The notes under the pieces are model-generated. The model was not told the origin of the DNA and did not search any database. It saw nothing but the letters and a program-made list of their open reading frames with translations. From Sporosarcina sp. ANT_H38 (lineage in GTDB: Bacteria > Bacillota > Bacilli > Bacillales_A > Planococcaceae): a DNA stretch of 64,000 nt. The stretch lies in the NCBI RefSeq assembly GCF_008369195.1, contig NZ_VOBC01000001.1, forward strand, positions 1,302,001 to 1,366,000, in the 5' to 3' direction. Both the position numbers and the translations under genes were made by a program. Below are positions 1-64,000 of this stretch, piece after piece. Within the stretch, counting starts at the first letter, position 1; each line of letters opens with the position of its first letter.

Positions 1-707
1 ATTGATTCGATTTGTCGTTTTCTTTCTTCACGAACGACGTCCAATCTTAATTTTTCTTCAAAGTCTTGTAATGATTTTACGGCGTCCGCTCGCTCTTCAC
101 TAGTTTTAGCTACTGATACTTTAATACTCAATTCGGCGCGTTTTTGGGCATCTTCACGATGTTTAATTGCGCGATCTTCCGCCGCTGTTTTCGCATCTAT
201 TGCTTCAATCTGACCATCAAGCGCTTTAAGCTGATGGTACCGTTCTTCGTCCACAAGTTTTAGGCGAGCATTGTATTCAGCGTCAATCATTTTCATTTTT
301 TCTTCCGATGCTTTTTCAAACGCTTCGACTTCGAGTTCTAAATTCTTTTCTAATGATTTTTGTTGCTCTTCGTAATTTTTAACGACCTTGTCATAATTTG
401 CAGATAAAGATTTTTCTAACGCTTTTTGTTGGTCGTCAAGATTTTTGGACACCGCTTTATATTCAGCGTCCAATGATTTATCTAATGCCTTTTGCTGATC
501 ATCATATTTCTTGGCTGCCTTATCATAATTTGCAGACAACGACTTTTCTAATGACGCTGCCCGCTTATCATAACTATTCGATACAGCTTTATATTCAGCA
601 TCCAATGATTTGGACAGCGCATTTTTTTGGTTTTCGTGCCCTTTTGCCAATGCTTTAGCGTCAGAAGCTAATGACTTGGCAAATGCTGATTCTTTTTTTA
701 CGAATTT
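1..707 (-). pseudogene. phage tail tape-measure fragment (coiled coil), 5' end missing
   Basis: A minus-strand frame is open from 707 to the window edge and encodes a highly charged Lys/Glu/Ala coiled coil beginning FVKKESAFAKS. It contains two copies of a unit of about 40 residues (KSLDAEYKAVS ... LEKSLSANYDK ... QQK). Such repetitive coiled coils are typical of siphovirus tape-measure proteins, which set tail length; that identity is an inference from composition and position. There is no usable start codon: the frame is closed by a TGA at 708-710, inside the 3' end of the truncated capsid gene. It is therefore the remainder of a gene joined out of frame to the capsid by deletion. It continues past the window. 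Confidence 0.6.
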
Positions 708-1534
708 TCATTTCCTACATCAGTCCCGTTGAACATGTAGCTGATTTCCTTGCGGACGTATGCTTTCTTCAACTCTTCCAAAACGATTTCTTCGATGTCG
801 ACACCGCTCATTTTGATAAGTTTTTTCGTCACTGTTGCCAGCGCGTCAAACTCAGCTGGATCAAGAAGGATTTCATCGAATTCGATATCTGATTCAGGAA
901 TATTTGTTGTGCGTTCTTTTTTGTTTACGTTCGCATTTGCTTGTTTAACAAGGACGGGATATTTGACATTACCTTTCGTCCTGTGAGTGGTACCGTATTT
1001 ACGCAATAAGTTTTCTTCTTGCGCATACGTGATGACTTCTGCCGCGATTTCTTCTGGAATAGTGACTGATCCGCCACCCACTTCGATTCCCAAAGACCGT
1101 GCTTCTGATTCCGAAATTTGACCGACTATAAATTTAGCGAATGCAGTACGAATTTCTTTTCCTTTCGTTTTTGTCAATTTGTGGCCGCGTGTAGAAAGTC
1201 CTTTGCCGATTTGTCCCATGATTCCGGCGCGCTGTTCAGGAGTTAATCCTTTTGAACGTTCCGCGTCTGTTTCTTCGAGTTCTTCTTCTGCAGGGACTTC
1301 TTCGTCTGCGACGTCATCAGCTGTAACCTCTGTTTCTTCCGCTTCAGTCTCTTCATCAACCGCATTAACTAGCTCATCAGCGATTTCTTGCAATTGATCT
1401 ACAAGATCCTGGACTTCCGTTTGGATTACCTCTAAATCCTCTTCGCGGACTTCATTTTGTTCAAGTTGACCGCGCAATTCCGTAAGGCGTGCATTGTTAC
1501 GTTTCTGTAAAGCTAGTAGTAGTTTTCTGTTCAT
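698..1534 (-). pseudogene. HK97-type major capsid protein, C-terminally truncated
   Basis: The 278-residue product begins with a coiled, acidic delta/scaffold-like segment (residues 1-95, many Glu and Asp) followed by an HK97-fold start (GVEVGGGSVTIPEEI region and LRKYGTTHRTKGNVKYPV). Members of the family are normally near 390-400 residues and continue after a motif like YMFNGTDVGNEN. Here the protein stops two codons later, and tape-measure sequence follows at once, so about 110-120 C-terminal residues are lost. The start overlaps the protease stop by ATGA, as in intact head modules. The shell protein should not assemble, which makes the prophage defective. Confidence 0.85.
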
Positions 1535-2103
1535 TTTTTCAAAACCCCTTTGATTTGATTTAATATTTTAATCCGCTTTTCCACAGCGTTATTGATTTCT
1601 TTGCTACGTACGAGTGATGCCTCAGTGTCGTCATATGCAGGAATCGACACCACAGATATTTCGTATAGCTCAACTTCATTGAGCGTGCGGTGTACAGGTT
1701 CTACATCATAATTCCACGTTTCTACAGTTGGATAAAAACCAAACGAACATTGATTAATATCGCCACGCTCCATACTCGCCACTAAATCTCGTGCGGTGGA
1801 GGTATCGGGTAATTCAATTTCGAATTTCAATCCACGATCATCTTCCGTTAATTGCAACGTGCCACTTTTGGTGCGGCCTAGAACTTTGTCCCAATTGTGA
1901 TTGAACAAAGCCCGTACATCACTTTCAGAAATAGCTTTCGCGAATGCTCCCACTTCGATTTCTTCTGTGTACCAATCACAGATGGTCATTTTTGAATTAA
2001 ACACAGCAGCGTATCCGCTGATTTTGGCAGGTTCATTTTCCGTACCGTCTCGCGTTGTTAACCCAGTGATATTAACTACCCGCGTTTCCCTCTTTTTCGC
2101 CAT
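1531..2103 (-). CDS. HK97-family prohead protease
   Basis: The product resembles the S78 prohead proteases that mature HK97-type procapsids by cleaving the capsid delta domain. Visible hallmarks are GYAAVFNS near the N-terminus, the catalytic His in ALFNHN and the Ser in QCSFGF. Length (190 residues) is normal. I chose the ATG at 2103 (MAKKRET), nine bases after a GGAGGTG ribosome site, over the upstream GTG. It lies 18 bp after portal and overlaps capsid by four bases, the standard portal-protease-capsid order. Its partner capsid is truncated, so the gene has probably lost its job. Confidence 0.85.
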   Translation of the reverse strand: MAKKRETRVVNITGLTTRDGTENEPAKISGYAAVFNSKMTICDWYTEEIEVGAFAKAISESDVRALFNHNWDKVLGRTKSGTLQLTEDDRGLKFEIELPDTSTARDLVASMERGDINQCSFGFYPTVETWNYDVEPVHRTLNEVELYEISVVSIPAYDDTEASLVRSKEINNAVEKRIKILNQIKGVLKK

Positions 2104-2121
2104 CTTCTTTCTCACCTCCCT

Positions 2122-3279
2122 TCAGTGAATCGTCAGTAGCTTTTTTTCGCCAATTATTGAAAGGTCGTTCGAAATATAGATAGCTTGCGTTTCCGGTGTA
2201 TTTTGTTTCGGGAAACTGAGCATTTCAGCCACGTTATCCGGCGACGTAATACCAGTACGTACGATGTTGTAACCGATATTGGTCTTGATTGAATACGGAA
2301 CGAAGTCTAGAATATTAATCTTGAATTTAATTCGCAGATTCGAATTTGGACCGAAAAAAAGAAGACTCAGATGGTCTTCGAAGTTTCGCATTATCGGGCG
2401 AACAACCTTATTATGCAAGTACATCATCGCTTTTTCTAAATCTGCTTTAGTTAGCGCGGTGTATGTGTCCACATTGATTCCGAGAAATTTACCTAAATCT
2501 TTTTTGTAAACATTCAAATACGCGAGAGTCTTATCATCATCAATCGGACTTTCCATTGCGTCGATTTCGTAACCTTTTCCGAGGGGAATCATTTTCACGG
2601 AACGTGATTCATCGATTTGTTCCAACTGATTTAACACCGCGTTGATTAGCTTGGACTGTGCGCCATTCGCCGGGTTGATATGAGCGTCCAGTTTGAGCAG
2701 GAACGCCATTAGTCCACCTTTTGAATACTTGTCAGTCAATACTTTTTCGGCGCTCATAACACCTTCTAGTGTGCTCTTGCCAAGCTGCATCAAGCCGACA
2801 CCATTAAGGTGGTTGGTTCCCATGTTTTTAACATGCCGAATCATCGAACCTGGTATTTCTTCGCCGCCGATTTTAAAATGTTCGATCAGCCGGTCATCTA
2901 GTTCCGTATAAACACTAGTCGCTAAATGTAATTGGTCTAAATCCAATACCGGGAAAACTTCACCTTGTAACAAATACGTATTCGTCATTAATTTAATGAA
3001 TTCCGAACCCGTCAAATAATCATTTGGATTTCGTAGCGTTCGCAAAGCAGAGTGATTCTTGACTTCGTTCCCGTCGCTGTCCTCCACAATGATGGTGGAT
3101 AGCATTAGTTGATTTGAAATATCTTGCATCAATTCGTATACATCCGATGATTCGAGAATATTTTCGTCATTGACATATCGCCCACCGTATCGAATCGAAC
3201 CACTCATCGCCTTTTGAAACCATCCGCGTTTTTCCGCTTGCGTGTACAAATAATTCGAAAAACTATTTCTTAGTCCCAA
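2122..3279 (-). CDS. phage portal protein (HK97 type)
   Basis: A 385-residue portal of the HK97/Phage_portal family, the dodecameric ring through which DNA enters the head. Evidence is the length, position between terminase and protease, and sequences such as MLSTIIVEDSDG, HVKNMGTNHLNG and GKFLGINVDTYT. Start is a TTG (3279) behind a very strong AAAGGAGGTGAG site. It appears intact, unlike terL and capsid. The papain-like cargo gene and its terminator separate it from terL, so portal probably relies on read-through or a cryptic promoter. Confidence 0.85.
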   Translation of the reverse strand: MGLRNSFSNYLYTQAEKRGWFQKAMSGSIRYGGRYVNDENILESSDVYELMQDISNQLMLSTIIVEDSDGNEVKNHSALRTLRNPNDYLTGSEFIKLMTNTYLLQGEVFPVLDLDQLHLATSVYTELDDRLIEHFKIGGEEIPGSMIRHVKNMGTNHLNGVGLMQLGKSTLEGVMSAEKVLTDKYSKGGLMAFLLKLDAHINPANGAQSKLINAVLNQLEQIDESRSVKMIPLGKGYEIDAMESPIDDDKTLAYLNVYKKDLGKFLGINVDTYTALTKADLEKAMMYLHNKVVRPIMRNFEDHLSLLFFGPNSNLRIKFKINILDFVPYSIKTNIGYNIVRTGITSPDNVAEMLSFPKQNTPETQAIYISNDLSIIGEKKLLTIH

Positions 3280-3338
3280 TCTCTCACCTCCTTTAGAATT
3301 ACTTTAAGAACAAATAAACATGTACAACAATTAATTAT

Positions 3339-3367
3339 AAAAAGAGCCCAAATTTGAGCTCTTTTTT
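3339..3367 (-). terminator. intrinsic terminator of the papain-like cargo gene
   Basis: A perfect-looking hairpin, AAGAGCTCAAAT paired with TTTGGGCTCTT and followed by a T run on the minus strand, overlaps the stop codon of the gene at 3366-4025. A terminator inside the terL-portal module is unusual and marks that gene as a separate transcription unit. Confidence 0.75.
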
Positions 3368-4025
3368 ATTTTGCTATTTTTTTCAGGAAATAATAACTAC
3401 CATACTCGATTTTAATTTCTTCTGGAATTCCTTTTGAAGTAGCATCTTCTAATTCCCTAACTAGTTTTAACATCATATCAGAGTATTTATCTTTATAGCG
3501 TTTTTTTTCAACATTATTGTAAAAAAACCTTTCAGGAATCCTTCTGATTTTTTTACTTAACTTAAAATAAGTTTTAAAATTATAAACCCTATTCTCTAGT
3601 TTATTATGTTTTTTTTCAAGGTTTTTGTAATTATATTTTTTAGGTGATCTATTCATACTATTTAATGTTAGTAATTTCCCATCCACTTTCACCACACCTA
3701 TCCAATGTGATGATTTTTTTCCTGATGCAATACTAATAATTATCGCTTCTTCTTCTTCTAATAATTCCATATCACCTATTAGATTATCAATCTTTCTATT
3801 TTCAAGATGTATAAGTAATCCTCTATCTTCAAAATGCTCTTCAAAAAAATCTGTAGGTGGATAGTCGAACATCTCACCAACATGTGTAAGCTTCATACTC
3901 AATGATTTCTCCAACAAAAGATACACATCTTTGTGCGAGAACTGTACTTCTGGAAAAAGCACACTTAAAGAATTGATGAATGCATAATATCCACAGGTTC
4001 CACCAATTTGTCTCATTATTTTCAT
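3366..4025 (-). CDS. papain-like (C39-like) cysteine protease, phage cargo gene
   Basis: A 219-residue protein with papain-fold catalytic signatures: Gln6 and Cys11 in MRQIGGTCGYY, His107 in SHWIGVV and Asn122 in LTLNS, giving the Gln-Cys-His-Asn set of C39-like or transglutaminase-like peptidases. The C-terminal 90 residues are very basic (KKYNYKNLEKKHNK, KKIRRIPER). There is no signal peptide. Start ATG 4025 follows AAAGGAGTGG; the longer upstream frame is not preceded by a site. Base composition is clearly more AT-rich than terL and portal. It has its own promoter and terminator, the layout of a moron carried for the host's or prophage's benefit. Substrate is unknown; an inactive pseudo-enzyme is possible. 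Confidence 0.6.
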   Translation of the reverse strand: MKIMRQIGGTCGYYAFINSLSVLFPEVQFSHKDVYLLLEKSLSMKLTHVGEMFDYPPTDFFEEHFEDRGLLIHLENRKIDNLIGDMELLEEEEAIIISIASGKKSSHWIGVVKVDGKLLTLNSMNRSPKKYNYKNLEKKHNKLENRVYNFKTYFKLSKKIRRIPERFFYNNVEKKRYKDKYSDMMLKLVRELEDATSKGIPEEIKIEYGSYYFLKKIAK

Positions 4026-4064
4026 AATAGCATCCACTCCTTTACAATTATTTACCAAAAAATA

Positions 4065-4093
4065 ATCATAACATAGACACCTCACCTATAGAT
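4065..4093 (-). promoter_or_regulatory. probable extended -10 promoter for the papain-like gene
   Basis: On the minus strand a TGTTATGAT element (extended -10) lies about 40 bases upstream of the ATG at 4025, inside and just after the 3' end of terL. The matching -35 (ATCTAT) is poor, which fits an extended -10 promoter. Confidence 0.45.
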
Positions 4094-5809
4094 ACCCGCT
4101 AATAACTCATCCATGCCACTTTCGTCGACATCGTCCATTAACATCATTGTTTCTTTATGAGCAACCAAAAAGGCCACAAATCCATCAATCTTTTTCTTAG
4201 ATTGACGCTTTGAAGGCCCCTTCATTCCATTCATATTTTTAACGACTACCATATTCAACGCACAATATACTAATAAAGGATTATCCGTCATTAATCTTTT
4301 TTCATAAATAGCATTTCGGCATCATCAATCATCGCGTTCATCACATTCGGATATTGATTAACAACTATACATTCGAGCCCTAGATTCTCACACTTCTCTA
4401 TAAGTTTTTGAGACATAGCGGGGTCATAATTAAGTTGCCGAACATCATACAACGACATGCATTCCACGATGTAATCTAATACCTGATCTTGATCAATCAT
4501 TTTACCATCACAGAATTGGACGAATCCTTTTTCAACTAAATCGGTATACGGCACGTTATCTTCTTTTTCCCTAGTTTCAATATTGTCACTAGGGATGAAA
4601 TACATTTGTTTTACTTTTAATATCGCTTTTCCTTCTTCGTTAAAAGTCGGGAAATTTAAACTGACGCAAGTTAAATCTGTCGTCTTCGATAAATCCAGTC
4701 CGAGATAACAAGTCTCACCCGATAAATCTCCGAGGTCGTCCACAAGGATGTGTTCTACCTGGTCCTGTTCAAAATAATTTTCAGCTGAGTTAACAAACAC
4801 ATCTAAATGCTTGGATAGGAATTCCGCTTTTTTATGGGCAGAACGTGCAGCAGAAATGAATTCAGTTTCTAACGCACTCATTGTAACGGATACGCCAATG
4901 TTTGGATTAACCATTGCCCAAACTTTACGGTTCGTCCAATCATAATTTTTATTAGGCTCATAAATCATAACGAAACTCGAATCATTATCATCGTTCTTCA
5001 GGACTTCTTTTGCCTCTCGATAAACACGCATTCCAACCGATGAAGATCCTTTTCCAGCCGTACTAATATTAAACATGATTGGTTCATCGCGACTGATTTG
5101 AGCAGACTTAAAGTTGTCGTATTGCTCCATATTCTCCTGCGCATGTAGTTCATCGTTTAATACAAAGTGCGGATTCGAACCCTCGATTGATTGAATGTTT
5201 TTCGACATAACAATTAGCTGATTCTGAAACGCTAAATCTTCGTGGATGTAATCATAAGTTACGGATGATATAGATCCTTTAGGGCCTTTGTAAATATGGG
5301 ATACTTCCAATAAAGCTTCGTGATTTAATATAGTAGCTGCAAACGGTTTGGCTGCATATTGAGCCTGGTTAAAATCGGATGCACAACAATAGCAATCCGC
5401 ACCAAGCGCACCCTCTCCGTACATTGCATAACCTAATGCCCCTACTGCGACAAGCGTTTCACCATTCTTTTTTGGCACCTGGATATAAACTCTCACGAAT
5501 GACGCGGACAATATTGCCACCTTCATTTTCATGGACCCAACCGTAGATGTTGGAGAAGGCGAATAACTGCCAGTCTTCCAATATCAACGGCTTGCCCGCA
5601 AGGTTCCCCTTGACGTGGCGGATGAAGGTTTGTGTCCAGTCCAACATTTCATTAGCACGATCAACATCAAACCAAATGTCTTTACGCTTTTTCCATTTGT
5701 AATATCTGTCCACCATTAATTTAATAGTGTCGGGATATTTCTTGGGATTCTTTCGTACTTTCTTCGCAATTAAATCAGCGTAGTTTACGCCTTGCTCAGT
5801 ACTAGTCAC
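4082..5809 (-). pseudogene. phage terminase large subunit, two frameshifts
   Basis: Three consecutive frames make one TerL-type protein: residues from MTSTEQGVNYADL to EGGNIVRVIR (5809 to about 5500), RVYIQVPKKNGET to NAMIDDAEMLFM (to about 4295), and TDNPLLVYCALN to ELLAGIYR (to 4082). The first shift fits one extra base near 5500, just before the Walker A region; the second fits one missing A in the six-A run at about 4298-4303, restoring LFMKKRLMTDNP. The nuclease-domain aspartates (GLDLSKTTD) remain. The Walker A reads KKNGET where NGKT/S is expected, so even an in-frame protein may lack ATPase activity. Sequencing error could explain one shift, less easily two plus the Lys loss. Confidence 0.85.
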
Positions 5810-5823
5810 ATAATCGCCACCTC

Positions 5824-6261
5824 CTAAGTCGTCTTACGCCACTTCTTGCGGTGCGCATCCAATTCTGACACAACCGCTGTCGGCTTTTCTACTTGATCAT
5901 TCTTTCCGACAGACGAACCACCAGTAACGATTCTGCCCCCTTTAGATTTGTTTGTTAATCCTAATAAATCGAGGGCTTTTGTTTTCTTGTCGGACCACGT
6001 TTCAACCTGTTGTGCCAACGGATGCTTTGAATTATTCGTCGCGCCCGCCTTGTTCGTGTGTCGCTGAGTTGACGGGAAACCTTTATCTTTCCAATCAACG
6101 AACATGGTTTGATAGATTTCAAAAATATCAAGATACGATTCAATCAACGGATCCAGAGTAAGTGTGTAAATTTCCGCATCACGCATGATCTTCAATATCC
6201 GCTCTTTTTCAGCAGCTGTTTTGTTCACTACGATTTCCTGACGCTGTTTTTTCGTGGACAA
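5824..6261 (-). CDS. phage terminase small subunit
   Basis: About 145 residues, directly upstream of terL. Composition and the central segment IYTLTLDPLIESYLDIFEIY followed by SKHPLAQQVETW resemble P27-family small terminases, which recognise the packaging site and load the large subunit. I favour the TTG at 6261 (MSTKKQRQ), properly spaced from AAAGGGGGG; a GTG nine bases upstream is the alternative. The C-terminus is basic (HRKKWRKTT). It looks intact. Confidence 0.65.
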   Translation of the reverse strand: MSTKKQRQEIVVNKTAAEKERILKIMRDAEIYTLTLDPLIESYLDIFEIYQTMFVDWKDKGFPSTQRHTNKAGATNNSKHPLAQQVETWSDKKTKALDLLGLTNKSKGGRIVTGGSSVGKNDQVEKPTAVVSELDAHRKKWRKTT

Positions 6262-6427
6262 TCTACACACCCCCCTTTGTTTTTTGAAAAGTTGTCCAGC
6301 GAGAGAAACGACCCCTATGCTACCTATCTTTCCCTAACTCAAAATATATTTTTTAGGTAGGGGGGCTCCAACTTTTTTAAATATTTTATTTAAATTTATT
6401 TTTTCTAAAATATTTCCAGAAATTATT
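6262..6427. other. non-coding gap between small terminase and HNH nuclease; candidate cos region
   Basis: About 165 bases without a gene. In many HNH-carrying cos phages the cohesive-end site lies exactly here. The stretch contains a G6 run (TAGGTAGGGGGGCTCC) and two TAGGTAG-like words on opposite strands around 6325-6370. No cut site can be fixed from sequence alone. Confidence 0.3.
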
Positions 6428-6811
6428 TCACGAATTAAAATAACTCGGAAATATTTTTTGTGTTCCGATTTTATTTTCTTCTTCGATATGGCAAACAGGA
6501 CACAGCAGCATAAGGTTGTTTACTTCAAGCCTTAATGTAATATCTTTTTTAATTGGAATGACATGGTGTACATGAGCGTTACGTCCGAATACAAATGACT
6601 TGCATCTTTGGCAGCATCCTCGCTCTCTGTCGTATACATAGGATCGTGTGGCCTTCCACAGTTTGCTGTTGTAGAAGGATTTGTTTTCATGATGGTAAAT
6701 GGATACCTTATCTTTTTTCTTTTTCTTCTTAGGCATATCTCTCATATGATCTGAGCAATATCGACCGCGTTCTATTTTCGAATCGCAACCGTTGAAGTCG
6801 CAATATTTCAT
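6428..6811 (-). CDS. phage HNH endonuclease
   Basis: A 127-residue protein with a zinc-binding N-terminus (CDFNGCDSK, YCSDH) and an HNH core: CQRCKS, HVHHVIPI, NNLMLLCPVCH. HNH proteins next to terminase are needed with TerL for cos cleavage in HK97-like phages. Overlaps the stop of nothing downstream but its ATG overlaps the end of the next upstream gene (6808), showing translational coupling. It appears intact. Confidence 0.85.
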   Translation of the reverse strand: MKYCDFNGCDSKIERGRYCSDHMRDMPKKKKKKDKVSIYHHENKSFYNSKLWKATRSYVYDRERGCCQRCKSFVFGRNAHVHHVIPIKKDITLRLEVNNLMLLCPVCHIEEENKIGTQKIFPSYFNS

Positions 6812-7134
6812 TCTGCATCAACTAAATGCTTAATGATGTCATCCTTCTTTTTAATATCAGATGGTATTTCAACATCTATTTCGTTGGCAAATTCTCTTAA
6901 TTGCGGAACGGTCATATCCTCCAAACGGGTCCCGTTACTTTTGCCATCCGCTATATTCACGTAAATCGCTGTCGTATCTTGACCACTTGCTAAGTCAACG
7001 CCTAATAACATTGATGTTGGATTAGTTGTCACCTCAAATGACGGTGTATTTCCCTTTGCTACGAACCGTGTTCGCTTTTCTACCGCGTCCCAATACTCTG
7101 TACCCTGTGCCGTCTTGCGTGTTTCTACTATCAT
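6808..7134 (-). CDS. phage protein with C-terminal SAP/HeH-like segment
   Basis: A 108-residue protein. The N-terminal half holds TSMLLGVDLASGQDTTAIYVNI; the C-terminal 35 residues (LEDMTVPQLREFANEIDVEIPSDIKKKDDIIKHL) match the helix-extended-helix pattern of HeH/SAP-like DNA-binding segments found in many phage connector-region proteins. Overlaps the HNH gene by four bases and the preceding gene by four, so the three form one unit. Function unknown. Confidence 0.6.
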   Translation of the reverse strand: MIVETRKTAQGTEYWDAVEKRTRFVAKGNTPSFEVTTNPTSMLLGVDLASGQDTTAIYVNIADGKSNGTRLEDMTVPQLREFANEIDVEIPSDIKKKDDIIKHLVDAE

Positions 7135-7400
7135 GGTTTACCCCTCCCTCGCTCTATTCTTTCTGCAATCATTTTCTCGTTAAATAATTTTTCAACAGCG
7201 TCTTTAATCTTGATGTCTACATGTTTAGTTGCTTTCTCCATATCGTGATGGATATTACTTTTAGAACTAATGATCAAATGGCCTAACTCTCTAATGTCGG
7301 ACAAAGAGATATTTGCATTTTTTCCTTTGTACGCAATGTATTGACTACACACCATCTCAAATACTTCTTCTAACTTTTCGATTACCTGTTCTTTATCCAT
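7131..7400 (-). CDS. small phage protein of unknown function
   Basis: About 89 residues, helical and charged (MDKEQVIEKLEEVFEMV). I chose ATG 7400, following GGAGGGAG, over the one 15 bases upstream. It heads the unit running into the HNH and terminase genes. A likely promoter with TTGAAA lies about 60 bases upstream (near 7475), but the -10 is unclear. I do not recognise the family. Confidence 0.55.
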   Translation of the reverse strand: MDKEQVIEKLEEVFEMVCSQYIAYKGKNANISLSDIRELGHLIISSKSNIHHDMEKATKHVDIKIKDAVEKLFNEKMIAERIERGRGKP

Positions 7401-7594
7401 TAGTTCTCCCTCCATAATTCATAGTAGTTACTGATTGGATTTTTTATACTTTCAAGACTACATACCATAGCGAGTCCTAATGATAGCTAACGGTATCTGG
7501 TCCCTATTAGCCCGCGATTATTTTGTGACTATATGAAATGTAGTCTTCAAGGTATATAAAAAGCCCACACCCGATTGGATGCAGACTTAAAAAA

Positions 7595-8008
7595 TTATAT
7601 ATACTGTCTATACACTTTTTCTGCAAGATCTTTAGCAAAACGATCAGAGACTTCTCTATCTATTTCACGTAGACTTTTTGCGAGATCAAGTATTAAATAT
7701 GGTCTTTGCTCAACATTAATCAACATCATTAAGGTAACTAAAGCTATTAATAAATCCTGATAATCAATTTCATTTTGACTATACACGATTGTGTCTTGAT
7801 CAGAAAGAAGGAAATCTCCTATGCGTACCTGATATCTACAAGGGTGATTTTCCGTATTTAATTTCAATAAACTTGTAGCAAACTCTAGCAGATGTTCTAT
7901 AGAATAACTCGCATATTCATTTTTAAGAATCTCCACAGTCTCTTCTCCGCCATGCTCAATCAAAATATCTTCCCAAATTAGCGATAATTTTCTATTGTCC
8001 GTAATCAT
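7595..8008 (-). CDS. unknown prophage cassette protein 1
   Basis: A 137-residue soluble protein, acidic, helix-rich (SIEHLLEFATSLLKL, DLLIALVTLMMLI). No recognised motif. ATG 8008 follows the perfect ribosome site AAGGAGGTG. It is transcribed from its own promoter (8033-8061), one of four near-copies in this region, and is followed by a hairpin at about 7560-7590 that resembles the terminators of its neighbours (AAGCC(C)ACAC core). Each cassette is a single gene. Confidence 0.55.
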   Translation of the reverse strand: MITDNRKLSLIWEDILIEHGGEETVEILKNEYASYSIEHLLEFATSLLKLNTENHPCRYQVRIGDFLLSDQDTIVYSQNEIDYQDLLIALVTLMMLINVEQRPYLILDLAKSLREIDREVSDRFAKDLAEKVYRQYI

Positions 8009-8032
8009 CTTTTGACACCTCCTTCGAGACTA

Positions 8033-8061
8033 ATCATATTATTAATGGAAATCGTTGTCAC
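8033..8061 (-). promoter_or_regulatory. cassette promoter copy 1 (GTGACA-17-TATGAT)
   Basis: On the minus strand GTGACA and TATGAT are separated by exactly 17 bases, with ATTTCCA inside the spacer and TTAGT after the -10. CGAATTATG precedes it upstream. Copies occur at 8905, 9291 and 10729. Confidence 0.75.
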
Positions 8062-8118
8062 GGACATAATTCGTAATTTCCAGAAACAACCAATACAGAT
8101 GTCTTAAATTATGTATTC

Positions 8119-8403
8119 TTATTCCTCCTTCATATCCATTTGAATTAAATACTTACATTTTGGGCAACGACAAGATAATTTATAAGTTTTCTTTTTCGGA
8201 TTAAACTCATCGCCCAATGAATTGACCATGCCTGGAAACGATAAAATAATAGCAAAAATTGAAATCATGGTTATTGAATCTGGTTTTCCTTTGAAACCTT
8301 CAACTATTAATGTGAAGATTGAAAAGAATAAAAAGAAAATTAATGAAATCGCAAGTATTATTAAACTCAAACGATTATATACTCTCTTTATAGTTTGCCA
8401 CAT
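8119..8403 (-). CDS. small membrane protein with zinc-ribbon tail
   Basis: A 94-residue protein: two predicted membrane helices (residues about 11-33 and 43-62, LSLIILAISLIFFLFF and ITMISIFAIILSFPG) and a cytoplasmic tail with CRCPKCKY, half of a zinc ribbon. Its upstream region (about 8410-8450) has no clear copy of the cassette promoter, only a weak resemblance. Preceded by a GGGGGA ribosome site. Function unknown; superinfection exclusion is one role small phage membrane proteins have, but nothing here shows it. Confidence 0.5.
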   Translation of the reverse strand: MWQTIKRVYNRLSLIILAISLIFFLFFSIFTLIVEGFKGKPDSITMISIFAIILSFPGMVNSLGDEFNPKKKTYKLSCRCPKCKYLIQMDMKEE

Positions 8404-8453
8404 AAATATTCCCCCTTCACTTACTTACGAATATCCATGGGAAAAGTTTCATA

Positions 8454-8494
8454 ATAAAAAGCCACACCCGTAATGGATATGACTCTTTATATAT
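8454..8494 (-). terminator. cassette terminator
   Basis: On the minus strand an AGTCATATCC / GGTGTGGCTTTTT hairpin with a T run follows the gene at 8497-8877. The GTGTGGCTTTTT side is shared with the terminators near 8950, 9830 and 10815. Confidence 0.6.
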
Positions 8495-8496
8495 TT

Positions 8497-8877
8497 TCAT
8501 TTTATTTTAAATGCGTTATCAATAACTTGATCTAAAATCGATAAATTAAAGTCCCTTGTTTCTTTACCGTCGTTTGTCCATAACGGTCTAACTGTCCCGA
8601 AGATTAAATAGCCTACAATTTTTTCTTCGGAATCTGAATTCTTATATCTAACTTCGATTCTTTCACCATGATAATCGAAGCAAATATAGTTATCGAAAAT
8701 ATTATAGGACATCTGTTCCTCATCACGTTCGAGTTTAGCAATACCTTCAGGTAAACCAAAAAATTTAGTAATGTGCTCCTCTAACAAATCGAGCATAGCC
8801 TCTTTATTATTTGAAGACCTCATTTTATGTTCGTTAATTATATCTTGTTTCAGTATTTCCTTTCGTGTGCCCTCCAT
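8497..8877 (-). CDS. unknown prophage cassette protein 2
   Basis: A 126-residue protein; the middle (NIFDNYICFDYHGERIEVRYK) looks like a beta-rich domain and the C-terminus ILDQVIDNAFKIK like a helix. No family recognised. Start ATG 8877 is preceded by GAGGGGG. Promoter copy 2 (8905-8933) lies 28 bases upstream and a terminator follows. Confidence 0.55.
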   Translation of the reverse strand: MEGTRKEILKQDIINEHKMRSSNNKEAMLDLLEEHITKFFGLPEGIAKLERDEEQMSYNIFDNYICFDYHGERIEVRYKNSDSEEKIVGYLIFGTVRPLWTNDGKETRDFNLSILDQVIDNAFKIK

Positions 8878-8904
8878 GTTTTCACCCCCTCGCTACTTGA
8901 ATTA

Positions 8905-8933
8905 ATCATAACCTCGTTGGAAATTATTGTCAC
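8905..8933 (-). promoter_or_regulatory. cassette promoter copy 2
   Basis: GTGACA, 17-base spacer beginning ATAATTTCCA, then TATGAT on the minus strand, with CGAATTATAGT just upstream. Serves the gene at 8497-8877. Confidence 0.75.
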
Positions 8934-8949
8934 TACTATAATTCGACAT

Positions 8950-8986
8950 AATAAAAAGCCACAACTCATTTGAGCGTGACTTTTAT
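8950..8986 (-). terminator. cassette terminator
   Basis: Minus-strand hairpin AAGTCACGCTCAA / TGAGTTGTGGCTTTTT immediately after the gene at 8990-9268 and immediately upstream of promoter copy 2, so consecutive cassettes are insulated. Confidence 0.7.
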
Positions 8987-8989
8987 GTA

Positions 8990-9268
8990 TTACTTTTCTA
9001 ATGTTACAAAATAATCTCCAACAATTGAAAGTACTTTACTAGAAGTGAATTCTTTTACTTCATCACCTTTAATAAATTTAACATTAGCTATTCTTCTGCC
9101 TTCTTTGATTGATTTAATGAAACTTTTAATAAATGGTTCACTAGTATAGAATTCGATTTCCACATCGTCGCCATCGATTTCGTAATGTCCATCTACTAAA
9201 AATTCCACTTCTTCACCTGTATTCAATACTAGCTTCTCAAAAACAAATTTTTCTTTTGTGTTTTCCAT
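8990..9268 (-). CDS. unknown prophage cassette protein 3
   Basis: A 92-residue protein (MENTKEKFVFEKLVLNTG), beta-rich, alternating charged and hydrophobic residues (EFLVDGHYEIDGDDVEIEFYTSEP), no known motif. The correct start is ATG 9268 after GGTGGGG: the longer reading frame up to 9319 would translate its own promoter (copy 3 at 9291-9319). Single-gene unit with terminator. Confidence 0.55.
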   Translation of the reverse strand: MENTKEKFVFEKLVLNTGEEVEFLVDGHYEIDGDDVEIEFYTSEPFIKSFIKSIKEGRRIANVKFIKGDEVKEFTSSKVLSIVGDYFVTLEK

Positions 9269-9290
9269 TCTAACCCCACCTTCCACACTG

Positions 9291-9319
9291 ATCATAGCGT
9301 GTATGGAAATGATTGTCAC
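9291..9319 (-). promoter_or_regulatory. cassette promoter copy 3
   Basis: GTGACA, 17-base spacer with ATTTCCA, TATGAT, then CAGTGTGGAAGG on the minus strand; the last part matches copy 4 (TTAGTGTGGAAGG) closely, so similarity extends into the leader. Confidence 0.75.
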
Positions 9320-9362
9320 TGCTTATTCGTTGCTTAAATATCCAGTACTAATCCTGTTCAAT

Positions 9363-9392
9363 TTGAATAGGGCATAACTAATGTGTCATAAT
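9363..9392 (+). promoter_or_regulatory. sigma-A-like promoter of the plus-strand gene
   Basis: TTGAAT and CATAAT separated by 18 bases, about 50 bases before the ATG at 9443. It is unlike the repeated minus-strand cassette promoters. Confidence 0.45.
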
Positions 9393-9442
9393 GTTCACAG
9401 TGTATTGTTTATATACTATATCTTTATTTAAGGAGGGTAATA

Positions 9443-9763
9443 ATGATTAAAATTGTTGGCAAAGCTGAATTTCTTACTAGTAAGTCGGAAAGCCATTATA
9501 ATATCTATCAAAGAAATGCTCGTATTGAACCATTTGAATCGCAAAGGTTAAAAGATCTCGATGGAAAACCCCACTATATAATAGCTTGCAAGTTCGAGAT
9601 TTTATTAGAAGAAGATTCCGATTGTAAGTCCAAAAATGATTACGTTGGAAAAGTTAAACCGTTCTTAGATTCTCTTCTTGATTCCTCACTAATTCTTAAT
9701 ACACAAAATTATAGCATAAGCCAGGTAGATACTACTCTTAAACATATAACGGATTTCTTTTGA
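9443..9763 (+). CDS. unknown protein, lone plus-strand gene in the cassette region
   Basis: A 106-residue protein beginning MIKIVGKAEFLTSKSE, preceded by AAGGAGGG. It has a beta-rich first half (YHIIACKFEILLEED-like) and the C-terminal pattern ISQVDTTLKHITDFF. No family recognised. It is the only plus-strand gene between 1 and 14 kb and does not share the cassette promoter, so it was probably acquired separately. Confidence 0.5.
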   Translation: MIKIVGKAEFLTSKSESHYNIYQRNARIEPFESQRLKDLDGKPHYIIACKFEILLEEDSDCKSKNDYVGKVKPFLDSLLDSSLILNTQNYSISQVDTTLKHITDFF

Positions 9764-9824
9764 CATCTCGCTTCACAAGTTGCTGGGATTGATTTGCTCA
9801 TTTATCAAACCACCTTTTATGTAA

Positions 9825-9862
9825 TAGAAAAGCCACATCATTTTAAGATGTGACTTGAATGT
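9825..9862 (-). terminator. cassette terminator
   Basis: Minus-strand hairpin AAGTCACATCTTA / AAGATGTGGCTTTTC (positions about 9830-9858) right after the stop of the gene at 9866-10462, again with the GTGGCTTTT side. Confidence 0.65.
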
Positions 9863-9865
9863 AAA

Positions 9866-10462
9866 TTAGACTTCTTGCAAGAGTTCTTTAATATTTTTTA
9901 TTAATTTTTCTGCGCTTGTCTTATCAGTGTAATCCATGTAGTGAGAGTCATGTGTATCTAAGTGAGCTTCCCAGCCATCTAACATCATCAGATAAGTCGA
10001 TTCAATGTGACTTTCACTTTGATCCGGACCAACGTATCCATTTCCTGCGCCAAATGTTTCATGACGAACAGCATAATTCCCCTTGATAGCATCTTTAAAA
10101 GGGACAAGTTTCAGATTTCCATCGAAATCAATTATCAATGAATTGTTAATGCTATCGTCACCAGTATTTAAAATGTTACGAACTTCATCAATACTAAAGA
10201 GCTCTTTAGATGGTTTCTCGGTACGGTGTGGTTTAACTTCCGCATTATATGAGCCGATTTGGGAAGATTTAAAGTCGACTTCTTCTCCATTAATTACAGC
10301 AAATTCCAATTTACCCGCAAATTCCTTTGCTTCATTAAATTCCGTGAACACTTTATCATCCTCTAAAATCACCTTTGGATGTACATCTACTTTTTCAAAT
10401 AGACTATTTTTTTTCATCCTGTATACTTCTAGAATATTTCCTGTATCAATTGTAAATAACAT
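9866..10462 (-). CDS. unknown prophage cassette protein 4
   Basis: A 198-residue protein (MLFTIDTGNILEVYRMKKNS). Segments KLVPFKDAIKGNYAVRHETFGAGNGYVGP and HLDTHDSHYMDYTDKTSAEKLI suggest a compact soluble domain, but I recognise no family. ATG 10462 lies behind GGGGGAGG, better placed than the ATG at 10480. It follows the zinc-finger gene at 10483-10704 by 20 bases and shares its promoter (copy 4), making the only two-gene cassette. Confidence 0.55.
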   Translation of the reverse strand: MLFTIDTGNILEVYRMKKNSLFEKVDVHPKVILEDDKVFTEFNEAKEFAGKLEFAVINGEEVDFKSSQIGSYNAEVKPHRTEKPSKELFSIDEVRNILNTGDDSINNSLIIDFDGNLKLVPFKDAIKGNYAVRHETFGAGNGYVGPDQSESHIESTYLMMLDGWEAHLDTHDSHYMDYTDKTSAEKLIKNIKELLQEV

Positions 10463-10482
10463 AGGAACCTCCCCCTTCATAT

Positions 10483-10704
10483 TTAAGCAGTAACTAATAT
10501 TTTCAAACTACAATCAGCACAGATATACTTTGGTTGCTTATCATCGTTATAGATACGATTAACCACTAAATCATGAGCCTGTGTACTTTTATCGTAGTAT
10601 TCAAATAACCTATCCCATTCTTGTTGATAGATTAATTTATCTTCACCTTTGCATTCAGGACATTTTGATAAACCTTCGTTCTTGATTGTAATACTCTTAG
10701 ACAT
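10483..10704 (-). CDS. small zinc-finger protein
   Basis: A 73-residue protein with two CxxC pairs, KCPECKG near residue 14 and ICADCS near residue 65, the spacing of a split zinc ribbon. Directly behind promoter copy 4 and an AAGGAGGTG ribosome site. Probably binds nucleic acid or acts as a structural zinc protein; not otherwise recognised. Confidence 0.55.
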   Translation of the reverse strand: MSKSITIKNEGLSKCPECKGEDKLIYQQEWDRLFEYYDKSTQAHDLVVNRIYNDDKQPKYICADCSLKILVTA

Positions 10705-10728
10705 TCGTCAGCACCTCCTTCCACACTA

Positions 10729-10757
10729 ATCATATAGCGAGTGGAAATGTTTGTCAC
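10729..10757 (-). promoter_or_regulatory. cassette promoter copy 4
   Basis: GTGACA, 17-base spacer with ATTTCCA, TATGAT and TTAGTGTGGAAGG on the minus strand. CGAATTTTG stands just upstream as in the other copies. Confidence 0.75.
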
Positions 10758-10811
10758 TTTCAAAATTCGACATAATAAAAGAGCAACTACAATGAGCTGC
10801 CCTTTCGTCAG

Positions 10812-10852
10812 ATTAGAAAAAGCCACACCTGGTTGGGTGAGACTTTGAATGA
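10812..10852 (-). terminator. cassette terminator
   Basis: Minus-strand hairpin AAGTCTCACCCAA / GGTGTGGCTTTTT directly after the gene at 10857-11825; same right arm as the terminators at 8454 and 8950. Confidence 0.65.
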
Positions 10853-10856
10853 ATTA

Positions 10857-11825
10857 TTATTTACTCATATTTTCTAAATACTCATCGATTGGTTTAAGGA
10901 ATTTACTATACTCATGTAGATTCTTTCGACATTGCCCTAAGATTTCTAACTGTCTACTTTCACTTTCTTTCTGAAATGCATTTAGTATACCAAGATGATC
11001 AATAAGTGAATGCGTAGTAGCCATAGAGGCCATATTAGCACCTTCTTCATATTTTCCACTTTTATTTGAATCGTCATCAGAATTCTCGAAGTTAATTAAC
11101 ATATCCGATATATCTTTCGTCATTTTCCGCTCAATTTCCACTTTTTTGTTAATACTTAGAAAAAAAGTATAAATAAATATTTTTGGAAAATACGGTAATT
11201 TAGGTAATGTTTTATTTAGAAAATCATCCATCGTAACTAGTTCTTCTCTCGTATTAATATCAGATTGATTTACATTCTTAAAATGTTCTTCCCAGTTACT
11301 ACCGTATTGCTTGGTTTCATCCCTAATAATCGTTAGTTCTTTCCTGATAACTCCCATTTCTCGCTTTAAAAAATCTGCAGCATCTCTCATAATATTTCCA
11401 GACTCAACCAAAGTTGTCGTGTCCAAATTTAAAGTTGCAGATTCAATTTTGTCCGCACTATCTGCAATTTTTTCACTTGATAGGTTACTGGATAGAGTTT
11501 GAAATAAAGTAAACCCAATGGCTACCACTGCTAAGATTATAGAAACAACAGTACCTGCAAATCCCCAATGGCTAATTACTTCCTCGCTGTTTCTATACTC
11601 ATATGTAATTACTCCAATTGAACCTAGAGAAATCATTAATAACCAATATAAAATATCCCTCTTCCCTACCCACTCCTTTATTCCTTCGTTCTTTTCAGAA
11701 TTTGGTTGAGGACTTTTTTTAACATTTAATGTAATTAATATAATTACAATTATAGAAATTACTATCAACACTGGTGTTACAGCTATCCCCCATATAGGGA
11801 TATGAATCGGGACTTTAAGGTCCAT
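10857..11825 (-). CDS. membrane protein with long coiled coil, unknown function
   Basis: A 322-residue protein with three predicted membrane helices (about residues 11-33, 58-76 and 87-110: VLIVISIIVIILI, ILYWLLMISLGSIGVI, FAGTVVSIILAVVAIGF) followed by about 200 cytoplasmic residues of helical, coiled-coil character (ADSADKIESATLNL, MRDAADFLKREMGVI). The plan resembles membrane-anchored sensor or exclusion proteins but no catalytic motif is visible. It is the largest gene of the cassette region, with its own promoter at 11862-11890 and terminator. Base composition is AT-rich. Confidence 0.5.
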   Translation of the reverse strand: MDLKVPIHIPIWGIAVTPVLIVISIIVIILITLNVKKSPQPNSEKNEGIKEWVGKRDILYWLLMISLGSIGVITYEYRNSEEVISHWGFAGTVVSIILAVVAIGFTLFQTLSSNLSSEKIADSADKIESATLNLDTTTLVESGNIMRDAADFLKREMGVIRKELTIIRDETKQYGSNWEEHFKNVNQSDINTREELVTMDDFLNKTLPKLPYFPKIFIYTFFLSINKKVEIERKMTKDISDMLINFENSDDDSNKSGKYEEGANMASMATTHSLIDHLGILNAFQKESESRQLEILGQCRKNLHEYSKFLKPIDEYLENMSK

Positions 11826-11861
11826 TTAAATTTCTCTCCTTTAGATAAACATTTTAAGGTT

Positions 11862-11890
11862 ATTGTATACCTCAGGAGTGCTTTAGTCAC
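11862..11890 (-). promoter_or_regulatory. promoter of the coiled-coil membrane protein
   Basis: GTGACT and TACAAT with a 17-base spacer on the minus strand. The -35 resembles the cassette promoters but the ATTTCCA spacer word is absent. Confidence 0.5.
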
Positions 11891-11929
11891 TATTACATTT
11901 AGAATCAAATTTCCTAGGTAGTTAATAAA

Positions 11930-11962
11930 AAGCACCCATAATTAAATGAGTGCTCAACAAAG
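11930..11962 (-). terminator. probable terminator
   Basis: Minus-strand GAGCACTCATTTAATTATGGGTGCTTTTT: a GCACTCAT / ATGGGTGC stem followed by T5, downstream of the small gene at 12097-12255. Confidence 0.5.
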
Positions 11963-12096
11963 GGAGGAAGGGAAATGTAAGTTGCTTATCAAACTAACTT
12001 ACAATATCAATTTACCATGGGTAATAGTGAACTTCCCTACCCCTTACAAGTTCACTTTATATTTTGTTGAAGATAACGGTCGTGCTGTGAATCTAT

Positions 12097-12255
12097 TTAA
12101 CGTGTCAAAGCATAATAAATTACATACAACCAGCTGAATAATCCGTGTATACAAGCCCAAATAATAGATTTGTGTAAACTCCAAGAAATAGCAATAGCTA
12201 AAGCCGAACCAAATGTAACGCCTGAAGTAACTGTTGATTTGGTGCTGTTTTTCAT
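12097..12255 (-). CDS. small phage membrane protein
   Basis: A 52-residue protein, MKNSTKSTVTSG followed by GVTFGSALAIAISWSLHKS and WACIHGLFSWLYVIYYALT: two short membrane helices, the pattern of the small membrane proteins common in Bacillales prophages. ATG 12255 has GGATG about eight bases upstream; the longer frame to 12309 has no site. Confidence 0.5.
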   Translation of the reverse strand: MKNSTKSTVTSGVTFGSALAIAISWSLHKSIIWACIHGLFSWLYVIYYALTR

Positions 12256-12295
12256 TTCTGTACATCCTTTCTTTTCATAGTTTCTGTCTATTACG

Positions 12296-12721
12296 TTACA
12301 CATACCCAATCAACAAAGCGGTCTCATCTAATAAACTATTCCGCATCCTCAGCACCTTAGAACGCGTCATCCCAAGTTCAAACGCTATATCCTCCCACTC
12401 CATGAAATCACGACTACTGCACCAGTAGCGCATATTCACAATGGATTGCGTTTCCTCATCTAATTCTTTGTATAGCTGCTCGATTACCTTTATAACAGTC
12501 GTTAAGTTTTGGTGTAGTTTATCTTCTAATATCCTGATGGCTAATTGTTCAGTAGGCTTGGAAATCTGACGAACCGAATTACTACCTCCACCGGAATTCT
12601 CGTCATCCGAATTCTTACTCATTAATTCCCACTCGCGATACTTTAGCTGCTTGATATTTTCATTATAGTTTATCCAATATTCTTCAAGCTTTTTAATGTC
12701 GTGTCTGTTTAGTATTCGCAA
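12296..12721 (-). CDS. phage transcription regulator, sigma/ArpU-like
   Basis: A 141-residue protein. The C-terminal 60 residues (ELDEETQSIVNMRYWCSSRDFMEWEDIAFELGMTRSKVLRMRNSLL) form a sigma-70 region 4-like helix-turn-helix with the characteristic MRYW, as in ArpU/RinA/YqaQ late-gene regulators of Gram-positive phages. It stands at the usual position between early genes and the packaging genes and may switch on the late region. Whether it drives the GTGACA-type cassette promoters is open. Confidence 0.65.
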   Translation of the reverse strand: MRILNRHDIKKLEEYWINYNENIKQLKYREWELMSKNSDDENSGGGSNSVRQISKPTEQLAIRILEDKLHQNLTTVIKVIEQLYKELDEETQSIVNMRYWCSSRDFMEWEDIAFELGMTRSKVLRMRNSLLDETALLIGYV

Positions 12722-12790
12722 GATGCCAACCCCTATTCAGCTTATTAATTCTTCGCGGTCTACCACAATCTTCTATTTATCAATCGCATT

Positions 12791-13150
12791 CTAAGCATTA
12801 ACAAGTCCGTTTTCTCGTTTCCATTTATTAAATTTACTTAGCGACCAGTCAGCATTTTCCGCAATTTGAGAATCAGACAATTTCTGTTCTTTCAATTGGT
12901 GATAGATCTCGATAGTCATTTCATTGGGAATTCTTCTTTCGAAAGAAAGTGTTTTTGTGAGTTTCCTAATTTCAACAGCTGCTGCACACTTGCATTTAAA
13001 GTCTTCAGCAGATGCAGTAATTTTAAGAAAACCACGGCAATTATCACAACTAATTTTTTCTAACCGATCAATTTCTGCATACACTTGCAGACGGATTTGC
13101 CTTTCTCGTTCACGTTGTTTTCGAAGTTTGAAACGCTCATGGTCTGACAC
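12791..13150 (-). CDS. phage zinc-binding helix-turn-helix protein
   Basis: A 119-residue protein: a very basic N-terminus (RFKLRKQRERERQ), a zinc-binding part with CDNCRG and CKCAAA (residues about 35-56) and a C-terminal helix-turn-helix (SDSQIAENADWSLSKFNKWKREN). DNA binding is likely. Overlaps the next upstream gene by 14 bases, in a run of tightly overlapping early genes (12791-14105). Confidence 0.55.
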   Translation of the reverse strand: MSDHERFKLRKQRERERQIRLQVYAEIDRLEKISCDNCRGFLKITASAEDFKCKCAAAVEIRKLTKTLSFERRIPNEMTIEIYHQLKEQKLSDSQIAENADWSLSKFNKWKRENGLVNA

Positions 13151-13319
13151 CAGAATCCCTCCTCACCCATTTGCCCGCTTTTTCAACGAGCCACTTTAAG
13201 TTAGCAGTACTGATCGTGACGGAATATCCAAAGTCGTTTTCGTGTAAAACTCCCTCAAGCTGCTCAAGTCGTTCGCTGTCTGATGATTTACCACTGTTTT
13301 TATGACCTAGTTTTGTCAT
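13137..13319 (-). CDS. small phage protein of unknown function
   Basis: A 60-residue protein (MTKLGHKNSGKSSDSERLEQLEGVLHEN). ATG 13319 with AAAGGTGG upstream is preferred to 13331. It overlaps genes on both sides, so it is translated as part of the early operon. No family recognised. Confidence 0.5.
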   Translation of the reverse strand: MTKLGHKNSGKSSDSERLEQLEGVLHENDFGYSVTISTANLKWLVEKAGKWVRRDSGVRP

Positions 13320-13659
13320 GCTGCACACCACCTTTCAATGCTTGAAGGGCTATTTCCCCGCCATCTCGACTAATCGGATTTATAGGCTCCCATTGGTTGA
13401 CGACGTTCGTTTTGTACGTTTCCGCGTTTGCATAGAAATCCAACGCTTCTCGGAATCGCTTGTTTTCTAAAACTCCATCTCGCCACTCAATCGTCAGAGC
13501 TTTACAATTGCTCTCCATTTCCTGTGCCCGTTCAGCTAGTTCGATTAAAAACCAAAAATCTAAATCTAGTAGAATATAATCATGCGCAATACCAACAATG
13601 TCCGTAGTTCTAGCATTGCTTTGAATTCGTTGCAACTGTTCCGCGTTAGTTTCAGCCAT
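13300..13659 (-). CDS. small phage protein of unknown function
   Basis: A 119-residue protein starting MAETNAEQLQRI behind AGGAGGTTGG. It contains DFWFLIELAERAQEMESNC, a helical pattern (AERAQE.E) found in small early proteins of Bacillales phages; a relic at 46012-46132 in the distant island shows the same pattern (QAERAQELEKG). Function unknown. Confidence 0.55.
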   Translation of the reverse strand: MAETNAEQLQRIQSNARTTDIVGIAHDYILLDLDFWFLIELAERAQEMESNCKALTIEWRDGVLENKRFREALDFYANAETYKTNVVNQWEPINPISRDGGEIALQALKGGVQHDKTRS

Positions 13660-13810
13660 CCTCACCAACCTCCTTCTGAACAATCCCCGTACACTTGCAA
13701 TCAGCGCATGATTCAGTTAGGTATGCTGAACCACCCAATGTCCCACTCCCCTTACATGAGTCGCACATGAGGGTTGTTGGACATGTCGGGATTTCGTATG
13801 TGTTAGGCAT
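13652..13810 (-). CDS. small phage zinc-finger protein
   Basis: A 52-residue protein (MPNTYEIPTCPTTL) with a DnaJ-like pair CDSCKGSG and CADCKCTG, able to hold zinc. ATG 13810 is preceded by GGGTGGTG and overlaps the gene upstream by eight bases. The longer frame lacks a ribosome site. Confidence 0.5.
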   Translation of the reverse strand: MPNTYEIPTCPTTLMCDSCKGSGTLGGSAYLTESCADCKCTGIVQKEVGEDG

Positions 13811-14105
13811 TGGAATCACCACCCTCAAATTTGATGTATGATTCAACCGGATAAATCCCCTCGATTTTTCCGCAGGCATACAGCTTGTCCACAGTGATAA
13901 TCTTCCCGTGATAAGGAACGACTGAATCCGGACGCATTACTGTAATTGGGCCATCATCTGTCATTAAAATGTCTCGATGCTTGATTATTCCTGCTTTACG
14001 TACACCTAACCGTCCATTCTTCAATCCAAGCCAATACGACAGCCCCATTATTAATCCCCCACCAACGATTAACAGGAGTGCTTCTCCTAGTGTCATTTGA
14101 GTCAT
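13803..14105 (-). CDS. phage membrane protein of unknown function
   Basis: A 100-residue protein with one N-terminal membrane helix (TLGEALLLIVGGGLIMGLSYWLG, residues about 5-27) and a soluble, beta-rich remainder (TVMRPDSVVPYHGKIITVDKLY). First gene of the overlapping group 12791-14105. ATG 14105 follows AAGGAGATTTACAAA. Confidence 0.5.
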   Translation of the reverse strand: MTQMTLGEALLLIVGGGLIMGLSYWLGLKNGRLGVRKAGIIKHRDILMTDDGPITVMRPDSVVPYHGKIITVDKLYACGKIEGIYPVESYIKFEGGDSNA

Positions 14106-14429
14106 TTTGTAAATCTCCTTTTCAAAGTTTCATAGATTTCATTGCAGAGTTTAGTTGAACTGAGTATCAATCTTTAACAATTTCAATCAAAATTGCTACT
14201 CATTTTGGGCCTACTATTTTTTATCTCTTTCAAAGTTGAATGCCCAGTTCTTTTTATATATTTGAACATACTATTTAATAGCTGTAGGTACACACGCACT
14301 CTCTCTCTCTCTCACTCACTCATCGTGCCTACAATGAATAAAGAATATTTTTTAAAACTAAACAAATGAACCAGACAATCAAAAATTACCGACATAGAAT
14401 AAATTAATTCGTTTTAGGAGGTGTACATT
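14106..14429. other. non-coding gap with CT microsatellite
   Basis: About 320 bases without a gene. It separates the minus-strand phage genes from two plus-strand small genes. The only marked structure is a CT/CA-rich simple repeat at 14299-14331. Part of it must carry the promoters for both directions but I cannot fix them. Confidence 0.5.
14299..14331. repeat. CT simple-sequence repeat
   Basis: Seven CT units in a row followed by two CACT units. Such runs are uncommon in Bacillales chromosomes and can slip during replication. Confidence 0.8.
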
Positions 14430-14567
14430 ATGGGTAGTTCAGGTTTCGGTTGCGAACGGTCAGGATTCGGATCAGGATTCGCTTTACTTATTGTTTTGTT
14501 TATTCTCTTAATTATTATTGGCTCATGCTTTTCAAACAGAGGTGGATTCGGAGACGATTGTTGTTGA
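14430..14567 (+). CDS. YjcZ-like small glycine-rich membrane protein
   Basis: Too short for ordinary gene finding: 45 residues, MGSSGFGCERSGFGSGF followed by ALLIVLFILLIIIGSC and a Gly/Cys tail ending DDCC. This is the layout of the YjcZ/YczN-type sporulation proteins of Bacillus (Gly/Phe-rich head, then FALIVVLFILLIIVG). The perfect TTAGGAGGTG site and ATG at 14430 support translation. It lies on the opposite strand to the phage genes and may be a host gene carried in. Confidence 0.7.
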   Translation: MGSSGFGCERSGFGSGFALLIVLFILLIIIGSCFSNRGGFGDDCC

Positions 14568-14673
14568 CACTGTCAATACACCATGCGATGAATGTGTAAA
14601 AAATACTACTTTCGCAATTCCGCCGTTACTTTCATAACTTTTTTGTGCCCGCTTCACTTTAGTACCCGGTGAT

Positions 14674-14706
14674 AAAGACTGCTGATTAATTTCAGAGGTC
14701 TTTTTT
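14674..14706 (+). terminator. intrinsic terminator
   Basis: AAAGACtgCTGA / TCAGaGGTCTTTTTT hairpin with T6, about 110 bases after the YjcZ-like gene. Confidence 0.65.
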
Positions 14707-14819
14707 GTTGTTATCCCTACCCTTTATGGTCGTATTGCGTACTAATATTTATTTCTTTGAAGGCAGACAGGCACCTGAAAACTCCATAGTTAATATGATG
14801 TTTTGAAGGAGTGATGACT

Positions 14820-15044
14820 ATGCCATGGCATCAAAAAATCGGATATCTAATCGGTCAGCCTGTTGGAATTTCATTAACAAATGGTCAAGGGACTTCAGGA
14901 ATTTTGTGCGGTACATCTAACGGTCAACTTCTTGTAATTGAATACTTATATCAAGCACAATTCGCCTTAAAAAAATACGATTTTCATATGATTCAGGATG
15001 TAAACGGATTTCCACCTTGTCAGAACCAACGACGACTATATTAA
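14820..15044 (+). CDS. small conserved Bacillales protein, possibly spore-related
   Basis: A 74-residue protein (MPWHQKIGYLIGQPVGISL) with an SH3-like barrel look: GQPVGISLTNGQGTSGILCG and a Tyr/Gln-rich middle. Similar short proteins are widespread in spore formers. ATG 14820 follows GAAGGAG. Together with the YjcZ-like gene it makes a plus-strand pair inside the minus-strand prophage, closed by a terminator. Function unknown. Confidence 0.5.
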   Translation: MPWHQKIGYLIGQPVGISLTNGQGTSGILCGTSNGQLLVIEYLYQAQFALKKYDFHMIQDVNGFPPCQNQRRLY

Positions 15045-15053
15045 TGTCACCGT

Positions 15054-15077
15054 CCCTCTAAAAAAGAGGGATTTTTT
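15054..15077 (+). terminator. intrinsic terminator
   Basis: CCCTCT-AAAAA-AGAGGG stem-loop followed by ATTTTTT, ten bases after the gene at 14820-15044. Confidence 0.8.
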
Positions 15078-15154
15078 CACCATTTCTCTTACTATGCAAT
15101 ATGTGTCTACTGTTAACCGAAACTTATATGAAAGCCCCGCCAGGGCTATTTGGG

Positions 15155-15715
15155 TTATTCCAGGAGATCATCCTCGTTCTTTAAATCTTCGACCTTGATT
15201 TCAAACGGCAAATTTTCCGCTTCCCCTGTCACAAATGGTGATTCTTCTTGTTGTATTCCGAACGGCAATTCATCTTCTTCAATCAATGCCGTTTCTTCTA
15301 TTTGAATATCTTCCATTCTGATTTGACCTTCTACCACTTCAATAGTTCCGTCACCGTTAGCTTTAACCTTAATCCCTTCATGCTCGTCCATATCAAATTC
15401 TTCCAAACTCATTTGACTTTCTTCGAGCGTTAAATTCACGTTATGCCCAGCTTTCGGATAAAGTTTGAGAGTCTTTTCTTCGTTATCGCCCTTGACATCA
15501 AATTTGAGGCAAATCTTTTTGCTGTCCCTTTGAATGGACTTGAATTCGGCATTAAATTGAGTATCCTCGATATGCAGCACCACGATTCCGCCGGCCATAC
15601 CGATTAATTCATTTTTGTACTTAACGCTGTCCCCGAGAATGTGAAACTCCAATACTTCTTTCTTGTCGTCCTTCTGCATTTTCTTAAATAGTACGTTCAT
15701 TGTGATATTCGTCAT
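15155..15715 (-). CDS. phage early-region protein of unknown function
   Basis: A 186-residue protein: a beta-rich N-terminal domain of about 105 residues (VLEFHILGDSVKYKNELIG, VVLHIEDTQFNAEFK) and a strongly acidic tail (MDEHEGIK ... EEDELPFGIQQEESP ... EDDLLE). The acidic tail recalls phage single-strand-DNA-binding-type or replication accessory proteins, but this is only a compositional hint. ATG 15715 follows AAGGGGAC and overlaps the stop of the resolvase fragment (ATGA), so the two were one operon. Confidence 0.5.
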   Translation of the reverse strand: MTNITMNVLFKKMQKDDKKEVLEFHILGDSVKYKNELIGMAGGIVVLHIEDTQFNAEFKSIQRDSKKICLKFDVKGDNEEKTLKLYPKAGHNVNLTLEESQMSLEEFDMDEHEGIKVKANGDGTIEVVEGQIRMEDIQIEETALIEEDELPFGIQQEESPFVTGEAENLPFEIKVEDLKNEDDLLE

Positions 15716-15903
15716 TTTATTTGTCCCCTTTTAATTTGAGTTTTTTTGGTTTTATTCTTCTTTGCCGGTGGATTAAATATTGTTTCGAGAACTTCTTTTT
15801 GGTGCATGTGTTGTACTTTCCTATGCTTTATCGCTCGTCCTATTTGCGCCAAGACATAAGCATCTATCACGTTATCGCTAGAATGGATGAACCCGTAATG
15901 CTC
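15712..15903 (-). pseudogene. C-terminal fragment of a phage RuvC-like Holliday junction resolvase
   Basis: A minus-strand frame of 63 codons reads EHYGFIHSSDNVIDAYVLAQIGRAI ..., ending in a basic tail (PPAKKNKTKKTQIKR). The SSDNVIDAYVLAQIG stretch carries the Asp expected as the last catalytic residue of RuvC-type resolvases; these proteins in Bacillales phages end in a lysine-rich tail. No start codon remains; the frame begins directly at the inverted integrase segment (15904). So the N-terminal part was lost when the phage's early region was deleted or rearranged. Confidence 0.5.
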
Positions 15904-16155
15904 TTAGCGGTTACGTATAAGTATTTCACTCTCTACTGCAGCATTAATAGCGATTTTGAAAACGTTATGCCATTGACGAACGGAACTGTCTTTATATTTT
16001 ACTTCTAGTTTATTTATGAATTCTCGTTCATAAGTCAATCTATCAAGTTTCTGTAACTTATATCTGCCTAGCAGCGGCTTAATATGAAGTCGAATGGCTA
16101 CTTCCCTGTGAACACATGAAGTAGGCAATAAATCGAGGCTGCAAGGGATCGACAA
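15904..16155 (-). pseudogene. integrase core-binding domain, inverted fragment
   Basis: The minus strand encodes REVAIRLHIKPLLGRYKLQKL and SSVRQWHNVFKIAINAAVESE, the SAM-like core-binding domain of a phage tyrosine recombinase. The catalytic domain of the same protein is on the plus strand just to the right (16160 onward), beginning VTKVAIVSNELEVKNNYFSPSEL, which is what should follow ILIRN. The segment of roughly 260 bp is therefore inverted. Both junctions show the words CCGTAATG and GCGGTwACG in the same direction. Residues before about 16125 do not look like integrase. Confidence 0.7.
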
Positions 16156-16159
16156 AAAG

Positions 16160-16950
16160 ATGGCCGTAATGAACGCGGTAACGAAAGTTGCTATTGTTTC
16201 AAATGAATTGGAAGTGAAAAATAATTACTTCTCCCCTAGTGAATTGGTGGCATTCTTGGATGATGCAAAAAAACAAGAATCTATAACAAATTATTGCTTT
16301 CTGCTGACAGTGTATTGGTTGGGGTGTGAGAATGGCGCTTGCTAGACGCGGTATAAATTACATCGAGGTTGCTCCTAACGCTTTGAAGAAATATGTGGGT
16401 GTTAGTGGGTGGGAGGTATACAGGCATACGTAAGGGTGAAGCGATGGGAATCCAATGGAAAAACATCGATTTTGAAAATAATACAATCACAATTGAACGC
16501 ACGAGGGATAATTTAGGTGTGCGCTCCCCCAAAACAAAAAACTCGTATCGAACCATTTCCATTGATGAGATGGTTTTGAATCAATTAGAATCCTATAAAA
16601 AATGGTGTAAAAAAACACTTTTTGCGTATGGGAAAAAAATCACTGATGATTCGTTCGTTTTTATCACAGATCATGGAGGATTCCCTATTTCCAGTATTGT
16701 ACGTTCAATAAATAGAATTCTACTAAGGACATCACTCCCTAAAATAACGTTGCACGGTTTACGTCACACACACTGTACCATATTATTAAATCGTGGACGC
16801 AATGTGAAAGTTATCGCCGAACGACTAGGGAATACTCCAGCGATGGTTTATGATGTATATGGACATGTTCTAAAAGAATCAGAACAGGAGTCTGTTACCT
16901 TGTTTAGTCAGAGTCTAGAAACAAGTGGGGCTAATTATGGGGCTAATTAG
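16160..16950 (+). pseudogene. phage tyrosine integrase, catalytic part, interrupted
   Basis: The plus strand encodes the recombinase catalytic domain: NYFSPSELVAFLDDAKKQ (16220s), then after an insertion TGIRKGEAMGIQWKN (first Arg), HGLRHTHCTILLNRG (His-x-x-Arg) and VYGHVLKESEQES with the catalytic Tyr in YDVYGHV. A 104-bp insertion at 16316-16419 breaks the frame; removing exactly those bases joins LLTVY to TGIRKGEA in frame. The N-terminus is inverted (15904-16155). The enzyme cannot be made, so the prophage cannot excise by itself. Confidence 0.85.
16316..16419 (+). other. 104-bp insertion inside the integrase gene
   Basis: Sequence between TGTAT and ACAGGCATAC is foreign to the integrase; the trinucleotide TAT occurs at both edges (16313-16315 and 16417-16419), as after a small target duplication. 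The insert is G-rich at both ends and holds a short open frame (MALARRGINYIEVAPNA). No terminal inverted repeats were seen, so its type is unclear. Confidence 0.6.
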
Positions 16951-16989
16951 TAAATTGACTACTTAGAAACCGCTAACTCAAAGGCTTTC

Positions 16990-17019
16990 TTGCATCTAGG
17001 TTTTATTATGTGCTATAAT
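16990..17019 (+). promoter_or_regulatory. sigma-A promoter of the ABC-F gene
   Basis: TTGCAT and TATAAT with an 18-base spacer, 30 bases before the ATG at 17050. It sits within 70 bases of the integrase stop, so the phage attachment site probably lies just upstream of this promoter. Confidence 0.7.
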
Positions 17020-17049
17020 AGGAGCATTGTGAATTTAGGAGGATTTTGA

Positions 17050-18666
17050 ATGATAGCAGTTAGTAATGTAAGTCTTCAATTCGGCGACCGTAAGCTATTT
17101 GAAGATGTGAATATACAGTTTAACCCGGGCCATTGTTATGGTCTAATTGGTGCAAACGGTGCGGGAAAATCGACATTCCTTAAAATTTTGTCAGGTGAAC
17201 TTGAGCCCCAATCAGGAAATGTCATCATGAATAAAGACGAACGTCTTGCTATTTTGAAACAGAATCACTTCGAATATGAAGAAAGTGTCGTTCTAGACAC
17301 GGTTATAATGGGCCACAAACGCCTGTATGACATCATGATGGAAAAAAATGCTATCTATGCAAAAGAGAATTTTTCAGATGAAGACGGCATGCGAGCTGCT
17401 GAACTTGAAGGTGAATTCGGCGACTTGAACGGTTGGGAAGCTGAATCTGAAGTAGCAATCCTTTTACAAGGACTTGGACTTGCAGATGAATATCACCAAT
17501 TGAAGATGTCTGAACTGAATGGTTCCGATAAAGTGAAAGTTCTTCTTGCACAGGCATTATTCGGAAAACCTGACGTTCTTCTTCTAGATGAGCCTACAAA
17601 CTCACTTGATTTGAAAGCAATCCAATGGCTTGAAGAATTCCTTATGAACTTTGAGAATACGCTCATCGTTGTATCCCATGACCGTCACTTCTTAAACAAA
17701 GTTTGTACGCAAATTGCGGATGTAGACTTTTCGAAAATTCAGATTTACCCTGGTAACTATGATTTCTGGTACGAGTCAAGCCAACTTGCACTAAGAATGT
17801 CACAAGATCAAAACAAGAAAAAAGAAGAAAAAATTAAAGAACTACAAGCATTCGTTGCCCGCTTTAGCGCTAATGCATCGAAATCTAAGCAAGCTACTTC
17901 ACGTAAGAAAACGCTAGAAAAAATCGAATTGGATGATATTAAACCTTCTTCTAGGCGTTATCCGTTCGTTAATTTCCAAATGGGTCGTGAAATTGGAAAT
18001 GACGTTTTGAGTATCCAAGATGTTAACAAAACACAAGATGGCAGAGTTATGCTTAAAGATGCTTCATTTACAATTGATAAAGAAGATAAAGTCATTCTTC
18101 TTGGAGATCCACTTGCAAAAACAGCACTTCTTCAACTGCTTGCTGGAGAGTCCGAGCCTGATACTGGGGTTATCAAATGGGGAGTCACGACAACACATGC
18201 GTACCTGCCTATCGATAACAGCAACTACTTCAAAGGTTCAGAACAAACACTTGTGGAATGGTTACGTCAATATTCACCAGATGATCAAACTGAGACATTC
18301 CTACGTGGCTTCCTTGGACGTATGCTGTTTTCTGGTGAAGAAGTGAACAAGAAACCTTCTGTTTTATCTGGTGGAGAAAAAGTTCGCTGCATGTTATCTA
18401 AAATGATGCTTACAAGTTCAAACGTTCTTCTTCTGGATGAACCGATGAATCACTTGGACCTTGAATCGATTCAAGCGCTCAACAACGGGCTGATTGCATT
18501 CAAAGGCGCAATGATCTTCACATCACATGACCAACAATTCATCCAGACAGTTGCTAACCGAATCATTGAAATCCATGATGATGGTACAATCTTCGATAAA
18601 TTGATGAACTATGATGAGTACCTAGTATGGAAAGAACAACAAGAAAAACAAAATAAAAAGAAATAA
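17050..18666 (+). CDS. ykpA: ABC-F family ATPase, YkpA/YbiT type
   Basis: A 538-residue soluble protein with two ABC domains and no membrane segments, acting on ribosomes in translation rather than as a transporter. Walker A GANGAGKST (residue about 37), signature LNGSDKVKV, Walker B DVLLLDEPTNSLD, a linker rich in Lys/Gln (residues about 250-300, SKSKQATSRKK), second signature LSGGEKVRC and DEPMNHLD. The second Walker A is degenerate (LGDPLAKTAL), a known feature of the YkpA branch. Length and order match B. subtilis YkpA. RBS TTAGGAGG. Some first-domain signature residues differ from consensus (LNGSD for LGGSE). Confidence 0.92.
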   Translation: MIAVSNVSLQFGDRKLFEDVNIQFNPGHCYGLIGANGAGKSTFLKILSGELEPQSGNVIMNKDERLAILKQNHFEYEESVVLDTVIMGHKRLYDIMMEKNAIYAKENFSDEDGMRAAELEGEFGDLNGWEAESEVAILLQGLGLADEYHQLKMSELNGSDKVKVLLAQALFGKPDVLLLDEPTNSLDLKAIQWLEEFLMNFENTLIVVSHDRHFLNKVCTQIADVDFSKIQIYPGNYDFWYESSQLALRMSQDQNKKKEEKIKELQAFVARFSANASKSKQATSRKKTLEKIELDDIKPSSRRYPFVNFQMGREIGNDVLSIQDVNKTQDGRVMLKDASFTIDKEDKVILLGDPLAKTALLQLLAGESEPDTGVIKWGVTTTHAYLPIDNSNYFKGSEQTLVEWLRQYSPDDQTETFLRGFLGRMLFSGEEVNKKPSVLSGGEKVRCMLSKMMLTSSNVLLLDEPMNHLDLESIQALNNGLIAFKGAMIFTSHDQQFIQTVANRIIEIHDDGTIFDKLMNYDEYLVWKEQQEKQNKKK

Positions 18667-18671
18667 TAATA

Positions 18672-18707
18672 TGCCGTTTCCCATTAAAGGGAGGCGGCTA
18701 TTTTTTT
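18672..18707 (+). terminator. terminator of ykpA
   Basis: GCCGTTTCCC / GGGAGGCGGC stem with G-U pairs and a T7 tail, directly after the stop codon. Confidence 0.75.
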
Positions 18708-18800
18708 CGTTATACGATGCTTGATTTCCAATTGGAATTCACAACACTTTCGTATGATATCTGTCTAAATGGGTATAACCAATAGAAAGGAGTGTTTATA

Positions 18801-19469
18801 ATGAGGAAAATAAATCTCTTTATCTTATTGCTAATAGCGGTTCTTGTTTTTTCAGGTTGTTCGAATAAACAACCTACTACCCTTGATAATTCAGGGTCAA
18901 CCAATGGCACGATTGGTGAAGGAGATGTTAAAGAAAGTGAAAGTGAGAGGGATGGAGAAATTCCTTTGACCGACCTATTCCTACCCGATGGCTCAAAAGC
19001 ACATTATCAAGGCGAAGGAAATGAATTTGCGGAACTTGATATTGAAGTGACACGGCCATTTGAAAACTATGTTGTCATTCATGAGAATAATGGCGGTTCC
19101 CTGGTTCGTCATATTTATAAAATTGAACCTGACAAAATAAGTATTTTAGACGAAAAGACTGTCGATTTAGTGAAAGACTTCCCCTCTAAGGCGGAGCTGG
19201 ATGCAATGAAGCCGACTGGCGTTTATCTTAAAAAACCCCTTAAAAAAGGGACAACATTCGATACGTGGACGATTGTTGAAACGGATACAACCGTCGATAC
19301 TCCGTACAAGAAATTTGAGCATGCTTTTGTCATTGAAATGAAGACTGATGACTTCGTCAACCGAAAGTATTTCGTTGAAGGTTTTGGTGAAGTCAAACGA
19401 GAATCCATTATGCAATCGGATGACGGTGAATTCATAGTCACCTCTACTTTGAAGACAGTCGACAAATAG
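18801..19469 (+). CDS. lipoprotein of unknown function
   Basis: A 222-residue secreted lipoprotein: signal peptide MRKINLFILLLIAVLVFSGC with a lipobox ending FSGC at residue 20, a Ser/Thr/Glu linker to about residue 50, then one mature domain (TDLFLPDGSKAHYQGEG ... RKYFVEGFGEVKRES ... STLKTVDK), probably beta-rich. It is anchored to the outer face of the membrane. ATG 18801 follows AGAAAGGAG; the ATG nine bases upstream is less well placed. Single gene between a terminator and a repeat element. I do not recognise the family. Confidence 0.7.
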   Translation: MRKINLFILLLIAVLVFSGCSNKQPTTLDNSGSTNGTIGEGDVKESESERDGEIPLTDLFLPDGSKAHYQGEGNEFAELDIEVTRPFENYVVIHENNGGSLVRHIYKIEPDKISILDEKTVDLVKDFPSKAELDAMKPTGVYLKKPLKKGTTFDTWTIVETDTTVDTPYKKFEHAFVIEMKTDDFVNRKYFVEGFGEVKRESIMQSDDGEFIVTSTLKTVDK

Positions 19470-19474
19470 CATTA

Positions 19475-19571
19475 AGAGAAGCGAAAGGAGCCGTCCAACC
19501 CCCGACAGGCATAAGACGAAAAAGGAAAGCAACCTACGTTCACCGTGTCTTACGGCAGTAAGCGGGATGCA
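19475..19571 (+). repeat. structured dispersed repeat, copy A
   Basis: Starts GAAGCGAAAGGAGCC and contains CATAAGAC pairing with GTCTTACG, then AAGCGGGATGC. Copies B (59685-59777) and C (61660-61746) share the plan: GCGAAGGCGC start, CATAAG/CTTATG-type stem, GGCGGGAGGCAT end. Copy A is the most diverged. Confidence 0.5.
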
Positions 19572-19597
19572 GTTCAATCCTTCCCCGTTGCGTTCCG

Positions 19598-19621
19598 CCC
19601 GGCTAGAATTTCCTAGCCGGG
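19598..19621. repeat. perfect inverted repeat
   Basis: CCCGGCTAG-AATTTC-CTAGCCGGG: nine-base perfect stem with a six-base loop. No T run follows, so it is a weak terminator candidate and may be part of the adjacent repeat element. Confidence 0.7.
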
Positions 19622-19786
19622 CTAACTTATGACCCGAGTTCCTAAGTACTAGAGCTAGACACTATTCCAGGTTTAAAAAACTTTACGTTATTAATCTTTC
19701 AAAAAAATCCCCATCTTCCAAAAGGCACCGACAAAGACGATTACCTTTTGGAGGATGGGAATGCATTTATATTTCCAAAAATTATC

Positions 19787-20083
19787 TTAGCAGAAAGCAT
19801 TGGGCTCTCCATCCTTCATTAAGATAACTCCGTGATATAGTTGAAGATCTTCATCACAACCTTCACAGAAGTTTATTTCGCCTTCAGACCAAAATGCAAA
19901 AAAACAATCTTTTTTCACTGCTTCATGATTATATTTTATCCGCAATTCACTAGTCAATTTTTTAAAGTGAGCTTCAGCAAGTGCTATATCATCAAATGAA
20001 TGACGTGAACGGATTGTTTCTTCCCACTCCTCAAACATCCACCATGGCTCATAATCTGCTTTCATATATATTACTTCAAACAT
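19787..20083 (-). CDS. DUF1033 family protein
   Basis: A 98-residue cytoplasmic protein starting MFEVIYMKADYEPWWMFEEWEE, the hallmark N-terminus of DUF1033, followed by a domain with FCEGCDEDLQLYHGVI. The family is conserved in Bacilli and its function is not known. ATG 20083 follows AAGGAGGG. A hairpin with CCTTTTGGAGGATGGG / CCCCATCTTCCAAAAGG at 19711-19760 probably ends its transcript. Confidence 0.8.
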   Translation of the reverse strand: MFEVIYMKADYEPWWMFEEWEETIRSRHSFDDIALAEAHFKKLTSELRIKYNHEAVKKDCFFAFWSEGEINFCEGCDEDLQLYHGVILMKDGEPNAFC

Positions 20084-20286
20084 TTGCTTACCCTCCTTAC
20101 ATAACTCGTTGGTGAATGTCTTTCATTTTAGCAAACTCCCTCCTGATGTCCAATTAATTGCTTTCCTTTTAAATTCAAATTGTAGGTGTAGATTGCATTT
20201 ATCGGGTATAATTGAACTACTGACATGAAACTTTATTCGTTTTGAAACGTATAAAAGTATAAGGTCAAAGGAGGTATGAATATAAC

Positions 20287-20949
20287 ATGAAGGAAGTTAA
20301 ACAATTTTTAACAAGACATTTTATCACAGCGCCTATTAGTTTTGGTTCCTGGTTCTTCTTCGTACTGGGTACGGGTATGAATATTTTTGCAGCTACGGGC
20401 CTTTTGGTAGCAATCTATTTCGGAGGAACATTTACCCTTAAGCAGATTCAACTTTCATCCAACTTAAAAAAACTCGGGATGTCCCGTTCTGAATACAGTC
20501 ATATAAAAGGTCAAATTACTAGTGCAAAAATGAAAATCAAACAACTGAATGGCCTTTATGGACAAGTTAGGTCAATCCAAGCATTTAGACAACTTCATGA
20601 GATGAATAGCCTATCTAGAAGAATTCTTGGCCTCGTTCGATCGAATCCGAAAAAGTTTTACGATGTAGAGAATTTTTTCTATGCCCATCTTGATTCTGCA
20701 GTCGAACTGACTTCTAAATATGCGTTGCTTATCAATCAGCCATTGAAAGATAAAGAACTTCGCATCGCATTACAAAATACGCGCGAAACGCTTGGTGATG
20801 TAAACAAGCAATTAGAGCAAGACTTGCGAAGTGTTTTATCATCTGATATTAACCAACTCAAAATGGAAATTGACTTTGTCGATATTTCAATGAATAACAA
20901 AAAACCACTTCTTGAAATGAAAGGAGAAACACATAATGACCGAAAATAA
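20287..20949 (+). CDS. xpaC: XpaC-like 5-bromo-4-chloroindolyl phosphate hydrolysis protein
   Basis: A 220-residue protein with two N-terminal membrane helices (residues about 13-30 and 34-50: TAPISFGSWFFFVLGTG, IFAATGLLVAIYFGG) and a helical cytoplasmic part. In B. subtilis xpaC was found through X-phosphate hydrolysis and lies in an operon with yaaN; the same arrangement is seen here, with a 14-base overlap into the TelA gene. True cell role unknown. RBS AAAGGAGG. Confidence 0.85.
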   Translation: MKEVKQFLTRHFITAPISFGSWFFFVLGTGMNIFAATGLLVAIYFGGTFTLKQIQLSSNLKKLGMSRSEYSHIKGQITSAKMKIKQLNGLYGQVRSIQAFRQLHEMNSLSRRILGLVRSNPKKFYDVENFFYAHLDSAVELTSKYALLINQPLKDKELRIALQNTRETLGDVNKQLEQDLRSVLSSDINQLKMEIDFVDISMNNKKPLLEMKGETHNDRK

Positions 20950-22120
20950 CCCAGTTAAAACAATTGATGATTTACTTGATAGTCCTTTCGATTTTCAAGA
21001 ACCCCTTCTTCCTAAAGAAATGCAAACAGAACAGAAAGAGGCTGCAACAAGTCTCAAACTGATTGATCGTCTATCGCCTGAGGAAAGAGAAAAGGCCAAA
21101 GTACTTGCACAACAGATTCCTGTCGGCAACTATGAAGCAATCATTACTTATGGAGCAAATGCTCAAAGTGAACTTTCAAGGTTCTCCACACAGATGCTCG
21201 ATCATGTTCAAGGCAAAGATATTGGACCTGTTGGAGATGTATTGAAAGATCTGATGGGTAAACTATCTGAAATTGATCCTGAGGATTTATCCGCTAAGAA
21301 AAAATCGGGTCTAAGCAGGCTATTTAATAAAGCAACACGATCTGTCCAAGAAATGATGACGAAATATCAGAAACTAAGTACTCAAATTGACCGGATTGGC
21401 GTTCAACTTGAACATTCAAAACGCGGCCTCTTAGAGGATGTCCGAATGCTTGATAATTTGTATGATCAAAATAAAACCTATTTTCAAGCGTTGAATATCT
21501 ACATAGCTGCGGCCGAATTGAAGCAGGATGAACTCGCCAATGAAATCATCCCTGAAATGCGTAGAAAAGCTGAGTTATCGAATGATCAAATGGCATTCCA
21601 GGAAGTGAATGATATGGCACAGTTCCTTGACAGGCTGGAAAAGCGGTTGTACGATTTGCAATTATCGCGTCAAATTACCATACAAAGCGCACCACAAATT
21701 CGGATGATACAACAGACAAACCAGACACTTGCTGAAAAAATCCAGTCATCCATTATGACATCCATTCCACTATGGAAGAATCAGATAGCGATTGCCTTGA
21801 CGTTAAACCGTCAAATGAAAGCTGTTGAGTCTCAGAAACTCGTTACGAAAACGACAAATGACTTGCTTTTGAAAAACTCGGAAATGCTGAAAGTCAATTC
21901 AATTGAAACAGCAAAAGAGAATGAACGCGGTATCATCGAAATTGATACGTTGAAAAAGACGCAAGAAAACTTGATACAGACTATTGAAGAGACACTAATC
22001 ATCCAAGCAGACGGTCGTGCAAAACGGAAAGCTGCAGAAATAGAAATTGGTCGAATGGAAGATGAATTGAAACAGCGCCTTCTTGCAGTCCATGAAAAAA
22101 CACAAAACCGCCCCATCTAA
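20936..22120 (+). CDS. yaaN: TelA/YaaN family protein (toxic anion resistance-like)
   Basis: A 394-residue soluble, almost fully helical protein of the TelA family: PVGNYEAIITYGANAQSELSRFS near residue 60, LMGKLSEIDPEDL, GLEHSKRGLLEDVRMLDNLYDQN-like segment, and a C-terminal coiled coil. TelA homologues are linked to tellurite resistance and envelope stress but their action is unknown. Starts inside the end of xpaC (AAAGGAGAAACACATAATG), so the two are translationally coupled. It is followed by a terminator. Confidence 0.88.
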   Translation: MTENNPVKTIDDLLDSPFDFQEPLLPKEMQTEQKEAATSLKLIDRLSPEEREKAKVLAQQIPVGNYEAIITYGANAQSELSRFSTQMLDHVQGKDIGPVGDVLKDLMGKLSEIDPEDLSAKKKSGLSRLFNKATRSVQEMMTKYQKLSTQIDRIGVQLEHSKRGLLEDVRMLDNLYDQNKTYFQALNIYIAAAELKQDELANEIIPEMRRKAELSNDQMAFQEVNDMAQFLDRLEKRLYDLQLSRQITIQSAPQIRMIQQTNQTLAEKIQSSIMTSIPLWKNQIAIALTLNRQMKAVESQKLVTKTTNDLLLKNSEMLKVNSIETAKENERGIIEIDTLKKTQENLIQTIEETLIIQADGRAKRKAAEIEIGRMEDELKQRLLAVHEKTQNRPI

Positions 22121-22138
22121 GGGCGGTTTTGTGTTTTT
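22101..22138 (+). terminator. terminator of xpaC-yaaN
   Basis: ACAAAACCGCCC / GGGCGGTTTTGTG stem of twelve pairs followed by TTTTTATT; it overlaps the yaaN stop codon. Confidence 0.9.
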
Positions 22139-22150
22139 ATTCCGTAATTT

Positions 22151-22250
22151 TACGGGTTTACATACGGATTCATGGATTTACCCGCGTTTTCATGAACTTC
22201 CCAGCGGAACTACGGATTTACCCGCGGTTTCATGAGTTTACCCGCGATTG
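22151..22250. repeat. tandem array of about five 20-bp units
   Basis: Units of 20 bases with consensus CATGGATTTACCCGCGnTTT stand head to tail (22151, 22171, 22191, 22211, 22231). The first and third are diverged. The array fills the gap between convergent genes yaaN and the vWA gene. Confidence 0.75.
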
Positions 22251-22257
22251 TCGGTAT

Positions 22258-24165
22258 TCACGTTGTTCTTATTACAATAGCGAGTAATTTCCTCAGTATC
22301 CGCAATGTTTGATCCGTGAAACTATCCACTGAATTTGATGAAGCAGTTTTATTGCCAAAAATCATTGAGAAAAGGGCTTTTTGATCAACAGTCGGTTCTT
22401 CCGTCGAAAGAAATAAATGAATGATGGAAATACCTTTCTTTTCGGTTTCCATTACCGCTTCTGCTGTATCGAGGATACCGTTCCGATCATAGCCGAACGC
22501 CGACGGTTCCCCATCTGAGAAGACTAGCAGAAACTTGTGCTTTTCCCGTCTCACTGCAAGTTGATCAGCCATCCATCTAATCGCGAATCCGTCGCGATTG
22601 TCTTCATTTGCATCAAACGACAAAATTGATAAACCATTATCCTTATTGCGGTCAGCAAACGTATGCATCAGGCCAAATACGTTTGGTTGAACTTCTTTTG
22701 TAGCGTGATTTGCATCCTCATAATAGGACGATATTTCATGGCTGACCTCCAGTTGACGGAGCACATCATGAAACAATAGAACAGCCTGTTTTGTTTCATC
22801 TAATTTGTCAAGCATCGAAGCAGATCCATCAACGAGTAGGCCGAATACTGCATCAAGTTTAACAGAGGGCGCATTCTTCCTGTAAAACGGTTTCGGTCGT
22901 TCATCTACAACCATCGTCGTTAATTTCGTCGACAGTCGCCCTTTCATAAGGCGTTCACGTTTCGAATCCTGTTTCAAATCGATTCTTTTCTTCATCTCCT
23001 CGACGAAGGAACGGACATACGGCATTTGCTCTTCTCGCCAAATGGTCAATTGTTGACGGTTTTCAAGCTCATCGACTACTTTTATCCGTTGTTCCTCGTA
23101 GACGACGTTTACATGCTCTTTTCCATACATCTTGCCCGCCTTCATCTTTTGATCGCGCTTGTCCGTTTTATCACTGGTGTCATCCGTCCAACGGTCGCTG
23201 TCATTCCCCTCTGAATCACCTGAGCCCGTCTCTTCGACCTGAGCCTCTTCGCTACCGGGAGTTCCATCGCTAGCGTCACTCTTACCAGAGCGACCGTGTT
23301 CAAGTTCAAATTCTAGATGGACGCCTGACTCACTTTCGCTTTCACGATGCCAGGACCGAAACACTTCTTCGATTGTCTCTTTAGGAACTATCTCGCCTTC
23401 TTCAGCGTCAGACATCCCTTTATGATAATGAAAAACCGTATTTTCTTCAGTAATGGAATCCCCCGCTGAATAATACTGGTGGACAAGATCCTTGTCAATT
23501 GAGCCTTCTACAATCCCGCTAATTCTATCTGCGATAACTGTATTGTCATTTGTACTTTTTGAGTCATATGCGTGTTGCAGAACGGATTGAATGAGCCCAT
23601 AGTCGATAGAGTGGCCCCCCCAATCAATGGACGTTTCTGCAAACAGTCCTTCATGGAGTGAGATGAATAACTGATTTATCATTGCATCAGCAAGAAAATT
23701 TTTCTGTATATTCGAAGTATGCGCATTGCGATGGAAGTTGACGTAGGCTTCCCTTCTAACTCCAAATGCACTTGCTGTTCCTGGTCTTTCCTTTGTAATT
23801 GCATCAATCAAACGAAACTCTTCAAGCATCAACATTAATTCAGATGTGAATTTCCGGAGTGAATACAAGCTAATTGAACGGGTAAAATTAATCCATGTAT
23901 TTACACTGAAAAGCTTCCAATAACCCGCAGTTAATAAATAGATATCAGACAGACGGCCTGCATGAATCACCTCGTCCGTTCGGTGACGCCAAAACACACT
24001 CATTGAGATAACTCCTTCTTGAGGACGGAATTCAAGAAGCTTTCGTTCTGTTAATTCAATGAAAGGAGCGTCAGCTAATGCTCTCCCTAACCTTTCATAC
24101 AATAAAAGCGTCTTGGCATCGACCGTTTCGTCATTGAATTGAATAAATCGATTCATCTTCACCAT
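22258..24165 (-). CDS. yojO: von Willebrand factor A / CobT-like protein (YojO)
   Basis: A 635-residue cytoplasmic protein. The N-terminal half is helical; residues about 275-345 are a low-complexity acidic linker (SESESGVHLEF, TGSGDSEGND); the C-terminal 230 residues form a vWA domain with the metal-ion site FGLLVDGSASML (Asp-x-Ser-x-Ser) and VFSDGEPSAFGYD. MoxR ATPase/vWA pairs act as metal-insertion or protein-remodelling chaperones. The MoxR partner lies 10 bases upstream, and both stand next to odhAB as in B. subtilis (yojN-yojO), suggesting a function connected with that enzyme or its maturation; that link is inference. Confidence 0.85.
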   Translation of the reverse strand: MVKMNRFIQFNDETVDAKTLLLYERLGRALADAPFIELTERKLLEFRPQEGVISMSVFWRHRTDEVIHAGRLSDIYLLTAGYWKLFSVNTWINFTRSISLYSLRKFTSELMLMLEEFRLIDAITKERPGTASAFGVRREAYVNFHRNAHTSNIQKNFLADAMINQLFISLHEGLFAETSIDWGGHSIDYGLIQSVLQHAYDSKSTNDNTVIADRISGIVEGSIDKDLVHQYYSAGDSITEENTVFHYHKGMSDAEEGEIVPKETIEEVFRSWHRESESESGVHLEFELEHGRSGKSDASDGTPGSEEAQVEETGSGDSEGNDSDRWTDDTSDKTDKRDQKMKAGKMYGKEHVNVVYEEQRIKVVDELENRQQLTIWREEQMPYVRSFVEEMKKRIDLKQDSKRERLMKGRLSTKLTTMVVDERPKPFYRKNAPSVKLDAVFGLLVDGSASMLDKLDETKQAVLLFHDVLRQLEVSHEISSYYEDANHATKEVQPNVFGLMHTFADRNKDNGLSILSFDANEDNRDGFAIRWMADQLAVRREKHKFLLVFSDGEPSAFGYDRNGILDTAEAVMETEKKGISIIHLFLSTEEPTVDQKALFSMIFGNKTASSNSVDSFTDQTLRILRKLLAIVIRTT

Positions 24166-24175
24166 AGTAACTGCC

Positions 24176-25039
24176 TCATTTCACCCAAGTATCAACTAAT
24201 TCCATGACGAGTCTGCGTTCAATGGTATCATCCAGCTTCTCAGCGATGGCATACTGGACTGCACGCTTCACGGGTATATGTTCAGCTAGCCCCATTGCGT
24301 CGAGCAGGCTTCTAACAGATGCTGCCTCATCAGATAATAAACCGTTCATCACCTGTTTTTTCAAATCATTGCTGATTTTAAGGAATGTCTCGGTAAGCTG
24401 TTTCGATGCAAACGGGAATGTATCCTTCATGACTAATTCCAATTGTTCTCCAGTCAAGTATGGTACTGTGAACGATACAAAACGGTTTTTTAACGCTTCA
24501 TTCATCGGGGATGTTCCAACATAACCTTCGTTTATAGCTGAAATTACAGTAAAATCCTCATGCGCATAAATCACTTCACCTGTAAATGGATTTGTTAGCA
24601 TACGACGATGATCCAAAACACTATGAAGAATGGGCAACGTTTCAGGTCTCGCCATATTAATTTCGTCGATATATAAAATATGCCCTTTTTTCATGGCTTG
24701 GACTACAGGACCTTCGACAAATTCAATAATAGTCTCCCCATTTTTACTAATTATCGTTTTAAAACCAAGCAGTGCTTCAGCATCCAAATCGACTGAACAA
24801 TTTATGCTTCGCATCGGCTGATTGAAGTAATGTGAAATCGTTTGGGCTAATTTCGTTTTTCCTGATCCAGAAGGCCCTTTCAATAATACTGGTTTTTTCA
24901 ATACAATACTGATGAGCACGTCATCCCATAAATGGGGACTCGGAGATACATAACCGCCTTCTTGGATCAATCTCACTGCTGCGGTATCATGTGTTTTCGT
25001 TGACCTAAGTTGCAGTTCTTTTTCTACTAGCGAATTCAT
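24176..25039 (-). CDS. yojN: MoxR-type AAA+ ATPase (YojN)
   Basis: A 287-residue AAA+ ATPase related to NorQ/CbbQ. Walker A GPSGSGKTKLA, Walker B HILYIDEINMA, sensor-type SAINEG and an arginine-rich end (NRFVSFTVPYL). It works with the vWA protein encoded 10 bases downstream. ATG 25039 follows AAGGAGATTAGT. A terminator stands on the upstream side (25060-25100), so the pair has its own promoter in that stretch or reads through from upstream. Confidence 0.87.
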   Translation of the reverse strand: MNSLVEKELQLRSTKTHDTAAVRLIQEGGYVSPSPHLWDDVLISIVLKKPVLLKGPSGSGKTKLAQTISHYFNQPMRSINCSVDLDAEALLGFKTIISKNGETIIEFVEGPVVQAMKKGHILYIDEINMARPETLPILHSVLDHRRMLTNPFTGEVIYAHEDFTVISAINEGYVGTSPMNEALKNRFVSFTVPYLTGEQLELVMKDTFPFASKQLTETFLKISNDLKKQVMNGLLSDEAASVRSLLDAMGLAEHIPVKRAVQYAIAEKLDDTIERRLVMELVDTWVK

Positions 25040-25059
25040 ATACTAATCTCCTTATAAAA

Positions 25060-25100
25060 AAGCCCGCACACCAATTAGCGGGTAGCGGGCTTTTCGTTTT
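25060..25100 (-). terminator. intrinsic terminator, probably bidirectional
   Basis: AAAAGCCCGC / GCGGGCTTTT stem with A and T runs on the two sides, between DUF6501 and yojN. Confidence 0.7.
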
Positions 25101-25154
25101 TGTCCTAATAAATATAAAATCTCGTATTGTGGAAAATTTTCAACCTTGTAATTT

Positions 25155-25205
25155 CACATCTAGACTTTCAACGCTTTTCGGTGCTGAACAGGCGCTTCCG
25201 CTTTT
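25155..25205. repeat. dispersed repeat fragment (TCTAG ... GGCGCTTCCGCTTTT)
   Basis: TCTAGACTTTCAACG ... AGGCGCTTCCGCTTTTG resembles the short intergenic element scattered in Bacillaceae and Planococcaceae. Related pieces occur at 25484-25570, 37508-37540 and 62405-62455. Confidence 0.4.
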
Positions 25206-25207
25206 GA

Positions 25208-25405
25208 TTATTCAAAATACGTTTTATAATAGCCTCCGACTTTCCCGGAATTATCGAGGATGAAAATAAACTCTTCTGTTTCGTTTTTCACTTCATATTC
25301 TTTACCTGGTGTCAGAACATTGTTCACTACATACTTTTCAGCGTCTGAATGTTTACAGACGACGGTTCGGATTGCAGGTGCAGTCATCCAATCTTTGAAT
25401 GTCAT
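25208..25405 (-). CDS. DUF6501 family small protein
   Basis: A 65-residue protein (MTFKDWMTAPAIRTVVCKHSDAEKYVVNNV) of a short Bacillales family of unknown function. The domain is beta-rich, ending VGGYYKTYFE. ATG 25405 follows AAAAGGCG. It stands between two terminators as its own unit beside odhAB. Confidence 0.7.
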   Translation of the reverse strand: MTFKDWMTAPAIRTVVCKHSDAEKYVVNNVLTPGKEYEVKNETEEFIFILDNSGKVGGYYKTYFE

Positions 25406-25440
25406 TGTTAATCACGCCTTTTCTGTGGAGTGGATAAGGA

Positions 25441-25474
25441 AAAATCGACCCGCTATCAATAACGGGCCGATCAC
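25441..25474 (-). terminator. terminator of odhAB
   Basis: On the minus strand GATCGGCCCGTTA / TAGCGGGTCGATTTTT: twelve-pair stem with G-U pairs and T5, about 100 bases after odhB. Confidence 0.75.
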
Positions 25475-25483
25475 CTAACTAGT

Positions 25484-25570
25484 TTTGTCTAGACTTCGGG
25501 GGCACAATGCCTCGAGTCACTTCAATCTTGTTGCTAGAGGCAAAGAGCGCTTTTTGGAGCCCTACGCTTT
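25484..25570. repeat. dispersed repeat copy beside odhB
   Basis: TTTGTCTAGACTTCGGGGG ... CTCGAGTCACTTC ... GAGGCAAAGAGCGC ... CCCTACGCTTTTA. The GTCTAG, CTCGAGTC and CGCTTTT words match the short dispersed element family also seen at 25155 and 62405. Confidence 0.4.
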
Positions 25571-25574
25571 TATT

Positions 25575-26801
25575 TTAAGATCCTAGAAGAAGATCTTCCG
25601 GATTTTCAATCAATTCTTTAACCATTTTCAAGAAGCCAACTGAATCTTTACCATCGATAACACGGTGGTCATAAGAAAGAGCAACATACATCATTGGACG
25701 AATTTCAACATTGTTACCAATAGCTACTGGACGCTTTTGGATCGTGTGCATGCCAAGAATTCCGACTTGCGTACCATTCATAATAGGTGTTGACATTAAT
25801 GAACCGAAAACGCCACCGTTTGTAATTGTGAATGAACCGCCTGTCATATCTGCGATTGTCAATTTGTTGTCTCGTGCTTTTTTCGCAAGTTCTACGATCG
25901 TTCCTTCGATTTCTGCGAAGTTTTTACGATCAGCGTCAACTACGTTTGGTACAACTAGTCCGCCATCTGTTGATATAGCTACACCAATATCGTAGAAGTT
26001 TTTAAGAATGATTTCATCGCCATCGATTTCTGCGTTAACATAAGGGTATTTCTTAAGTGCAGCAACAACTGCTTTCGTGAAGAATGACATAAATCCAAGA
26101 CGAACGTCGTTTTGCTCGAAGAATTGGTCTTTCTTACGTGAACGTAGTGCCATAACGTTTGTCATATCGATTTCATTGAATGTTGTAAGCATTGCAGTAG
26201 ACTGTTTTACTTCAAGCAGACGTTTAGCGATTGTTTGGCGACGACGTGTCATCTTCTCGCGAGTAACACGTCCATCTTCTACTACTGCAGCTGCTTTTGG
26301 TGCAGTAGCTGCTGGTTGTGCTTTAGGAGCTGTACCGTGTGCTTCAACGTCTTGGACACGAACGCGTCCCATTGGATCAACCGGTGATACTGCCGCAAGA
26401 TCAATACCTTTTTCACGAGCAAGTTTACGTGCTGCTGGACTTGCAATTGTACGGTCTGATCCGTTTGCCTCTTCAGTAGCTACTGTTGCAACTGGTGCTG
26501 CTTCCACTTTTTGAACAGTTTCTGCTACTGGTGCAGGTGCAGATGGAGCTGCAGCTGGTGCGCCTGAACCTGAACCAACGATTGCAATGACTTGACCAAC
26601 TTGGACTGTATCGCCTTCCGCTGCAAGGTGCTCTTGAACAATCCCCGCTTCTTCTGAAATGATTTCAACGTTTACTTTGTCTGTTTCAAGTTCAACGATG
26701 AATTCACCTTTCTCAACGCTTTCACCAGGTTGTTTCAACCATTGTGCAACTGTTCCTTCTGTAATCGATTCTGCAAGTTCTGGTACTATGATCTCTGCCA
26801 C
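25575..26801 (-). CDS. odhB: dihydrolipoyllysine succinyltransferase, E2 of 2-oxoglutarate dehydrogenase
   Basis: A 408-residue E2 enzyme of the TCA cycle. Lipoyl domain at residues 1-75 with the lipoylated Lys in [10 protein letters not shown], a Pro/Ala-rich linker, a peripheral-subunit-binding segment ([16 protein letters not shown], residues about 118-150) and the catalytic acyltransferase domain ending with the active-site [11 protein letters not shown]. It forms the core of the complex with OdhA and the shared E3. It lies 76 bases downstream of odhA in one operon, followed by a terminator. Length is normal. Confidence 0.96.
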
Positions 26802-26877
26802 AATAAATTCCTCCTCAAGTCTACCGTTATTACGGTCTAAACAATCAAATAATATATTATTATAACTTCACGTAACC

Positions 26878-29688
26878 TTACTTCTTCAATGCTTCATCGA
26901 GAATGCGATTCTGTTCAATCTTATGTGATTCTCCGTCCCCTTCAGATGGGCTTGCACGGTGAATTCGTCCAACATAGGATACTTTCTTACCATTCGAAAC
27001 CTCACGGATATAAGAATTTGCAAAATGCCATGATCCCATGTTTTTCGGTTCTTCTTGTACCCAAACAAGTTCTTTGGCATTCGGATAGCGTAAAATGATA
27101 TCACTCACTTTGTCAGCTGGGAACGGATAGAGCTGTTCCACACGGACTATATGCAAATGATCAAAGCCTTTACCATCTTTCACACGTTCAGCAAGGTCAA
27201 TCGCCATTTTTCCGCTTGCGAATAAGATTTTTTCAACTTTATCTGTGTTCTTTCCTGTTCCTGGTTGTTCAAGCACGGTTTGGAAATGGCCTTCTGTCAA
27301 ATCGTTGACATCAGCACCGACGAGCGGGTGACGAAGCAGCGATTTTGGCGAAACAATAACAAGCGGACGCATCGATTTATCACCGAGCATTTTTGCTTGT
27401 CTGCGAAGAATATGGAAATAGTTCGCCGCGCTAGAAAGGTTTGCAACCGTCCAGTTATTTTCCGCACAAAGTTGCAGATAACGTTCAAGTCTTGCGCTTG
27501 AGTGTTCAGGTCCTTGCCCTTCATACGCATGCGGCAATAGCAATACGAGTCCAGACTGCTGACCCCACTTGGCGTAGCTTGAAGAAACGAACTGATCGAA
27601 CATTACTTGTGCCATATTCGAAAAGTCTCCATACTGCGCTTCCCAAATCGACAATACTTTATGGTCTTCTAAGTTATAGCCGAACTCATATCCGACAATT
27701 CCAGCTTCCGACAAAGGACTGTTATAAGCGACGAATGATGCTTTTGAACCACTAATGTGGTGAAGCGGAACAAGTTCGTCCCCAGTTTTTTCATCGTGAA
27801 GGACTACATGACGGTGTGCAAATGTTCCACGTTGGACGTCCTGACCAGTCATCCGGATTGGATTACCGTCTTGAAGGATTGCACCGAACGCTAGCGTTTC
27901 AGCATGTGCCCAATCGATTTTCCCTTTTCCGTTGAACGGTTCTTCACGACGTTTCAGGATTTTCCCAAGCTTCCCAAATACATTGAAGTTTTCAGGATAC
28001 GTAAGTAACTCTTCATTGATACGGCGAAGGTTTGCTTCATCCGTGCCAGTTTCAAGATCTCTTGGATACCCTGCAAGTACTTCTTCCGGCGTAGCGTTTG
28101 AAATCACTGCTTTTGCTGAAGTATGTTCTTTTACTTTGTCATATGCTGCCTGCATCGTTGCAAAAACAGCCGAGTCCAGTTTCATTACATCTTCTTCAGT
28201 CAAAATGTTAGCAGACGAAAGTTCAGAACCGTATAGTTCACGAACTGTTGGATGCTCATGGATTGAATGGTACATAACTGGATTCGTCACAAGTGGTTCA
28301 TCCATTTCATTATGTCCATAACGTCGGTAGCCAAGAAGATCAATCAGAATATCTTTACTGAACTTTTGGCGGTATTCGAATGCGAATGATGCAGCTGCGA
28401 TAACTGATTCAGGGCTATCCGCATTAACGTGCAATACTGGAACTTCATATCCTTTTGCAGGATCGGAAGAATAATGTGTTGATCTAGAATCGTAATATTC
28501 AGTAGTGAATCCAATCATGTTATTCGCAATGACATGAATAGAACCGCCTGTTTTGAATCCACGAACACGGCTATAGTTAAATGATTCTGGCACAATTCCT
28601 TGTCCAGGGAATGCAGCATCTCCATGGATAAGCACTGCGTAAGCAGCATCTGTTTCTAGTACAGGAATTCCCGGGTTATCCGTGTTCTCCTGTGCAGCCC
28701 TTGTTTGTCCTGTAACAACAGGATTGACGACTTCCAAATGGGATGGGTTATAAGCAAGGAAACGCTGCATGCCCGATTTGCCTTTATATAAGGCACCCAT
28801 ATGGTATTTCACATCGCCGAACCAACCGCGTGTTGTTTCAAGTGAACCGTCTGTTGGAAGGAAGGGTCCTTCAGGAACGCCTGCAAATTGTGCAAACATT
28901 GTTTCATAAGGTTTATTCAAAATATGTGTAAGTACATTTAAGCGACCCCGGTGAGCCATCCCAATCAGTACTTTTTTCGTTTTTTGTTCTTCTGAAAGAC
29001 GAACGAGTTCATCTAGGAAGACAACTAGTGTATCAAGACCTTCAATAGAGAATCGTTTAGCTCCGACGAAAGTCCGGTGGATGAATTTCTCAAAACCTTC
29101 AATTTTCGTCAATCGTTCGAGAAGTGCTTTTTTCTCATCTACAGATAATGTAGCGGAAACATTGCCATTTTCAATTTTGGATTGAATCCAATTTCTTTCA
29201 TCTTCGTCAATGACATGATCGAACTCATAGGCGATTTTACCTGTATACAATGACTTCAAATAATTCACTGCTTCAAGCCCATTTTCTACACTTGCAGGAA
29301 CATTTTTAAAGAAAAGAGATGCTGGCATTGCTTGTAAATCACTTTCTGTAAGTCCATAAGTGGAAAGTTCGAGACGTGTTGAGTCTTTTGGACGATCGCT
29401 AAGCGGATAGATATCTGCTGCAAGATGTCCGTATGTACGGATTGCTGTTTGCAACTGATAGGCGGACAATACTTTACCGAAATCGCCAGGAGCAACTGCC
29501 CCAACCGCTTTATCCTGTTCTGTGTTACTCATTGTAGGCGCACCAAAACTGCTGAACATCTCGGCAAGTTCAGCATCTATAGAATCAGGTGACGTTTTGA
29601 ACAGTTCGTACATTTCCATTATATACCCAAGGTTCGGACCCGAAAAAGCAGCATAAGGGGAACGATGAGCGTCAGCATTGTTCGACAT
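26878..29688 (-). CDS. odhA: 2-oxoglutarate dehydrogenase E1 component
   Basis: A 936-residue thiamine diphosphate enzyme that decarboxylates 2-oxoglutarate and passes the succinyl group to OdhB. Visible features: GMAHRGRLNVL, the cofactor-binding GDAAFPGQGIVPES and IANNMIGFTT, RRYGHNEMDEP, and the C-terminal EGQGPEHSSARLER. ATG 29688 (MSNNADAHRSPYA) follows GGAGG; the frame can be read six codons further but without a site. The upstream region at 29750-29810 has direct repeats that could be an operator. Same order as B. subtilis odhA-odhB. Confidence 0.96.
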   Translation of the reverse strand: MSNNADAHRSPYAAFSGPNLGYIMEMYELFKTSPDSIDAELAEMFSSFGAPTMSNTEQDKAVGAVAPGDFGKVLSAYQLQTAIRTYGHLAADIYPLSDRPKDSTRLELSTYGLTESDLQAMPASLFFKNVPASVENGLEAVNYLKSLYTGKIAYEFDHVIDEDERNWIQSKIENGNVSATLSVDEKKALLERLTKIEGFEKFIHRTFVGAKRFSIEGLDTLVVFLDELVRLSEEQKTKKVLIGMAHRGRLNVLTHILNKPYETMFAQFAGVPEGPFLPTDGSLETTRGWFGDVKYHMGALYKGKSGMQRFLAYNPSHLEVVNPVVTGQTRAAQENTDNPGIPVLETDAAYAVLIHGDAAFPGQGIVPESFNYSRVRGFKTGGSIHVIANNMIGFTTEYYDSRSTHYSSDPAKGYEVPVLHVNADSPESVIAAASFAFEYRQKFSKDILIDLLGYRRYGHNEMDEPLVTNPVMYHSIHEHPTVRELYGSELSSANILTEEDVMKLDSAVFATMQAAYDKVKEHTSAKAVISNATPEEVLAGYPRDLETGTDEANLRRINEELLTYPENFNVFGKLGKILKRREEPFNGKGKIDWAHAETLAFGAILQDGNPIRMTGQDVQRGTFAHRHVVLHDEKTGDELVPLHHISGSKASFVAYNSPLSEAGIVGYEFGYNLEDHKVLSIWEAQYGDFSNMAQVMFDQFVSSSYAKWGQQSGLVLLLPHAYEGQGPEHSSARLERYLQLCAENNWTVANLSSAANYFHILRRQAKMLGDKSMRPLVIVSPKSLLRHPLVGADVNDLTEGHFQTVLEQPGTGKNTDKVEKILFASGKMAIDLAERVKDGKGFDHLHIVRVEQLYPFPADKVSDIILRYPNAKELVWVQEEPKNMGSWHFANSYIREVSNGKKVSYVGRIHRASPSEGDGESHKIEQNRILDEALKK

Positions 29689-29754
29689 GATAAATGACCT
29701 CCACATTTGCCAAAAGGCATATTGTGATTATATTTTTTATCCTCGTTAATTTTA

Positions 29755-29815
29755 CCACGCAAACACTTTAACTGAAAGGGTTTAACGTTAACTCTTTAAC
29801 TTTATTACCGTCAAC
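29755..29815 (-). promoter_or_regulatory. repeated AGTTAA motifs upstream of odhA
   Basis: On the minus strand AGTTAAAG, AGTTAACGTTAA (palindromic TTAACGTTAA) and AGTTAAAG follow one another within about 45 bases, roughly 70-120 bases before the odhA ATG. The spacing suggests a repressor or activator site, for example for carbon or TCA-cycle control, but no known operator matches. Confidence 0.35.
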
Positions 29816-29888
29816 TAGAATACACTCTTTTCTAATTACTTGCAACCATTCGTTAATCTGCCGAAAAATTATAATTCGGCTATTCCAG

Positions 29889-30965
29889 CTATTTTCGGTG
29901 TGACAGAATCATTTCAACCATTTCTTCAGGTATTTTGGGTGTGGCTACTTTTTTCATATTACTAATTAAACCCTCTTTCTCAGATGCAAAAGAAGCGAAT
30001 TCTTCGGATAATGAACGTAACTCTACATCTTCCTCTTTCAACACGTGTGCAAGGCCAAGCGATTTAAAATGTGATGCATTTAAAATCTGATCCCCTCTGC
30101 TCTTTGCTGCAGAAAGTGGAATAAGTAGCATTGGTTTACGTAATGCCAGTAATTCAAAAATCGCATTTGACCCAGCTCTTGAAACCGCAAAGTCAGATGC
30201 TGCGAGTAAATGTGGCAGGCCTTCCGTTACGTATTCAAATTGTGCATAGCCGTGAGTACCTTCTAGCTTGTCATCAAGATTTCCCTTCCCACAAAGATGG
30301 ATAATATCGAAGGTACGCAAAATTGCAGGTAAATCTTTTCGTACAGCATCGTTGAGGACGGATGAACCCTGACTTCCGCCCATGATGATTTGAACGGGTT
30401 TCTCACCTGATAAGCCTGCAATACGCAACCCCTCTTTCCGTATGCCATTGAACAACTCTGGCCTGATGATTGCACCAGAACAGGTTGCTTTTCCAGCGGG
30501 CACATATTTTAGTGTCTGCTCGAACACAGTAAAAATGTGATTGGAAAATGGTAACGCCATTTTATTTGCAAGGCCAGGTGTCACGTCAGATTCATGTATG
30601 ACGACAGGTATCTTCGCCATTTTCGCTGCCAGAACTACCGGTACTGAAACAAAACCGCCTTTAGAGAAAATTATTTCTGGTTTGACTTTTCTGATGACCG
30701 CTAACGCTTGTAGTACACCCGCACCAACACGGAATGGATCTGTAAAATTTTTCATAGAGAAATAGCGTCTTAATTTACCGCTTTGAATAGCATGGTAAAT
30801 AACTTCAGGGTGACCATCACGGATTAATTCATTTTCGATTCCAGTATGTGATCCAATATAATGAATTTCATATCCTTTTTCGCTAAACACAGGGATAAGT
30901 GCTTCATTCACGGACACATGACCTGCCGTGCCGCCCCCTGTCAATAATATAACGGGCCGTTTCAT
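29889..30965 (-). CDS. murG: MurG-type UDP-GlcNAc:lipid I N-acetylglucosaminyltransferase
   Basis: A 358-residue GT28 glycosyltransferase making lipid II at the inner face of the membrane. Donor and acceptor motifs: ILLTGGGTAGHV (residues about 5-16), FSKGGFVSVPVV, HESDVTPGLANK, GGSQGSSVLND and SRAGSNAIFELLALRKP. ATG 30965 (MKRPVIL) has AGAGGTG at good distance; the ATG six bases upstream is too close. It stands alone, outside the division cluster, so it may be the second MurG-like copy that many Bacilli have. Confidence 0.88.
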   Translation of the reverse strand: MKRPVILLTGGGTAGHVSVNEALIPVFSEKGYEIHYIGSHTGIENELIRDGHPEVIYHAIQSGKLRRYFSMKNFTDPFRVGAGVLQALAVIRKVKPEIIFSKGGFVSVPVVLAAKMAKIPVVIHESDVTPGLANKMALPFSNHIFTVFEQTLKYVPAGKATCSGAIIRPELFNGIRKEGLRIAGLSGEKPVQIIMGGSQGSSVLNDAVRKDLPAILRTFDIIHLCGKGNLDDKLEGTHGYAQFEYVTEGLPHLLAASDFAVSRAGSNAIFELLALRKPMLLIPLSAAKSRGDQILNASHFKSLGLAHVLKEEDVELRSLSEEFASFASEKEGLISNMKKVATPKIPEEMVEMILSHRK

Positions 30966-31082
30966 TGGCATTCACCTCTTCTACATTAAGAAATATTTTA
31001 TAACTTTACTTTACATCATAGCCATTATAGCAAACGAAGCGTGGTACAATGGTGTTTAATTGTAGAATAAAGGGTGATTTTT

Positions 31083-32429
31083 TTGCAAACTGCAGTTCCA
31101 CTGAAGAAAAAGTCGTTCAGATTGGCAAAAATCGTCTTGCCAATCCTTGTTACACAAGTCGCTCTGTATATGATGACGTTCTTCGATATTCTTATGACAG
31201 GGCGATATGATACATACCATCTCGCCGGCGTTACAATCGGATCTTCTTTCTGGGTACCGGTCTATACAGGGCTTGCTGGTATATTGATGGGACTGACACC
31301 AATCATCGCTCAGTACGTAGGAGCACGCTTACATGAAGAAGTAAGACCTTCGGTGCAACAAGGCCTTTACGTATCAGTTGCATTGGCTGGAATTGTCTTT
31401 GCCATTATTCTATTCGCAGTTACACCTATACTAGAAGCAATGCCACTTGAGGATGAAGTACGCATTGTCGCAGCGGACTATTTGACAGGAATGAGCTTCG
31501 GCCTATTCCCCCTCTTTGCTTATACAGTGCTGCGTTCGTTTTTCGATGCGCTTGGAGCGACACGCGTTTCGATGTTCATCATTTTATTATCCGCCCCTAT
31601 TAACATCTTCATAAACTACTTGCTCATTTACGGGAATTGGGGCTTTCCTGAACTTGGCGGTGCTGGAGCCGGATACGCATCCGGTATAACGTATTGGCTC
31701 GTGTTCTTCATTGCTTGTGCTGTCGCTTGGGCGGGTAAGCCGTTTAACAAATTCGCGCTCTTCCAAGGATGGGAAAAAGTTTCATTTAGTAGATGGAAAG
31801 CAATTTTATTCATCGGTGTGCCAATTGGGATTTCAATATTTGTAGAAACAAGTATCTTTTCCGCCGTGACACTGATGATGAGCAATTATTCTACCGCAGT
31901 TATTTCTGCACACCAAATTGCTCTCAATTTCACATCGCTATTGTACATGCTACCACTCAGCATTTCGATGGGTGCAACAATACTCGTTGGTCAGGCTGTT
32001 GGTGCTGGACAGATGCGAGACGCCAAACAGTATAGTTTTCTAAGTGTCGGGCTGGCCATCGCGTTCAGTTTTGTGTCTATTGTAATTCTGCTCGTGTACA
32101 GGGCCCCCATCGCTTCCCTCTATACGACAGATGGACAGATTATCGGATTGGCAACACAGTTCTTCATCTATGCTGCGCTATTCCAGTTGTCTGACGCAAT
32201 TCAGGCTCCTGTTCAAGGTGCATTACGAGGCTATAAGGACGTAAATATGACATTCGTCATGGCGATTGTCTCTTATTGGGTGCTTGGTTTGCCGATTGGG
32301 TATATAATGGCGACGTTCACTGAGCTTGGTCCATACGGGTACTGGATTGGTCTCATCGCGGGCTTGACAGTAGGGGCGATCACATTGACAGTTCGACTCC
32401 TTTATATCCAAAAAAAGAAGTTTATATAG
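31083..32429 (+). CDS. MATE family multidrug exporter
   Basis: A 448-residue protein with twelve predicted membrane helices in two MatE halves, from AKIVLPILVTQVALYMMTFFD to GLTVGAITLTVRLLY. Family marks include FDILMTGRYDTYHLAGV and ISAHQIALNFTSLLYMLPLSIS. It uses sodium or proton gradients to export cationic compounds; substrates cannot be told. Start is most likely the TTG at 31083, seven bases after AGGGTG; the GTG at 31074 is inside the ribosome site. Single gene, followed by a terminator. Confidence 0.88.
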   Translation: MQTAVPLKKKSFRLAKIVLPILVTQVALYMMTFFDILMTGRYDTYHLAGVTIGSSFWVPVYTGLAGILMGLTPIIAQYVGARLHEEVRPSVQQGLYVSVALAGIVFAIILFAVTPILEAMPLEDEVRIVAADYLTGMSFGLFPLFAYTVLRSFFDALGATRVSMFIILLSAPINIFINYLLIYGNWGFPELGGAGAGYASGITYWLVFFIACAVAWAGKPFNKFALFQGWEKVSFSRWKAILFIGVPIGISIFVETSIFSAVTLMMSNYSTAVISAHQIALNFTSLLYMLPLSISMGATILVGQAVGAGQMRDAKQYSFLSVGLAIAFSFVSIVILLVYRAPIASLYTTDGQIIGLATQFFIYAALFQLSDAIQAPVQGALRGYKDVNMTFVMAIVSYWVLGLPIGYIMATFTELGPYGYWIGLIAGLTVGAITLTVRLLYIQKKKFI

Positions 32430-32436
32430 AGTCTAA

Positions 32437-32471
32437 AACCCGTGATGCTGTCATGCATTGCGGGTTTTTAT
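32437..32471 (+). terminator. terminator of the MATE gene
   Basis: AAACCCGTGATG / CATTGCGGGTTTTTA hairpin with a T run directly after the stop. Confidence 0.8.
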
Positions 32472-32809
32472 GCTTTTCAGATTAATATACCAGTCCTAAT
32501 AATCTCCGCTTTAACTTTGACGTTAATATCCAACCCGGAAAATGTGCTAGCCCTCCCTATACATCAAGACTTCTCGGTAATGGTATAGAAGTTGCTCAGT
32601 CCAAAGCAACCCTATGGCAACTGTACAAGGGGCCCTAATGTTTGATCAAGTTGTTTACTAGTGAATTTCGGATTATAGAAACATGGTCTTTTAAACATAA
32701 GAATCGCGGTATTAGGACAAGCGCGATATGAAAAACAAATCAAGTCGTTCCACTAACGAAATCGCCTACGTCTTCGAGATATACACAATAGGCTATTTAT
32801 AACCAAAAG
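32472..32809. other. non-coding gap
   Basis: About 340 bases between convergent transcripts. I find no open frame with a ribosome site, no repeat and no RNA fold that I can name. It may be a decayed gene. Confidence 0.5.
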
Positions 32810-32856
32810 ATATCCTCCAAACCGATATTAGTATCGGTCTGGAGGATATCCTTTTA
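32810..32856. terminator. strong bidirectional terminator
   Basis: AAAGATATCCTCCAAACCGATA and its near-perfect complement TATCGGTCTGGAGGATATCCTTTT form a 20-pair stem with A and T flanks. It ends the CAP-domain gene. Confidence 0.85.
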
Positions 32857-32863
32857 TCTGCTA

Positions 32864-33679
32864 TTATTTTTGAATGAACTGTTGAGTCCAGTAGTTACCG
32901 TTTTTATCATAACCAATGCCGATGTGTGTGAATCCAGGTGTTAAGATATTTTGTTTATGCCCTGGCGATTCCATCCAACCTTTTACAACTTCTGCAGCCG
33001 TGCGTTGCCCCATAGCAATATTTTCCGCTGCCGATTTATACGTTATACCATTTGATTTCATTTGATCAAACGGTGAACCGTATGTCGGGCTTGTATGCGA
33101 AAAGTATCCTTTTGAAGCCATATCTGTTGATTTTTGACGTGCCGAGTTCATCAACTTAGCATCTGATTGTAATGGTTGAAGACCTGCTTTTTGTCTTTCT
33201 GCATTTGTAAGGTCAAGTACCGCTTTTTCAATCGCTGAAACTGATGTATCTGGTGTTGTTTCAGACGGTGTTTCCGGAACTACTTCAGACGGCTTTTCCG
33301 GTGTTGGCTTAACCGGTGTAGTTGCTTCCGGTTTCGGTGTTGGTGCCGGCTTAGTCGGAGCTGGTTTTTCAACCGGCTTAACTGTAACTGGTTTATTCAC
33401 CGGTTTAGTGATTGGCTTGACTACAACTGGCTTAATTACCTGATTGTCAACAATCACAGTGTTTTTTGCATAAGACAATGCTAAACTGTAAAGTTGCTCA
33501 AAATTACTATTCTTTTCAAGCAAAACCTTGTACATATCGGGTTGTTTGTCCCCCCCAATATAGCTTTGAATGTACTTTTTCACCTGTACATTATTGTCCA
33601 AATTTGAAGCTTCTACATTGTTGTTGTTCGGCAGTAAGAGCGCCGAACCGAGCATGAGTACTGCAATCGATTTTTTCAT
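32864..33679 (-). CDS. secreted CAP-domain protein (YkwD-like)
   Basis: A 271-residue exported protein: signal peptide MKKSIAVLMLGSALLLPN (cut near VEASNL), a linker of about 75 residues rich in Lys-Pro-Val-Thr repeats (KPVTVKPVEKPAPTKP), likely spanning the cell wall, and a C-terminal CAP/SCP domain of about 125 residues with NAERQKAGLQPLQ, HTSPTYGSPF, AENIAMGQR and SPGHKQNILTP. These proteins are frequent in spore formers (YkwD, sporulation-linked SafA partners) but their activity is unknown. ATG 33679 follows GGGAGGAG; the longer frame is not preceded by a site. Confidence 0.85.
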   Translation of the reverse strand: MKKSIAVLMLGSALLLPNNNNVEASNLDNNVQVKKYIQSYIGGDKQPDMYKVLLEKNSNFEQLYSLALSYAKNTVIVDNQVIKPVVVKPITKPVNKPVTVKPVEKPAPTKPAPTPKPEATTPVKPTPEKPSEVVPETPSETTPDTSVSAIEKAVLDLTNAERQKAGLQPLQSDAKLMNSARQKSTDMASKGYFSHTSPTYGSPFDQMKSNGITYKSAAENIAMGQRTAAEVVKGWMESPGHKQNILTPGFTHIGIGYDKNGNYWTQQFIQK

Positions 33680-33825
33680 CTCATTACTCCTCCCTTCGCA
33701 ATCTATCATAACGCGAGGGAGATTCAGAATATCGGTCATTTCTTCCAGTCTATCCAATAACTAATCAAATACTTGTATAAAAGACCTCATTCGTAATAGG
33801 ATTGGATACATTTGGTCAATTATCT

Positions 33826-34749
33826 TTATATTTCATCTGAAAAGGGGTTGACGCCCTCGTAATTTATCGATTCGATGCCTTCTCCTATAATAACAAGACG
33901 GGGTTCCATCTTGACGTATTCTGGTAGCCAGTTCACCATTCCATAGGCATATTGAAATAAGAAAGGATTTTTACTGCCGCTTATTGGAACATAACCTTTC
34001 ATTCTATAAACTGTATCTGGAAGAGATTTCACCCAGTCTTCAAACTCTTCTTTATTAACGCTTTTAGTGAATGTAAGAAGTTTTGAAGAAAGCGGTAATC
34101 CTTTTCCTGTTATGATTTGCTTATCCGCACTTTTTTCCGATGAACTAAGGACTTTCTCTATGAAGGTAAATCCCATTTTTGCTCCCGTCGTTTGTATGAT
34201 TGGAGCAGATTCATTAAAGTTGGACAGTTCAAATGTCACTTTCGCTACTTCCTCTTCAGTTAGAAGATCTACTTTATTCGCAATAAGTAAATGAGCATGA
34301 CGAATTTGTTCCATAAATAAAGCACGAATTTGCGGAGACAGCTTGTCACGTTCCAACCAACGTTTTGAGTCCGCAACCGTTACGATCCCTTTAATGTTGA
34401 GTCGGTCCGCGAATAAGGGTGAGTAGATAGCGTCGAGTGCTTCCACTGGGTGTGCTGCACCCGTCGTTTCAATTAAGATGACATCGATATCATCATTTTC
34501 TTCTAGCAGTCCTTGAAGCTGTGCTTCGGTCTTTTCAGAACCTGAACAACAGATACATCCGTCCAGAAGCTCTTTAAGCGGAACTTGCCCTACCCCTTCT
34601 ACAGCATTTGAATCGATAGGCAATGCACCAAATTCATTCATCAATACAGCAGGCTTCTTTCCTTGTTCTTTTAATTGTGCAATTGTATGAAGTAACAGTG
34701 ACGTTTTCCCACTTCCGAGAAAGCCGCTAAATAAGTATACATCTATCAT
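33826..34749 (-). CDS. CobW/YjiA-type G3E GTPase
   Basis: A 307-residue P-loop GTPase and metal chaperone of the COG0523 family. P-loop GFLGSGKTSLL near residue 12, the metal-binding CICC motif in LDGCICCSGSE, Walker B-like VILIETTGAAHP, and NKVDLL for guanine recognition. The C-terminal domain (KGYVPISG) is the CobW_C part. Zinc or cobalt delivery is typical; the actual metal cannot be told. ATG 34749 follows ACGAGG. It is preceded by the terminator of ctpB. Confidence 0.88.
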   Translation of the reverse strand: MIDVYLFSGFLGSGKTSLLLHTIAQLKEQGKKPAVLMNEFGALPIDSNAVEGVGQVPLKELLDGCICCSGSEKTEAQLQGLLEENDDIDVILIETTGAAHPVEALDAIYSPLFADRLNIKGIVTVADSKRWLERDKLSPQIRALFMEQIRHAHLLIANKVDLLTEEEVAKVTFELSNFNESAPIIQTTGAKMGFTFIEKVLSSSEKSADKQIITGKGLPLSSKLLTFTKSVNKEEFEDWVKSLPDTVYRMKGYVPISGSKNPFLFQYAYGMVNWLPEYVKMEPRLVIIGEGIESINYEGVNPFSDEI

Positions 34750-34784
34750 ATGTAGGCCTCGTTTCATTTTATTTAATTTAATTT

Positions 34785-34822
34785 AAAAAAGCGTCCGGCC
34801 GGTTTAGGACTGGACGCTTTTC
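34785..34822 (-). terminator. terminator of the CtpB-type protease gene
   Basis: AAAAGCGTCCAGTCC / GGCCGGACGCTTTTTT stem (GCGTCC/GGACGC) with T6 on the minus strand, immediately after the stop at 34825. Confidence 0.85.
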
Positions 34823-34824
34823 AG

Positions 34825-36324
34825 TTATTTCCCTACTTTTTCAAGCAAAACTTCTTGTGCTTTCATCAGCTGAGGGTCCTCTTCTTGGATTTTGGTCCGA
34901 AGTTTTTCCATTAGACCGTATGTTGTATCCCCTAAGAGAATTCCATTCACGTCGAGCGCTAGATCCTTTTGAAGTTTTTTGACGGCTTGCGTTGTTTTCA
35001 CATCAAACATGCCATCAATTTCACCTGGTTCATAGCCAACAGCTTTAAGCATTTCCTCTGCCGCTTTAATGGAAGGCGAAAGCATACCATCTTTCATTTC
35101 CATTTTAGAATCAAGGAACGGAAGCATTGCATAGGATGGATACGGTACTTTGACATCCGGTTCAATTCCTTTTTTATGAATCCAGTTGCCGTTAGGCGTG
35201 AGCCATTTTGCTGTAGTCAGTTTTAAATTCGAACCATCGGGAAGATTTTTTGGTGATTGAACGGTACCTTTACCGAATGTCTTTACACCGATAAGTGGCA
35301 CATTAGCAGATTCTTTTAGTGCACCTGCTAGTATTTCTGAAGCTGAGGCACTACCGTCATCGATGACGAGTGCAACCGGTACTTTAACCTTTCTTTTTCC
35401 AGAGGCTGTGAATAATTCTGGCTCTAAGCCTTTTTCTTCATATTGGAATATGTTCTTTCCATTTTCCAAAAATAGATCGGAAATTTTGATGGCTATGTCA
35501 AGTCTACCGCCTGGATTTTGGCGTACATCGACAACTAAGCCTTTCATACCTTTAGCTTCCATCTCATCAAGGGCAACAAGTAGTTCATCGTATGTTCCTT
35601 CAGAGAAGCTTGTAAGATGAATATGCGCAATTCCATCGTCAAGCATTTCTGCGTAGACAGTTTCAATTGGTATAACATCACGTTCGATTTTCACATCAAC
35701 CGGTTCAGCCGTTTCCCCACGTTTAATAGTTAAGGTAACAGTTGTCCCTTTTTCTCCACGGATAAGAAGGACCGCTTCTGAAGAAGACATTCCTTGGATA
35801 CTTTCACCGTCGACTGCAATGATTGTATCGTTCGGTAATAGCCCAGCCCGTTCTGCAGGTGAATTTTTAATAGGGGAAACGACGTTGATATATCCATCAA
35901 GTTCTTGGATTTCGGCGCCAATCCCTTCGAAGCTTGATGAGATACTTTCATTTAACTGCCGGGTTTCCTTCTCATTCAAATAATCTGAATAAGGGTCACC
36001 AAGTGCTTCAATCATTCCATTGATAGCGCCGTCAATGACAGTTGTTTCGTCAATGTCTTCGTAGTAGTTCCCTTTCATTTCATCATATGCTTCATATAAT
36101 TTCATGAATTCTTTCCGGTCATTTGCCGTTTGTTTTTGAGGGTTTACAACTTCGACGACTTTTTCATCACCTGTTGTTAACACAAAAAACGTAATGGCGG
36201 CAGTAGCTAGGACCAGTCCAAATACAAGCATAACAAAGGAGAACGGTTTTAGTTTAATGAATCGTTTTGCCGGCGGTTGAAAACTTGGTTCATTTTCTTG
36301 TCCTTGGCCATTGTTCTCTTCCAT
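34825..36324 (-). CDS. ctpB: C-terminal processing peptidase (S41), CtpB-like
   Basis: A 499-residue membrane-anchored serine protease. Order of parts: short cytoplasmic start, membrane helix at about residues 28-50 (FSFVMLVFGLVLATAAITFFV), a helical domain (YDEMKGNYYEDID), PDZ domain (residues about 110-195, GIGAEIQELDGYIN), S41 catalytic domain with the Ser in DDGSASASEILAG and the Lys in FGKGTVQ, and a C-terminal peptidoglycan-binding domain (FDVKTTQAVKKLQKDLALDVNG). B. subtilis CtpB cuts SpoIVFA in the spore septum pathway; the same role is inferred. I chose ATG 36324 over the GTG at 36336. Confidence 0.88.
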   Translation of the reverse strand: MEENNGQGQENEPSFQPPAKRFIKLKPFSFVMLVFGLVLATAAITFFVLTTGDEKVVEVVNPQKQTANDRKEFMKLYEAYDEMKGNYYEDIDETTVIDGAINGMIEALGDPYSDYLNEKETRQLNESISSSFEGIGAEIQELDGYINVVSPIKNSPAERAGLLPNDTIIAVDGESIQGMSSSEAVLLIRGEKGTTVTLTIKRGETAEPVDVKIERDVIPIETVYAEMLDDGIAHIHLTSFSEGTYDELLVALDEMEAKGMKGLVVDVRQNPGGRLDIAIKISDLFLENGKNIFQYEEKGLEPELFTASGKRKVKVPVALVIDDGSASASEILAGALKESANVPLIGVKTFGKGTVQSPKNLPDGSNLKLTTAKWLTPNGNWIHKKGIEPDVKVPYPSYAMLPFLDSKMEMKDGMLSPSIKAAEEMLKAVGYEPGEIDGMFDVKTTQAVKKLQKDLALDVNGILLGDTTYGLMEKLRTKIQEEDPQLMKAQEVLLEKVGK

Positions 36325-36399
36325 CCCATTCCCCACTCTCTACTATTAATACAAGATTCTATTCTGTCCGACAATAGCGGTAGACACTTGTGCATTGCT

Positions 36400-36432
36400 A
36401 AAAAAAAGGACCGCTGTATAGCAGGCGGTCCT
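36400..36432 (-). terminator. terminator of deoD
   Basis: AGGACCGCC / GCGGTCCTTTTTTTT stem with T8 on the minus strand, 10 bases after deoD. Confidence 0.9.
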
Positions 36433-36441
36433 ACTTCTCGA

Positions 36442-37146
36442 TTATTCTTGGATTGCAGCTTCGAGTGCCACTTCAATCATGTCATTGAATGTTGTTTGGC
36501 GCTCTTCTGATGATGTCGCTTCACCCGTTAGGAGGTGATCACTAACAGTAAGTATTGCTAGTGCTTGGCGACCAAACTTCGCAGCAAGCGTATACAGTGC
36601 CGCGGCTTCCATTTCAACAGCTAGGACGCCGTACTGAGCCCATTTCTCATGTTGAGCATATTCATTATAGAAAACATCTTCTGTAAATACATTTCCGACT
36701 TTCAAATCAAGCCCTTTTTTAAGTCCTGCATTATATGATTTCAAAAGAAGATCGAAATTAGCAGTCGGTGCATAGCTGACACCATTGAAAATAATATCGT
36801 TCATTTTAGAATCTGTCGAAGCACTTTGCGCAAGAATAACGTCACGTACATGAACGTCTTTCTGAATCGCACCACAAGTACCGACACGAATCAGTTTCTG
36901 AACATCATATTCTTGCATTAATTCTGTTACATAAATAGAAATTGATGGAACACCCATACCTGTCCCTTGAACTGAAATACGTTTACCTTTATATGTTCCC
37001 GTATAGCCGAACATATTCCGGACCTCGTTGTATTGTATTACATCTTCCAAAAATGTTTCAGCAATATATTTTGCACGAAGCGGATCTCCCGGAAGTAAAA
37101 TCGTATCCGCGATATCGCCTTTTTTTGCATTGATATGTATACTCAT
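36442..37146 (-). CDS. deoD: purine-nucleoside phosphorylase, DeoD type
   Basis: A 234-residue hexameric enzyme of purine salvage that splits (deoxy)nucleosides with phosphate. Motifs: [48 protein letters not shown] and [13 protein letters not shown], with the acid-base Asp in [10 protein letters not shown]. Length is exactly that of the family. ATG 37146 (MSIHINA) follows GCGAGG; the longer reading frame has no site. Followed by a strong terminator. Confidence 0.96.
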
Positions 37147-37227
37147 ATTGAATAGCCTCGCTTTCAAATTTTCTTTTTCAATCATACATTTATCTAATCC
37201 ATTATGCAAAGAAGATGCAGGTGTTAC

Positions 37228-37449
37228 TTACAAAACCCTCTCTTCATATAACTGGTACAACTCGTCAAAAATAACAGAAGGCATTTTTGCATCAGCCTTT
37301 TCTTCGATATAACGCGATAAAGGATCAAAAGCTTTTTCTTCTTTTGGAAAACTAGAATCTTTAAACATATATTCAGCAAAAGTTGATTTTAAATCATCTA
37401 TCGTCCCACCTCGGAAGGATAGGACGAATCGATAAAAGGATCGATCCAT
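37228..37449 (-). CDS. yozE: YozE family (UPF0346) small protein
   Basis: A 73-residue helical protein, MDRSFYRFVLSFRGG ... FPKEEKAFDPLSRYIE, matching YozE, a small cytoplasmic protein conserved in Firmicutes whose role is not known. ATG 37449 follows AAAGGAG. Its place between msrAB and deoD is near that of B. subtilis. Confidence 0.9.
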   Translation of the reverse strand: MDRSFYRFVLSFRGGTIDDLKSTFAEYMFKDSSFPKEEKAFDPLSRYIEEKADAKMPSVIFDELYQLYEERVL

Positions 37450-37507
37450 CCGTTCATCTCCTTTCTCATGAATTGATTTTAAAGTGAGAAAGTACAAGTT
37501 TTCAACT

Positions 37508-37540
37508 TTAAATGGTGTCTAGCTCGCTTACGCATAGTTC
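37508..37540. repeat. fragment of dispersed repeat
   Basis: GTGTCTAGCTCGCTTACGC resembles the GTCTAG ... GCGCTT element at 25155, 25484 and 62405. Confidence 0.3.
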
Positions 37541-37564
37541 AAATGCCATATTAAATAGTTCAAC

Positions 37565-37987
37565 CTATATAAAAAGTTTCGAGTACTCTCCGAAACCTTC
37601 TTTTTCAAGTCGGTCTAAGGCTACAAAGCGGAGTGCAGCGGAATTGATACAATAACGCAGTCCGTCTTCTCCAGGTCCATCTGGAAATACATGACCAAGA
37701 TGCGAATTTGCCGTCTTACTGCGCACTTCTACTCGTTTCATTCCGTGAGTTACATCTGTTTTCTCTACAACTTCCACTGATTCAATCGGTTTCGTAAAGC
37801 TTGGCCATCCGCAACCGGCATTATATTTATCTTTTGAACTGAACAGCGGTTTACCTGAAATAATATCGACATAAATCCCATCTTCATAATGGTTATCGAA
37901 TTCATTTCTAAACGGTGGTTCCGTCCCATTTTCTTGTGTCACATGGTATTGCATTTCTGTTAATTTACTTTTTAATTCTTCTGTCAT
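37565..37987 (-). CDS. msrB: peptide methionine-R-sulfoxide reductase
   Basis: A 140-residue MsrB that reduces the R form of methionine sulfoxide in proteins. Motifs: [21 protein letters not shown] and the catalytic Cys in [11 protein letters not shown]. The zinc-binding CxxC pairs of other MsrB proteins are absent, as in the zinc-free class. Overlaps msrA by four bases (ATGA), so the two are made together. Followed by a short gap with a repeat fragment. Confidence 0.95.
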
Positions 37988-38514
37988 GATTCTTCACCCC
38001 AATTGTCTGATTTGAACCGTTCGCGGCCTGAGCCAGTTGCATATCTATTATAATGTGTTGGGTTTTTCATGTAATAATCTTGATGCCCTTCTTCAGCTGC
38101 GTAAAATGGCTTTGCAGGTAGAATATCTGTTGCAACAGGTTTAGCGAATTTCCTTGAAGCATCTAGTTCAGCCTTTGTTTGCTCAGCAAGTTGAAGTTGT
38201 TCAGGTGTATGATAAAAAATGGCTGTCTGATAGGATTCACCCCGGTCAAAAAACTGTCCACCGGAATCCGTTGGGTCAATTTGCCTCCAAAAGATGTCGA
38301 TTAATTTACTATATGAAATAACTTCATCATCAAACGTAATTTGAATTGCTTCGCGGTGTCCCGTCGCATTCGTACAAACGAGTTCATACGATGGATTTTC
38401 GATATCGCCGCCTGTATAGCCCGAAATGACTGAAAGGACCCCGTCATATCGATCGAACGGTTTAACCATACACCAAAAACAGCCGCCCGCAAATGTTGCT
38501 AATGACTTCCCCAT
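37984..38514 (-). CDS. msrA: peptide methionine-S-sulfoxide reductase
   Basis: A 176-residue MsrA reducing the S form of methionine sulfoxide. The nucleophile is the Cys in [38 protein letters not shown] and [12 protein letters not shown] are family marks. Coupled to msrB. ATG 38514 follows AAGGAGATG. Sits in the conserved ypmS-msrA-msrB neighbourhood and serves repair of oxidised proteins. Confidence 0.95.
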
Positions 38515-38529
38515 ATTAACATCTCCTTA

Positions 38530-39102
38530 TTATTTCGGTATGATGATTTCTAGCATAATTTCATCTTTCGCCAAATCGAATGTCTTCGCCCTTACTCGGA
38601 AATTACTTGATACATCAAATTTAGATAAGTCGATGAACAATTCTTCCTCCTTGGGACGCACAATCAGCCAAGGGGGAGGTTTCACTGAGTCTTTTAGTAT
38701 GTTCAAGACGGTTGCAGGCTGAATGTTTAACACCCCAACCTCCATCGATGATTGCTTCAGTATCAAATTGCCATCTTCTCTTACGACCGGCTCAAAATGC
38801 ATAATGACCGGGAACGTCAATGAGAACACTGTCATTTCCGAATATAACGCCACATCTTCACCAACTTCAATCGTTAATGGGAGTGGCCCGCCTTTCGTCG
38901 CTTTCCGAATATATGTATTGGCAATCGATTCGAAGTTTTCTTTTGTTGCACTCACTGTTAGGACATTATCCGATGCGTCCGCTACTTCCATTTTAGGAAG
39001 TGGAACCGATTCAGGGGTACTACTGATGAAAAAAATTACGGCCGCAAATGCTGCCGCGACAAGTCCTGCAAGTAAAAAAAATCCTATTTTCCATCGATTC
39101 AT
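38530..39102 (-). CDS. ypmS: YpmS family protein
   Basis: A 190-residue protein with one N-terminal membrane helix (KIGFFLLAGLVAAAFAAVIFF, residues about 4-25) and an exterior domain rich in beta strands (PLTIEVGEDVALYSEMTVFSL ... PPPWLIVRPKEEELFIDLSKF). YpmS proteins are Bacilli-specific and of unknown function. ATG 39102 follows GTAGGAG. Lies 11 bases after ypmR, a conserved pair. Confidence 0.88.
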   Translation of the reverse strand: MNRWKIGFFLLAGLVAAAFAAVIFFISSTPESVPLPKMEVADASDNVLTVSATKENFESIANTYIRKATKGGPLPLTIEVGEDVALYSEMTVFSLTFPVIMHFEPVVREDGNLILKQSSMEVGVLNIQPATVLNILKDSVKPPPWLIVRPKEEELFIDLSKFDVSSNFRVRAKTFDLAKDEIMLEIIIPK

Positions 39103-39113
39103 GCAATCAGCTC

Positions 39114-39929
39114 CTACATATCCAATTCCCCGTCCAATATTTTTTGCAAGCCACATTCTTCTAGCTTTTCAAGGTATCGATCCGCCATCACGTCATACCC
39201 CTTTGCATTCGGATGAAAGAAATCGGTGTGATACACCATGTTCGTATTGGAATCGAACAGGTCTGTAACAGGGACAAAGCATGACCTTCCGTCCATGACT
39301 GTACGTACTTCTATCGCTTCATTCCAGTCATCAATAATATCCTCAAATTCATTCGATTCATCCGTCATAATTGAAAGTGGATTATATAGACCTGCCACAA
39401 CAATGATTGCATCCCCATTCAAATCGCGTATGATACTGAATAATTCATCGAGCCTATTTTCAAACTTACCGAGTTCAATGTAAAATGGTTCGATTTTCAA
39501 ATTGAAAAGGTTGGACTTAACAACTTTCATAATATCGTTGCCACCGATTGTTAAAAAAATTAGATCCGCTGTTTTGACAGAAGATTGAACTTCAGGTTCT
39601 TCTAATTTTTCGATAAGCTGGTCACTTCTTCGACCACGCTTCGCCAAATTGGCCACATCGACGTCCTTTACCCCTTTCCACTCTATCATTCTGCTTGTGA
39701 CTCGGCCCAAATATCCTTCTTTGTCAAGTTCATCTCCGACTCCTTGTGTCAGCGAATCCCCTAAACCAATCACATGGATATTTTTTGGAATGAAGTATCC
39801 TGGGATAGTCCACTCAGTAAATACGATTTCTGGTCGATCAGAAAACGCATTTGTCTTCTTGAGTTGCGTATCTTGGCAGCCGGACAAAAATAATGAGAAG
39901 GCGATAATAATCAGAAATACTCTTCTCAT
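39114..39929 (-). CDS. ypmR: SGNH/GDSL-hydrolase lipoprotein (YpmR)
   Basis: A 271-residue membrane-anchored lipoprotein: signal MRRVFLIIIAFSLFLSGC with lipobox LSGC, then an SGNH hydrolase domain with GLGDSLTQGVGDE (block I Ser), TIGGNDIMK (block III Asn) and DFFHPNAKGYDVMA (block V Asp-x-x-His). Probably an esterase on lipid, acyl or cell-wall substrates outside the cell; the substrate is unknown. ATG 39929 follows AAAGGGG. Pair with ypmS. Confidence 0.9.
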   Translation of the reverse strand: MRRVFLIIIAFSLFLSGCQDTQLKKTNAFSDRPEIVFTEWTIPGYFIPKNIHVIGLGDSLTQGVGDELDKEGYLGRVTSRMIEWKGVKDVDVANLAKRGRRSDQLIEKLEEPEVQSSVKTADLIFLTIGGNDIMKVVKSNLFNLKIEPFYIELGKFENRLDELFSIIRDLNGDAIIVVAGLYNPLSIMTDESNEFEDIIDDWNEAIEVRTVMDGRSCFVPVTDLFDSNTNMVYHTDFFHPNAKGYDVMADRYLEKLEECGLQKILDGELDM

Positions 39930-39967
39930 ACGTAGAGTTCCCCTTTTCTTCAATAAAGAATCATTGT

Positions 39968-40807
39968 TTAATCCGCATAATACATGAAACCTATTGCACC
40001 TTCACCAGTATGTGTGCTGATAATTGGGGCAGTAAACGTAAGTTTCACATTCTTAATACCCAAGTCTTCAATCATTTTCTTCAATGGTTCTCCCATTTTC
40101 AACCCATTTGCATGTGAAATACCGACTCCTCGAATGATCTTTCCAGCAGTCTCTTCTTTGAAAACTTTGAATAGGTGTGCTACGACTTGTTTGTGACTGC
40201 GAGCTTTCGCAACGGGAGTGTATACGCCATTCTGCAAAGTCGCAATCGGTTTTATATTCAATAAGGAACCCATCATTGCTTTCCCTTTTCCAATACGGCC
40301 GCCTTTCACCAGATTATCAAGTGAATCGACGACAACGAATAACGTTGTATTTTTACGGATTTCGTTCAAACGTTCACCGATCTCAGTAACTGACTTTCCT
40401 TGCTCTGCCAATTTAGCAGCTTCTATTACTTGAAACATCAACGCTTGTGAGATGAACATCGAATCGATGACAGTCACTTTGGAATCCGTCATTTCGGAGG
40501 CTGCCTGGGCAGATTTCACTGTACCGCTCATGCCACCAGTCATATGTATGGAGATGATTTCACTACCATCCTCACCCAATTTGTCATATAACTCCTTGAA
40601 AACACCGGCCGCTGGTTGGGAGCTTTTCGGCAGTTTTGCAGAACTTCTCATCTTTGTTAGAAATTCTTCAGGCTGTATATCTACACCATCGATATACGTT
40701 TCGCCATCAATTTGGATGGTTAGTGGAACAACATGTAAGCCATATTTCAGAATATCCTCTTCTCTTAAATCAGCTGTTGAATCCGTAACTATATAGATTT
40801 TTTTCAT
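39968..40807 (-). CDS. DegV family fatty-acid-binding protein
   Basis: A 279-residue protein of the DegV/FakB family, which presents fatty acids to the kinase FakA for phosphorylation. Marks are IVTDSTADL at the start, TSQPAAGVF-like SSQPAAGVFKELYDKL, ISIHMTGGMSGTVKSAQ and HTGEGAIGFMYY at the end. ATG 40807 follows AAGGGGAG; the frame upstream has no site. It sits next to ypmR and dfrA. Several DegV paralogues usually exist per genome, so no gene symbol is given. Confidence 0.92.
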   Translation of the reverse strand: MKKIYIVTDSTADLREEDILKYGLHVVPLTIQIDGETYIDGVDIQPEEFLTKMRSSAKLPKSSQPAAGVFKELYDKLGEDGSEIISIHMTGGMSGTVKSAQAASEMTDSKVTVIDSMFISQALMFQVIEAAKLAEQGKSVTEIGERLNEIRKNTTLFVVVDSLDNLVKGGRIGKGKAMMGSLLNIKPIATLQNGVYTPVAKARSHKQVVAHLFKVFKEETAGKIIRGVGISHANGLKMGEPLKKMIEDLGIKNVKLTFTAPIISTHTGEGAIGFMYYAD

Positions 40808-40890
40808 TACTTGCACTCCCCTTATAGTAGCAGTTCTCAATATGATATTGCGGGAAATAAAGAGACAAAAAATGTTTTTGTGGATGGTCT

Positions 40891-41370
40891 TTATTTCTTT
40901 TCGTAAACAAGAAACGAATACGGAATTTCATCCTCTGTAAAATGATCTTCTGAAGTCGAAACGAGCTCCCATTCAGGTCCATATGACGGGAAAAAGGTAT
41001 CACCTTCATACTCTTTTTGGATGTAGGTTATGTAGAGGCGGTCTGCTATACCTAGCGTCTCGCGGAATATTTCCGCACCCCCGATAATCATCACTTCTTT
41101 AGAGTACTCTTCTGCTTTTATAACCGCTTCTTTTAGAGTGTGTACGACTACTGCACCTTCAGCAGTATATGCTTCATTTCGTGTAACAATAATACTTAGG
41201 CGGCCAGGTAAAGGTCTACCGATTGACTCGAAAGTCTTACGTCCCATCACCATGGCTTTCCCCATCGACATTTTTTTAAAATAAGCAAGATCTTCTGGAA
41301 TATGCCATGGCAATTCATTATTCAAACCAATGACACGGTCTGGACCGTGGGCTACAAGCAGTGAAATCAT
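40891..41370 (-). CDS. dfrA: dihydrofolate reductase
   Basis: A 159-residue enzyme regenerating tetrahydrofolate, the target of trimethoprim. Motifs: LVAHGPDRVIGLNNELPWHIPEDLAYFK with the acidic active-site residue, MVMGRKTFESIGRPLPGR, and MIIGGAEIFRE for NADPH. Directly downstream of thyA, 16 bases apart, so thymidylate synthesis and folate recycling are made together as in B. subtilis. RBS AAAGGTGG. Confidence 0.96.
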   Translation of the reverse strand: MISLLVAHGPDRVIGLNNELPWHIPEDLAYFKKMSMGKAMVMGRKTFESIGRPLPGRLSIIVTRNEAYTAEGAVVVHTLKEAVIKAEEYSKEVMIIGGAEIFRETLGIADRLYITYIQKEYEGDTFFPSYGPEWELVSTSEDHFTEDEIPYSFLVYEKK

Positions 41371-41386
41371 TGAAATCCACCTTTCT

Positions 41387-42328
41387 TTAAACAGCTATTG
41401 GAGCTTTAATTCTTGGATGTGGTTCGTAATTTTCAAGTTCGATGTCTTTCGTTTCTAAGTCGAAAATCGTTTTACCTTCGATATTCAGTTTCAACGTCGG
41501 TAGTTTTCGCGGTTCTCGTGTCAATTGTTCGTTCACTTGGTTAATATGATTCGCGTAAATATGTGCATCCCCTAGCGTATGGACGAATTCGCCTACACCA
41601 AGACCACACTCGTGCGCTATCAAATGGACAAGAAGTGCATAGGATGCAATATTGAACGGCACACCAAGGAAAATATCCGCACTACGTTGATAAAGCTGGC
41701 AAGACAGTTTTCCATCTGCAACATAAAATTGAAATAACGCATGACAAGGAGGCAAAGCCATTTCTTCCACTTCTGAGGGGTTCCACGCAGTAACAATATG
41801 TCTGCGAGAATCCGGATTGGTCTTGATACCTTCAATTAAATTCGTGATTTGATCAATCGATTCTTCTCCGTTCGTCCACGAACGCCACTGCTTACCGTAT
41901 ACTGGTCCAAGATCGGCGTATTTCAAAGCGAACTCTTCATCTTCAACAACACGTTTTTTAAATGCATCCATTTCAATTTTATAAACAGCCATAAACTCCT
42001 GGTCTATTGAAGCGCGGCGTCCGAAATCGGTCATATCTGGACCAGAGTACTCCGAACTCGTCACCCATTGTTCAAATGCCCACTCATCCCAAATTGGATT
42101 TCGATCTTCGATAAGCGTTTTGACATTCGTATCGCCTTTCAAAAACCATAGCAATTCAGATGAAATAAGACGGAAAGCCGTTTTTTTCGTTGTCATGAGA
42201 GGGAATCCTTCATTTAAATCAAATCGCATTTGATAACCAAAGACACTGATTGTACCTGTACCTGTCCGGTCTTCTTTTTTTTCACCTGTTTCAAGAACAT
42301 GTTTGCATAACTCTAAATACTGTTTCAC
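41387..42328 (-). CDS. thyA: thymidylate synthase
   Basis: A 313-residue thymidylate synthase methylating dUMP with methylene-tetrahydrofolate. The catalytic Cys stands in [27 protein letters not shown] and [18 protein letters not shown] are the dUMP-binding marks. Compared with the 264-residue ThyB form it has the longer insertion near residues 90-140 ([15 protein letters not shown] ... [10 protein letters not shown]), like staphylococcal ThyA. ATG 42328 follows AGGAGG. In B. subtilis ypjP lies just upstream; here an 8-kb island intervenes. Confidence 0.96.
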
Positions 42329-42390
42329 TAAGAAAGCCTCCTTACATTACTGCTCAGTATATCAAATATAATCGAGCTATCATAATAAAA

Positions 42391-42450
42391 AACACACCTC
42401 TGTCATGGTTAATTAAGATAACCACTTTGAAGATGTGTTTTCCGCCTTCG
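42391..42450 (-). other. displaced 3' end of ypjP, copy 3 (att-like)
   Basis: The minus strand encodes NIDIAKAENTSSKWLS and a stop, matching the last residues of YpjP at 50235 (GDIYWAKDTPPKWLS). After the stop, TTAATTAACCATG is shared with copy 2 (45885-45945). A hairpin (AACACATCT / AGGTGTGTTTTTT) follows. This is where the original end of ypjP should be, next to thyA. Confidence 0.7.
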
Positions 42451-42834
42451 CTATGTCAATATTCCGGTATTTCTACCAACTCTATAAGTGAATGAATGAT
42501 TCCATTGAACACTGCTTCGGTGCTTAGTTTATATGCTGTATTCAATAGTTCAATTTATACAGTAGGATATGTTTTATTCGCTATTTCAAAAATAGCACTT
42601 TAAATGGATTATTAAAATTTGCACTTTTCATCTGAAAGTCCTTAATATACTCAACTAGTAATTACAATAATACTAACCTAAACAGGGCCTATCTTCTCCC
42701 ACTAACTTCAATTCACGATGGAAGTTATCAAAAAATAGAACAAAAAAATTCCTCCACCGTTTGAGTGCTCATCCAATGGAGGGGTTTTAAATGGCATAAT
42801 ACATCCTTAATACGATAATTTAATTGGCTTGATT
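42451..42834. other. non-coding gap at island edge
   Basis: About 380 bases without a gene. It contains at 42745-42790 a minus-strand hairpin CCCCTCCATTGG / CGGTGGAGGAATTTTTTT, the terminator of the S-layer-type gene. Nothing else is recognisable; some sequence next to copy 3 may be diverged ypjP. Confidence 0.5.
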
Positions 42835-45072
42835 TTAATAATTCATGCCCCTGCCTTTTTCAGACATTTCGTGAGCAAGGCGGATAGTTGAAACTGCCAA
42901 CTCTGCATACGTCACTTCTTTAGTAGGGTTAAATTGATTTTGATCAGTCTTTAATAATCCCATTGAGTTTGCCAAAGCAACAGAACCAATGTATTCCTTT
43001 TGAATCTTATTTGCATCCAAAAAGTCAAGTTTAAAGATACTACTATTTTTTGCTGCTTGCTCAAGCCCTAGCACGCGTATATACCAAGCTGCTAGTTCTT
43101 CTCTTTTAATCGGAGTGTCAAGATCAAATTTCTGATCATTTGGTTTAAGAATACCCACTTCCACTGCACGCTCTACCGACTGATATAACGGATGTTTAGG
43201 GTCTATATTATCAAACGTTTGGGTCGTGTTTTCTTGTCCAGCATAGTATCTACCGTCATAAAAATAAGTAAGTGAAGCCATAATAACTTTTAGTGCTTCT
43301 CCTTTGGAAACAGAAGCATCTCCATTAAAGTTTTTATCATCTTTAACATCTAGGATTTTAGCATTAATAAGATAATTAAGTTCCTCTTCTGCCCAAGGAT
43401 GTGAAATGACAGTTGAATTTGTCCCGTTATACAGGTTATTCCATTCTCCCGTGTTGGCATTTAATAAGCTAAATGGATCTTCGTTAAATACAGGTAAATA
43501 GACTAGATCATAGTGATGATCATCTTCTTTTTTCCCTTGTTTCTTATAATTAAGTTTTAGGCTTAGAGCCTTATTCAAGATGGCTTTTGCATCTTCCTCA
43601 GAGATAACTTTATCATTTGATGGCCATTCTTCCATTTCTTGATAGTTGACATTAAGGCTGTTTAAAGAGCCGTCAGCAGCTATATTCACACTAATTTGAT
43701 CACCCAACACAATAATACCATTTACAATTCTTGGGAAAGAAATGTAGTAAGCACCTTGACTCTCATCAAAATATGGTTCTTCTACAGGCATAGCATAGTT
43801 GTGTAGATAGGATGGAACCCATTCCTTTACATATTTTAGTGCTTGAGCGAGGGCTTCTTTTTGAGAAAGAGCGTTCTCCTTTTTAGTTTCCCCTACAGTT
43901 TCATCCAGAATTTGTCTCTTTATATCATGGTATTGAATAACTTCACCAGTTTGTTTATTGATTTCTAAGTTAGTTCCATGTCCGCCATTTGCATATTGAT
44001 ACATATACTGAACACTAATAACTGCCTGTCCGTTATAATTTTCCACCTCTTCAATGGATTGAATGTTCAATTTAACTTTATCAGATTTAATGCTTAGAAT
44101 TTGTTCTGCAATTTTCTTTGCTTCCTCTAAAGTAATTCCATTCTGCTTTGGCGGTAGTGGAGTAGATGTTATCATTTCAATTTTTGTTTTCTCAGGAAAG
44201 TCCGCCGAGTATCCGTTTGCAGTTAGCCATTTAGCTGATGATGCGTGAACTCCTTGCAACTTTGTTGTCGGTTGGTAAACAAGTTGAACACTTCTATCAC
44301 CCGTTCGATAATCATGAGCAATTTGATATTGCAATTCAACTGAAATGTTTTCTTTTACTTTCTCTAATATCTCATTTTTATTTTTTATTTGTTTTAAATC
44401 ATCAAAAGTAGAAGAATCCATCTTCACAGGATTCCTGTAAAAACTAACAATTTCACCATTTCCAAGCACAGATACTTCTATCCTTTGTTCAAAAATAGAT
44501 ACTTGATTTTCCGTACGAGCAAAAGAGAATGAGTAACGAATTGGTTCTGTTAAATTTTGTACTGGAAAATAGTTGTATGGGTCTGTTTCTAATCGATATT
44601 CCTCTCCAGCAAGAAATTCCTTAACAAAATCATTTGCAATTTTCCTAGCCTCTTCTTTTGAAACCTTTGCGGGAAATAAAGACTCTTTTTCAATGATCGG
44701 TTGATAGCTAAATTGTTCAATTTCTAAATTTTCTCCAACAAATCCAACATTACCGTGTAATTGCTTGCCTTTAACTGTCTTTGAAAAGGATAGGTCATAA
44801 CGTAACGTATCATCATCAGAATAAAAATGACCGCCCCCCATATGAAAATCACTATCGTTTATGAAGTCAAACTGATTGGGAAACAACGAGCGAAACTTCT
44901 TAATTAAATCGTTTTTTGTTAAAACTTTTTCTTTTTCTGTTGAAGCGATTTGAATTTGTACTTTTCCAGGTTGCTCAACCACTGTCGTTGAAGCATTAGC
45001 AATTGACGAAAATATTCCAAAAGATAAAGCAGAAGAGGTTAACACAATACCAAATTTCTTTAAATTAGACAA
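42835..45072 (-). CDS. secreted YcdB/PepSY protein with SLH domains
   Basis: A 745-residue exported protein: signal peptide MSNLKKFGIVLTSSALSFG (cut after ANA), two large YcdB/YcdC-type repeats that include PepSY-like units (SKEEARKIANDFVKEFL, LEEAKKIAEQIL, SEEDAKAILNKAL), and three S-layer homology modules at the C-terminus (HPWAEEELNYLINAKIL, QSVERAVEVGILKPND, VALANSMGLLKTD). It is probably held to the cell wall by the SLH part; PepSY units often inhibit peptidases. Starts with TTG behind AGGAGG. Lies inside the ypjP island, so it is probably acquired. Confidence 0.82.
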   Translation of the reverse strand: MSNLKKFGIVLTSSALSFGIFSSIANASTTVVEQPGKVQIQIASTEKEKVLTKNDLIKKFRSLFPNQFDFINDSDFHMGGGHFYSDDDTLRYDLSFSKTVKGKQLHGNVGFVGENLEIEQFSYQPIIEKESLFPAKVSKEEARKIANDFVKEFLAGEEYRLETDPYNYFPVQNLTEPIRYSFSFARTENQVSIFEQRIEVSVLGNGEIVSFYRNPVKMDSSTFDDLKQIKNKNEILEKVKENISVELQYQIAHDYRTGDRSVQLVYQPTTKLQGVHASSAKWLTANGYSADFPEKTKIEMITSTPLPPKQNGITLEEAKKIAEQILSIKSDKVKLNIQSIEEVENYNGQAVISVQYMYQYANGGHGTNLEINKQTGEVIQYHDIKRQILDETVGETKKENALSQKEALAQALKYVKEWVPSYLHNYAMPVEEPYFDESQGAYYISFPRIVNGIIVLGDQISVNIAADGSLNSLNVNYQEMEEWPSNDKVISEEDAKAILNKALSLKLNYKKQGKKEDDHHYDLVYLPVFNEDPFSLLNANTGEWNNLYNGTNSTVISHPWAEEELNYLINAKILDVKDDKNFNGDASVSKGEALKVIMASLTYFYDGRYYAGQENTTQTFDNIDPKHPLYQSVERAVEVGILKPNDQKFDLDTPIKREELAAWYIRVLGLEQAAKNSSIFKLDFLDANKIQKEYIGSVALANSMGLLKTDQNQFNPTKEVTYAELAVSTIRLAHEMSEKGRGMNY

Positions 45073-45879
45073 AATATTCCTCCTAAATTAGTAGTCTTTA
45101 AATTGTACACCAAATTCAGCGAATTGTGAACGCAAGTTATTTTTATCTACAATTACTCATTGTGAAAGTATCAGTTTTGAAAGAATTAAAATTACAACTT
45201 CCAATGACCTATTGAACGAATAATTAATAGTTTAATTGAATTAGTTTTCATTTGGTTCAATTTCATAATAGGGGTATTACCTATAAAATCCGAACGAGGT
45301 TGATTTTCGCTTCAGTCGGACGCTTTCCGCGGGCACGACAATCAACGATAGTAGTCAAGTCATTTACGGACAATAGACTAATACACTTAAAAGTGTTCGT
45401 CTTTACACATTAAATAAGTAGTTATGAAATTGATTCATTTAGATAGACTTTACATCCTCAAACCGTACACTATTTCAAATAGCATTATCTTCAGCGGAAC
45501 ATGAGATCCTCCAACCATTCTTCTTAAGGATTCCTTCGCCTATACATCGTATATTTGGGTATCACACTCCCACCTTTCGATTGGTGATTAGAAACACACC
45601 AATTTATTTTATGAACGTTTCAAAGGAAATATGTCTATTTTTCATCAATTTTATTTCTTACTAAAATTGTTATACGCAATCTGCTTCGTATAGTTAAAGA
45701 TTAGGAATAAAATAATCCCCACCAATCAAACTGGCAAGGATATCTTTACGTATTATTAATGATTTGGTGGTATTGTTGACCGATTTTCGTCATGGTTATT
45801 TTTGAGTGTTTATAATTTCGATTTAATGACTTTTCCGTTCAAATCCATCCTTAGTACGGCATCCGTAATAGTAATAAAA
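45073..45879. other. non-coding gap inside the island
   Basis: About 800 bases with no supportable gene. It holds a short piece of a known dispersed repeat at 45300-45345 and shows several AT-rich stretches; nothing else recognised. The size and lack of genes suggest decayed DNA. Confidence 0.5.
45300..45345. repeat. dispersed repeat fragment (GGACGCTTTCCGCGGGCACG)
   Basis: TCGGACGCTTTCCGCGGGCA is the core of an element found many times in Bacillaceae genomes. Only this fragment is left, with no second copy in the window. Confidence 0.6.
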
Positions 45880-45884
45880 AAACA

Positions 45885-45945
45885 AGCTGGCATGGTTAAT
45901 TAAGATAACCACTTAGAAGGTGTGTTTTTTGCCCCATAAAGATGT
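45885..45945 (-). other. 3' end of a ypjP allele, copy 2 (att-like)
   Basis: The minus strand encodes EEHLYGAKNTPSKWLS and a stop, in frame and clearly related to the end of YpjP (IYWAKDTPPKWLS). Downstream TTAATTAACCATGnCAG equals copy 3. No upstream ypjP sequence accompanies it. It divides the island into two parts. Confidence 0.7.
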
Positions 45946-46011
45946 TCTTCTGGGGTATCTTTGGGGTACAGTTGAAAATCATTGCTTGTTTTCTTTTTCC
46001 ATTTCAATATT

Positions 46012-46132
46012 TCAGAAAACTATAGAACCGTACCATAATTTGGTTTGTTCTCCTTTGAAGCCTTTTTCCAACTCCTGTGCCCGTTCTGCTTGTCCGATGA
46101 GCCAATCTGTTTCGTCTTCATGAATTTGTTTT
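46012..46132 (-). pseudogene. relic of a small phage early gene
   Basis: The minus strand reads KQIHEDETDWLIGQAERAQELEKGF and ends GSIVF. The DxxWLIxxAERAQELE pattern matches small Bacillales phage proteins, including the one at 13300-13659 (FLIELAERAQEMES). There is no start codon or ribosome site. It shows that phage DNA contributed to the island. Confidence 0.5.
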
Positions 46133-46186
46133 TATGGCCATCCCATATTCAAACGTGGCGCATTACATATACTGCTATGGTTTAAT

Positions 46187-46321
46187 TCATTTTTGATTCT
46201 CGCCAACCGTGAGTTTGCTTAAGTTGATTTTCCTCATTTTCGCAAAAGCATTCACATACACAGCGAACGAAATGCCCTCCATCAATATTTTAAACTTTTC
46301 ACGTTCATGATCATTGTTCAT
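46187..46321 (-). CDS. small unknown island protein
   Basis: A 44-residue protein (MNNDHEREKFKILMEGISFAVYVNAFAKMRK). ATG 46321 has a good GAAGGAGTGAG site. Probably helical; family unknown. It lies 25 bases after the gene at 46347-46574, so both may share a message. Could be a remnant. Confidence 0.4.
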   Translation of the reverse strand: MNNDHEREKFKILMEGISFAVYVNAFAKMRKINLSKLTVGENQK

Positions 46322-46346
46322 TCCACTCACTCCTTCGTTTTTAGCA

Positions 46347-46574
46347 CTAAACTTGATAAGGCTCAAGCATGCCAGCAAATACGATTAATTCCCCCGACAA
46401 ATTCGTAACCCTGTAAAAATCCAATTTCTCCGAACCATGCTCCGTCAATTCTTTTATTCCTACATCGCCTATTCCAACCTCATAGTGAGATAAGTCGTTA
46501 TATATTTTCTTGATAGTTTTCTTTTCTGATAAATAAAAATTATCAAATATCGTTAATTTCTCCGTATCATTCAC
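46347..46574 (-). CDS. small unknown island protein, intact paralogue
   Basis: A 75-residue protein: TIKKIYNDLSHYEVGIGDVGIKELTEHG ... YRVTNLSGELIVFAGMLEPYQV. A second copy with a frameshift lies at 47036-47262. Alignment between the two (KKI..DL..YEV, LTE.G, VFAG.L.P) indicates a real coding sequence under past selection. Start ATG 46574 follows GAGGGG closely. Function unknown. Confidence 0.5.
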   Translation of the reverse strand: MNDTEKLTIFDNFYLSEKKTIKKIYNDLSHYEVGIGDVGIKELTEHGSEKLDFYRVTNLSGELIVFAGMLEPYQV

Positions 46575-46693
46575 CCCTCAAATCACCATGCCGAAATATC
46601 CCAACCTGTCACCGATCCGTAACTGACTACACTATCACTAAGCAAATTTTGTAGTAAACTTACATTAAATACAATCAGAAAGGAGACTATCAA

Positions 46694-46867
46694 ATGACAG
46701 CTACGACGTGGATGTGGATGTGGATTTGCATTTGTATTGCCACCTTGATTTTACAGTTCATTTTTATTTATATCGTCCTCCATCAAAGGAATCGATTTAA
46801 ACATACGATTCATACGATTGATCCAATTGATGATCGTATAAAAGAAATGAATAGAGAACCGACATAG
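46694..46867 (+). CDS. small single-span membrane protein
   Basis: A 57-residue protein too short for usual detection: MTATTWMWMWICICIATL followed by ILQFIFIYIVLHQRNR, one membrane helix, and a charged tail (DPIDDRIKEMNREPT). ATG 46694 follows a perfect AAAGGAGACTATCAA site. It sits on the opposite strand between the two paralogous small genes. Function unknown. Confidence 0.55.
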   Translation: MTATTWMWMWICICIATLILQFIFIYIVLHQRNRFKHTIHTIDPIDDRIKEMNREPT

Positions 46868-47035
46868 AGTAATGAATTATTTCTTTGAAAATGAATTTAT
46901 AGATATGGAAAGGACTTGCACATGTTAGTAAAAGTCCTTTCTATCATTTTGGCACCGCATCAAAAATAGTAAGTTGCTGCACCACATCAGTCACTCCTTC
47001 ACTCTGTTTAAATTTTGAACCCATCCGTCTAGTTC

Positions 47036-47262
47036 TCATAAATCAAACAACGAAAATCGCTCGTACATTTCCGCCTTAATTAAGGCATATTTAATCTCAT
47101 GTGGTACAAGCAAGCCTGCGAATACTCTTAATTCCTAGCCGAATTCATAACCATATAAATATTCGTTTTGTCTAAGCCGTACTCCGTTAATTGGATTTTC
47201 GCCACGCCTTCCTTCTCGACTTCATAAAGCTGTAAATCACTACTTATTTTCTTTATTTGCAC
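47036..47262 (-). pseudogene. frameshifted paralogue of the gene at 46347
   Basis: GTG 47262 follows GAAGGAG. The frame reads MQIKKISSDLQLYEVEKEGVA ... YMVMNSA and then stops. One base shift restores ELRVFAGLLVPHEIKYALIKAEM ... RFSLFDL to a stop at 47036. The intact homologue has ELIVFAGMLEPYQV at the same place. So a single-base change broke this copy. Confidence 0.6.
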
Positions 47263-47520
47263 GTCGGCACTCCTTCTCCTTATAGTCGCACTGTGAATAA
47301 TAAATAATTGAAATGAAAACAAGTAATATTCAAATTTCCGACAAAATACTTCTCATAGAATAAGGGAAATGTTATAATTTTCCTTATTAAAATAAGGAGG
47401 TACAAGTCCAATGGTAAAAAAATAAAATGAGAAAATCTTATATTATTTTATCAATTTTAGAATAAACATGCAGATTTTCTCTTTCATAGAATTATTATTA
47501 ATGGAATGAGGAGATATAAC

Positions 47521-48369
47521 ATGTTAATTAAATTAAGTGATACTGTTTATTATTTATCTAATCAAGATGATAGAGAACGACCAACATTAGGATTGGTATG
47601 TGGTAACCAACATAGTCTAATAATAGATTCTGGTAATTCTACTCAGCACGCTAAAGACTTTTTACTAGAAATCGAGAAACTAAATGTACCACCAGTTAAA
47701 TATGTGGCTATTACACATGCACATTGGGATCATTTCCTAGGTATGAATGAATTTGATGCAACTGTTATAGTTAATAGCCAAACAAACGAAATAATAAAAG
47801 AATGGCAAAGCTATTCGTATGATGACAGTTCACTCGAAAAGTATGTACAAACTAATCAGATGAGTTCTATGTGCATGAAGATTATACAAGCTGATATGCC
47901 TAACAGAGATAATTTCAAGTTGAATTCACCAGATGTAATCTTTGAAAATACCTTAACAATCGATTTGGGAAATAAAGTTTGCATACTTGAAAGAATCAAA
48001 AGCACCCATACAAATGACTCTACAATCATTTATATACCCGATGAAAAAGTTGTTTTTTTAGGTGATTGTGCATATGGGACAACCACAAATTCTTTATTTC
48101 ATTTTAAGCAATCATTGTTATTGCCTATGATTAAAGATATTCAAAAATATGATGCTGAAATGTTCCTACTTGGTCATGAATCTATTTGCGATTCAGATGA
48201 AATGAATATATATTGGAAAGAGTTATCAGCAGCAAGCCAAGTTGTAAAATCTACATCTCTAGAAAATGCTTTAGAGTGCTTTAAGTTAGAATTCAATAGG
48301 GACCCTAATGATAATGAATTATTTTTCCTACAAGCATTTGTGAATGACCATGTTATCCACTCACAATAA
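47521..48369 (+). CDS. metallo-beta-lactamase-fold hydrolase
   Basis: A 282-residue cytoplasmic protein with the metal-binding motif THAHWDHFLGM (His-x-His-x-Asp-His, residues about 61-71), a further Asp in FLGDCAYGTT and His in FLLGHESICD. These bind two zinc or iron ions; the family covers many hydrolases and the substrate cannot be told. ATG 47521 follows TGAGGAGATATAAC. It has no nearby partner genes and is AT-rich compared with the core genes. Part of the ypjP island; terminator at 48402-48434. Confidence 0.8.
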   Translation: MLIKLSDTVYYLSNQDDRERPTLGLVCGNQHSLIIDSGNSTQHAKDFLLEIEKLNVPPVKYVAITHAHWDHFLGMNEFDATVIVNSQTNEIIKEWQSYSYDDSSLEKYVQTNQMSSMCMKIIQADMPNRDNFKLNSPDVIFENTLTIDLGNKVCILERIKSTHTNDSTIIYIPDEKVVFLGDCAYGTTTNSLFHFKQSLLLPMIKDIQKYDAEMFLLGHESICDSDEMNIYWKELSAASQVVKSTSLENALECFKLEFNRDPNDNELFFLQAFVNDHVIHSQ

Positions 48370-48401
48370 TTTCATAGATTACATCAATCAAATACAAATA
48401 G

Positions 48402-48434
48402 TAGCCATCTCTTAATTAACATGAGGTGGCTTTT
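48402..48434 (+). terminator. terminator of the metallo-hydrolase gene
   Basis: AGCCATCTC / GAGGTGGCTTTT hairpin around TTAATTAACAT, with a short T run. Confidence 0.65.
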
Positions 48435-48626
48435 AATTAGTCAATAATTATTCAGTTTGTGTCTACTGCTTCATATGTTCGAACTACACATGATCTTTTT
48501 CATGTTTTATTACAAGTAAAGTCGTCACCTTTACAATAATGTTATTGAAATACATAGGTTATTGATTATAATTAATGTAATCGAACGTGTGTATTTAGTG
48601 ACCGTTTTATAAAAGGAGACTAAAAA

Positions 48627-48986
48627 ATGGATAAAGCTAGACTTCAAGCATTTTGTCTGACCCTACCCGGAACGACACATGATTACCAAGTAGACTGGCA
48701 AGCAGATCGTTATCATATTGGCGGGAAGATGTTTGCTATGATAGGGGGAGACTCTCAAAGAAAGCCAATTATCACCTTAAAATGCGAACCTACTCGTGCT
48801 GAAGAGTTAAGAGAAACCTATCAAGGCATTATTCCTGGGCATTATATGAATAAAACACACTGGAACTCTATTTATTTTGATTCAGACCTATCCGACGATC
48901 TATTAGAAAATCTAATTCTACATTCCTATAATTTAGTTTTTGAAAAACTAACTAAAAAAGTCCAAAATCAAATTATTCCAAAGTAA
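48627..48986 (+). CDS. MmcQ/YjbR family protein
   Basis: A 119-residue protein with the CyaY-like double-wing fold of the YjbR family: LQAFCLTLPGTTHDYQVDWQADRYHIGGKMFAMIG, ITLKCEPTRAEELRE, and GHYMNKTHWNSIYFD near the end. Members bind DNA in vitro in some cases; the biological role is unknown. ATG 48627 follows AAAAGGAGAC. Single gene in the island with AT-rich flanks. Confidence 0.85.
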   Translation: MDKARLQAFCLTLPGTTHDYQVDWQADRYHIGGKMFAMIGGDSQRKPIITLKCEPTRAEELRETYQGIIPGHYMNKTHWNSIYFDSDLSDDLLENLILHSYNLVFEKLTKKVQNQIIPK

Positions 48987-49215
48987 TTTTCAACAAAATC
49001 TTTAGTTCTGTTATTTTTGTTGTCCAATTGAAAGAGTAACTTACTCTTTCTTTTTTAATTTGCATTGTATTTTGAACCCAGCCGTCACTTCGCCCTTCCA
49101 TGCTTCCGACCAATATAATAAAATCCTAACGCTAGTAACAAAGCCGAAATAATGAAATTTCCAACCTTCACACGTGGTAATCACTGTCGACATAACTTCC
49201 ATCCTTCCATCCTTA

Positions 49216-49314
49216 CTACCTTTTCTCATACAATTCCCGTTGCAGCAGAGGCTCGTACAGCCAAACTTTATAACCGTTCTCCCACCGTAATAATAACCGC
49301 CACACGCCGTTCAT
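49216..49314 (-). CDS. possible 32-residue small protein
   Basis: MNGVWRLLLRWENGYKVWLYE ... from ATG 49314, preceded by AAAGGGGATGGTG, 17 bases after the stop of the gene at 49331-49534. Tightly spaced to that gene and rich in Trp and Tyr, so it may be real or the remainder of a longer gene. Confidence 0.3.
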   Translation of the reverse strand: MNGVWRLLLRWENGYKVWLYEPLLQRELYEKR

Positions 49315-49330
49315 ACACCATCCCCTTTAG

Positions 49331-49534
49331 TTAATCCCTCACCCATTCCTTATTTTCCAACCGCACAACGATCAGTTCCACGCCTGTTTTAAGTTCGAAC
49401 AATTTCTGCCACAAAGGAAAATCCCGTCCAACAGGACTACCTTTACTATCAATCACCTCTACGAATCCAACGAAGCAAGTAACCCTAAATTCCGCAGAAT
49501 ACTTAGCGCCTGACTTCTCACGTTTGCCCTTCAA
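49331..49534 (-). CDS. small unknown protein in the island
   Basis: Up to 67 residues (YSAEFRVTCFVGFVEVIDSKG ... FELKTGVELIVVRLENKEWVRD). It looks like a compact beta-rich domain of a small Bacillales protein, but I cannot name it. The ATG at 49534 lacks a clear ribosome site, and the frame may have lost its beginning. Confidence 0.35.
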   Translation of the reverse strand: MKGKREKSGAKYSAEFRVTCFVGFVEVIDSKGSPVGRDFPLWQKLFELKTGVELIVVRLENKEWVRD

Positions 49535-49681
49535 GTAAGCTGTTTCATAAGAGAACCTCCATTATAAGAATCAAAGCGATAACGTACTAGATAAGATGGA
49601 AAGATTAGAAATTATTTATGAATATGAGATGGCAAAGAAAGATAAATAAGGGGTGGCATTGGAAAGGAAGGTCGTATTGGA

Positions 49682-49885
49682 ATGGGAAAAAAGAAATCGA
49701 AAAAACCGTTTTATAAAAAGTGGTGGTTTATTACGATTGCTGTATTCCTAATTGTTGGTTTTATTGGTGCAGAGTTAGATGGTGGCGACAAAATGAAGGA
49801 TGAACTGAGGAAGATTGCGATGTCCACTCCAGTTAAAACAGTTACCGAGAATTCCATAGGAGCAAGAATACCAAGAGCCTTTTGA
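49682..49885 (+). pseudogene. N-terminus of a membrane or lipoprotein-like gene, truncated
   Basis: The frame starts MGKKKSKKPFYKKWWFITIAVF, a basic head and one membrane helix typical of short Bacillales surface proteins (DUF4352-type and relatives), then DGGDKMKDELRK. After about residue 55 it ends within the integrase relic. The mature domain is missing, so it is a broken gene. Confidence 0.4.
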
Positions 49886-50127
49886 TCGCTTACAAAGAGT
49901 GCTTTGAGCAAACTATGAAATCTTATCATTTTCGAAATCCAGATGGCTATGTATTCGTCACTTATGCTGGCGAACCGCTTGGCCAACGATATTTGAAATG
50001 TATCATCAACCTAATATGCGAAAGTGAAAAATCCCCACACTTCACAACCTATTATTTTAGACATATATTTGTAACGATCCAACTATCAAATAATATACCG
50101 ATTTCCACTGTTGTTGCGCTAGTGTGA
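49882..50127 (+). pseudogene. tyrosine recombinase remnant beside ypjP
   Basis: The frame reads RNPDGYVFVTYAGEPLGQR ... SPHFTTYYFRHIFVTIQLSNNIPISTVVALV, matching the C-terminal part of a phage-type integrase: the expected HxxR box appears as TTYYFRHIFVTI, with His replaced by Tyr at the first position. The catalytic Tyr region is missing (stop after VALV). It lies about 100 bases from the 3' end of ypjP, the expected place of an integrase relative to its att site. Confidence 0.65.
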
Positions 50128-50196
50128 AATACCCCGAAACGATTTATAAAACTCACGCACACTCCACAAACGTTGATATATCAATGTTTACAAAAG

Positions 50197-50226
50197 AAAA
50201 AACGCTCGTTATTTCAACGAGCGTTT
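50197..50226 (-). terminator. terminator of ypjP
   Basis: AAACGCTCGTT-GAAAT-AACGAGCGTTTTTTC on the minus strand: eleven-pair stem with T6, 10 bases after the ypjP stop. Confidence 0.9.
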
Positions 50227-50234
50227 CAGCGTTT

Positions 50235-50834
50235 TTAGGATAACCATTTCGGCGGTGTGTCTTTTGCCCAATAGATGTCACCGATTGAATGATGAGCTGT
50301 AAATTCATCTTCGGCTATATGATAGTGAAAGTTGTAGAAGTAGCCATCTTGTGGCCGCTTCTCAGTGCGTACATGAAAACGGATCAGGTCTTTTCTGTTT
50401 TCGAGATCATATACATTAAAAATTTTCTCAGAATAGTCCCCTGCAGGTTTTTCGCTTATCGCAAGACGGCGTTTATGTAAATCTCCTGAACTTGCAAGCG
50501 TCATTTGGATTGCTTCTTCAATCTTCGGGAAAATAACGCTATCAAATTCATTAGCGATTACCGGACCAACTTTTGTTCCGAATTTCATGTAAGATAACTT
50601 TTTCGCAGAGGTGATAAATTGTTCTTCTATAGATTCGGAATTATCTTCCAGACTATCGTCAGCTACCGCATCTGCTAATCCAATAGAATAATCGTTACTT
50701 TGCGAAGGGCCTATTGCATGTTTCGAAACATCTTTGTCTTGCAAGTTTGTCCAAATTTCATGATTCGGTGAAATGGCACCGAGTGTTAAGAGTGCTACGG
50801 TAACAATGAGCGTTTTCTGTAACCAGTTTTTCAT
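50235..50834 (-). CDS. ypjP: YpjP family protein
   Basis: A 199-residue protein conserved in Bacillales: N-terminal helix (LQKTLIVTVALLTLGAIS, residues 4-22, signal peptide or anchor), then an acidic linker and a conserved C-terminal domain (SAKKLSYMKFGTKVGPVI ... GYFYNFHYHIAEDEF ... GDIYWAKDTPPKWLS). Function unknown. It keeps its B. subtilis neighbours ypiP and brxA on the right, but not thyA on the left. Extra copies of its 3' end lie at 45885 and 42391, so the end present here was probably supplied by an integrating element. Confidence 0.85.
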   Translation of the reverse strand: MKNWLQKTLIVTVALLTLGAISPNHEIWTNLQDKDVSKHAIGPSQSNDYSIGLADAVADDSLEDNSESIEEQFITSAKKLSYMKFGTKVGPVIANEFDSVIFPKIEEAIQMTLASSGDLHKRRLAISEKPAGDYSEKIFNVYDLENRKDLIRFHVRTEKRPQDGYFYNFHYHIAEDEFTAHHSIGDIYWAKDTPPKWLS

Positions 50835-50975
50835 AACATCTCACCCGCAATTAAATATATTTTTTGACATTTGTATATTTGACGAAAAGCTACTGAAAAG
50901 GTTTCTTCTTTCTTACTTTCATTGTACAATAAAAATGTAGATAAATGTCTGTTTTTTTGAAGGAGGTACTCACTA

Positions 50976-51053
50976 ATGGATGTACAATTGTTTATCGGCC
51001 TGGGGATGCTCGCATTAATCCTATACTTAAGCTCATTAAATTTCACTCATTAA
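50976..51053 (+). CDS. 25-residue hydrophobic peptide
   Basis: MDVQLFIGLGMLALILYLSSL ending NFTH, from ATG 50976 with a perfect AAGGAGGTACTCACTA site. One membrane helix spans nearly all of it. A terminator follows 10 bases after the stop, so it forms a complete small transcription unit between ypjP and ypiP. Function unknown. Confidence 0.5.
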   Translation: MDVQLFIGLGMLALILYLSSLNFTH

Positions 51054-51061
51054 TATCAATA

Positions 51062-51104
51062 AATGCCGTCCTCCTCGATTTTGAGGAGGACGGCATTTTT
51101 CATT
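51062..51104. terminator. bidirectional terminator
   Basis: AAATGCCGTCCTCCTC / GAGGAGGACGGCATTTTT: sixteen-pair stem with A and T flanks; serves the 25-residue peptide gene and ypiP. Confidence 0.9.
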
Positions 51105-51879
51105 TTTCGATAAAAGCAAAATGGAACTTTGTATTTGGTCTGATTTTTTGTTCCATTTGAAATCGTTCAAATATGGGTGAATCAAACCGGTCTTTCACAA
51201 CAACACGCCGCTTACATACACGCTGGGCTTGCTCTATCCATTCATTTGTAAGCGAGCTATGAACACCAGCTTGGCGCAGTGGAGCGAAATTGGACGATTC
51301 CACAACTGGCGCATGAAACATGGGATCAATGTAGACGACATCCCAGGATGAAGTAGATTGACGGCTCAAAAATTCAATCGCTTCTGACTGAATGACTTCG
51401 ATTCGTGCCATGGCCTCAACAAGCTGTTTCGAATCAGACGGGAAGGAACGGAGCCCCTTGCCGGTTATGAACGCGACAGCTGGATCTGCTTCAATGCCTA
51501 GCACCTTTCCATATTCACCTGTGATGAACGAAGCAATAATACTGTCAGAGCCCAGTCCAAGCGTACAATCGAGAAACGAATCATCTTTTTGCAATTGAGC
51601 GATCTCAATTAGCGGGTCCATTTCACCGTTCAATAGCCGCTTCAATCTGAATGCTGCAGAATTGGGATGAAAGAAAAACGGTTCTTCCATTCCGATACGA
51701 TACAAATCATATCGATTTTTACCCGCCACAATGACATCTGCTCCATGTTCATTTTGAATTCGCAAAACCGAATTTTTTTTCCGTTCGACAATTGGAAAAC
51801 CAAGAATTACGGAAGCTTCTGATGCAAGTCGTAGCGATTGATCATCTGGTCTGCCAGCAGTCGTGATGACAGTACTCAT
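51100..51879 (-). CDS. ypiP: SAM-dependent methyltransferase, YpiP
   Basis: A 259-residue Rossmann-fold methyltransferase: DDSFLDCTLGLGSDSIIASF (SAM-binding loop, residues about 100-120), VLGIEADPAV, and YIDPMF, an NPPY/DPMF-type active site seen in RsmJ-like rRNA methyltransferases. Substrate is inferred, not shown. Overlaps brxA by one base, so the two are coupled. Order brxA-ypiP-ypjP equals B. subtilis. Confidence 0.85.
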   Translation of the reverse strand: MSTVITTAGRPDDQSLRLASEASVILGFPIVERKKNSVLRIQNEHGADVIVAGKNRYDLYRIGMEEPFFFHPNSAAFRLKRLLNGEMDPLIEIAQLQKDDSFLDCTLGLGSDSIIASFITGEYGKVLGIEADPAVAFITGKGLRSFPSDSKQLVEAMARIEVIQSEAIEFLSRQSTSSWDVVYIDPMFHAPVVESSNFAPLRQAGVHSSLTNEWIEQAQRVCKRRVVVKDRFDSPIFERFQMEQKIRPNTKFHFAFIEK

Positions 51880-52313
51880 TATTTACAAACTTGAGCGAGT
51901 ACTTCCGATAGATGGTCTTTAATTTGCTCCATCTCAAAATTCTCGATTTGTTCCCGCGGGATAAAGTACGCAAGTGCTCCATCTTTCCAAAGTGCAATAG
52001 ATGGTGAACTCGGAGGTACTTCAGGAAAATAATCCCGCATCATATTCGTCGCTTCTTTATCTTGTCCCGCAAATACTGTCAATAGATGATCTGGTTTATG
52101 TTCAGCTTCCTCTAGTGCTTCCCTAACCGCTGGACGCGCCAGACCTGCCGCACAACCGCAAACTGAGTTGATAACGACAAGTGCTGTTCCTTTAAGTGTT
52201 TTCATTGTTCCTTCAACGTCCTCAGCCGTCGTCAGTTCCGTAAATCCGTTTTGTGCAAGCTCTTCACGCATCGGTTTCACGATACCCTTCATATATTCAT
52301 CATATGCATTCAT
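51879..52313 (-). CDS. brxA: bacilliredoxin BrxA/YphP family
   Basis: A 144-residue thioredoxin-fold protein that removes bacillithiol from mixed disulfides. The active site reads SVCGCAAGLARP (Cys-Gly-Cys), normal for bacilliredoxins; SPSIALWKDG is the cis-Pro side. ATG 52313 follows AAAAGGGGCGG; the frame to 52331 is in the ribosome site. Adjacent to ypiP. Confidence 0.93.
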   Translation of the reverse strand: MNAYDEYMKGIVKPMREELAQNGFTELTTAEDVEGTMKTLKGTALVVINSVCGCAAGLARPAVREALEEAEHKPDHLLTVFAGQDKEATNMMRDYFPEVPPSSPSIALWKDGALAYFIPREQIENFEMEQIKDHLSEVLAQVCK

Positions 52314-52506
52314 ATTTCCGCCCCTTTTCATGTATGTTTAAAATCGATTGGCAAATCAAGTTCCACGAGTTCTATTCTACCTTGTCTTTCATATACTTTC
52401 ACTGTTCTACACTCTAAATGTTAGTTTTTGTTTTTTATTTTTGTTATCATGAATGCGTAAACAACCACCTTTTCAATCGAGTTGGTGGTTATTTCTTCTA
52501 TTTGAA

Positions 52507-52845
52507 TCAAACTTCACACTGCACCCCGATGATATCCGCCATCTGAATCCTCTCAGTTCCAAATGGATTATCGAGCACAATACACTCGAACCGGAAATCA
52601 TGCGCTTCTATTATTCCACCACGAGTCATTTTCTTTCCATTATTCCATGTTTTGATAAGCGTCTGACACTTGCTCTTGAATGCTACTTCGATTTCCACCT
52701 GCATGGCCTGAAGTTCCCACTCACTGAGTTCTGGTCGATCTTCATAATGATCCATATCCATCCATTTATTCAACTCTTCAACATGCTCTGGCAGCATCAT
52801 AGCGGTCCACTTTTTTGTTCCTCTATCACGTATGTTTTCTAACAT
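52507..52845 (-). CDS. YolD-like protein
   Basis: A 112-residue YolD family protein: IRDRGTKKWTAMMLPEHVEEL at the start is the family signature, followed by a beta-rich domain ending DNPFGTERIQMADIIGV. YolD accompanies UvrX-type polymerases in SOS operons. Here it stands 90 bases after a small ORF at 52937, 2.3 kb from uvrX, in the second, polymerase-less copy of the operon. Starts with ATG at 52845; ribosome site is weak. Confidence 0.85.
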   Translation of the reverse strand: MLENIRDRGTKKWTAMMLPEHVEELNKWMDMDHYEDRPELSEWELQAMQVEIEVAFKSKCQTLIKTWNNGKKMTRGGIIEAHDFRFECIVLDNPFGTERIQMADIIGVQCEV

Positions 52846-52936
52846 CTCATTTCACGCTCACAATATTATTCACGTTGATTTTTATGTTTTCGTAACCTAT
52901 TTGCATAGACAAAAATCCTCTCTGATTTTTAGGTAA

Positions 52937-53101
52937 TCAGTTTCTGTTAGTTTCTGCCCTTATGCGCCTATCGCTTTTGATGTCGGTGGTTTTAGAATTC
53001 CCATCATTTTTATCATCCTTTCTGTACCAGTCTCTTAATTCCGCTACGTGTTCCCTGAACATCAGCGATATGGCCGACTTTTCAGCGCTCTGATCAATCA
53101 C
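52937..53101 (-). CDS. 54-residue YolD-like small protein or relic
   Basis: GTG 53101 overlaps the stop of the upstream gene (GTGA), giving translational coupling. The product reads SAISLMFREHVAELRDWYRKDDK, similar to the N-terminal part of YolD (MMLPEHVELLxxW), and then a charged tail (TTDIKSDRRIRAETN). It is either a shortened YolD or a pseudogene fragment; the coupling supports translation. Confidence 0.45.
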   Translation of the reverse strand: MIDQSAEKSAISLMFREHVAELRDWYRKDDKNDGNSKTTDIKSDRRIRAETNRN

Positions 53102-53484
53102 GTTGTAGCAGCTCCTTTAATGCTCTGCTTTCCTGCCATTGCAAAGTAAACATTTATCAATTCTTCCGTCCTGTTACGCAATCGTACGTTCAGGTAGCGC
53201 CGTTTGTCTTCATAGCCACTATGGATAAATGTATACTCAGTAAATGTTCCATTTTTTCCGTTTTTAATCAACTTCATGTTTTTACTTCGTGCATAAGTAT
53301 TTGTTTCTTTTAAATCAGCTCGAACGCTCTTTAGTGCTCTTTCAACAATATTAATATATGGCCCCTTCAACTTGAAAGAACTTATTTCAATCGCTTCCCG
53401 ATCTCTCTCCAAAACAGATACTATCATCGGCAAGTAAATCATATTCTCAAAATACGGCAATGCTTCTCCTGGGATTAATGGCAT
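53098..53484 (-). CDS. conserved protein of UvrX-type operons, unknown function
   Basis: A 128-residue protein: MPLIPGEALPYFENMIYLPMIVSVLERDREAI ... YGPYINIVERAL ... NGTFTEYTFIHSGYEDKRRYLNVRLRNRTEEL. Overlaps the upstream small gene by one base and the downstream ORF by four, so it is the middle of an operon that starts with a weak LexA-type site. I do not recognise the family from sequence; similar proteins stand in SOS operons of Bacilli. Confidence 0.55.
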   Translation of the reverse strand: MPLIPGEALPYFENMIYLPMIVSVLERDREAIEISSFKLKGPYINIVERALKSVRADLKETNTYARSKNMKLIKNGKNGTFTEYTFIHSGYEDKRRYLNVRLRNRTEELINVYFAMAGKQSIKGAATT

Positions 53485-53705
53485 TAAATTATCCTACTTT
53501 CTTTTTCTACGATGGGAACGAGTGCAAGAATGGTATCAATTGTAAAAGTCCGCTTTGGATGCCTCAGATAACAATAGACCTGGAACGATACCTCGTCTAT
53601 CTGCAGTACATTGATTCTTCTTTTGCTGATTGACCCGTCTACAGCCATGTATATCATATCCAGTGACTCGTTGCACTCTGTCGACTCGACCAATTCACAA
53701 CGCAC
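53484..53705 (-). CDS. small WYL-like protein, copy 2
   Basis: A 73-residue protein with SKRRINVLQIDEVSFQVYCYLRHPKRTFTIDTILALVPI, a WYL-domain-like beta barrel. It is about 65% identical by eye to the one heading the uvrX operon (56422-56643). Starts GTG after AAGGGG. Probably binds nucleic acid or a ligand and may sense damage, but this is inference. Confidence 0.6.
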   Translation of the reverse strand: MRCELVESTECNESLDMIYMAVDGSISKRRINVLQIDEVSFQVYCYLRHPKRTFTIDTILALVPIVEKESRII

Positions 53706-53732
53706 ATTCGTTCCCCTTTTTACCTAGTATAC

Positions 53733-53746
53733 AGAATACATGTTCG
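53733..53746 (-). promoter_or_regulatory. degenerate LexA box
   Basis: CGAACATGTATTCT on the minus strand; two or three positions differ from the Bacillus consensus CGAACRNRYGTTYC. TATACT follows, possibly the -10. Confidence 0.4.
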
Positions 53747-53932
53747 TATTGCAAACAAATAAAAAGTCCTTCAATAAACGGTCTCCTTTTGCGAATCGAT
53801 ATGACTGTAAAAAGACTAATTCAAAAAAATTTAGATATTATTCTAAAGACTTTAAACCATTCCATTAAATAATCACCTCCCATTTTCGACATACAAACTG
53901 ACCTTACCTGTTAGCTTATTAAGGAGACGATT

Positions 53933-54206
53933 TTACTCCCCTTCATTACCAAGTAAATAACCCAAAAATTCTTCGTATAATCCAACCTCTTTTGTAGTGA
54001 TTCTTTTGTGCCTCTATCCATTAAATAATTGTCTGCTAGTTCATTGCCACCATCATTCATTACTAATATAGAGTAAATTACTCCTTCAATTACTTAATTC
54101 GAATTTTATGATAAGCATTTAATTCTTCCTGTGATGTGAGTTTTGTTTGAAGGGTTTTATAATGGTTCTCATTTTCGGACCAGAATAAATTGTATTGGAA
54201 TTTAAA
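53933..54206 (-). pseudogene. degenerate coding remnants
   Basis: Two consecutive minus-strand pieces without start codons: FQYNLFWSENENHYKTLQTKL ... ELNAYHKIRIK ending at 54090, and GVIYSILVMNDGGNELADNYL running on with one frame change to EVGLYEEFLGYLLGNEGE ending at 53933. Both have codon-like composition, but no family was recognised. The region to 54300 holds no intact gene. Confidence 0.35.
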
Positions 54207-54306
54207 CCATCAAGGGCTGTTATAGTTCAGTAATTCTTTACATTTTTCAAATTTTGTAGAAATAGCTTTTGTTTTTCATTCTTTCAAAAAAAATATTACG
54301 GGTAAA

Positions 54307-54337
54307 CAAAAAGAACGCCCGGGTGGACGTTCTTTTT
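54307..54337 (-). terminator. intrinsic terminator
   Basis: AAAGAACGTCCACCCGGGCGTTCTTTTTG on the minus strand: AAAGAACG(T)CC / GGGCGTTCTTT stem with T5, 20 bases after the gene at 54357-54599. Confidence 0.75.
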
Positions 54338-54356
54338 AATCACTAAATGCATACAG

Positions 54357-54599
54357 TTATTTGTTGTTTATATAGTCCATACCTTGCGTTGTTATTGCTA
54401 AAACTAGATTATCTGACCCTTGCCCGCTATCTATGGCATATTCCTTTTCGATGAGGTATTCAATCGCCAGTTTACTATTTACATCTGCATTTATCATTGC
54501 TTTTGGTAATTTATAACTTCCTCCGTTATTAGCAAAATGATAATCATAAAGACTTTGTAACAGCATATCCGATAGTTTATTTCTGTCTTCATTTGTCAT
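54357..54599 (-). CDS. YjcQ-like small winged-helix protein
   Basis: An 80-residue protein: MTNEDRNKLSDMLLQSLYDYHFANNGG ... YLIEKEYAIDSGQGSDNLVLAITTQGMDYI, the plan of YjcQ-type winged-helix proteins often carried by prophages and plasmids. Probably DNA-binding, role unknown. ATG 54599 follows AAGGAGGAGGG. Single gene with terminator. Confidence 0.55.
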   Translation of the reverse strand: MTNEDRNKLSDMLLQSLYDYHFANNGGSYKLPKAMINADVNSKLAIEYLIEKEYAIDSGQGSDNLVLAITTQGMDYINNK

Positions 54600-54839
54600 G
54601 AGTAATCCCTCCTCCTTTTCATCATTCTACAAAAGAAGAAGGAATCCTTCAAATGAAAAGAAAGCCCTCAATTGGACGTTCCTTGTCATATTTTAATTCT
54701 TTCCTTTTTCAAACGTTAAAATCTGTGTTGTATCGATTGATTCTGGGCATATGTCGATAGTATCCGTGGTCATTGTCCCAATACCACTTTGTATCCATAT
54801 CCACTTTATACTTTTATTTATCTTTTATTTATCTTTTAT

Positions 54840-55156
54840 TTCTCTACCTTTGGCCATTTGACCTCGTAATATCATACATGTACTCGTGGAGTGCACGACA
54901 AGGCTTTTCTCTGCATCATACACATGACATTCAAGTAACCCAATATTCGTTCCTTTTTTATCACTTTACTTACTGCACGAAGCTTTGTTTTCCAAATCGG
55001 TTTAAGAAAGTTCAATTTAATTTCCAAAGTAGTAAATGCTTCATCATCCGCTAATGTACTTGCAAATGCGTAGCCCATAGCCGCGTCTGATAAGTCGCAA
55101 CATGTTCCAGCAGCATCATAGCCGTCCATTTGATATTCCCACGATTTCGAATCATA
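54840..55156 (-). pseudogene. yolD N-terminus fused to a PaaI-type thioesterase fragment
   Basis: From ATG 55156, ten bases after uvrX, the frame reads MIRNRGNIKWTAMMLLEHV, a clear YolD start (compare IRDRGTKKWTAMMLPEHV at 52845). At about 55095 the sequence changes to a PaaI/YdiI hotdog thioesterase in another frame: LSDAAMGYAFASTLADDEAFTT ... LNFLKPIWKTKLRAVSKV ... GYL, with another one-base shift before ECHVYDAEKSLVVHSTSTCMILRG. So yolD was cut and joined to a decayed thioesterase gene by deletion. Neither part can work. Confidence 0.7.
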
Positions 55157-55165
55157 TTACTCCCC

Positions 55166-56425
55166 CTATCCTTTATGGCCACCGACTAATTCAGACCGCT
55201 TAATAGCCGTTCCGGCATCTGTAAGCGATACGGCTCTCAAGATCGCTTTAGAGCCATACCGAGCACGAATTTCATCCATCGTTTCACCGAGTTTTCGTAC
55301 TTGCCACTTTTTGTTATCAAATAAACTTAACTGCATCGAGTGCTCATCTTCTAGCTTAGTGATCGACAATGATACTTGGCGCACTGGCTTACCCTCATGA
55401 AATTCGTTTAATAACTCTTTGCAAACCTTATAAATTTTCATTGTGTCATTTGTCGCTTCACCTATTGTACGAGAACGTTGGAACCCTCCACCAAAGGCAT
55501 TTTTGCTATAACCGATACCAAGAGTCATCGTGCGTCCAGCTTTGGATACCTCCCTTATTCTTCGGGCTACATCTTCACACATTTCTAATAGCACTGCTCT
55601 GACCTCAGCAACCGTATTGTAATCTCGCATGAGGATTTGACTCTTGCCGTAACTGACTTGCCCTTCAAGGATCGGGATTCCCATCTCTGATAAGTCAATT
55701 CCCCATGCGTGATGATAAAGTTGGTTACCCATGATGCCGAATTTCTTTTCTAATCTACTCAATTCAGCATTTGCCAAATCACCAACTGTAAATAACCCAA
55801 TATTATTCAAAGTTTTCTCTGTCTGACGACCAATCCCCCACATTTCACTTAGTGGAGAAACTGGCCATAGTTTTGTTTGCACGTCCTCAAATGACCATTT
55901 CGCGAAACCCGTTTTCTTTGCTTCGAGATCCAGTGCTAACTTTGCCATTAACATATTCGGTCCCATTCCTGCTGTCGAGGGTAAATTTAAAGTTTCAAAT
56001 ATTTCATGCTGTATTTCTTTAACAGTTTGCTCCGGATTGCCCCATAACTTTTCGGTGCCCGTAAGGTCAATAAATGATTCATCAACTGAGTACACATGTA
56101 TAGCTTCTGCAGGGACATATTTGTGGAGAATACGCGTTATTGTCATCGATATTTCGAGGAAATAACTCATTTTGGGTTCAAACAATCGAATCTCGGGATG
56201 ATGTGGAATTTCATACAAACGAGTACCTGTTTTCACACGAAATTGTTTTTTCATTGGAGGTGACGCCGCAAGCACAATAGATCCTTTATGTTGAAGATTA
56301 CCCACTACTGCAATTGGCACTGTACGAACATCTAAATTGTGTAATGACGCCATGCAGCTTGCGTAAAAGCTCATCATGTCGATGCAGGCAATTTGTTTAT
56401 TTGGAAATTTACTGTAGTCAATCAT
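55166..56425 (-). CDS. uvrX: Y-family DNA polymerase (UvrX/YqjW)
   Basis: A 419-residue Y-family translesion polymerase. Palm motifs ACIDMMSFYASCMAS and VYSVDESFIDLTG hold the catalytic acidic residues; a helix-hairpin-helix stands at WGIGRQTEKTLNNIGL; the little-finger domain follows; QLSLFDNKK near the C-terminus is a sliding-clamp-binding motif. It belongs to the UvrX/YqjW branch and is expected under SOS control. Start ATG 56425 overlaps the stop of the small WYL-like gene (ATGA); the longer frame reads through that gene. Its normal partner yolD is destroyed directly downstream. Confidence 0.9.
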   Translation of the reverse strand: MIDYSKFPNKQIACIDMMSFYASCMASLHNLDVRTVPIAVVGNLQHKGSIVLAASPPMKKQFRVKTGTRLYEIPHHPEIRLFEPKMSYFLEISMTITRILHKYVPAEAIHVYSVDESFIDLTGTEKLWGNPEQTVKEIQHEIFETLNLPSTAGMGPNMLMAKLALDLEAKKTGFAKWSFEDVQTKLWPVSPLSEMWGIGRQTEKTLNNIGLFTVGDLANAELSRLEKKFGIMGNQLYHHAWGIDLSEMGIPILEGQVSYGKSQILMRDYNTVAEVRAVLLEMCEDVARRIREVSKAGRTMTLGIGYSKNAFGGGFQRSRTIGEATNDTMKIYKVCKELLNEFHEGKPVRQVSLSITKLEDEHSMQLSLFDNKKWQVRKLGETMDEIRARYGSKAILRAVSLTDAGTAIKRSELVGGHKG

Positions 56426-56643
56426 ATAATGGCACGTTCTTTCGTAACGATGGGAACAAGCGCAAGCACGTTGTCGATAGTAAATGTTCGTTTGGATCCT
56501 CGAAGATAACAAAAGGCTCGGAACGACACCTCACCAACCTGTAGCACTTTGATTCTTCGCTTACTGATTACATCGTCTTTTGCCATGTAAATCATATCCA
56601 AGACTTGATTACGCTCGACGGACTTCAAAAGCTTATTACGCAC
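56422..56643 (-). CDS. small WYL-like protein, copy 1, first gene of uvrX operon
   Basis: A 73-residue protein: VLDMIYMAKDDVISKRRIKVLQ, VSFRAFCYLRGSKRTFTIDNVLALVPI. The WYL-like barrel and its coupling to uvrX (ATGA overlap) suggest a control or accessory role in SOS response; similar small genes precede uvrX in other Bacilli. Starts GTG behind GGAGGG. A near-consensus LexA box lies 30 bases upstream. Confidence 0.65.
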   Translation of the reverse strand: MRNKLLKSVERNQVLDMIYMAKDDVISKRRIKVLQVGEVSFRAFCYLRGSKRTFTIDNVLALVPIVTKERAII

Positions 56644-56674
56644 ACTTGTTCCCTCCTTGTTTTTATTAGTATAC

Positions 56675-56688
56675 GTAACGTATGTTCG
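56675..56688 (-). promoter_or_regulatory. LexA (SOS) box of the uvrX operon
   Basis: CGAACATACGTTAC on the minus strand; one position differs from the Bacillus consensus CGAACRNRYGTTYC. GTATACTAAT follows as a -10. Confidence 0.7.
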
Positions 56689-56888
56689 TATTACAACAAC
56701 AAATAAACACTTAACAAGATTTACCTGGAACAGGATCTTCGTTAAGTGTTTGAGTCTTACTTTCTTTTATGTACGTACAGCCTTTGGCTAAAGTTTGGTT
56801 AAAAGTAACCTTCAAAGTCATATTCTATACCAAACGAAAAGAAGCCATTTAGAACATCATTTCGAAAAAAAGTTTGATCAAAGTGGAG

Positions 56889-57248
56889 TTAATCATTAGT
56901 TCTTGTGCTCAATCCACGCAAAAATAACCTTACCATTAGTTGTCCTGCAAAAAAAACTAATGCAACGAATATTACTGCACCAGCTCTGCCAACTGGTTTA
57001 AACCAGCCTCCGTCATCAGAAATAAAAATAGAGGCTAAAAACACTGATAACACCCCAGTTATGATATTCACCAAGAAAATGTAACGTAATTTTATGTTCC
57101 CCGATAACAGACCAGCTACAATTACGAACAATATAGAACCAGCAAGTAGAAAAGAAGCTTCTTCACGTTTAATATATTGTCCATATTCGTAGTAATGAAA
57201 AAGAAATGGTGCAGGTATTAAAGATACAATTAGCCATAATACTTTCAT
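56889..57248 (-). CDS. small four-helix membrane protein
   Basis: A 119-residue membrane protein with four predicted helices (VLWLIVSLIPAPFLFHY, FLLAGSILFVIVAGLL, YIFLVNIITGVLSVFLASI, AGAVIFVALVFFAGQLMV). ATG 57248 follows TGGGAGG. It comes 20 bases after the XRE regulator, so the two form one unit; such regulator plus membrane-protein pairs are common, for instance in stress or immunity control. No family recognised. Confidence 0.6.
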   Translation of the reverse strand: MKVLWLIVSLIPAPFLFHYYEYGQYIKREEASFLLAGSILFVIVAGLLSGNIKLRYIFLVNIITGVLSVFLASIFISDDGGWFKPVGRAGAVIFVALVFFAGQLMVRLFLRGLSTRTND

Positions 57249-57267
57249 AAAATCCTCCCAAAACTAT

Positions 57268-57744
57268 TTATTTCCGGCTTTCGTTAGACGACTCAACTTT
57301 GAATAGCTTTCTTAAACGCATTAAAGCCTCTTGCTCTTCAAATGAGCTATACCATCGATAATTTTTGTCATCTAAAATTCGATAATGCTGACTAATTACG
57401 TTTTGTTGCAAACGAAAACTCCCTTTACTATCAATGTCTTGCCACCAAACTCTTCCGCCCATCGACTTATCTCTTGGTCTATCTATTCCATTGTGCGCAA
57501 TAGTTTCAATGATTTCTAGAGGTTCATCTCCTAAAGCAGATTGCAAAATTTCGCTATCTCTGAATAATGCACATACCGCAATTACATTTGTCCAACCTGA
57601 TAACGTTCTTCCTTTTTCAATTTGGATAAGTGTTTTTTTTGATATACCCATAATGTCTGCCATTTTTTCTTGCGAATAACTTTTTTCTAACCGAATAAGT
57701 CTAATCTTACTTGAAATAAGTTCAATCACTTGCTCTCTATTCAT
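57268..57744 (-). CDS. XRE-family regulator
   Basis: A 158-residue protein: HTH of the XRE/cro type at residues about 12-50 (LEKSYSQEKMADIMGISKKTLIQIEKGRTLSG), then a C-terminal domain of about 80 residues (GRVWWQDIDSKGSFRLQQNVISQHYRI) that could bind a ligand. Cotranscribed with the membrane protein. RBS GGAAGGAG. The target sites are not visible. Confidence 0.75.
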   Translation of the reverse strand: MNREQVIELISSKIRLIRLEKSYSQEKMADIMGISKKTLIQIEKGRTLSGWTNVIAVCALFRDSEILQSALGDEPLEIIETIAHNGIDRPRDKSMGGRVWWQDIDSKGSFRLQQNVISQHYRILDDKNYRWYSSFEEQEALMRLRKLFKVESSNESRK

Positions 57745-57759
57745 ATATTACTCCTTCCA

Positions 57760-58236
57760 AAAGGTTACTTACAACCCTAATAAGTGTAATATTACACCAC
57801 CAAAAAGTAGATATCAAGATCTAATTTTTTCATTATTTAAGGTTTTGTCCGACTCCTACTTTGATTTTATAAAAGAACCACTAATTCGGTCCTTTTGCCA
57901 TTTGCTATTTCAATTAGGGTTCTTTCTTGAGTCGTAAACATTCATACACATGCTTGATTTCTCCATCCATTATTAATTCGAAAACAAAGCATCTAGTGTA
58001 AAATCAGCGTTTATGAGGGATACCTAATTGTGGGCGAATTTCGATGATAAAGAAGAAATACTAACCGATGAAATAGCTAAAAATCCTTATCGACCACGTT
58101 GATCTTTCCATGTGCAGATACTTCTTTGTCAAAAAGAAGTCGAGAAATTAATAAATGAACATGGCAATGCAAAAGTATGGATACGTGAAATAAGGCTATA
58201 CACCTTATCCCATCGAAGTAATCTAACGTTACTCAA
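57760..58236. other. non-coding gap
   Basis: About 480 bases without a supportable gene. Part (57860-57930) has AT-rich hairpin-like sequence. It may hold the decayed end of another gene. I see no promoter or RNA I can name. Confidence 0.4.
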
Positions 58237-58275
58237 AACAAGCCATTTTCCCTGACTAGGAAAGATGGCTTGTTT
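58237..58275. terminator. intrinsic terminator
   Basis: CAAGCCATTTTCC / GGAAAGATGGCTTG stem with TTTCGTTTTTT on the plus side, between the gap and the pseudogene at 58303. Confidence 0.75.
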
Positions 58276-58302
58276 CGTTTTTTACCGTGAAATTAGGGTC
58301 AT

Positions 58303-58522
58303 TCAAGAATACTTGGAGAACGACAGCCCTTTGGCGGTGAGTGCATCACGGATAAGATCCATGGCTTTTGGGCCCATACCATGTAATTTGTAAGACTTCA
58401 GCTTCAGTGAGCTTAGCGAACTGCTCAAGCCGCAAGTAACCGGCACCTGAAAGCGCTCGTATTGCTGGTTTTGCTAATCCAGTTGGCAGATTACTTTCAA
58501 TGGCATTATCGTTATGCGTCAT
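58303..58522 (-). pseudogene. helix-hairpin-helix protein, frameshifted
   Basis: ATG 58522 (MTHNDNAIESNLPTG) follows AAAGGGG. The frame encodes GLAKPAIRALSGAGYLRLEQFAKLTEAEVLQ; removing one A at about 58388 continues LHGMGPKAMDLIRDALTAKGLSFSKYS, a typical HhH DNA-binding small protein of Bacilli. As it stands, the frame ends in unrelated codons. Either a recent mutation or a sequencing error in the AAA run. Confidence 0.7.
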
Positions 58523-58660
58523 GATCATTTCCCCTTTACCCAATGAAATCGTAACAGCTATTATGTTCTGAGCTCACTCATTATGTTATTTCAAACTCAC
58601 CATAATCCCTATTGTAGCTGATGTTTCTCATTTTACCTTTCCCCCAAAAATGACAAGCAC

Positions 58661-59470
58661 TTACTTTCCATCTACCAAAAGCCCACGTTCAATTGCTACA
58701 AACAAGAGTCCGATTGCATCCGATTCTGTCAATGTTCCCTTCAATAGCTTTTCATGCCATTTCGGGGATAACGGACCATCTTGCATCTCTTCAAGTCGTT
58801 TTAAAACGGCACTTGTCGAATTGATAAGTGATTGCGATGATGGTTTATACAACTTATTCACCCCTTGCTTTGGTGATAGTATCGGGCTTCCTACGGTGGC
58901 AGTAGCCAGTTGCAATTTAAAGTAGATAGCCAATCCTTCTGCGATTGCCTCACCTTGGGCTTGCAAATAGTGATTATCCCGTAACTTTAATATGTCAACT
59001 GTTGAATCTATAAAGCCTCCCTCACTTAAGAATGCCGGCATGGCGGATTCCCGAAGAACGTGGAAGTTAGCACGCTTCATCCCACGATCACTTATCCCCA
59101 TAGCCATAACAATTCTAGGATGAATAGCGCCCGCAATTTCAATTGATTTTGGGTTAGCTGTTGGGTTGTCCATTGTATATGTTTCAATACCACTATGGCT
59201 ACCCCATTTATCCGCTAGGGTATTATGATGGATAGAAGCATATACATCGGCTTGCCACTCGTTCGCTAAAGTAGTGCGTGTAGTAAGCGGAACATCTGTC
59301 TTACCGGTCGGATCATCTACACGTAGAATTTCCACGTTTTTGTATTTCTTTAGTTTGGCAATGGCGTATTTTGCTACTTTATTGTTAAACGACCACTCCC
59401 GCTCGTCATCCGGAGAACGTTTACCTGGTGTATTGAATCCGTGCCCAGCATCGATTACGATTTTAACCAT
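58661..59470 (-). CDS. N-acetylmuramoyl-L-alanine amidase (Amidase_3)
   Basis: A 269-residue zinc amidase that cuts the amide between muramic acid and the stem peptide. Motifs: VKIVIDAGHGF (zinc His), ADVYASIHHNTLAD (zinc His), and FLSEGGFID (catalytic Glu); the C-terminal 75 residues (KLYKPSSQSLINSTSAVLKRLEEMQDGPLSPKWHEKLLKG) are a domain of phage or spore-type endolysins. There is no signal peptide, so holin-type or mother-cell release is expected, as for CwlC or phage endolysins. RBS AAAGGAGG. Isolated here; no holin is seen nearby. Confidence 0.82.
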   Translation of the reverse strand: MVKIVIDAGHGFNTPGKRSPDDEREWSFNNKVAKYAIAKLKKYKNVEILRVDDPTGKTDVPLTTRTTLANEWQADVYASIHHNTLADKWGSHSGIETYTMDNPTANPKSIEIAGAIHPRIVMAMGISDRGMKRANFHVLRESAMPAFLSEGGFIDSTVDILKLRDNHYLQAQGEAIAEGLAIYFKLQLATATVGSPILSPKQGVNKLYKPSSQSLINSTSAVLKRLEEMQDGPLSPKWHEKLLKGTLTESDAIGLLFVAIERGLLVDGK

Positions 59471-59822
59471 TTTGTGACACCTCCTTTTTGTGTCAAATTA
59501 AAAAGTATTTGTCTTTTTTAAATTGCCACGACAATCTAAAAATACCTTTCTATCTATACTATTCACAATTTTTTTTTGGATGGCGGCACTTGTCCGTTTT
59601 TGAATAAATATGTAAAGGACACCAATACTTAACGTTTATAGATGCCTTTATAGGGTGTAATAAAAAAACCCATCGAATTCGCACGGCGCTAAGGGATGCC
59701 TCCCTCCCGCCCTTAAGCCAGGCAGCTTCGCCACCAGTCTTAGGGCTTCGGTTGCCCCTTTTAAGGCGCCTTTGCTCAGTTACTATTGGTATTTATTTGT
59801 TCAACATATATTTAGTTAATTC
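59471..59822. other. non-coding gap containing repeat copy B
   Basis: About 350 bases; an AT-rich promoter-like part for the amidase (59510-59640) and the structured repeat (59685-59777). No gene. Confidence 0.5.
59685..59777 (-). repeat. structured dispersed repeat, copy B
   Basis: On the minus strand it runs GCAAAGGCGCCTTAAAAGGG ... CCCTAAGAC ... GGCTTAAGGGCGGGAGG ... GCATCCCTTAGCGCC. The CCTAAG/CTTAAGG stem replaces CATAAG/CTTATG of copy C, a paired change. Ends with a T-rich stretch on the minus strand. Confidence 0.6.
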
Positions 59823-60263
59823 CTAAGACTTTTTAAGTTTAGTTTTGTTAAATGGCAAACCCAATTGCTTCCTATAAAAATTGAAATTTAGTTCAACGTG
59901 ACGCAATAATCGCTTATCTTTATCAAATAACTTCAAACTATCTTCGTAGTGTTCCCATCTGATATCCTTCTTAATGGCCCAAATAATAGAATCTAAATCA
60001 GGATCAACTAACTCATAGTTTCTTTTAATTACTTCTTCGATTTCAAAAAAAGATTCCTTTGTAATCCCATCATATCCGTCACCTGGCACAATAGCTGCTA
60101 CGAGTAATTTTAATACAGGGGTATAAACATTTTTCAGGATTTCTGTTTTATATTTAACCGCTTCATTTCGAATCTCTTTCATTTGCTGAAAATGATAGTT
60201 AAAAAAACTTGTGATAATGATTGTAATTGAAGAACTGACTAACGCAATGATGACTTCTTTCAC
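59823..60263 (-). CDS. membrane-anchored protein of unknown function
   Basis: A 146-residue protein with one N-terminal membrane helix (VIIALVSSSITIIITSFF, residues 4-22) and a helical cytoplasmic part (ILKNVYTPVLKLLVAAIVPGDG ... LDSIIWAIKKDIRWEHYEDSLKLFD). Not recognised; similar single-helix proteins of about this size occur in mobile regions. RBS GGAGAGAGGG. AT-rich relative to the downstream exporter. Confidence 0.55.
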   Translation of the reverse strand: MKEVIIALVSSSITIIITSFFNYHFQQMKEIRNEAVKYKTEILKNVYTPVLKLLVAAIVPGDGYDGITKESFFEIEEVIKRNYELVDPDLDSIIWAIKKDIRWEHYEDSLKLFDKDKRLLRHVELNFNFYRKQLGLPFNKTKLKKS

Positions 60264-60350
60264 TGCCCTCTCTCCTAACGCCTCTATTCAACCGATATAA
60301 CCATTATATTCAGGCTCCGTAAGACCGTGTGTACTATAACCAGTTAATAG

Positions 60351-60387
60351 AAAAAGCCGCCTACTCTTATTTGAGCGGGCGGCTGAC
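60351..60387 (-). terminator. terminator of the Bcr/CflA gene
   Basis: On the minus strand CAGCCGCCCGCTC / GAGTAGGCGGCTTTTTC: GCCGCC/GGCGGC stem and T5, right after the stop at 60390. Confidence 0.85.
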
Positions 60388-60389
60388 TG

Positions 60390-61589
60390 TTAGTTCTGTT
60401 CGACTTTGACTCTTGAAAGTCCAAAATACGCGAGGACTGCAATTAAACTTGAAGCGAAGATAATGGCTCCCATCGGAATTGCGGTCTCTTCCCCTGCAAT
60501 TCCGACAAGTGGTGCCGTAATTGCGCCTAAAATGAATGGCAGTAATCCTAATAATGCCGATGCACTACCTGCAATATGACCCTGCTTTTCCATCGCAAGT
60601 GAAAAAGAGGATGTCGAAATGACACCAATGGAAGCGACGAAGAAGAAGATAGGAACAACGATTGTAACAAGTGGTCCATTCAGCAAAACGGCAATCAGTA
60701 GCAATGTGCCTGAAGTGATAGAGATGAACAAACCTGATTCCAAAAATCGTTTTTCTGAGACAACACCTGTTAAGCGTCCTACTACCTGGGTCCCGATAAT
60801 AAGTCCAAATCCATTCATACCGAATAATATGCTGAACGTCTGTGGTGAGACTCCGTATATATTTTGATAAACGAACGGGGTTCCGGCGACATAAGCAAAA
60901 ATGCCGGCCATGATGAAACCTTGTGCAAGTGCATAGCCCATGAACTGTCTGTTTTTTAGCAGTGACAGAAAGTTTTTTAATGTATGAGAGAGGTTACTTG
61001 GTACGCGCATTTGTTCCGGCAATGTTTCATCCATTCTCCATAGGACAATAACAAATAGCAAAAAGCCGATTGCGCTTAAAACAGCAAATACACCAGTCCA
61101 CTCAGTGAATGCGAGAATACCTCCTCCAAGTACAGGTGCGAGGATTGGCGCCAAATTATTAATCAGCATGAGCAAAGCGAAAAACTTCGTCAATTCCCGT
61201 CCGCTATATAAATCTCGGACGACAGCCCTTGAAATGACGATACCCGCAGCCGCAGCAAAACCTTGCAAGAAACGTGCTACAATGAAGAACCCGATATTTG
61301 GGGAAAATACACATAAAATTGATGCGACGAAATAGGCAATAAGTGCAATAAGCAACGGCTTTTTCCGTCCATGGACATCACTCATTGGGCCGAGAATAAG
61401 TTGACCTAACCCGATACCTAATAAGCAAGCCGTTAAACTGACCTGTACATAGGTAGCCGTAGTACCAAAAGCACTTACGATTGTCGGGAATGAAGGTAAA
61501 TACATATCAATTGTTAACGGGCCCATCGCTGCTAGTGTTCCAAGAAGTAATGCAAATCGTATTCGTTTATTACCTTTAAGTGGTCCCAT
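60390..61589 (-). CDS. Bcr/CflA family drug exporter
   Basis: A 399-residue major facilitator with twelve predicted helices; GPLTIDMYLPSFPTI after the first helix, GPMSDVHGRKKPLLIAL (MFS motif A) and RFLQGFAAAAGIVISRAVVRDL are the marks of the DHA1 Bcr/CflA group that exports bicyclomycin, sulfonamides or chloramphenicol-like drugs by proton antiport. ATG 61589 follows AGAAAGGTTG; the frame could be extended to 61772 only through repeat copy C and is not preceded by a ribosome site. Confidence 0.9.
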   Translation of the reverse strand: MGPLKGNKRIRFALLLGTLAAMGPLTIDMYLPSFPTIVSAFGTTATYVQVSLTACLLGIGLGQLILGPMSDVHGRKKPLLIALIAYFVASILCVFSPNIGFFIVARFLQGFAAAAGIVISRAVVRDLYSGRELTKFFALLMLINNLAPILAPVLGGGILAFTEWTGVFAVLSAIGFLLFVIVLWRMDETLPEQMRVPSNLSHTLKNFLSLLKNRQFMGYALAQGFIMAGIFAYVAGTPFVYQNIYGVSPQTFSILFGMNGFGLIIGTQVVGRLTGVVSEKRFLESGLFISITSGTLLLIAVLLNGPLVTIVVPIFFFVASIGVISTSSFSLAMEKQGHIAGSASALLGLLPFILGAITAPLVGIAGEETAIPMGAIIFASSLIAVLAYFGLSRVKVEQN

Positions 61590-61659
61590 GTAAACTAACA
61601 ACCTTTCTATGATTGAACAAATTTCTGATATATTGAACAAACGAATACCTATATAAACT

Positions 61660-61746
61660 GAGCGAAGGCGCTTTACAAAGGGAACTAAAGACATAAGACT
61701 ACTAGGAGAACGGACAGGCTTATGGCGGGAGGCATTCCCTAGCGCA
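61660..61746 (+). repeat. structured dispersed repeat, copy C
   Basis: AGCGAAGGCGCTTTACAAAG ... CATAAGAC ... GGCTTATGGCGGGAGGCAT ... CTAGCGC. Outer GGCGC/GCGC-like ends and the inner CATAAG/CTTATG stem match copy B with compensating changes. It lies upstream of the exporter gene on the opposite strand. Confidence 0.6.
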
Positions 61747-61905
61747 GTAGCAAATTCAGTGGGATTCTTCATTCCAATATATGTATGTGATGAAAATCCC
61801 TAAAGAAGAATCACAAGTAGTCTACTATATCACCAAAATGCAATACATAAAAGAAGGATGATTTATTTTCAAATCATCCTTACTACTTTATGAATGAAAT
61901 CAGCA

Positions 61906-62331
61906 TCATTTTAGGAATTCTTTATATGCGATAACCTTTAATGCTAAAATTTCTTCCTCTGTGAGCTTTCCTTCAATATCTTTTAAAAGTTCCTGTATTT
62001 CCTCATTCGACATTCCCTTTTGGGCGTTAGATTGAATAGTTTGGAGTTCATTGAACCCGATTTTTTTGATTAATACTCTTGTTGCCTGCTCTTTTGTTGT
62101 GAAAGGAAGATTACTTTTTTCAACATTTGCACCTTCTTCAATGAAACGCATTAATTCAGGGTCATTTGCTACCAGTTGCTTAATTGCATTTAACTGTCCG
62201 CTATTTTCTAATTCAGCAGTTACAACGTTCATTACTTTGTCGGAAGCAATATTGGTCCCGACATAATAGATTCCATATCCGGCTCCAGCAATAATTAATA
62301 CGATGAGGAGAAGAATCTTCAACAGTTTCAT
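61906..62331 (-). CDS. exported or membrane-anchored protein of unknown function
   Basis: A 141-residue protein: N-terminal helix (LLKILLLIVLIIAGAGYGIYYV, residues 3-25) and a helical outside domain (VMNVVTAELENSGQLNAIKQLV ... EEIQELLKDIEGKLTEEEILALKVIAYKEFLK). Such proteins occur in Bacillales near cvfC; function unknown. RBS AGGAGGAAG. Single gene. Confidence 0.6.
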   Translation of the reverse strand: MKLLKILLLIVLIIAGAGYGIYYVGTNIASDKVMNVVTAELENSGQLNAIKQLVANDPELMRFIEEGANVEKSNLPFTTKEQATRVLIKKIGFNELQTIQSNAQKGMSNEEIQELLKDIEGKLTEEEILALKVIAYKEFLK

Positions 62332-62404
62332 ATGTCTTCCTCCTATTTTTCATAGCTTAGGAAACAATAAATCATGTACTGTAGATTAGCTGCAACATAG
62401 AGAT

Positions 62405-62455
62405 TTCACGTCCAAACTCCAGCTCATTTGAATAGGCGCTTACGCTTTTGTTCTT
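62405..62455. repeat. dispersed repeat fragment
   Basis: CACGTCCAAACTCCAGC ... AGGCGCTTACGCTTTTG, related to the element at 25155 and 25484. Confidence 0.35.
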
Positions 62456-62458
62456 TAT

Positions 62459-62503
62459 AAAAAACGTTAGCGGAATGTAAGTTTTCACATCCACTAACGT
62501 TTA
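62459..62503 (-). terminator. terminator of cvfC
   Basis: On the minus strand AAACGTTAGTGGATG / CATTCCGCTAACGTTTTTT hairpin with T6, about 30 bases after the stop. Confidence 0.85.
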
Positions 62504-62529
62504 ACATATTGATAATTGTAGTGGTCTAA

Positions 62530-63660
62530 TTACTCTTTTGAAACTGCACGCGCCTCTGTCATTTGCTTCCAAACGGAACCTTTAGCATCTTCGCCTTCAG
62601 CAATTCGCGCAATTGCCATACGGATTTGGAGTTTAACTTCAAACTCTGGATCGTTTTCAACCTCTTTCAAAGCAGGCAACGCCCTGTCAGTTCCTGTTTC
62701 GTATAAAAACATAGCAGCACGCCAGCGAACCAGTTTGTTTTTATCATTCAATGTTTCGATTGCAGCCTTTTCGAACCCTTCGAAACCAAGGTCACTCATG
62801 CAGTCTCCCGCCGTCCGACGCACTGCCCAACTTTTATCTTTAAGTGCTTTTTCAACATATGGAATAACAGCATCGTCTTCAATCATACCAAGATAGACCG
62901 TTGCGAGACGTCTAATTGACATTTTTTCATCGTCCAGTGCGCGTTCAAGAAGTGGTGCATCCGTCATGTCGGGGTCAGGAATTTGATCTAGCAGTTGGAA
63001 TCTAGTCTCCCATTGGTCAACTGAAAACTCCTCTAGTGAAATTTTTCTTCCACGCTGGATACTTTCACTTTGTCCTTCATTCACCTGACGGATAATAGCT
63101 TGCAAACGTTCTTCTGTATATGCCGCCTCTATCTCCTGAATAACCGTTTCACCGATTTCAGTTTTTTCTCCGTAACGGATTCCATAATCTGCCCATTTAC
63201 GTAGTAAAACATAGTTCTCCACATCACGTCCATGAACCTTTTCCATCGCTTGCACAAAACGTTCACTTAGTCCAAAGCGTTCTTCAGATTCGCTATCGAA
63301 TACTTTCACTTGAAGAGGGATATCTTTGTAGGTTTGAACGTGTACGTATACTTCCCCATAGTTGTCATCAATCTCTTCTATTGGTTCTGTCTGCTCACTC
63401 TGTTCATCATTGAAAACGGCTTGAACGTCAGCAAGAATTGATTCCCATGCGACATTACTAATTCGTTCGACCGCCATGAAGTTCATGACGTGATAGATTC
63501 CTTTTACGCCATGAATGTTCAGTAATGCTGAAGCTGGAAAAGACGCTGTTTCCGCATCACTTTTTTTATAATTATGACTCGTCCCTTTTGCTAATTCTGT
63601 GTCGAGCACGATTTTCATGGAGTTAGGGCTTGGTGTTGGCTCAATCGTTACTATTTTCAA
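62530..63660 (-). CDS. ypgR: CvfC/YpgR family virulence-factor-like protein
   Basis: A 376-residue cytoplasmic protein: N-terminal Nfu-like domain (IVTIEPTPSPNSMKIVLDTEL, residues 3-90, without the CxxC iron-sulfur site), a middle linker, and at least four HEAT-type repeats in the C-terminal half (LLERALDDEKMSIRRLATVYLG, YVEKALKDKSWAVRRTAGDCM, TLNDKNKLVRWRAAMFL, VENDPEFEVKLQIRMAIARI). The homologue in staphylococci, CvfC, affects virulence and stress tolerance by an unknown way. RBS GGAAAGGGGAAC. Close behind the ABC-F gene. Confidence 0.87.
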   Translation of the reverse strand: MKIVTIEPTPSPNSMKIVLDTELAKGTSHNYKKSDAETASFPASALLNIHGVKGIYHVMNFMAVERISNVAWESILADVQAVFNDEQSEQTEPIEEIDDNYGEVYVHVQTYKDIPLQVKVFDSESEERFGLSERFVQAMEKVHGRDVENYVLLRKWADYGIRYGEKTEIGETVIQEIEAAYTEERLQAIIRQVNEGQSESIQRGRKISLEEFSVDQWETRFQLLDQIPDPDMTDAPLLERALDDEKMSIRRLATVYLGMIEDDAVIPYVEKALKDKSWAVRRTAGDCMSDLGFEGFEKAAIETLNDKNKLVRWRAAMFLYETGTDRALPALKEVENDPEFEVKLQIRMAIARIAEGEDAKGSVWKQMTEARAVSKE

Positions 63661-63678
63661 GTGTATGTTCCCCTTTCC

Positions 63679-64000
63679 TTAGGACTTATTCAATTCTTGT
63701 AAAAAAGACCAACGTTCAATGAGTGTGTCGTATTTGCTGTTTAGTTCTTCAAGTTTCGCCGTCAGTTCTCTTAGTTTATCGTAATCGGAGCCAGTGGATG
63801 CCATTTCTGCCTCTGTCGCTTCGATCGACTTCTCTACAGTTTCGATTGCTGACTCAATTGTTTCGTACTCTTTCTTTTCTGCGTACGACATTTTCTTTTT
63901 TTGTTCCTGTTGAACCGGTTTTTCTACCTCAACAATCGGCTCATGTATCACCTTTTCTTTAGGCACATAGGTTTCAAGGAAGTCAGAATAGATACCAAAC
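63679..64000 (-). CDS. C-terminal end of an ABC-F ATPase gene (partial)
   Basis: The minus-strand frame is open to the window edge and reads FGIYSDFLETYVPKEKVIHEP, then a linker and a coiled-coil end (SYAEKKEYETIESAIETVEKSIEATEAEMAS ... LEELNSKYDTLIERWSFLQEL). The phrase before the linker resembles the last strand of an ABC-F domain, and the helical coiled coil is the tail of YfmR/Uup-type ABC-F proteins. The catalytic domains are outside the window. Stop at 63679. Confidence 0.75.
   Translation of the reverse strand, partial: FGIYSDFLETYVPKEKVIHEPIVEVEKPVQQEQKKKMSYAEKKEYETIESAIETVEKSIEATEAEMASTGSDYDKLRELTAKLEELNSKYDTLIERWSFLQELNKS

Follow-up and report, generated by a model that had tools for sequence, protein, structure and literature searches.

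The ypjP 3′ end as a probable attachment site for temperate phages in Planococcaceae

We analysed a 64,000-nucleotide stretch of the Sporosarcina sp. ANT_H38 genome (the window) and compared it with related genomes. The 3′ end of ypjP very probably serves a family of temperate phages, and elements derived from them, as the site of attachment to the chromosome within this bacterial family. We observed copies of this gene end, empty and filled sites, one integrase clade associated with the locus, phage genes in one element and exchange of the predicted terminator. The proposal of an earlier note, made from the window alone, that elements integrate into the last ypjP codons and bring a new gene end, is supported by the empty and filled sites, the integrase clade and repeats at a distance.

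Three ypjP ends and two islands in the window

Intact ypjP (50235..50834, minus strand; 199 aa; Pfam YpjP PF14005, E 2.5e-50) was found in all 68 genomes of the Sporosarcina group, and in uninterrupted genomes it is directly followed by thyA, encoding thymidylate synthase (41387..42328, minus strand, in the window). A repeat search of the window placed 42400-42446, 45887-45933 and 50222-50268 in one family, all on the minus strand. Together with a weight matrix, this family defined the ypjP 3′ end proper, or attL core (50235..50267, minus strand; its final 33 bases, stop included), and two displaced ends, also on the minus strand: copy 2 (45900..45932; ..AKNTPSKWLS stop), at the boundary between both islands, and copy 1 (42413..42445; ..AENTSSKWLS stop), the outermost attR, 88 nt from thyA. 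Copies 2 and 1 are identical to the window's ypjP end at 27/33 and 24/33 positions, respectively.

Using a pattern fitting both displaced copies and allowing at most 3 mismatches, at which the window's own ypjP end is not reached, we found exactly 2 occurrences in the window, against 0.00 expected from 100 dinucleotide-preserving shuffles, and exactly 2 in the whole genome (4.63 Mb), while a reversed control pattern gave 0. The weight matrix, built from the ypjP ends of the group's other genomes, scored 44.0, 36.3 and 28.1 at the three window sites; the next window site scored 10.1 and the maximum over 60 simulated 64-kb sequences was 19.0. These results confirm the three same-direction copies that the earlier note had described, and chance similarity among terminators was rejected as their source. 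One detail required correction: the motif assigned to the two outer copies, TTAATTAACCATG, is common to the displaced copies at 42.4 and 45.9 kb rather than to the outermost pair.

The ypjP-proximal island carries the C-terminal part of a decayed tyrosine integrase (about 49831..50151, plus strand; open at 49882-50127). This remnant, already noticed from the window, is real: it aligns at 48% identity to an intact relative (residues 254-356) and is interrupted by one TGA and one TAA, and its open part is 75% identical to the integrase of G017. Its Pfam matches were limited to PF00589, below cut-off; by similarity and position, it appears closest to the ypjP integrase clade described below. Between the remnant and the gene lies a palindrome-like sequence, AACATTGATATATCAACGTT (50169..50188, minus strand), a candidate integrase or excisionase arm site, which was matched at ≥15/20 positions in 15 of 41 interrupted sites and in 0 of 29 uninterrupted ones. 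The cargo includes genes for a YjbR-family protein (48627..48986, plus strand; E 9.5e-28) and a metallo-beta-lactamase-fold hydrolase (47506..48369, plus strand; E 1.5e-19), with the YjbR stretch (48476-49208) common to G020 at 91% over 735 bp. A short open reading frame (ORF) that matches DUF1064 weakly, short of the Pfam cut-off (49331..49534, minus strand; E 0.0039), is a possible phage remnant; a Pfam scan of ten window ORFs found no structural phage genes.

The thyA-proximal island encodes a 745-aa S-layer-homology (SLH)/PepSY-domain protein (42835..45072, minus strand), whose gene is also present in G020 and G037 and partly in G036. From ypjP to thyA, the window comprises ypjP, the remnant integrase with its cargo, copy 2, the SLH-gene island, copy 1 and thyA, a layout that very probably represents what is left of two or more insertions after decay. 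Repeated insertion is the best reading of the three copies, which would be its relics. The earlier suggestion that two integrations explain them agrees with the copies and the integration model; we infer in which order both insertions happened and what kind of element, presumably of phage origin, the thyA-proximal one was.

Empty and filled sites between ypjP and thyA

We next compared the ypjP-thyA interval across the 59 group genomes in which it could be read on one stretch. Outside this count are G017, G020, G036, G037, G045, G046, G056 and G066, with split contigs or genes far apart, and G057, which lacks thyA. The interval spans 56 bp to 17.8 kb and is shorter than 200 bp, that is, uninterrupted, in 28 of the 59; relatives free of the island, which the earlier note's model called for, therefore exist. 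Among the 31 intervals longer than 200 bp, 13 contain a thyA-side displaced ypjP end that scores above every shuffle (maximum 17.6 in 420 mononucleotide-shuffled scans), located 55-124 nt from thyA. The thyA-side copies of G008, G030 and G035 pass the 99% threshold (12.3) alone and are doubtful, given reverse-strand scores as high as 13.5 (in G008).

The displaced ends of G012 and G038 match the empty site of their relative G004 at 76/76 bases compared, whereas the end that ypjP carries today departs from the empty site at synonymous positions. Similarly, the displaced end of G011 is identical to the empty site of G050 over 62 nt. The old ypjP end thus lies beside thyA in these filled genomes, as the earlier note had supposed. 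Its proposed comparison of cargo favoured the model: cargo differs between filled intervals and 13 of the 31 have a displaced end, while in the remaining 18 no thyA-side copy above the shuffle maximum was found, suggesting that some of these intervals have been reshaped, have decayed or are of other origin.

These comparisons also bear on a rival account, in which the ypjP end was tandemly duplicated or underwent homologous recombination, lengthening the interval, and the recombinase remnant is incidental. In G166, full-length ypjP occurs twice, with identical sequence and 12.3 kb between the copies, so larger duplications do happen at the locus, and we found no integrase in the window's thyA-proximal island. 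However, an empty relative that was reasonably close was available for 7 of 11 comparisons, and in these the displaced end becomes identical to the empty site from 27-36 nt before the stop-codon end; cargo differs between intervals, and in intact cases a clade-specific integrase lies at the ypjP edge. We consider this explanation very improbable and favour site-specific integration.

Integrases, phage genes and stacked elements

Across 39 integrase loci, ypjP adjoins the integrase in 9/9 genomic members of one clade, representing four genera, and in 0 of the 30 other loci. The nine integrases and that of virus record G263 form this clade with 100/100 support, and the association with ypjP accounts for 1 label change on the tree, compared with 9.0 in shuffles. 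Matches in G098, G101 and G238 (33-36% identity; locus sequence not included) and the integrase fragments of the window and G020 were excluded from the 39. All nine clade integrases have beside them a ypjP with a normal ending, that is, a restored host reading frame. Two of the nine are damaged, with G237 matching from residue 43 onward and G217 containing an internal TGA. Three intact relatives contain PF14657, PF14659 and PF00589 (arm DNA-binding, SAM-like and catalytic domains, respectively), with PF14659 just below cut-off in G017. An order-level search covered 261 genomes and, among the matches listed, all were from the window's own family.

In seven of seven genomes from three other genera, the ypjP end recurs 6.4-48.4 kb away with 29-33 of 33 bases identical, while the next-best matches in these genomes reach 19-21/33. 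These three are among the four genera in which integrases of the clade occupy this site.

Virus record G263 (44.8 kb) has the same layout, with the integrase at one end and a ypjP end near the other; its integrase is identical to that of G233. All 10 proteins chosen from this record were matched, including terminase, major head protein, tail sheath, tape measure and endolysin, and it is in G263 only that we met phage structural genes between att sites. A scan of viral contigs with the G263 integrase returned itself, two contigs at 83-89% and one 23% match, while a scan with a single protein, the G024 integrase, gave no match. In a phage-record collection searched to E values of up to 1e-40, the sole relative, at 31%, was Psychrobacillus phage Spoks.

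More than two att copies per interval were found in the window (3), G030 (3, one weak) and G217 (4, one weak), and stacked insertions thus appear to recur at the ypjP end. In G020, a further insert of 15.3 kb lies in the thyA-side copy, bounded by ~62-bp identical direct repeats and carrying a different tyrosine integrase (L109:14764-15762) with homologues in G021 (69%) and G064 (31%). An inverted repeat was seen near the G021 homologue.

The G020 insert raises an alternative for the window, in which the phage-type integrase brought only the ypjP-proximal island and the SLH island arrived through another recombinase using the same hairpin. Consistent with this, the SLH island has no detected integrase, and the 3′ flank of copy 2, compared by eye, looks native-like and unlike the family's common CTCG-type terminator; row L094 of that alignment was out of register and was excluded from counts. 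Yet ypjP-end copies lie on both sides of the SLH island, as they do around ypjP-type elements, and in G030 the middle one of three copies precedes a terminator of the element type, as would be expected after two ypjP-type insertions. We regard the alternative as possible, albeit unlikely, and retain two ypjP-type insertions for the window.

Terminators, the integration model and known systems

Terminators were surveyed at 70 sites, 29 uninterrupted and 41 interrupted (G045, G046, G056, G066 and G057 excluded). Per-sequence folding placed the 5′ arm of a hairpin inside the ypjP codons in 29/29 uninterrupted sites (26/29 by automatic pick), where third codon positions of the ypjP end vary together with their hairpin partners. 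With ypjP's last codons doubling as one arm of its predicted terminator, the site would be codons and terminator at once. In contrast, 31 of the 41 interrupted sites have a self-contained terminator-like hairpin starting from the stop codon or later, and predicted folding gave no clear terminator in 6; G036, G037, G040 and G067 kept the coding-overlap terminator despite thyA not adjoining. The window's ypjP is followed by a hairpin of the self-contained element type, also seen in relatives, GAAACGCTCG...CGAGCGTTTTTT (50199..50227, minus strand; -16.2 kcal/mol, z -4.29), beginning 10 nt past the first base of the stop codon. On the thyA side, copy 1 and the bases past its stop form a terminator-like hairpin followed by a T run (42388..42443, minus strand; -22.5 kcal/mol, z -6.04). 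From these predictions, the hairpins probably function as terminators.

The copy 1 hairpin could suggest that the copies are mere terminators resembling the ypjP end, with no integration history, and the thyA-side hairpin has indeed drifted from the ypjP codons in the window's closest relatives. But the similarity of the copies is far above shuffles, stretches of 62-76 bases in displaced ends recur unchanged in the empty sites of relatives, and the integrase clade accompanies 29-33/33 repeats at large distances. The distant repeats, empty-site identity and integrase clade refute hairpins as the sole explanation, leaving this reading a negligible chance.

We therefore return to integration. A tyrosine integrase, whose gene lies at the edge of the element that adjoins ypjP, would recombine the ypjP end borne by the element with that of the chromosome; the exchange probably falls about 36 to 22 nt ahead of the stop-codon end, as judged from the Sporosarcina genomes where it could be placed. 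The element would supply roughly the last nine ypjP codons, the stop and a transcription terminator, keeping ypjP whole, and would push the gene's former end, with its former terminator arm, to the far side, beside thyA, where the displaced copy would remain able to fold as a terminator. The youngest element of the window would likewise have given ypjP its last ~nine codons and stop, with the crossover localized in relatives rather than in the window itself.

We lean slightly towards a further proposal, that a phage-integrase clade has specialized on this dual-use site through a portable gene end (codons, stop and independent terminator), and that each insertion leaves a working terminator on the thyA side, which could make stacking harmless and let elements accumulate. 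If true, every insertion re-ends and re-terminates the host gene. That element and host both keep the reading frame and predicted terminator suggests a possible reason for tolerance of the target. More broadly, the puzzling variable region between ypjP and thyA would be explained, and the integrase clade gains a defined non-tRNA-gene site in four genera at which empty sites, intact elements and decayed stacks can be compared. The clade also provides an integrase for which many genomes of this bacterial family contain a native target.

Integration into gene 3′ ends is already known as a kind, as for e14 in icd; a literature search found no paper on ypjP as an integration site. SCC/SCCmec-type elements insert repeatedly and stack at the 3′ end of rlmH, leaving several att copies, which resembles the ypjP site, although they use serine recombinases rather than a tyrosine integrase. 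Phage 21 also enters at the icd 3′ end of E. coli.

According to the available part of the TIGER/Islander account, 43.4% of about 1.75 million mapped islands sit in protein coding sequences (PMC12424338), and the ypjP elements appear to belong to this same general class; that text, as distinct from its data tables, does not name ypjP as a site. Many attP sites are described, in the portion available, as completing the entered gene (PMC12884075). The closest likeness drawn here is to the e14 prophage, which, as far as the accessible text describes, enters the 3′ end of icd in E. coli, supplies its terminal codons and leaves the displaced end on the far side (PMC6379469), as the ypjP elements would do. 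The two differ in gene, integrase and host group, and in the length displaced, 163 bp at icd versus about nine codons at ypjP.

Displaced ypjP ends and the ypjP–thyA interval

We searched the window for the 3′ end of ypjP, which the earlier note had described as present in three copies, and 33-base matches, shuffles and a weight matrix all bore this out. The gene lies on the minus strand at 50235–50834 (Pfam YpjP, E = 2.5e-50), and its last 33 bases recur on the same strand at 45900–45932 (copy 2, 27/33 identical) and 42413–42445 (copy 1, nearest thyA, 24/33 identical). A pattern fitting both displaced copies with ≤3 mismatches matched twice in the window (0.00 expected from 100 dinucleotide shuffles). 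The 4.63-Mb genome as a whole also gave two matches, and none to a reversed control pattern. Using a weight matrix built from the ypjP ends of other genomes, we obtained scores of 44.0 for the ypjP end, 36.3 for copy 2 and 28.1 for copy 1; the next window site scored 10.1 and the maximum over 60 simulated windows was 19.0. No alternative kind of attachment site came up: the window has no tRNA gene, and 38–54 kb gave no Rfam match. Among named relatives found with ypjP, Sporosarcina accounted for 8 of 14 loci and for 8 of the 9 with at least 55% identity, the ninth being labelled Arthrobacter.

Across the 68 genomes of the ‘Sporosarcina’ group, the genus group of the window, ypjP was found in all and thyA in 67. 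The interval between them could be read on one stretch in 59 genomes, leaving out eight with split contigs or distant genes and the one lacking thyA. It ranged from 56 bp to 17.8 kb and was <200 bp in 28 of the 59. In 13 of the 31 intervals >200 bp, a ypjP-end copy scoring above 17.6, the maximum of 420 mononucleotide-shuffled scans, was located 55–124 nt before thyA. The thyA-side copies of three further genomes (G008, G030 and G035) pass the 99% threshold of 12.3 only and are doubtful, given that reverse-strand scores there go up to 13.5, and the weight-matrix scan found no thyA-side copy in the other 15. Genome G017, with the two sides on different contigs, also carries a copy before thyA (score 35.7).

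Interval cargo varies by genome and includes transporters, a sulfur-assimilation-like operon, phage genes and the SLH protein of the window; Pfam was run for some ORFs, and the others were named by eye. In five genomes (G008, G013, G014, G042 and G055; stretches L076, L080, L081, L098 and L101) the interval is filled by one cassette, whose genes are ABC-transporter-like, membrane and MFS-like by eye, which looks like fixation of island cargo. G042 also has another thyA-like match, split and outside the ypjP locus (G042:C36:153479-154312, 63–65% identity). In another genome, G166, two identical full-length ypjP genes lie 12.3 kb apart (L150, G166:C1:3304000-3322500), with phage-like and transposase-like ORFs, again named by eye, between them.

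An integrase clade adjoining ypjP

Genome G024 carries an intact 384-aa tyrosine integrase, with Pfam arm-binding, SAM-like and catalytic domains, which ends 154 bp after the ypjP stop. Its close relatives among the 68 genomes (E ≤ 1e-20) are an intact gene in G017 (64% identity), a C-terminal remnant in G020 (67%) and the window remnant (48%), which corresponds to residues 254–356 and contains one TGA and one TAA. All four adjoin ypjP; the other listed matches are 26–32% identical. Among 250 genomes of the family, nine matches shared 61–100% identity with the G017 integrase, against 42% for the next one. Seven of the nine are complete; of the other two, the match in G237 starts only at residue 43 and that in G217 at residue 46, the latter with a TGA.

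We then examined flanks of about 1.5 kb at 39 integrase loci (one gene being present twice), and found ypjP beside 9/9 close integrases and 0/30 others. The nine form one clade with the integrase of a virus record, G263 (support 100/100), and the ypjP-flank label requires 1 change on the tree versus 9.0 in shuffles. The G263 integrase is identical to that of G233, so these two are not independent. Clade members come from four genera (g1, g4, g13 and g14), and the two from Sporosarcina do not group with each other, which suggests that the integrase moved between genera.

Distant ypjP-end repeats were found in seven genomes of three other genera: G147 (+12.1 kb, 29/33), G237 (+18.0 kb, 33/33), G097 (+43.6 kb, 33/33), G233 (+44.2 kb, 31/33), G135 (+48.3 kb, 32/33), G241 (+48.4 kb, 33/33) and G217 (+6.4 kb, 30/33; +15.1 kb, 32/33; and a weak repeat at +21.6 kb, 21/33). 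Other next-best matches in these genomes reached 19–21/33. G263, the 44.8-kb IMG/VR record behind L153, has the integrase at one end and a ypjP end near the other. All ten of its proteins chosen for comparison match PHROGs (integrase, terminase, head protease, major head protein, tail sheath, tape measure, baseplate, endolysin, peptidase and SSB), and on this gene content the element is a contractile-tailed temperate phage. Two further virus contigs (L151 and L152) contain a ypjP end; L151 runs on into thyA, and its ORFs match the G024 island.

Probable exchange point and replacement of a predicted terminator

Comparison with empty sites, where ypjP directly precedes thyA, narrows the probable point of exchange. 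The displaced copies of G012 and G038 equal the G004 empty site at 76/76 bases, from −36 to +40 nt of the stop-codon end, and their ypjP-attached ends first differ from it, at synonymous positions, 28 nt (G012) and 22 nt (G038) before that end. Against the G050 empty site, the displaced copy of G011 is identical across 62 nt; counted from the stop end, its identity reaches 31 nt back, and the attached end departs at 22 nt. From these comparisons, the exchange falls some 36 to 22 nt ahead of the stop-codon end, and a single point common to all would fall at 31–28 nt. Overall, identity between displaced copy and empty site reached 27–36 nt back in 7/11 comparisons (G001, G011, G012, G024, G038, G043 and G064); in the other four, compared with a more distant relative, point differences ended it at 15–18 nt. 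The element would thereby bring roughly the last nine ypjP codons, the stop and the sequence after it, and the original end would move to the far side of the element. The proposal that elements integrate into the ypjP end holds as far as sequence comparison can tell.

At uninterrupted sites, the final ypjP codons are predicted to pair with bases immediately past the stop, and a T run comes next. Per-sequence folding gave this coding-overlap hairpin in 29/29 such sites (28 plus G041, with thyA 268 nt away); the automatic picker took it in 26 and settled on a weak hairpin further downstream in the remaining three (G010, G023 and G048). Within the coding-overlap hairpin, the first proline codon has its third base paired in 27/29 (G-C 18, A-T 5, T-A 4) and the second proline codon in 23/29, the latter with six pair types. 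This pairing supports the predicted hairpin but does not prove it, because these sequences share ancestry and each was folded to its own optimum.

Interrupted sites differ: 31/41 have a self-contained terminator-like hairpin starting 1–31 nt after the first stop-codon base, four retain the coding-overlap hairpin (G036, G037, G040 and G067), and in six the scan found no terminator or a very weak one (G001, G013, G030, G031, G063 and G065). The form AAC(A/G)CTCG..CGAG(T/C)GTTTTT occurred within 75 nt in 18/41 interrupted and 0/29 uninterrupted sites, and a sequence matching AACGTTGATATATCAACGTT at ≥15/20 positions, at +36 to +53, in 15/41 and 0/29 (mononucleotide shuffles: 2/820 and 1/580, respectively). 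The AACGTTGATATATCAACGTT-like sequence is also present in G011, G012, G027, G038 and G054, which have no close integrase relative in the 68-genome search and, given this sequence, are likely remains of the same element family. At the window locus, the native hairpin is lost from the ypjP-attached end (−3.7 kcal/mol, z 0.48), after which comes an element terminator (−16.2 kcal/mol, z −4.29); the hairpin of copy 1 ahead of thyA remains strong (−22.5 kcal/mol, z −6.04), and that of copy 2, which now lies internally, is largely gone (−6.4 kcal/mol, z −1.36). Least expected is that the predicted coding-overlap terminator would double as the attachment site, with the element replacing both portably.

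Stacked islands and relation to known systems

A counterpart of the SLH gene of the window (42825–45130) adjoins a thyA-side copy in G020 (80.5% identity across 2309 bp) and in G037 (79.3% across 2298 bp); G036 has part of it (75.9% across 715 bp). The YjbR stretch of the ypjP-proximal island matched G020 alone among 13 compared stretches (91% over 735 bp), along with short further pieces of that island, and the integrase remnant matches G020 and G017. A ypjP end with 3′ flank resembling copy 2 is present in G036 (81% over 75 bp) and G037 (79% over 78 bp), and G021, G022 and G035 also match copy 2, but over 41–46 bp that cover essentially the gene end. Most simply read, the SLH island would have arrived first and the integrase-bearing island later, at the ypjP end. 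The copy 2 flank is native-like by eye, atypical of elements of this integrase clade, so the SLH island may derive from another element type. The window is not the only stacked case: in G030, an element-type terminator follows a middle ypjP-end copy, and a weak copy stands 72 nt ahead of thyA; several copies occur in G217; and the far copy of G097, G135 and G233 is followed by an element-type rather than a native terminator.

G020, a sister genome, also carries a 15.3-kb insert in its thyA-side copy hairpin (L109:590-15963), between identical direct repeats of about 62 bp, encoding a different tyrosine integrase (PF00589, E 8.3e-35) and a resolvase (PF00239). L242 (G021:C274) holds a 69% homologue of this second integrase and a terminator-like inverted repeat (L242:1330-1367). 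On one contig of this sister genome (G020:C1), ypjP (2267749-2268345) and thyA (2565868-2566803) lie about 298 kb apart on opposite strands, suggestive of an inversion that broke within the island. G036 and G037 have the two genes on separate contigs, at least tens of kb away from the contig ends.

In the library searched, we found no paper containing ypjP together with integrase or attB; those naming both ypjP and prophage are cutinase-secretion studies, and the sole match for a Sporosarcina prophage integration site (PMC8779076) reportedly concerns a Psychrobacillus temperate virus. TIGER/Islander tables may hold the ypjP site. A narrow search found no paper combining a tyrosine integrase, attB and replacement of a rho-independent terminator, a feature that may nonetheless be described. 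Integration into gene 3′ ends is, as a general kind, well established: PMC12424338 places 43.4% of mapped islands within coding sequences, and PMC12884075 states that many attP sites complete the gene entered. The ypjP locus would be a further example, resembling e14 of E. coli, which enters the icd 3′ end and supplies the terminal codons (PMC6379469), as proposed here for ypjP.
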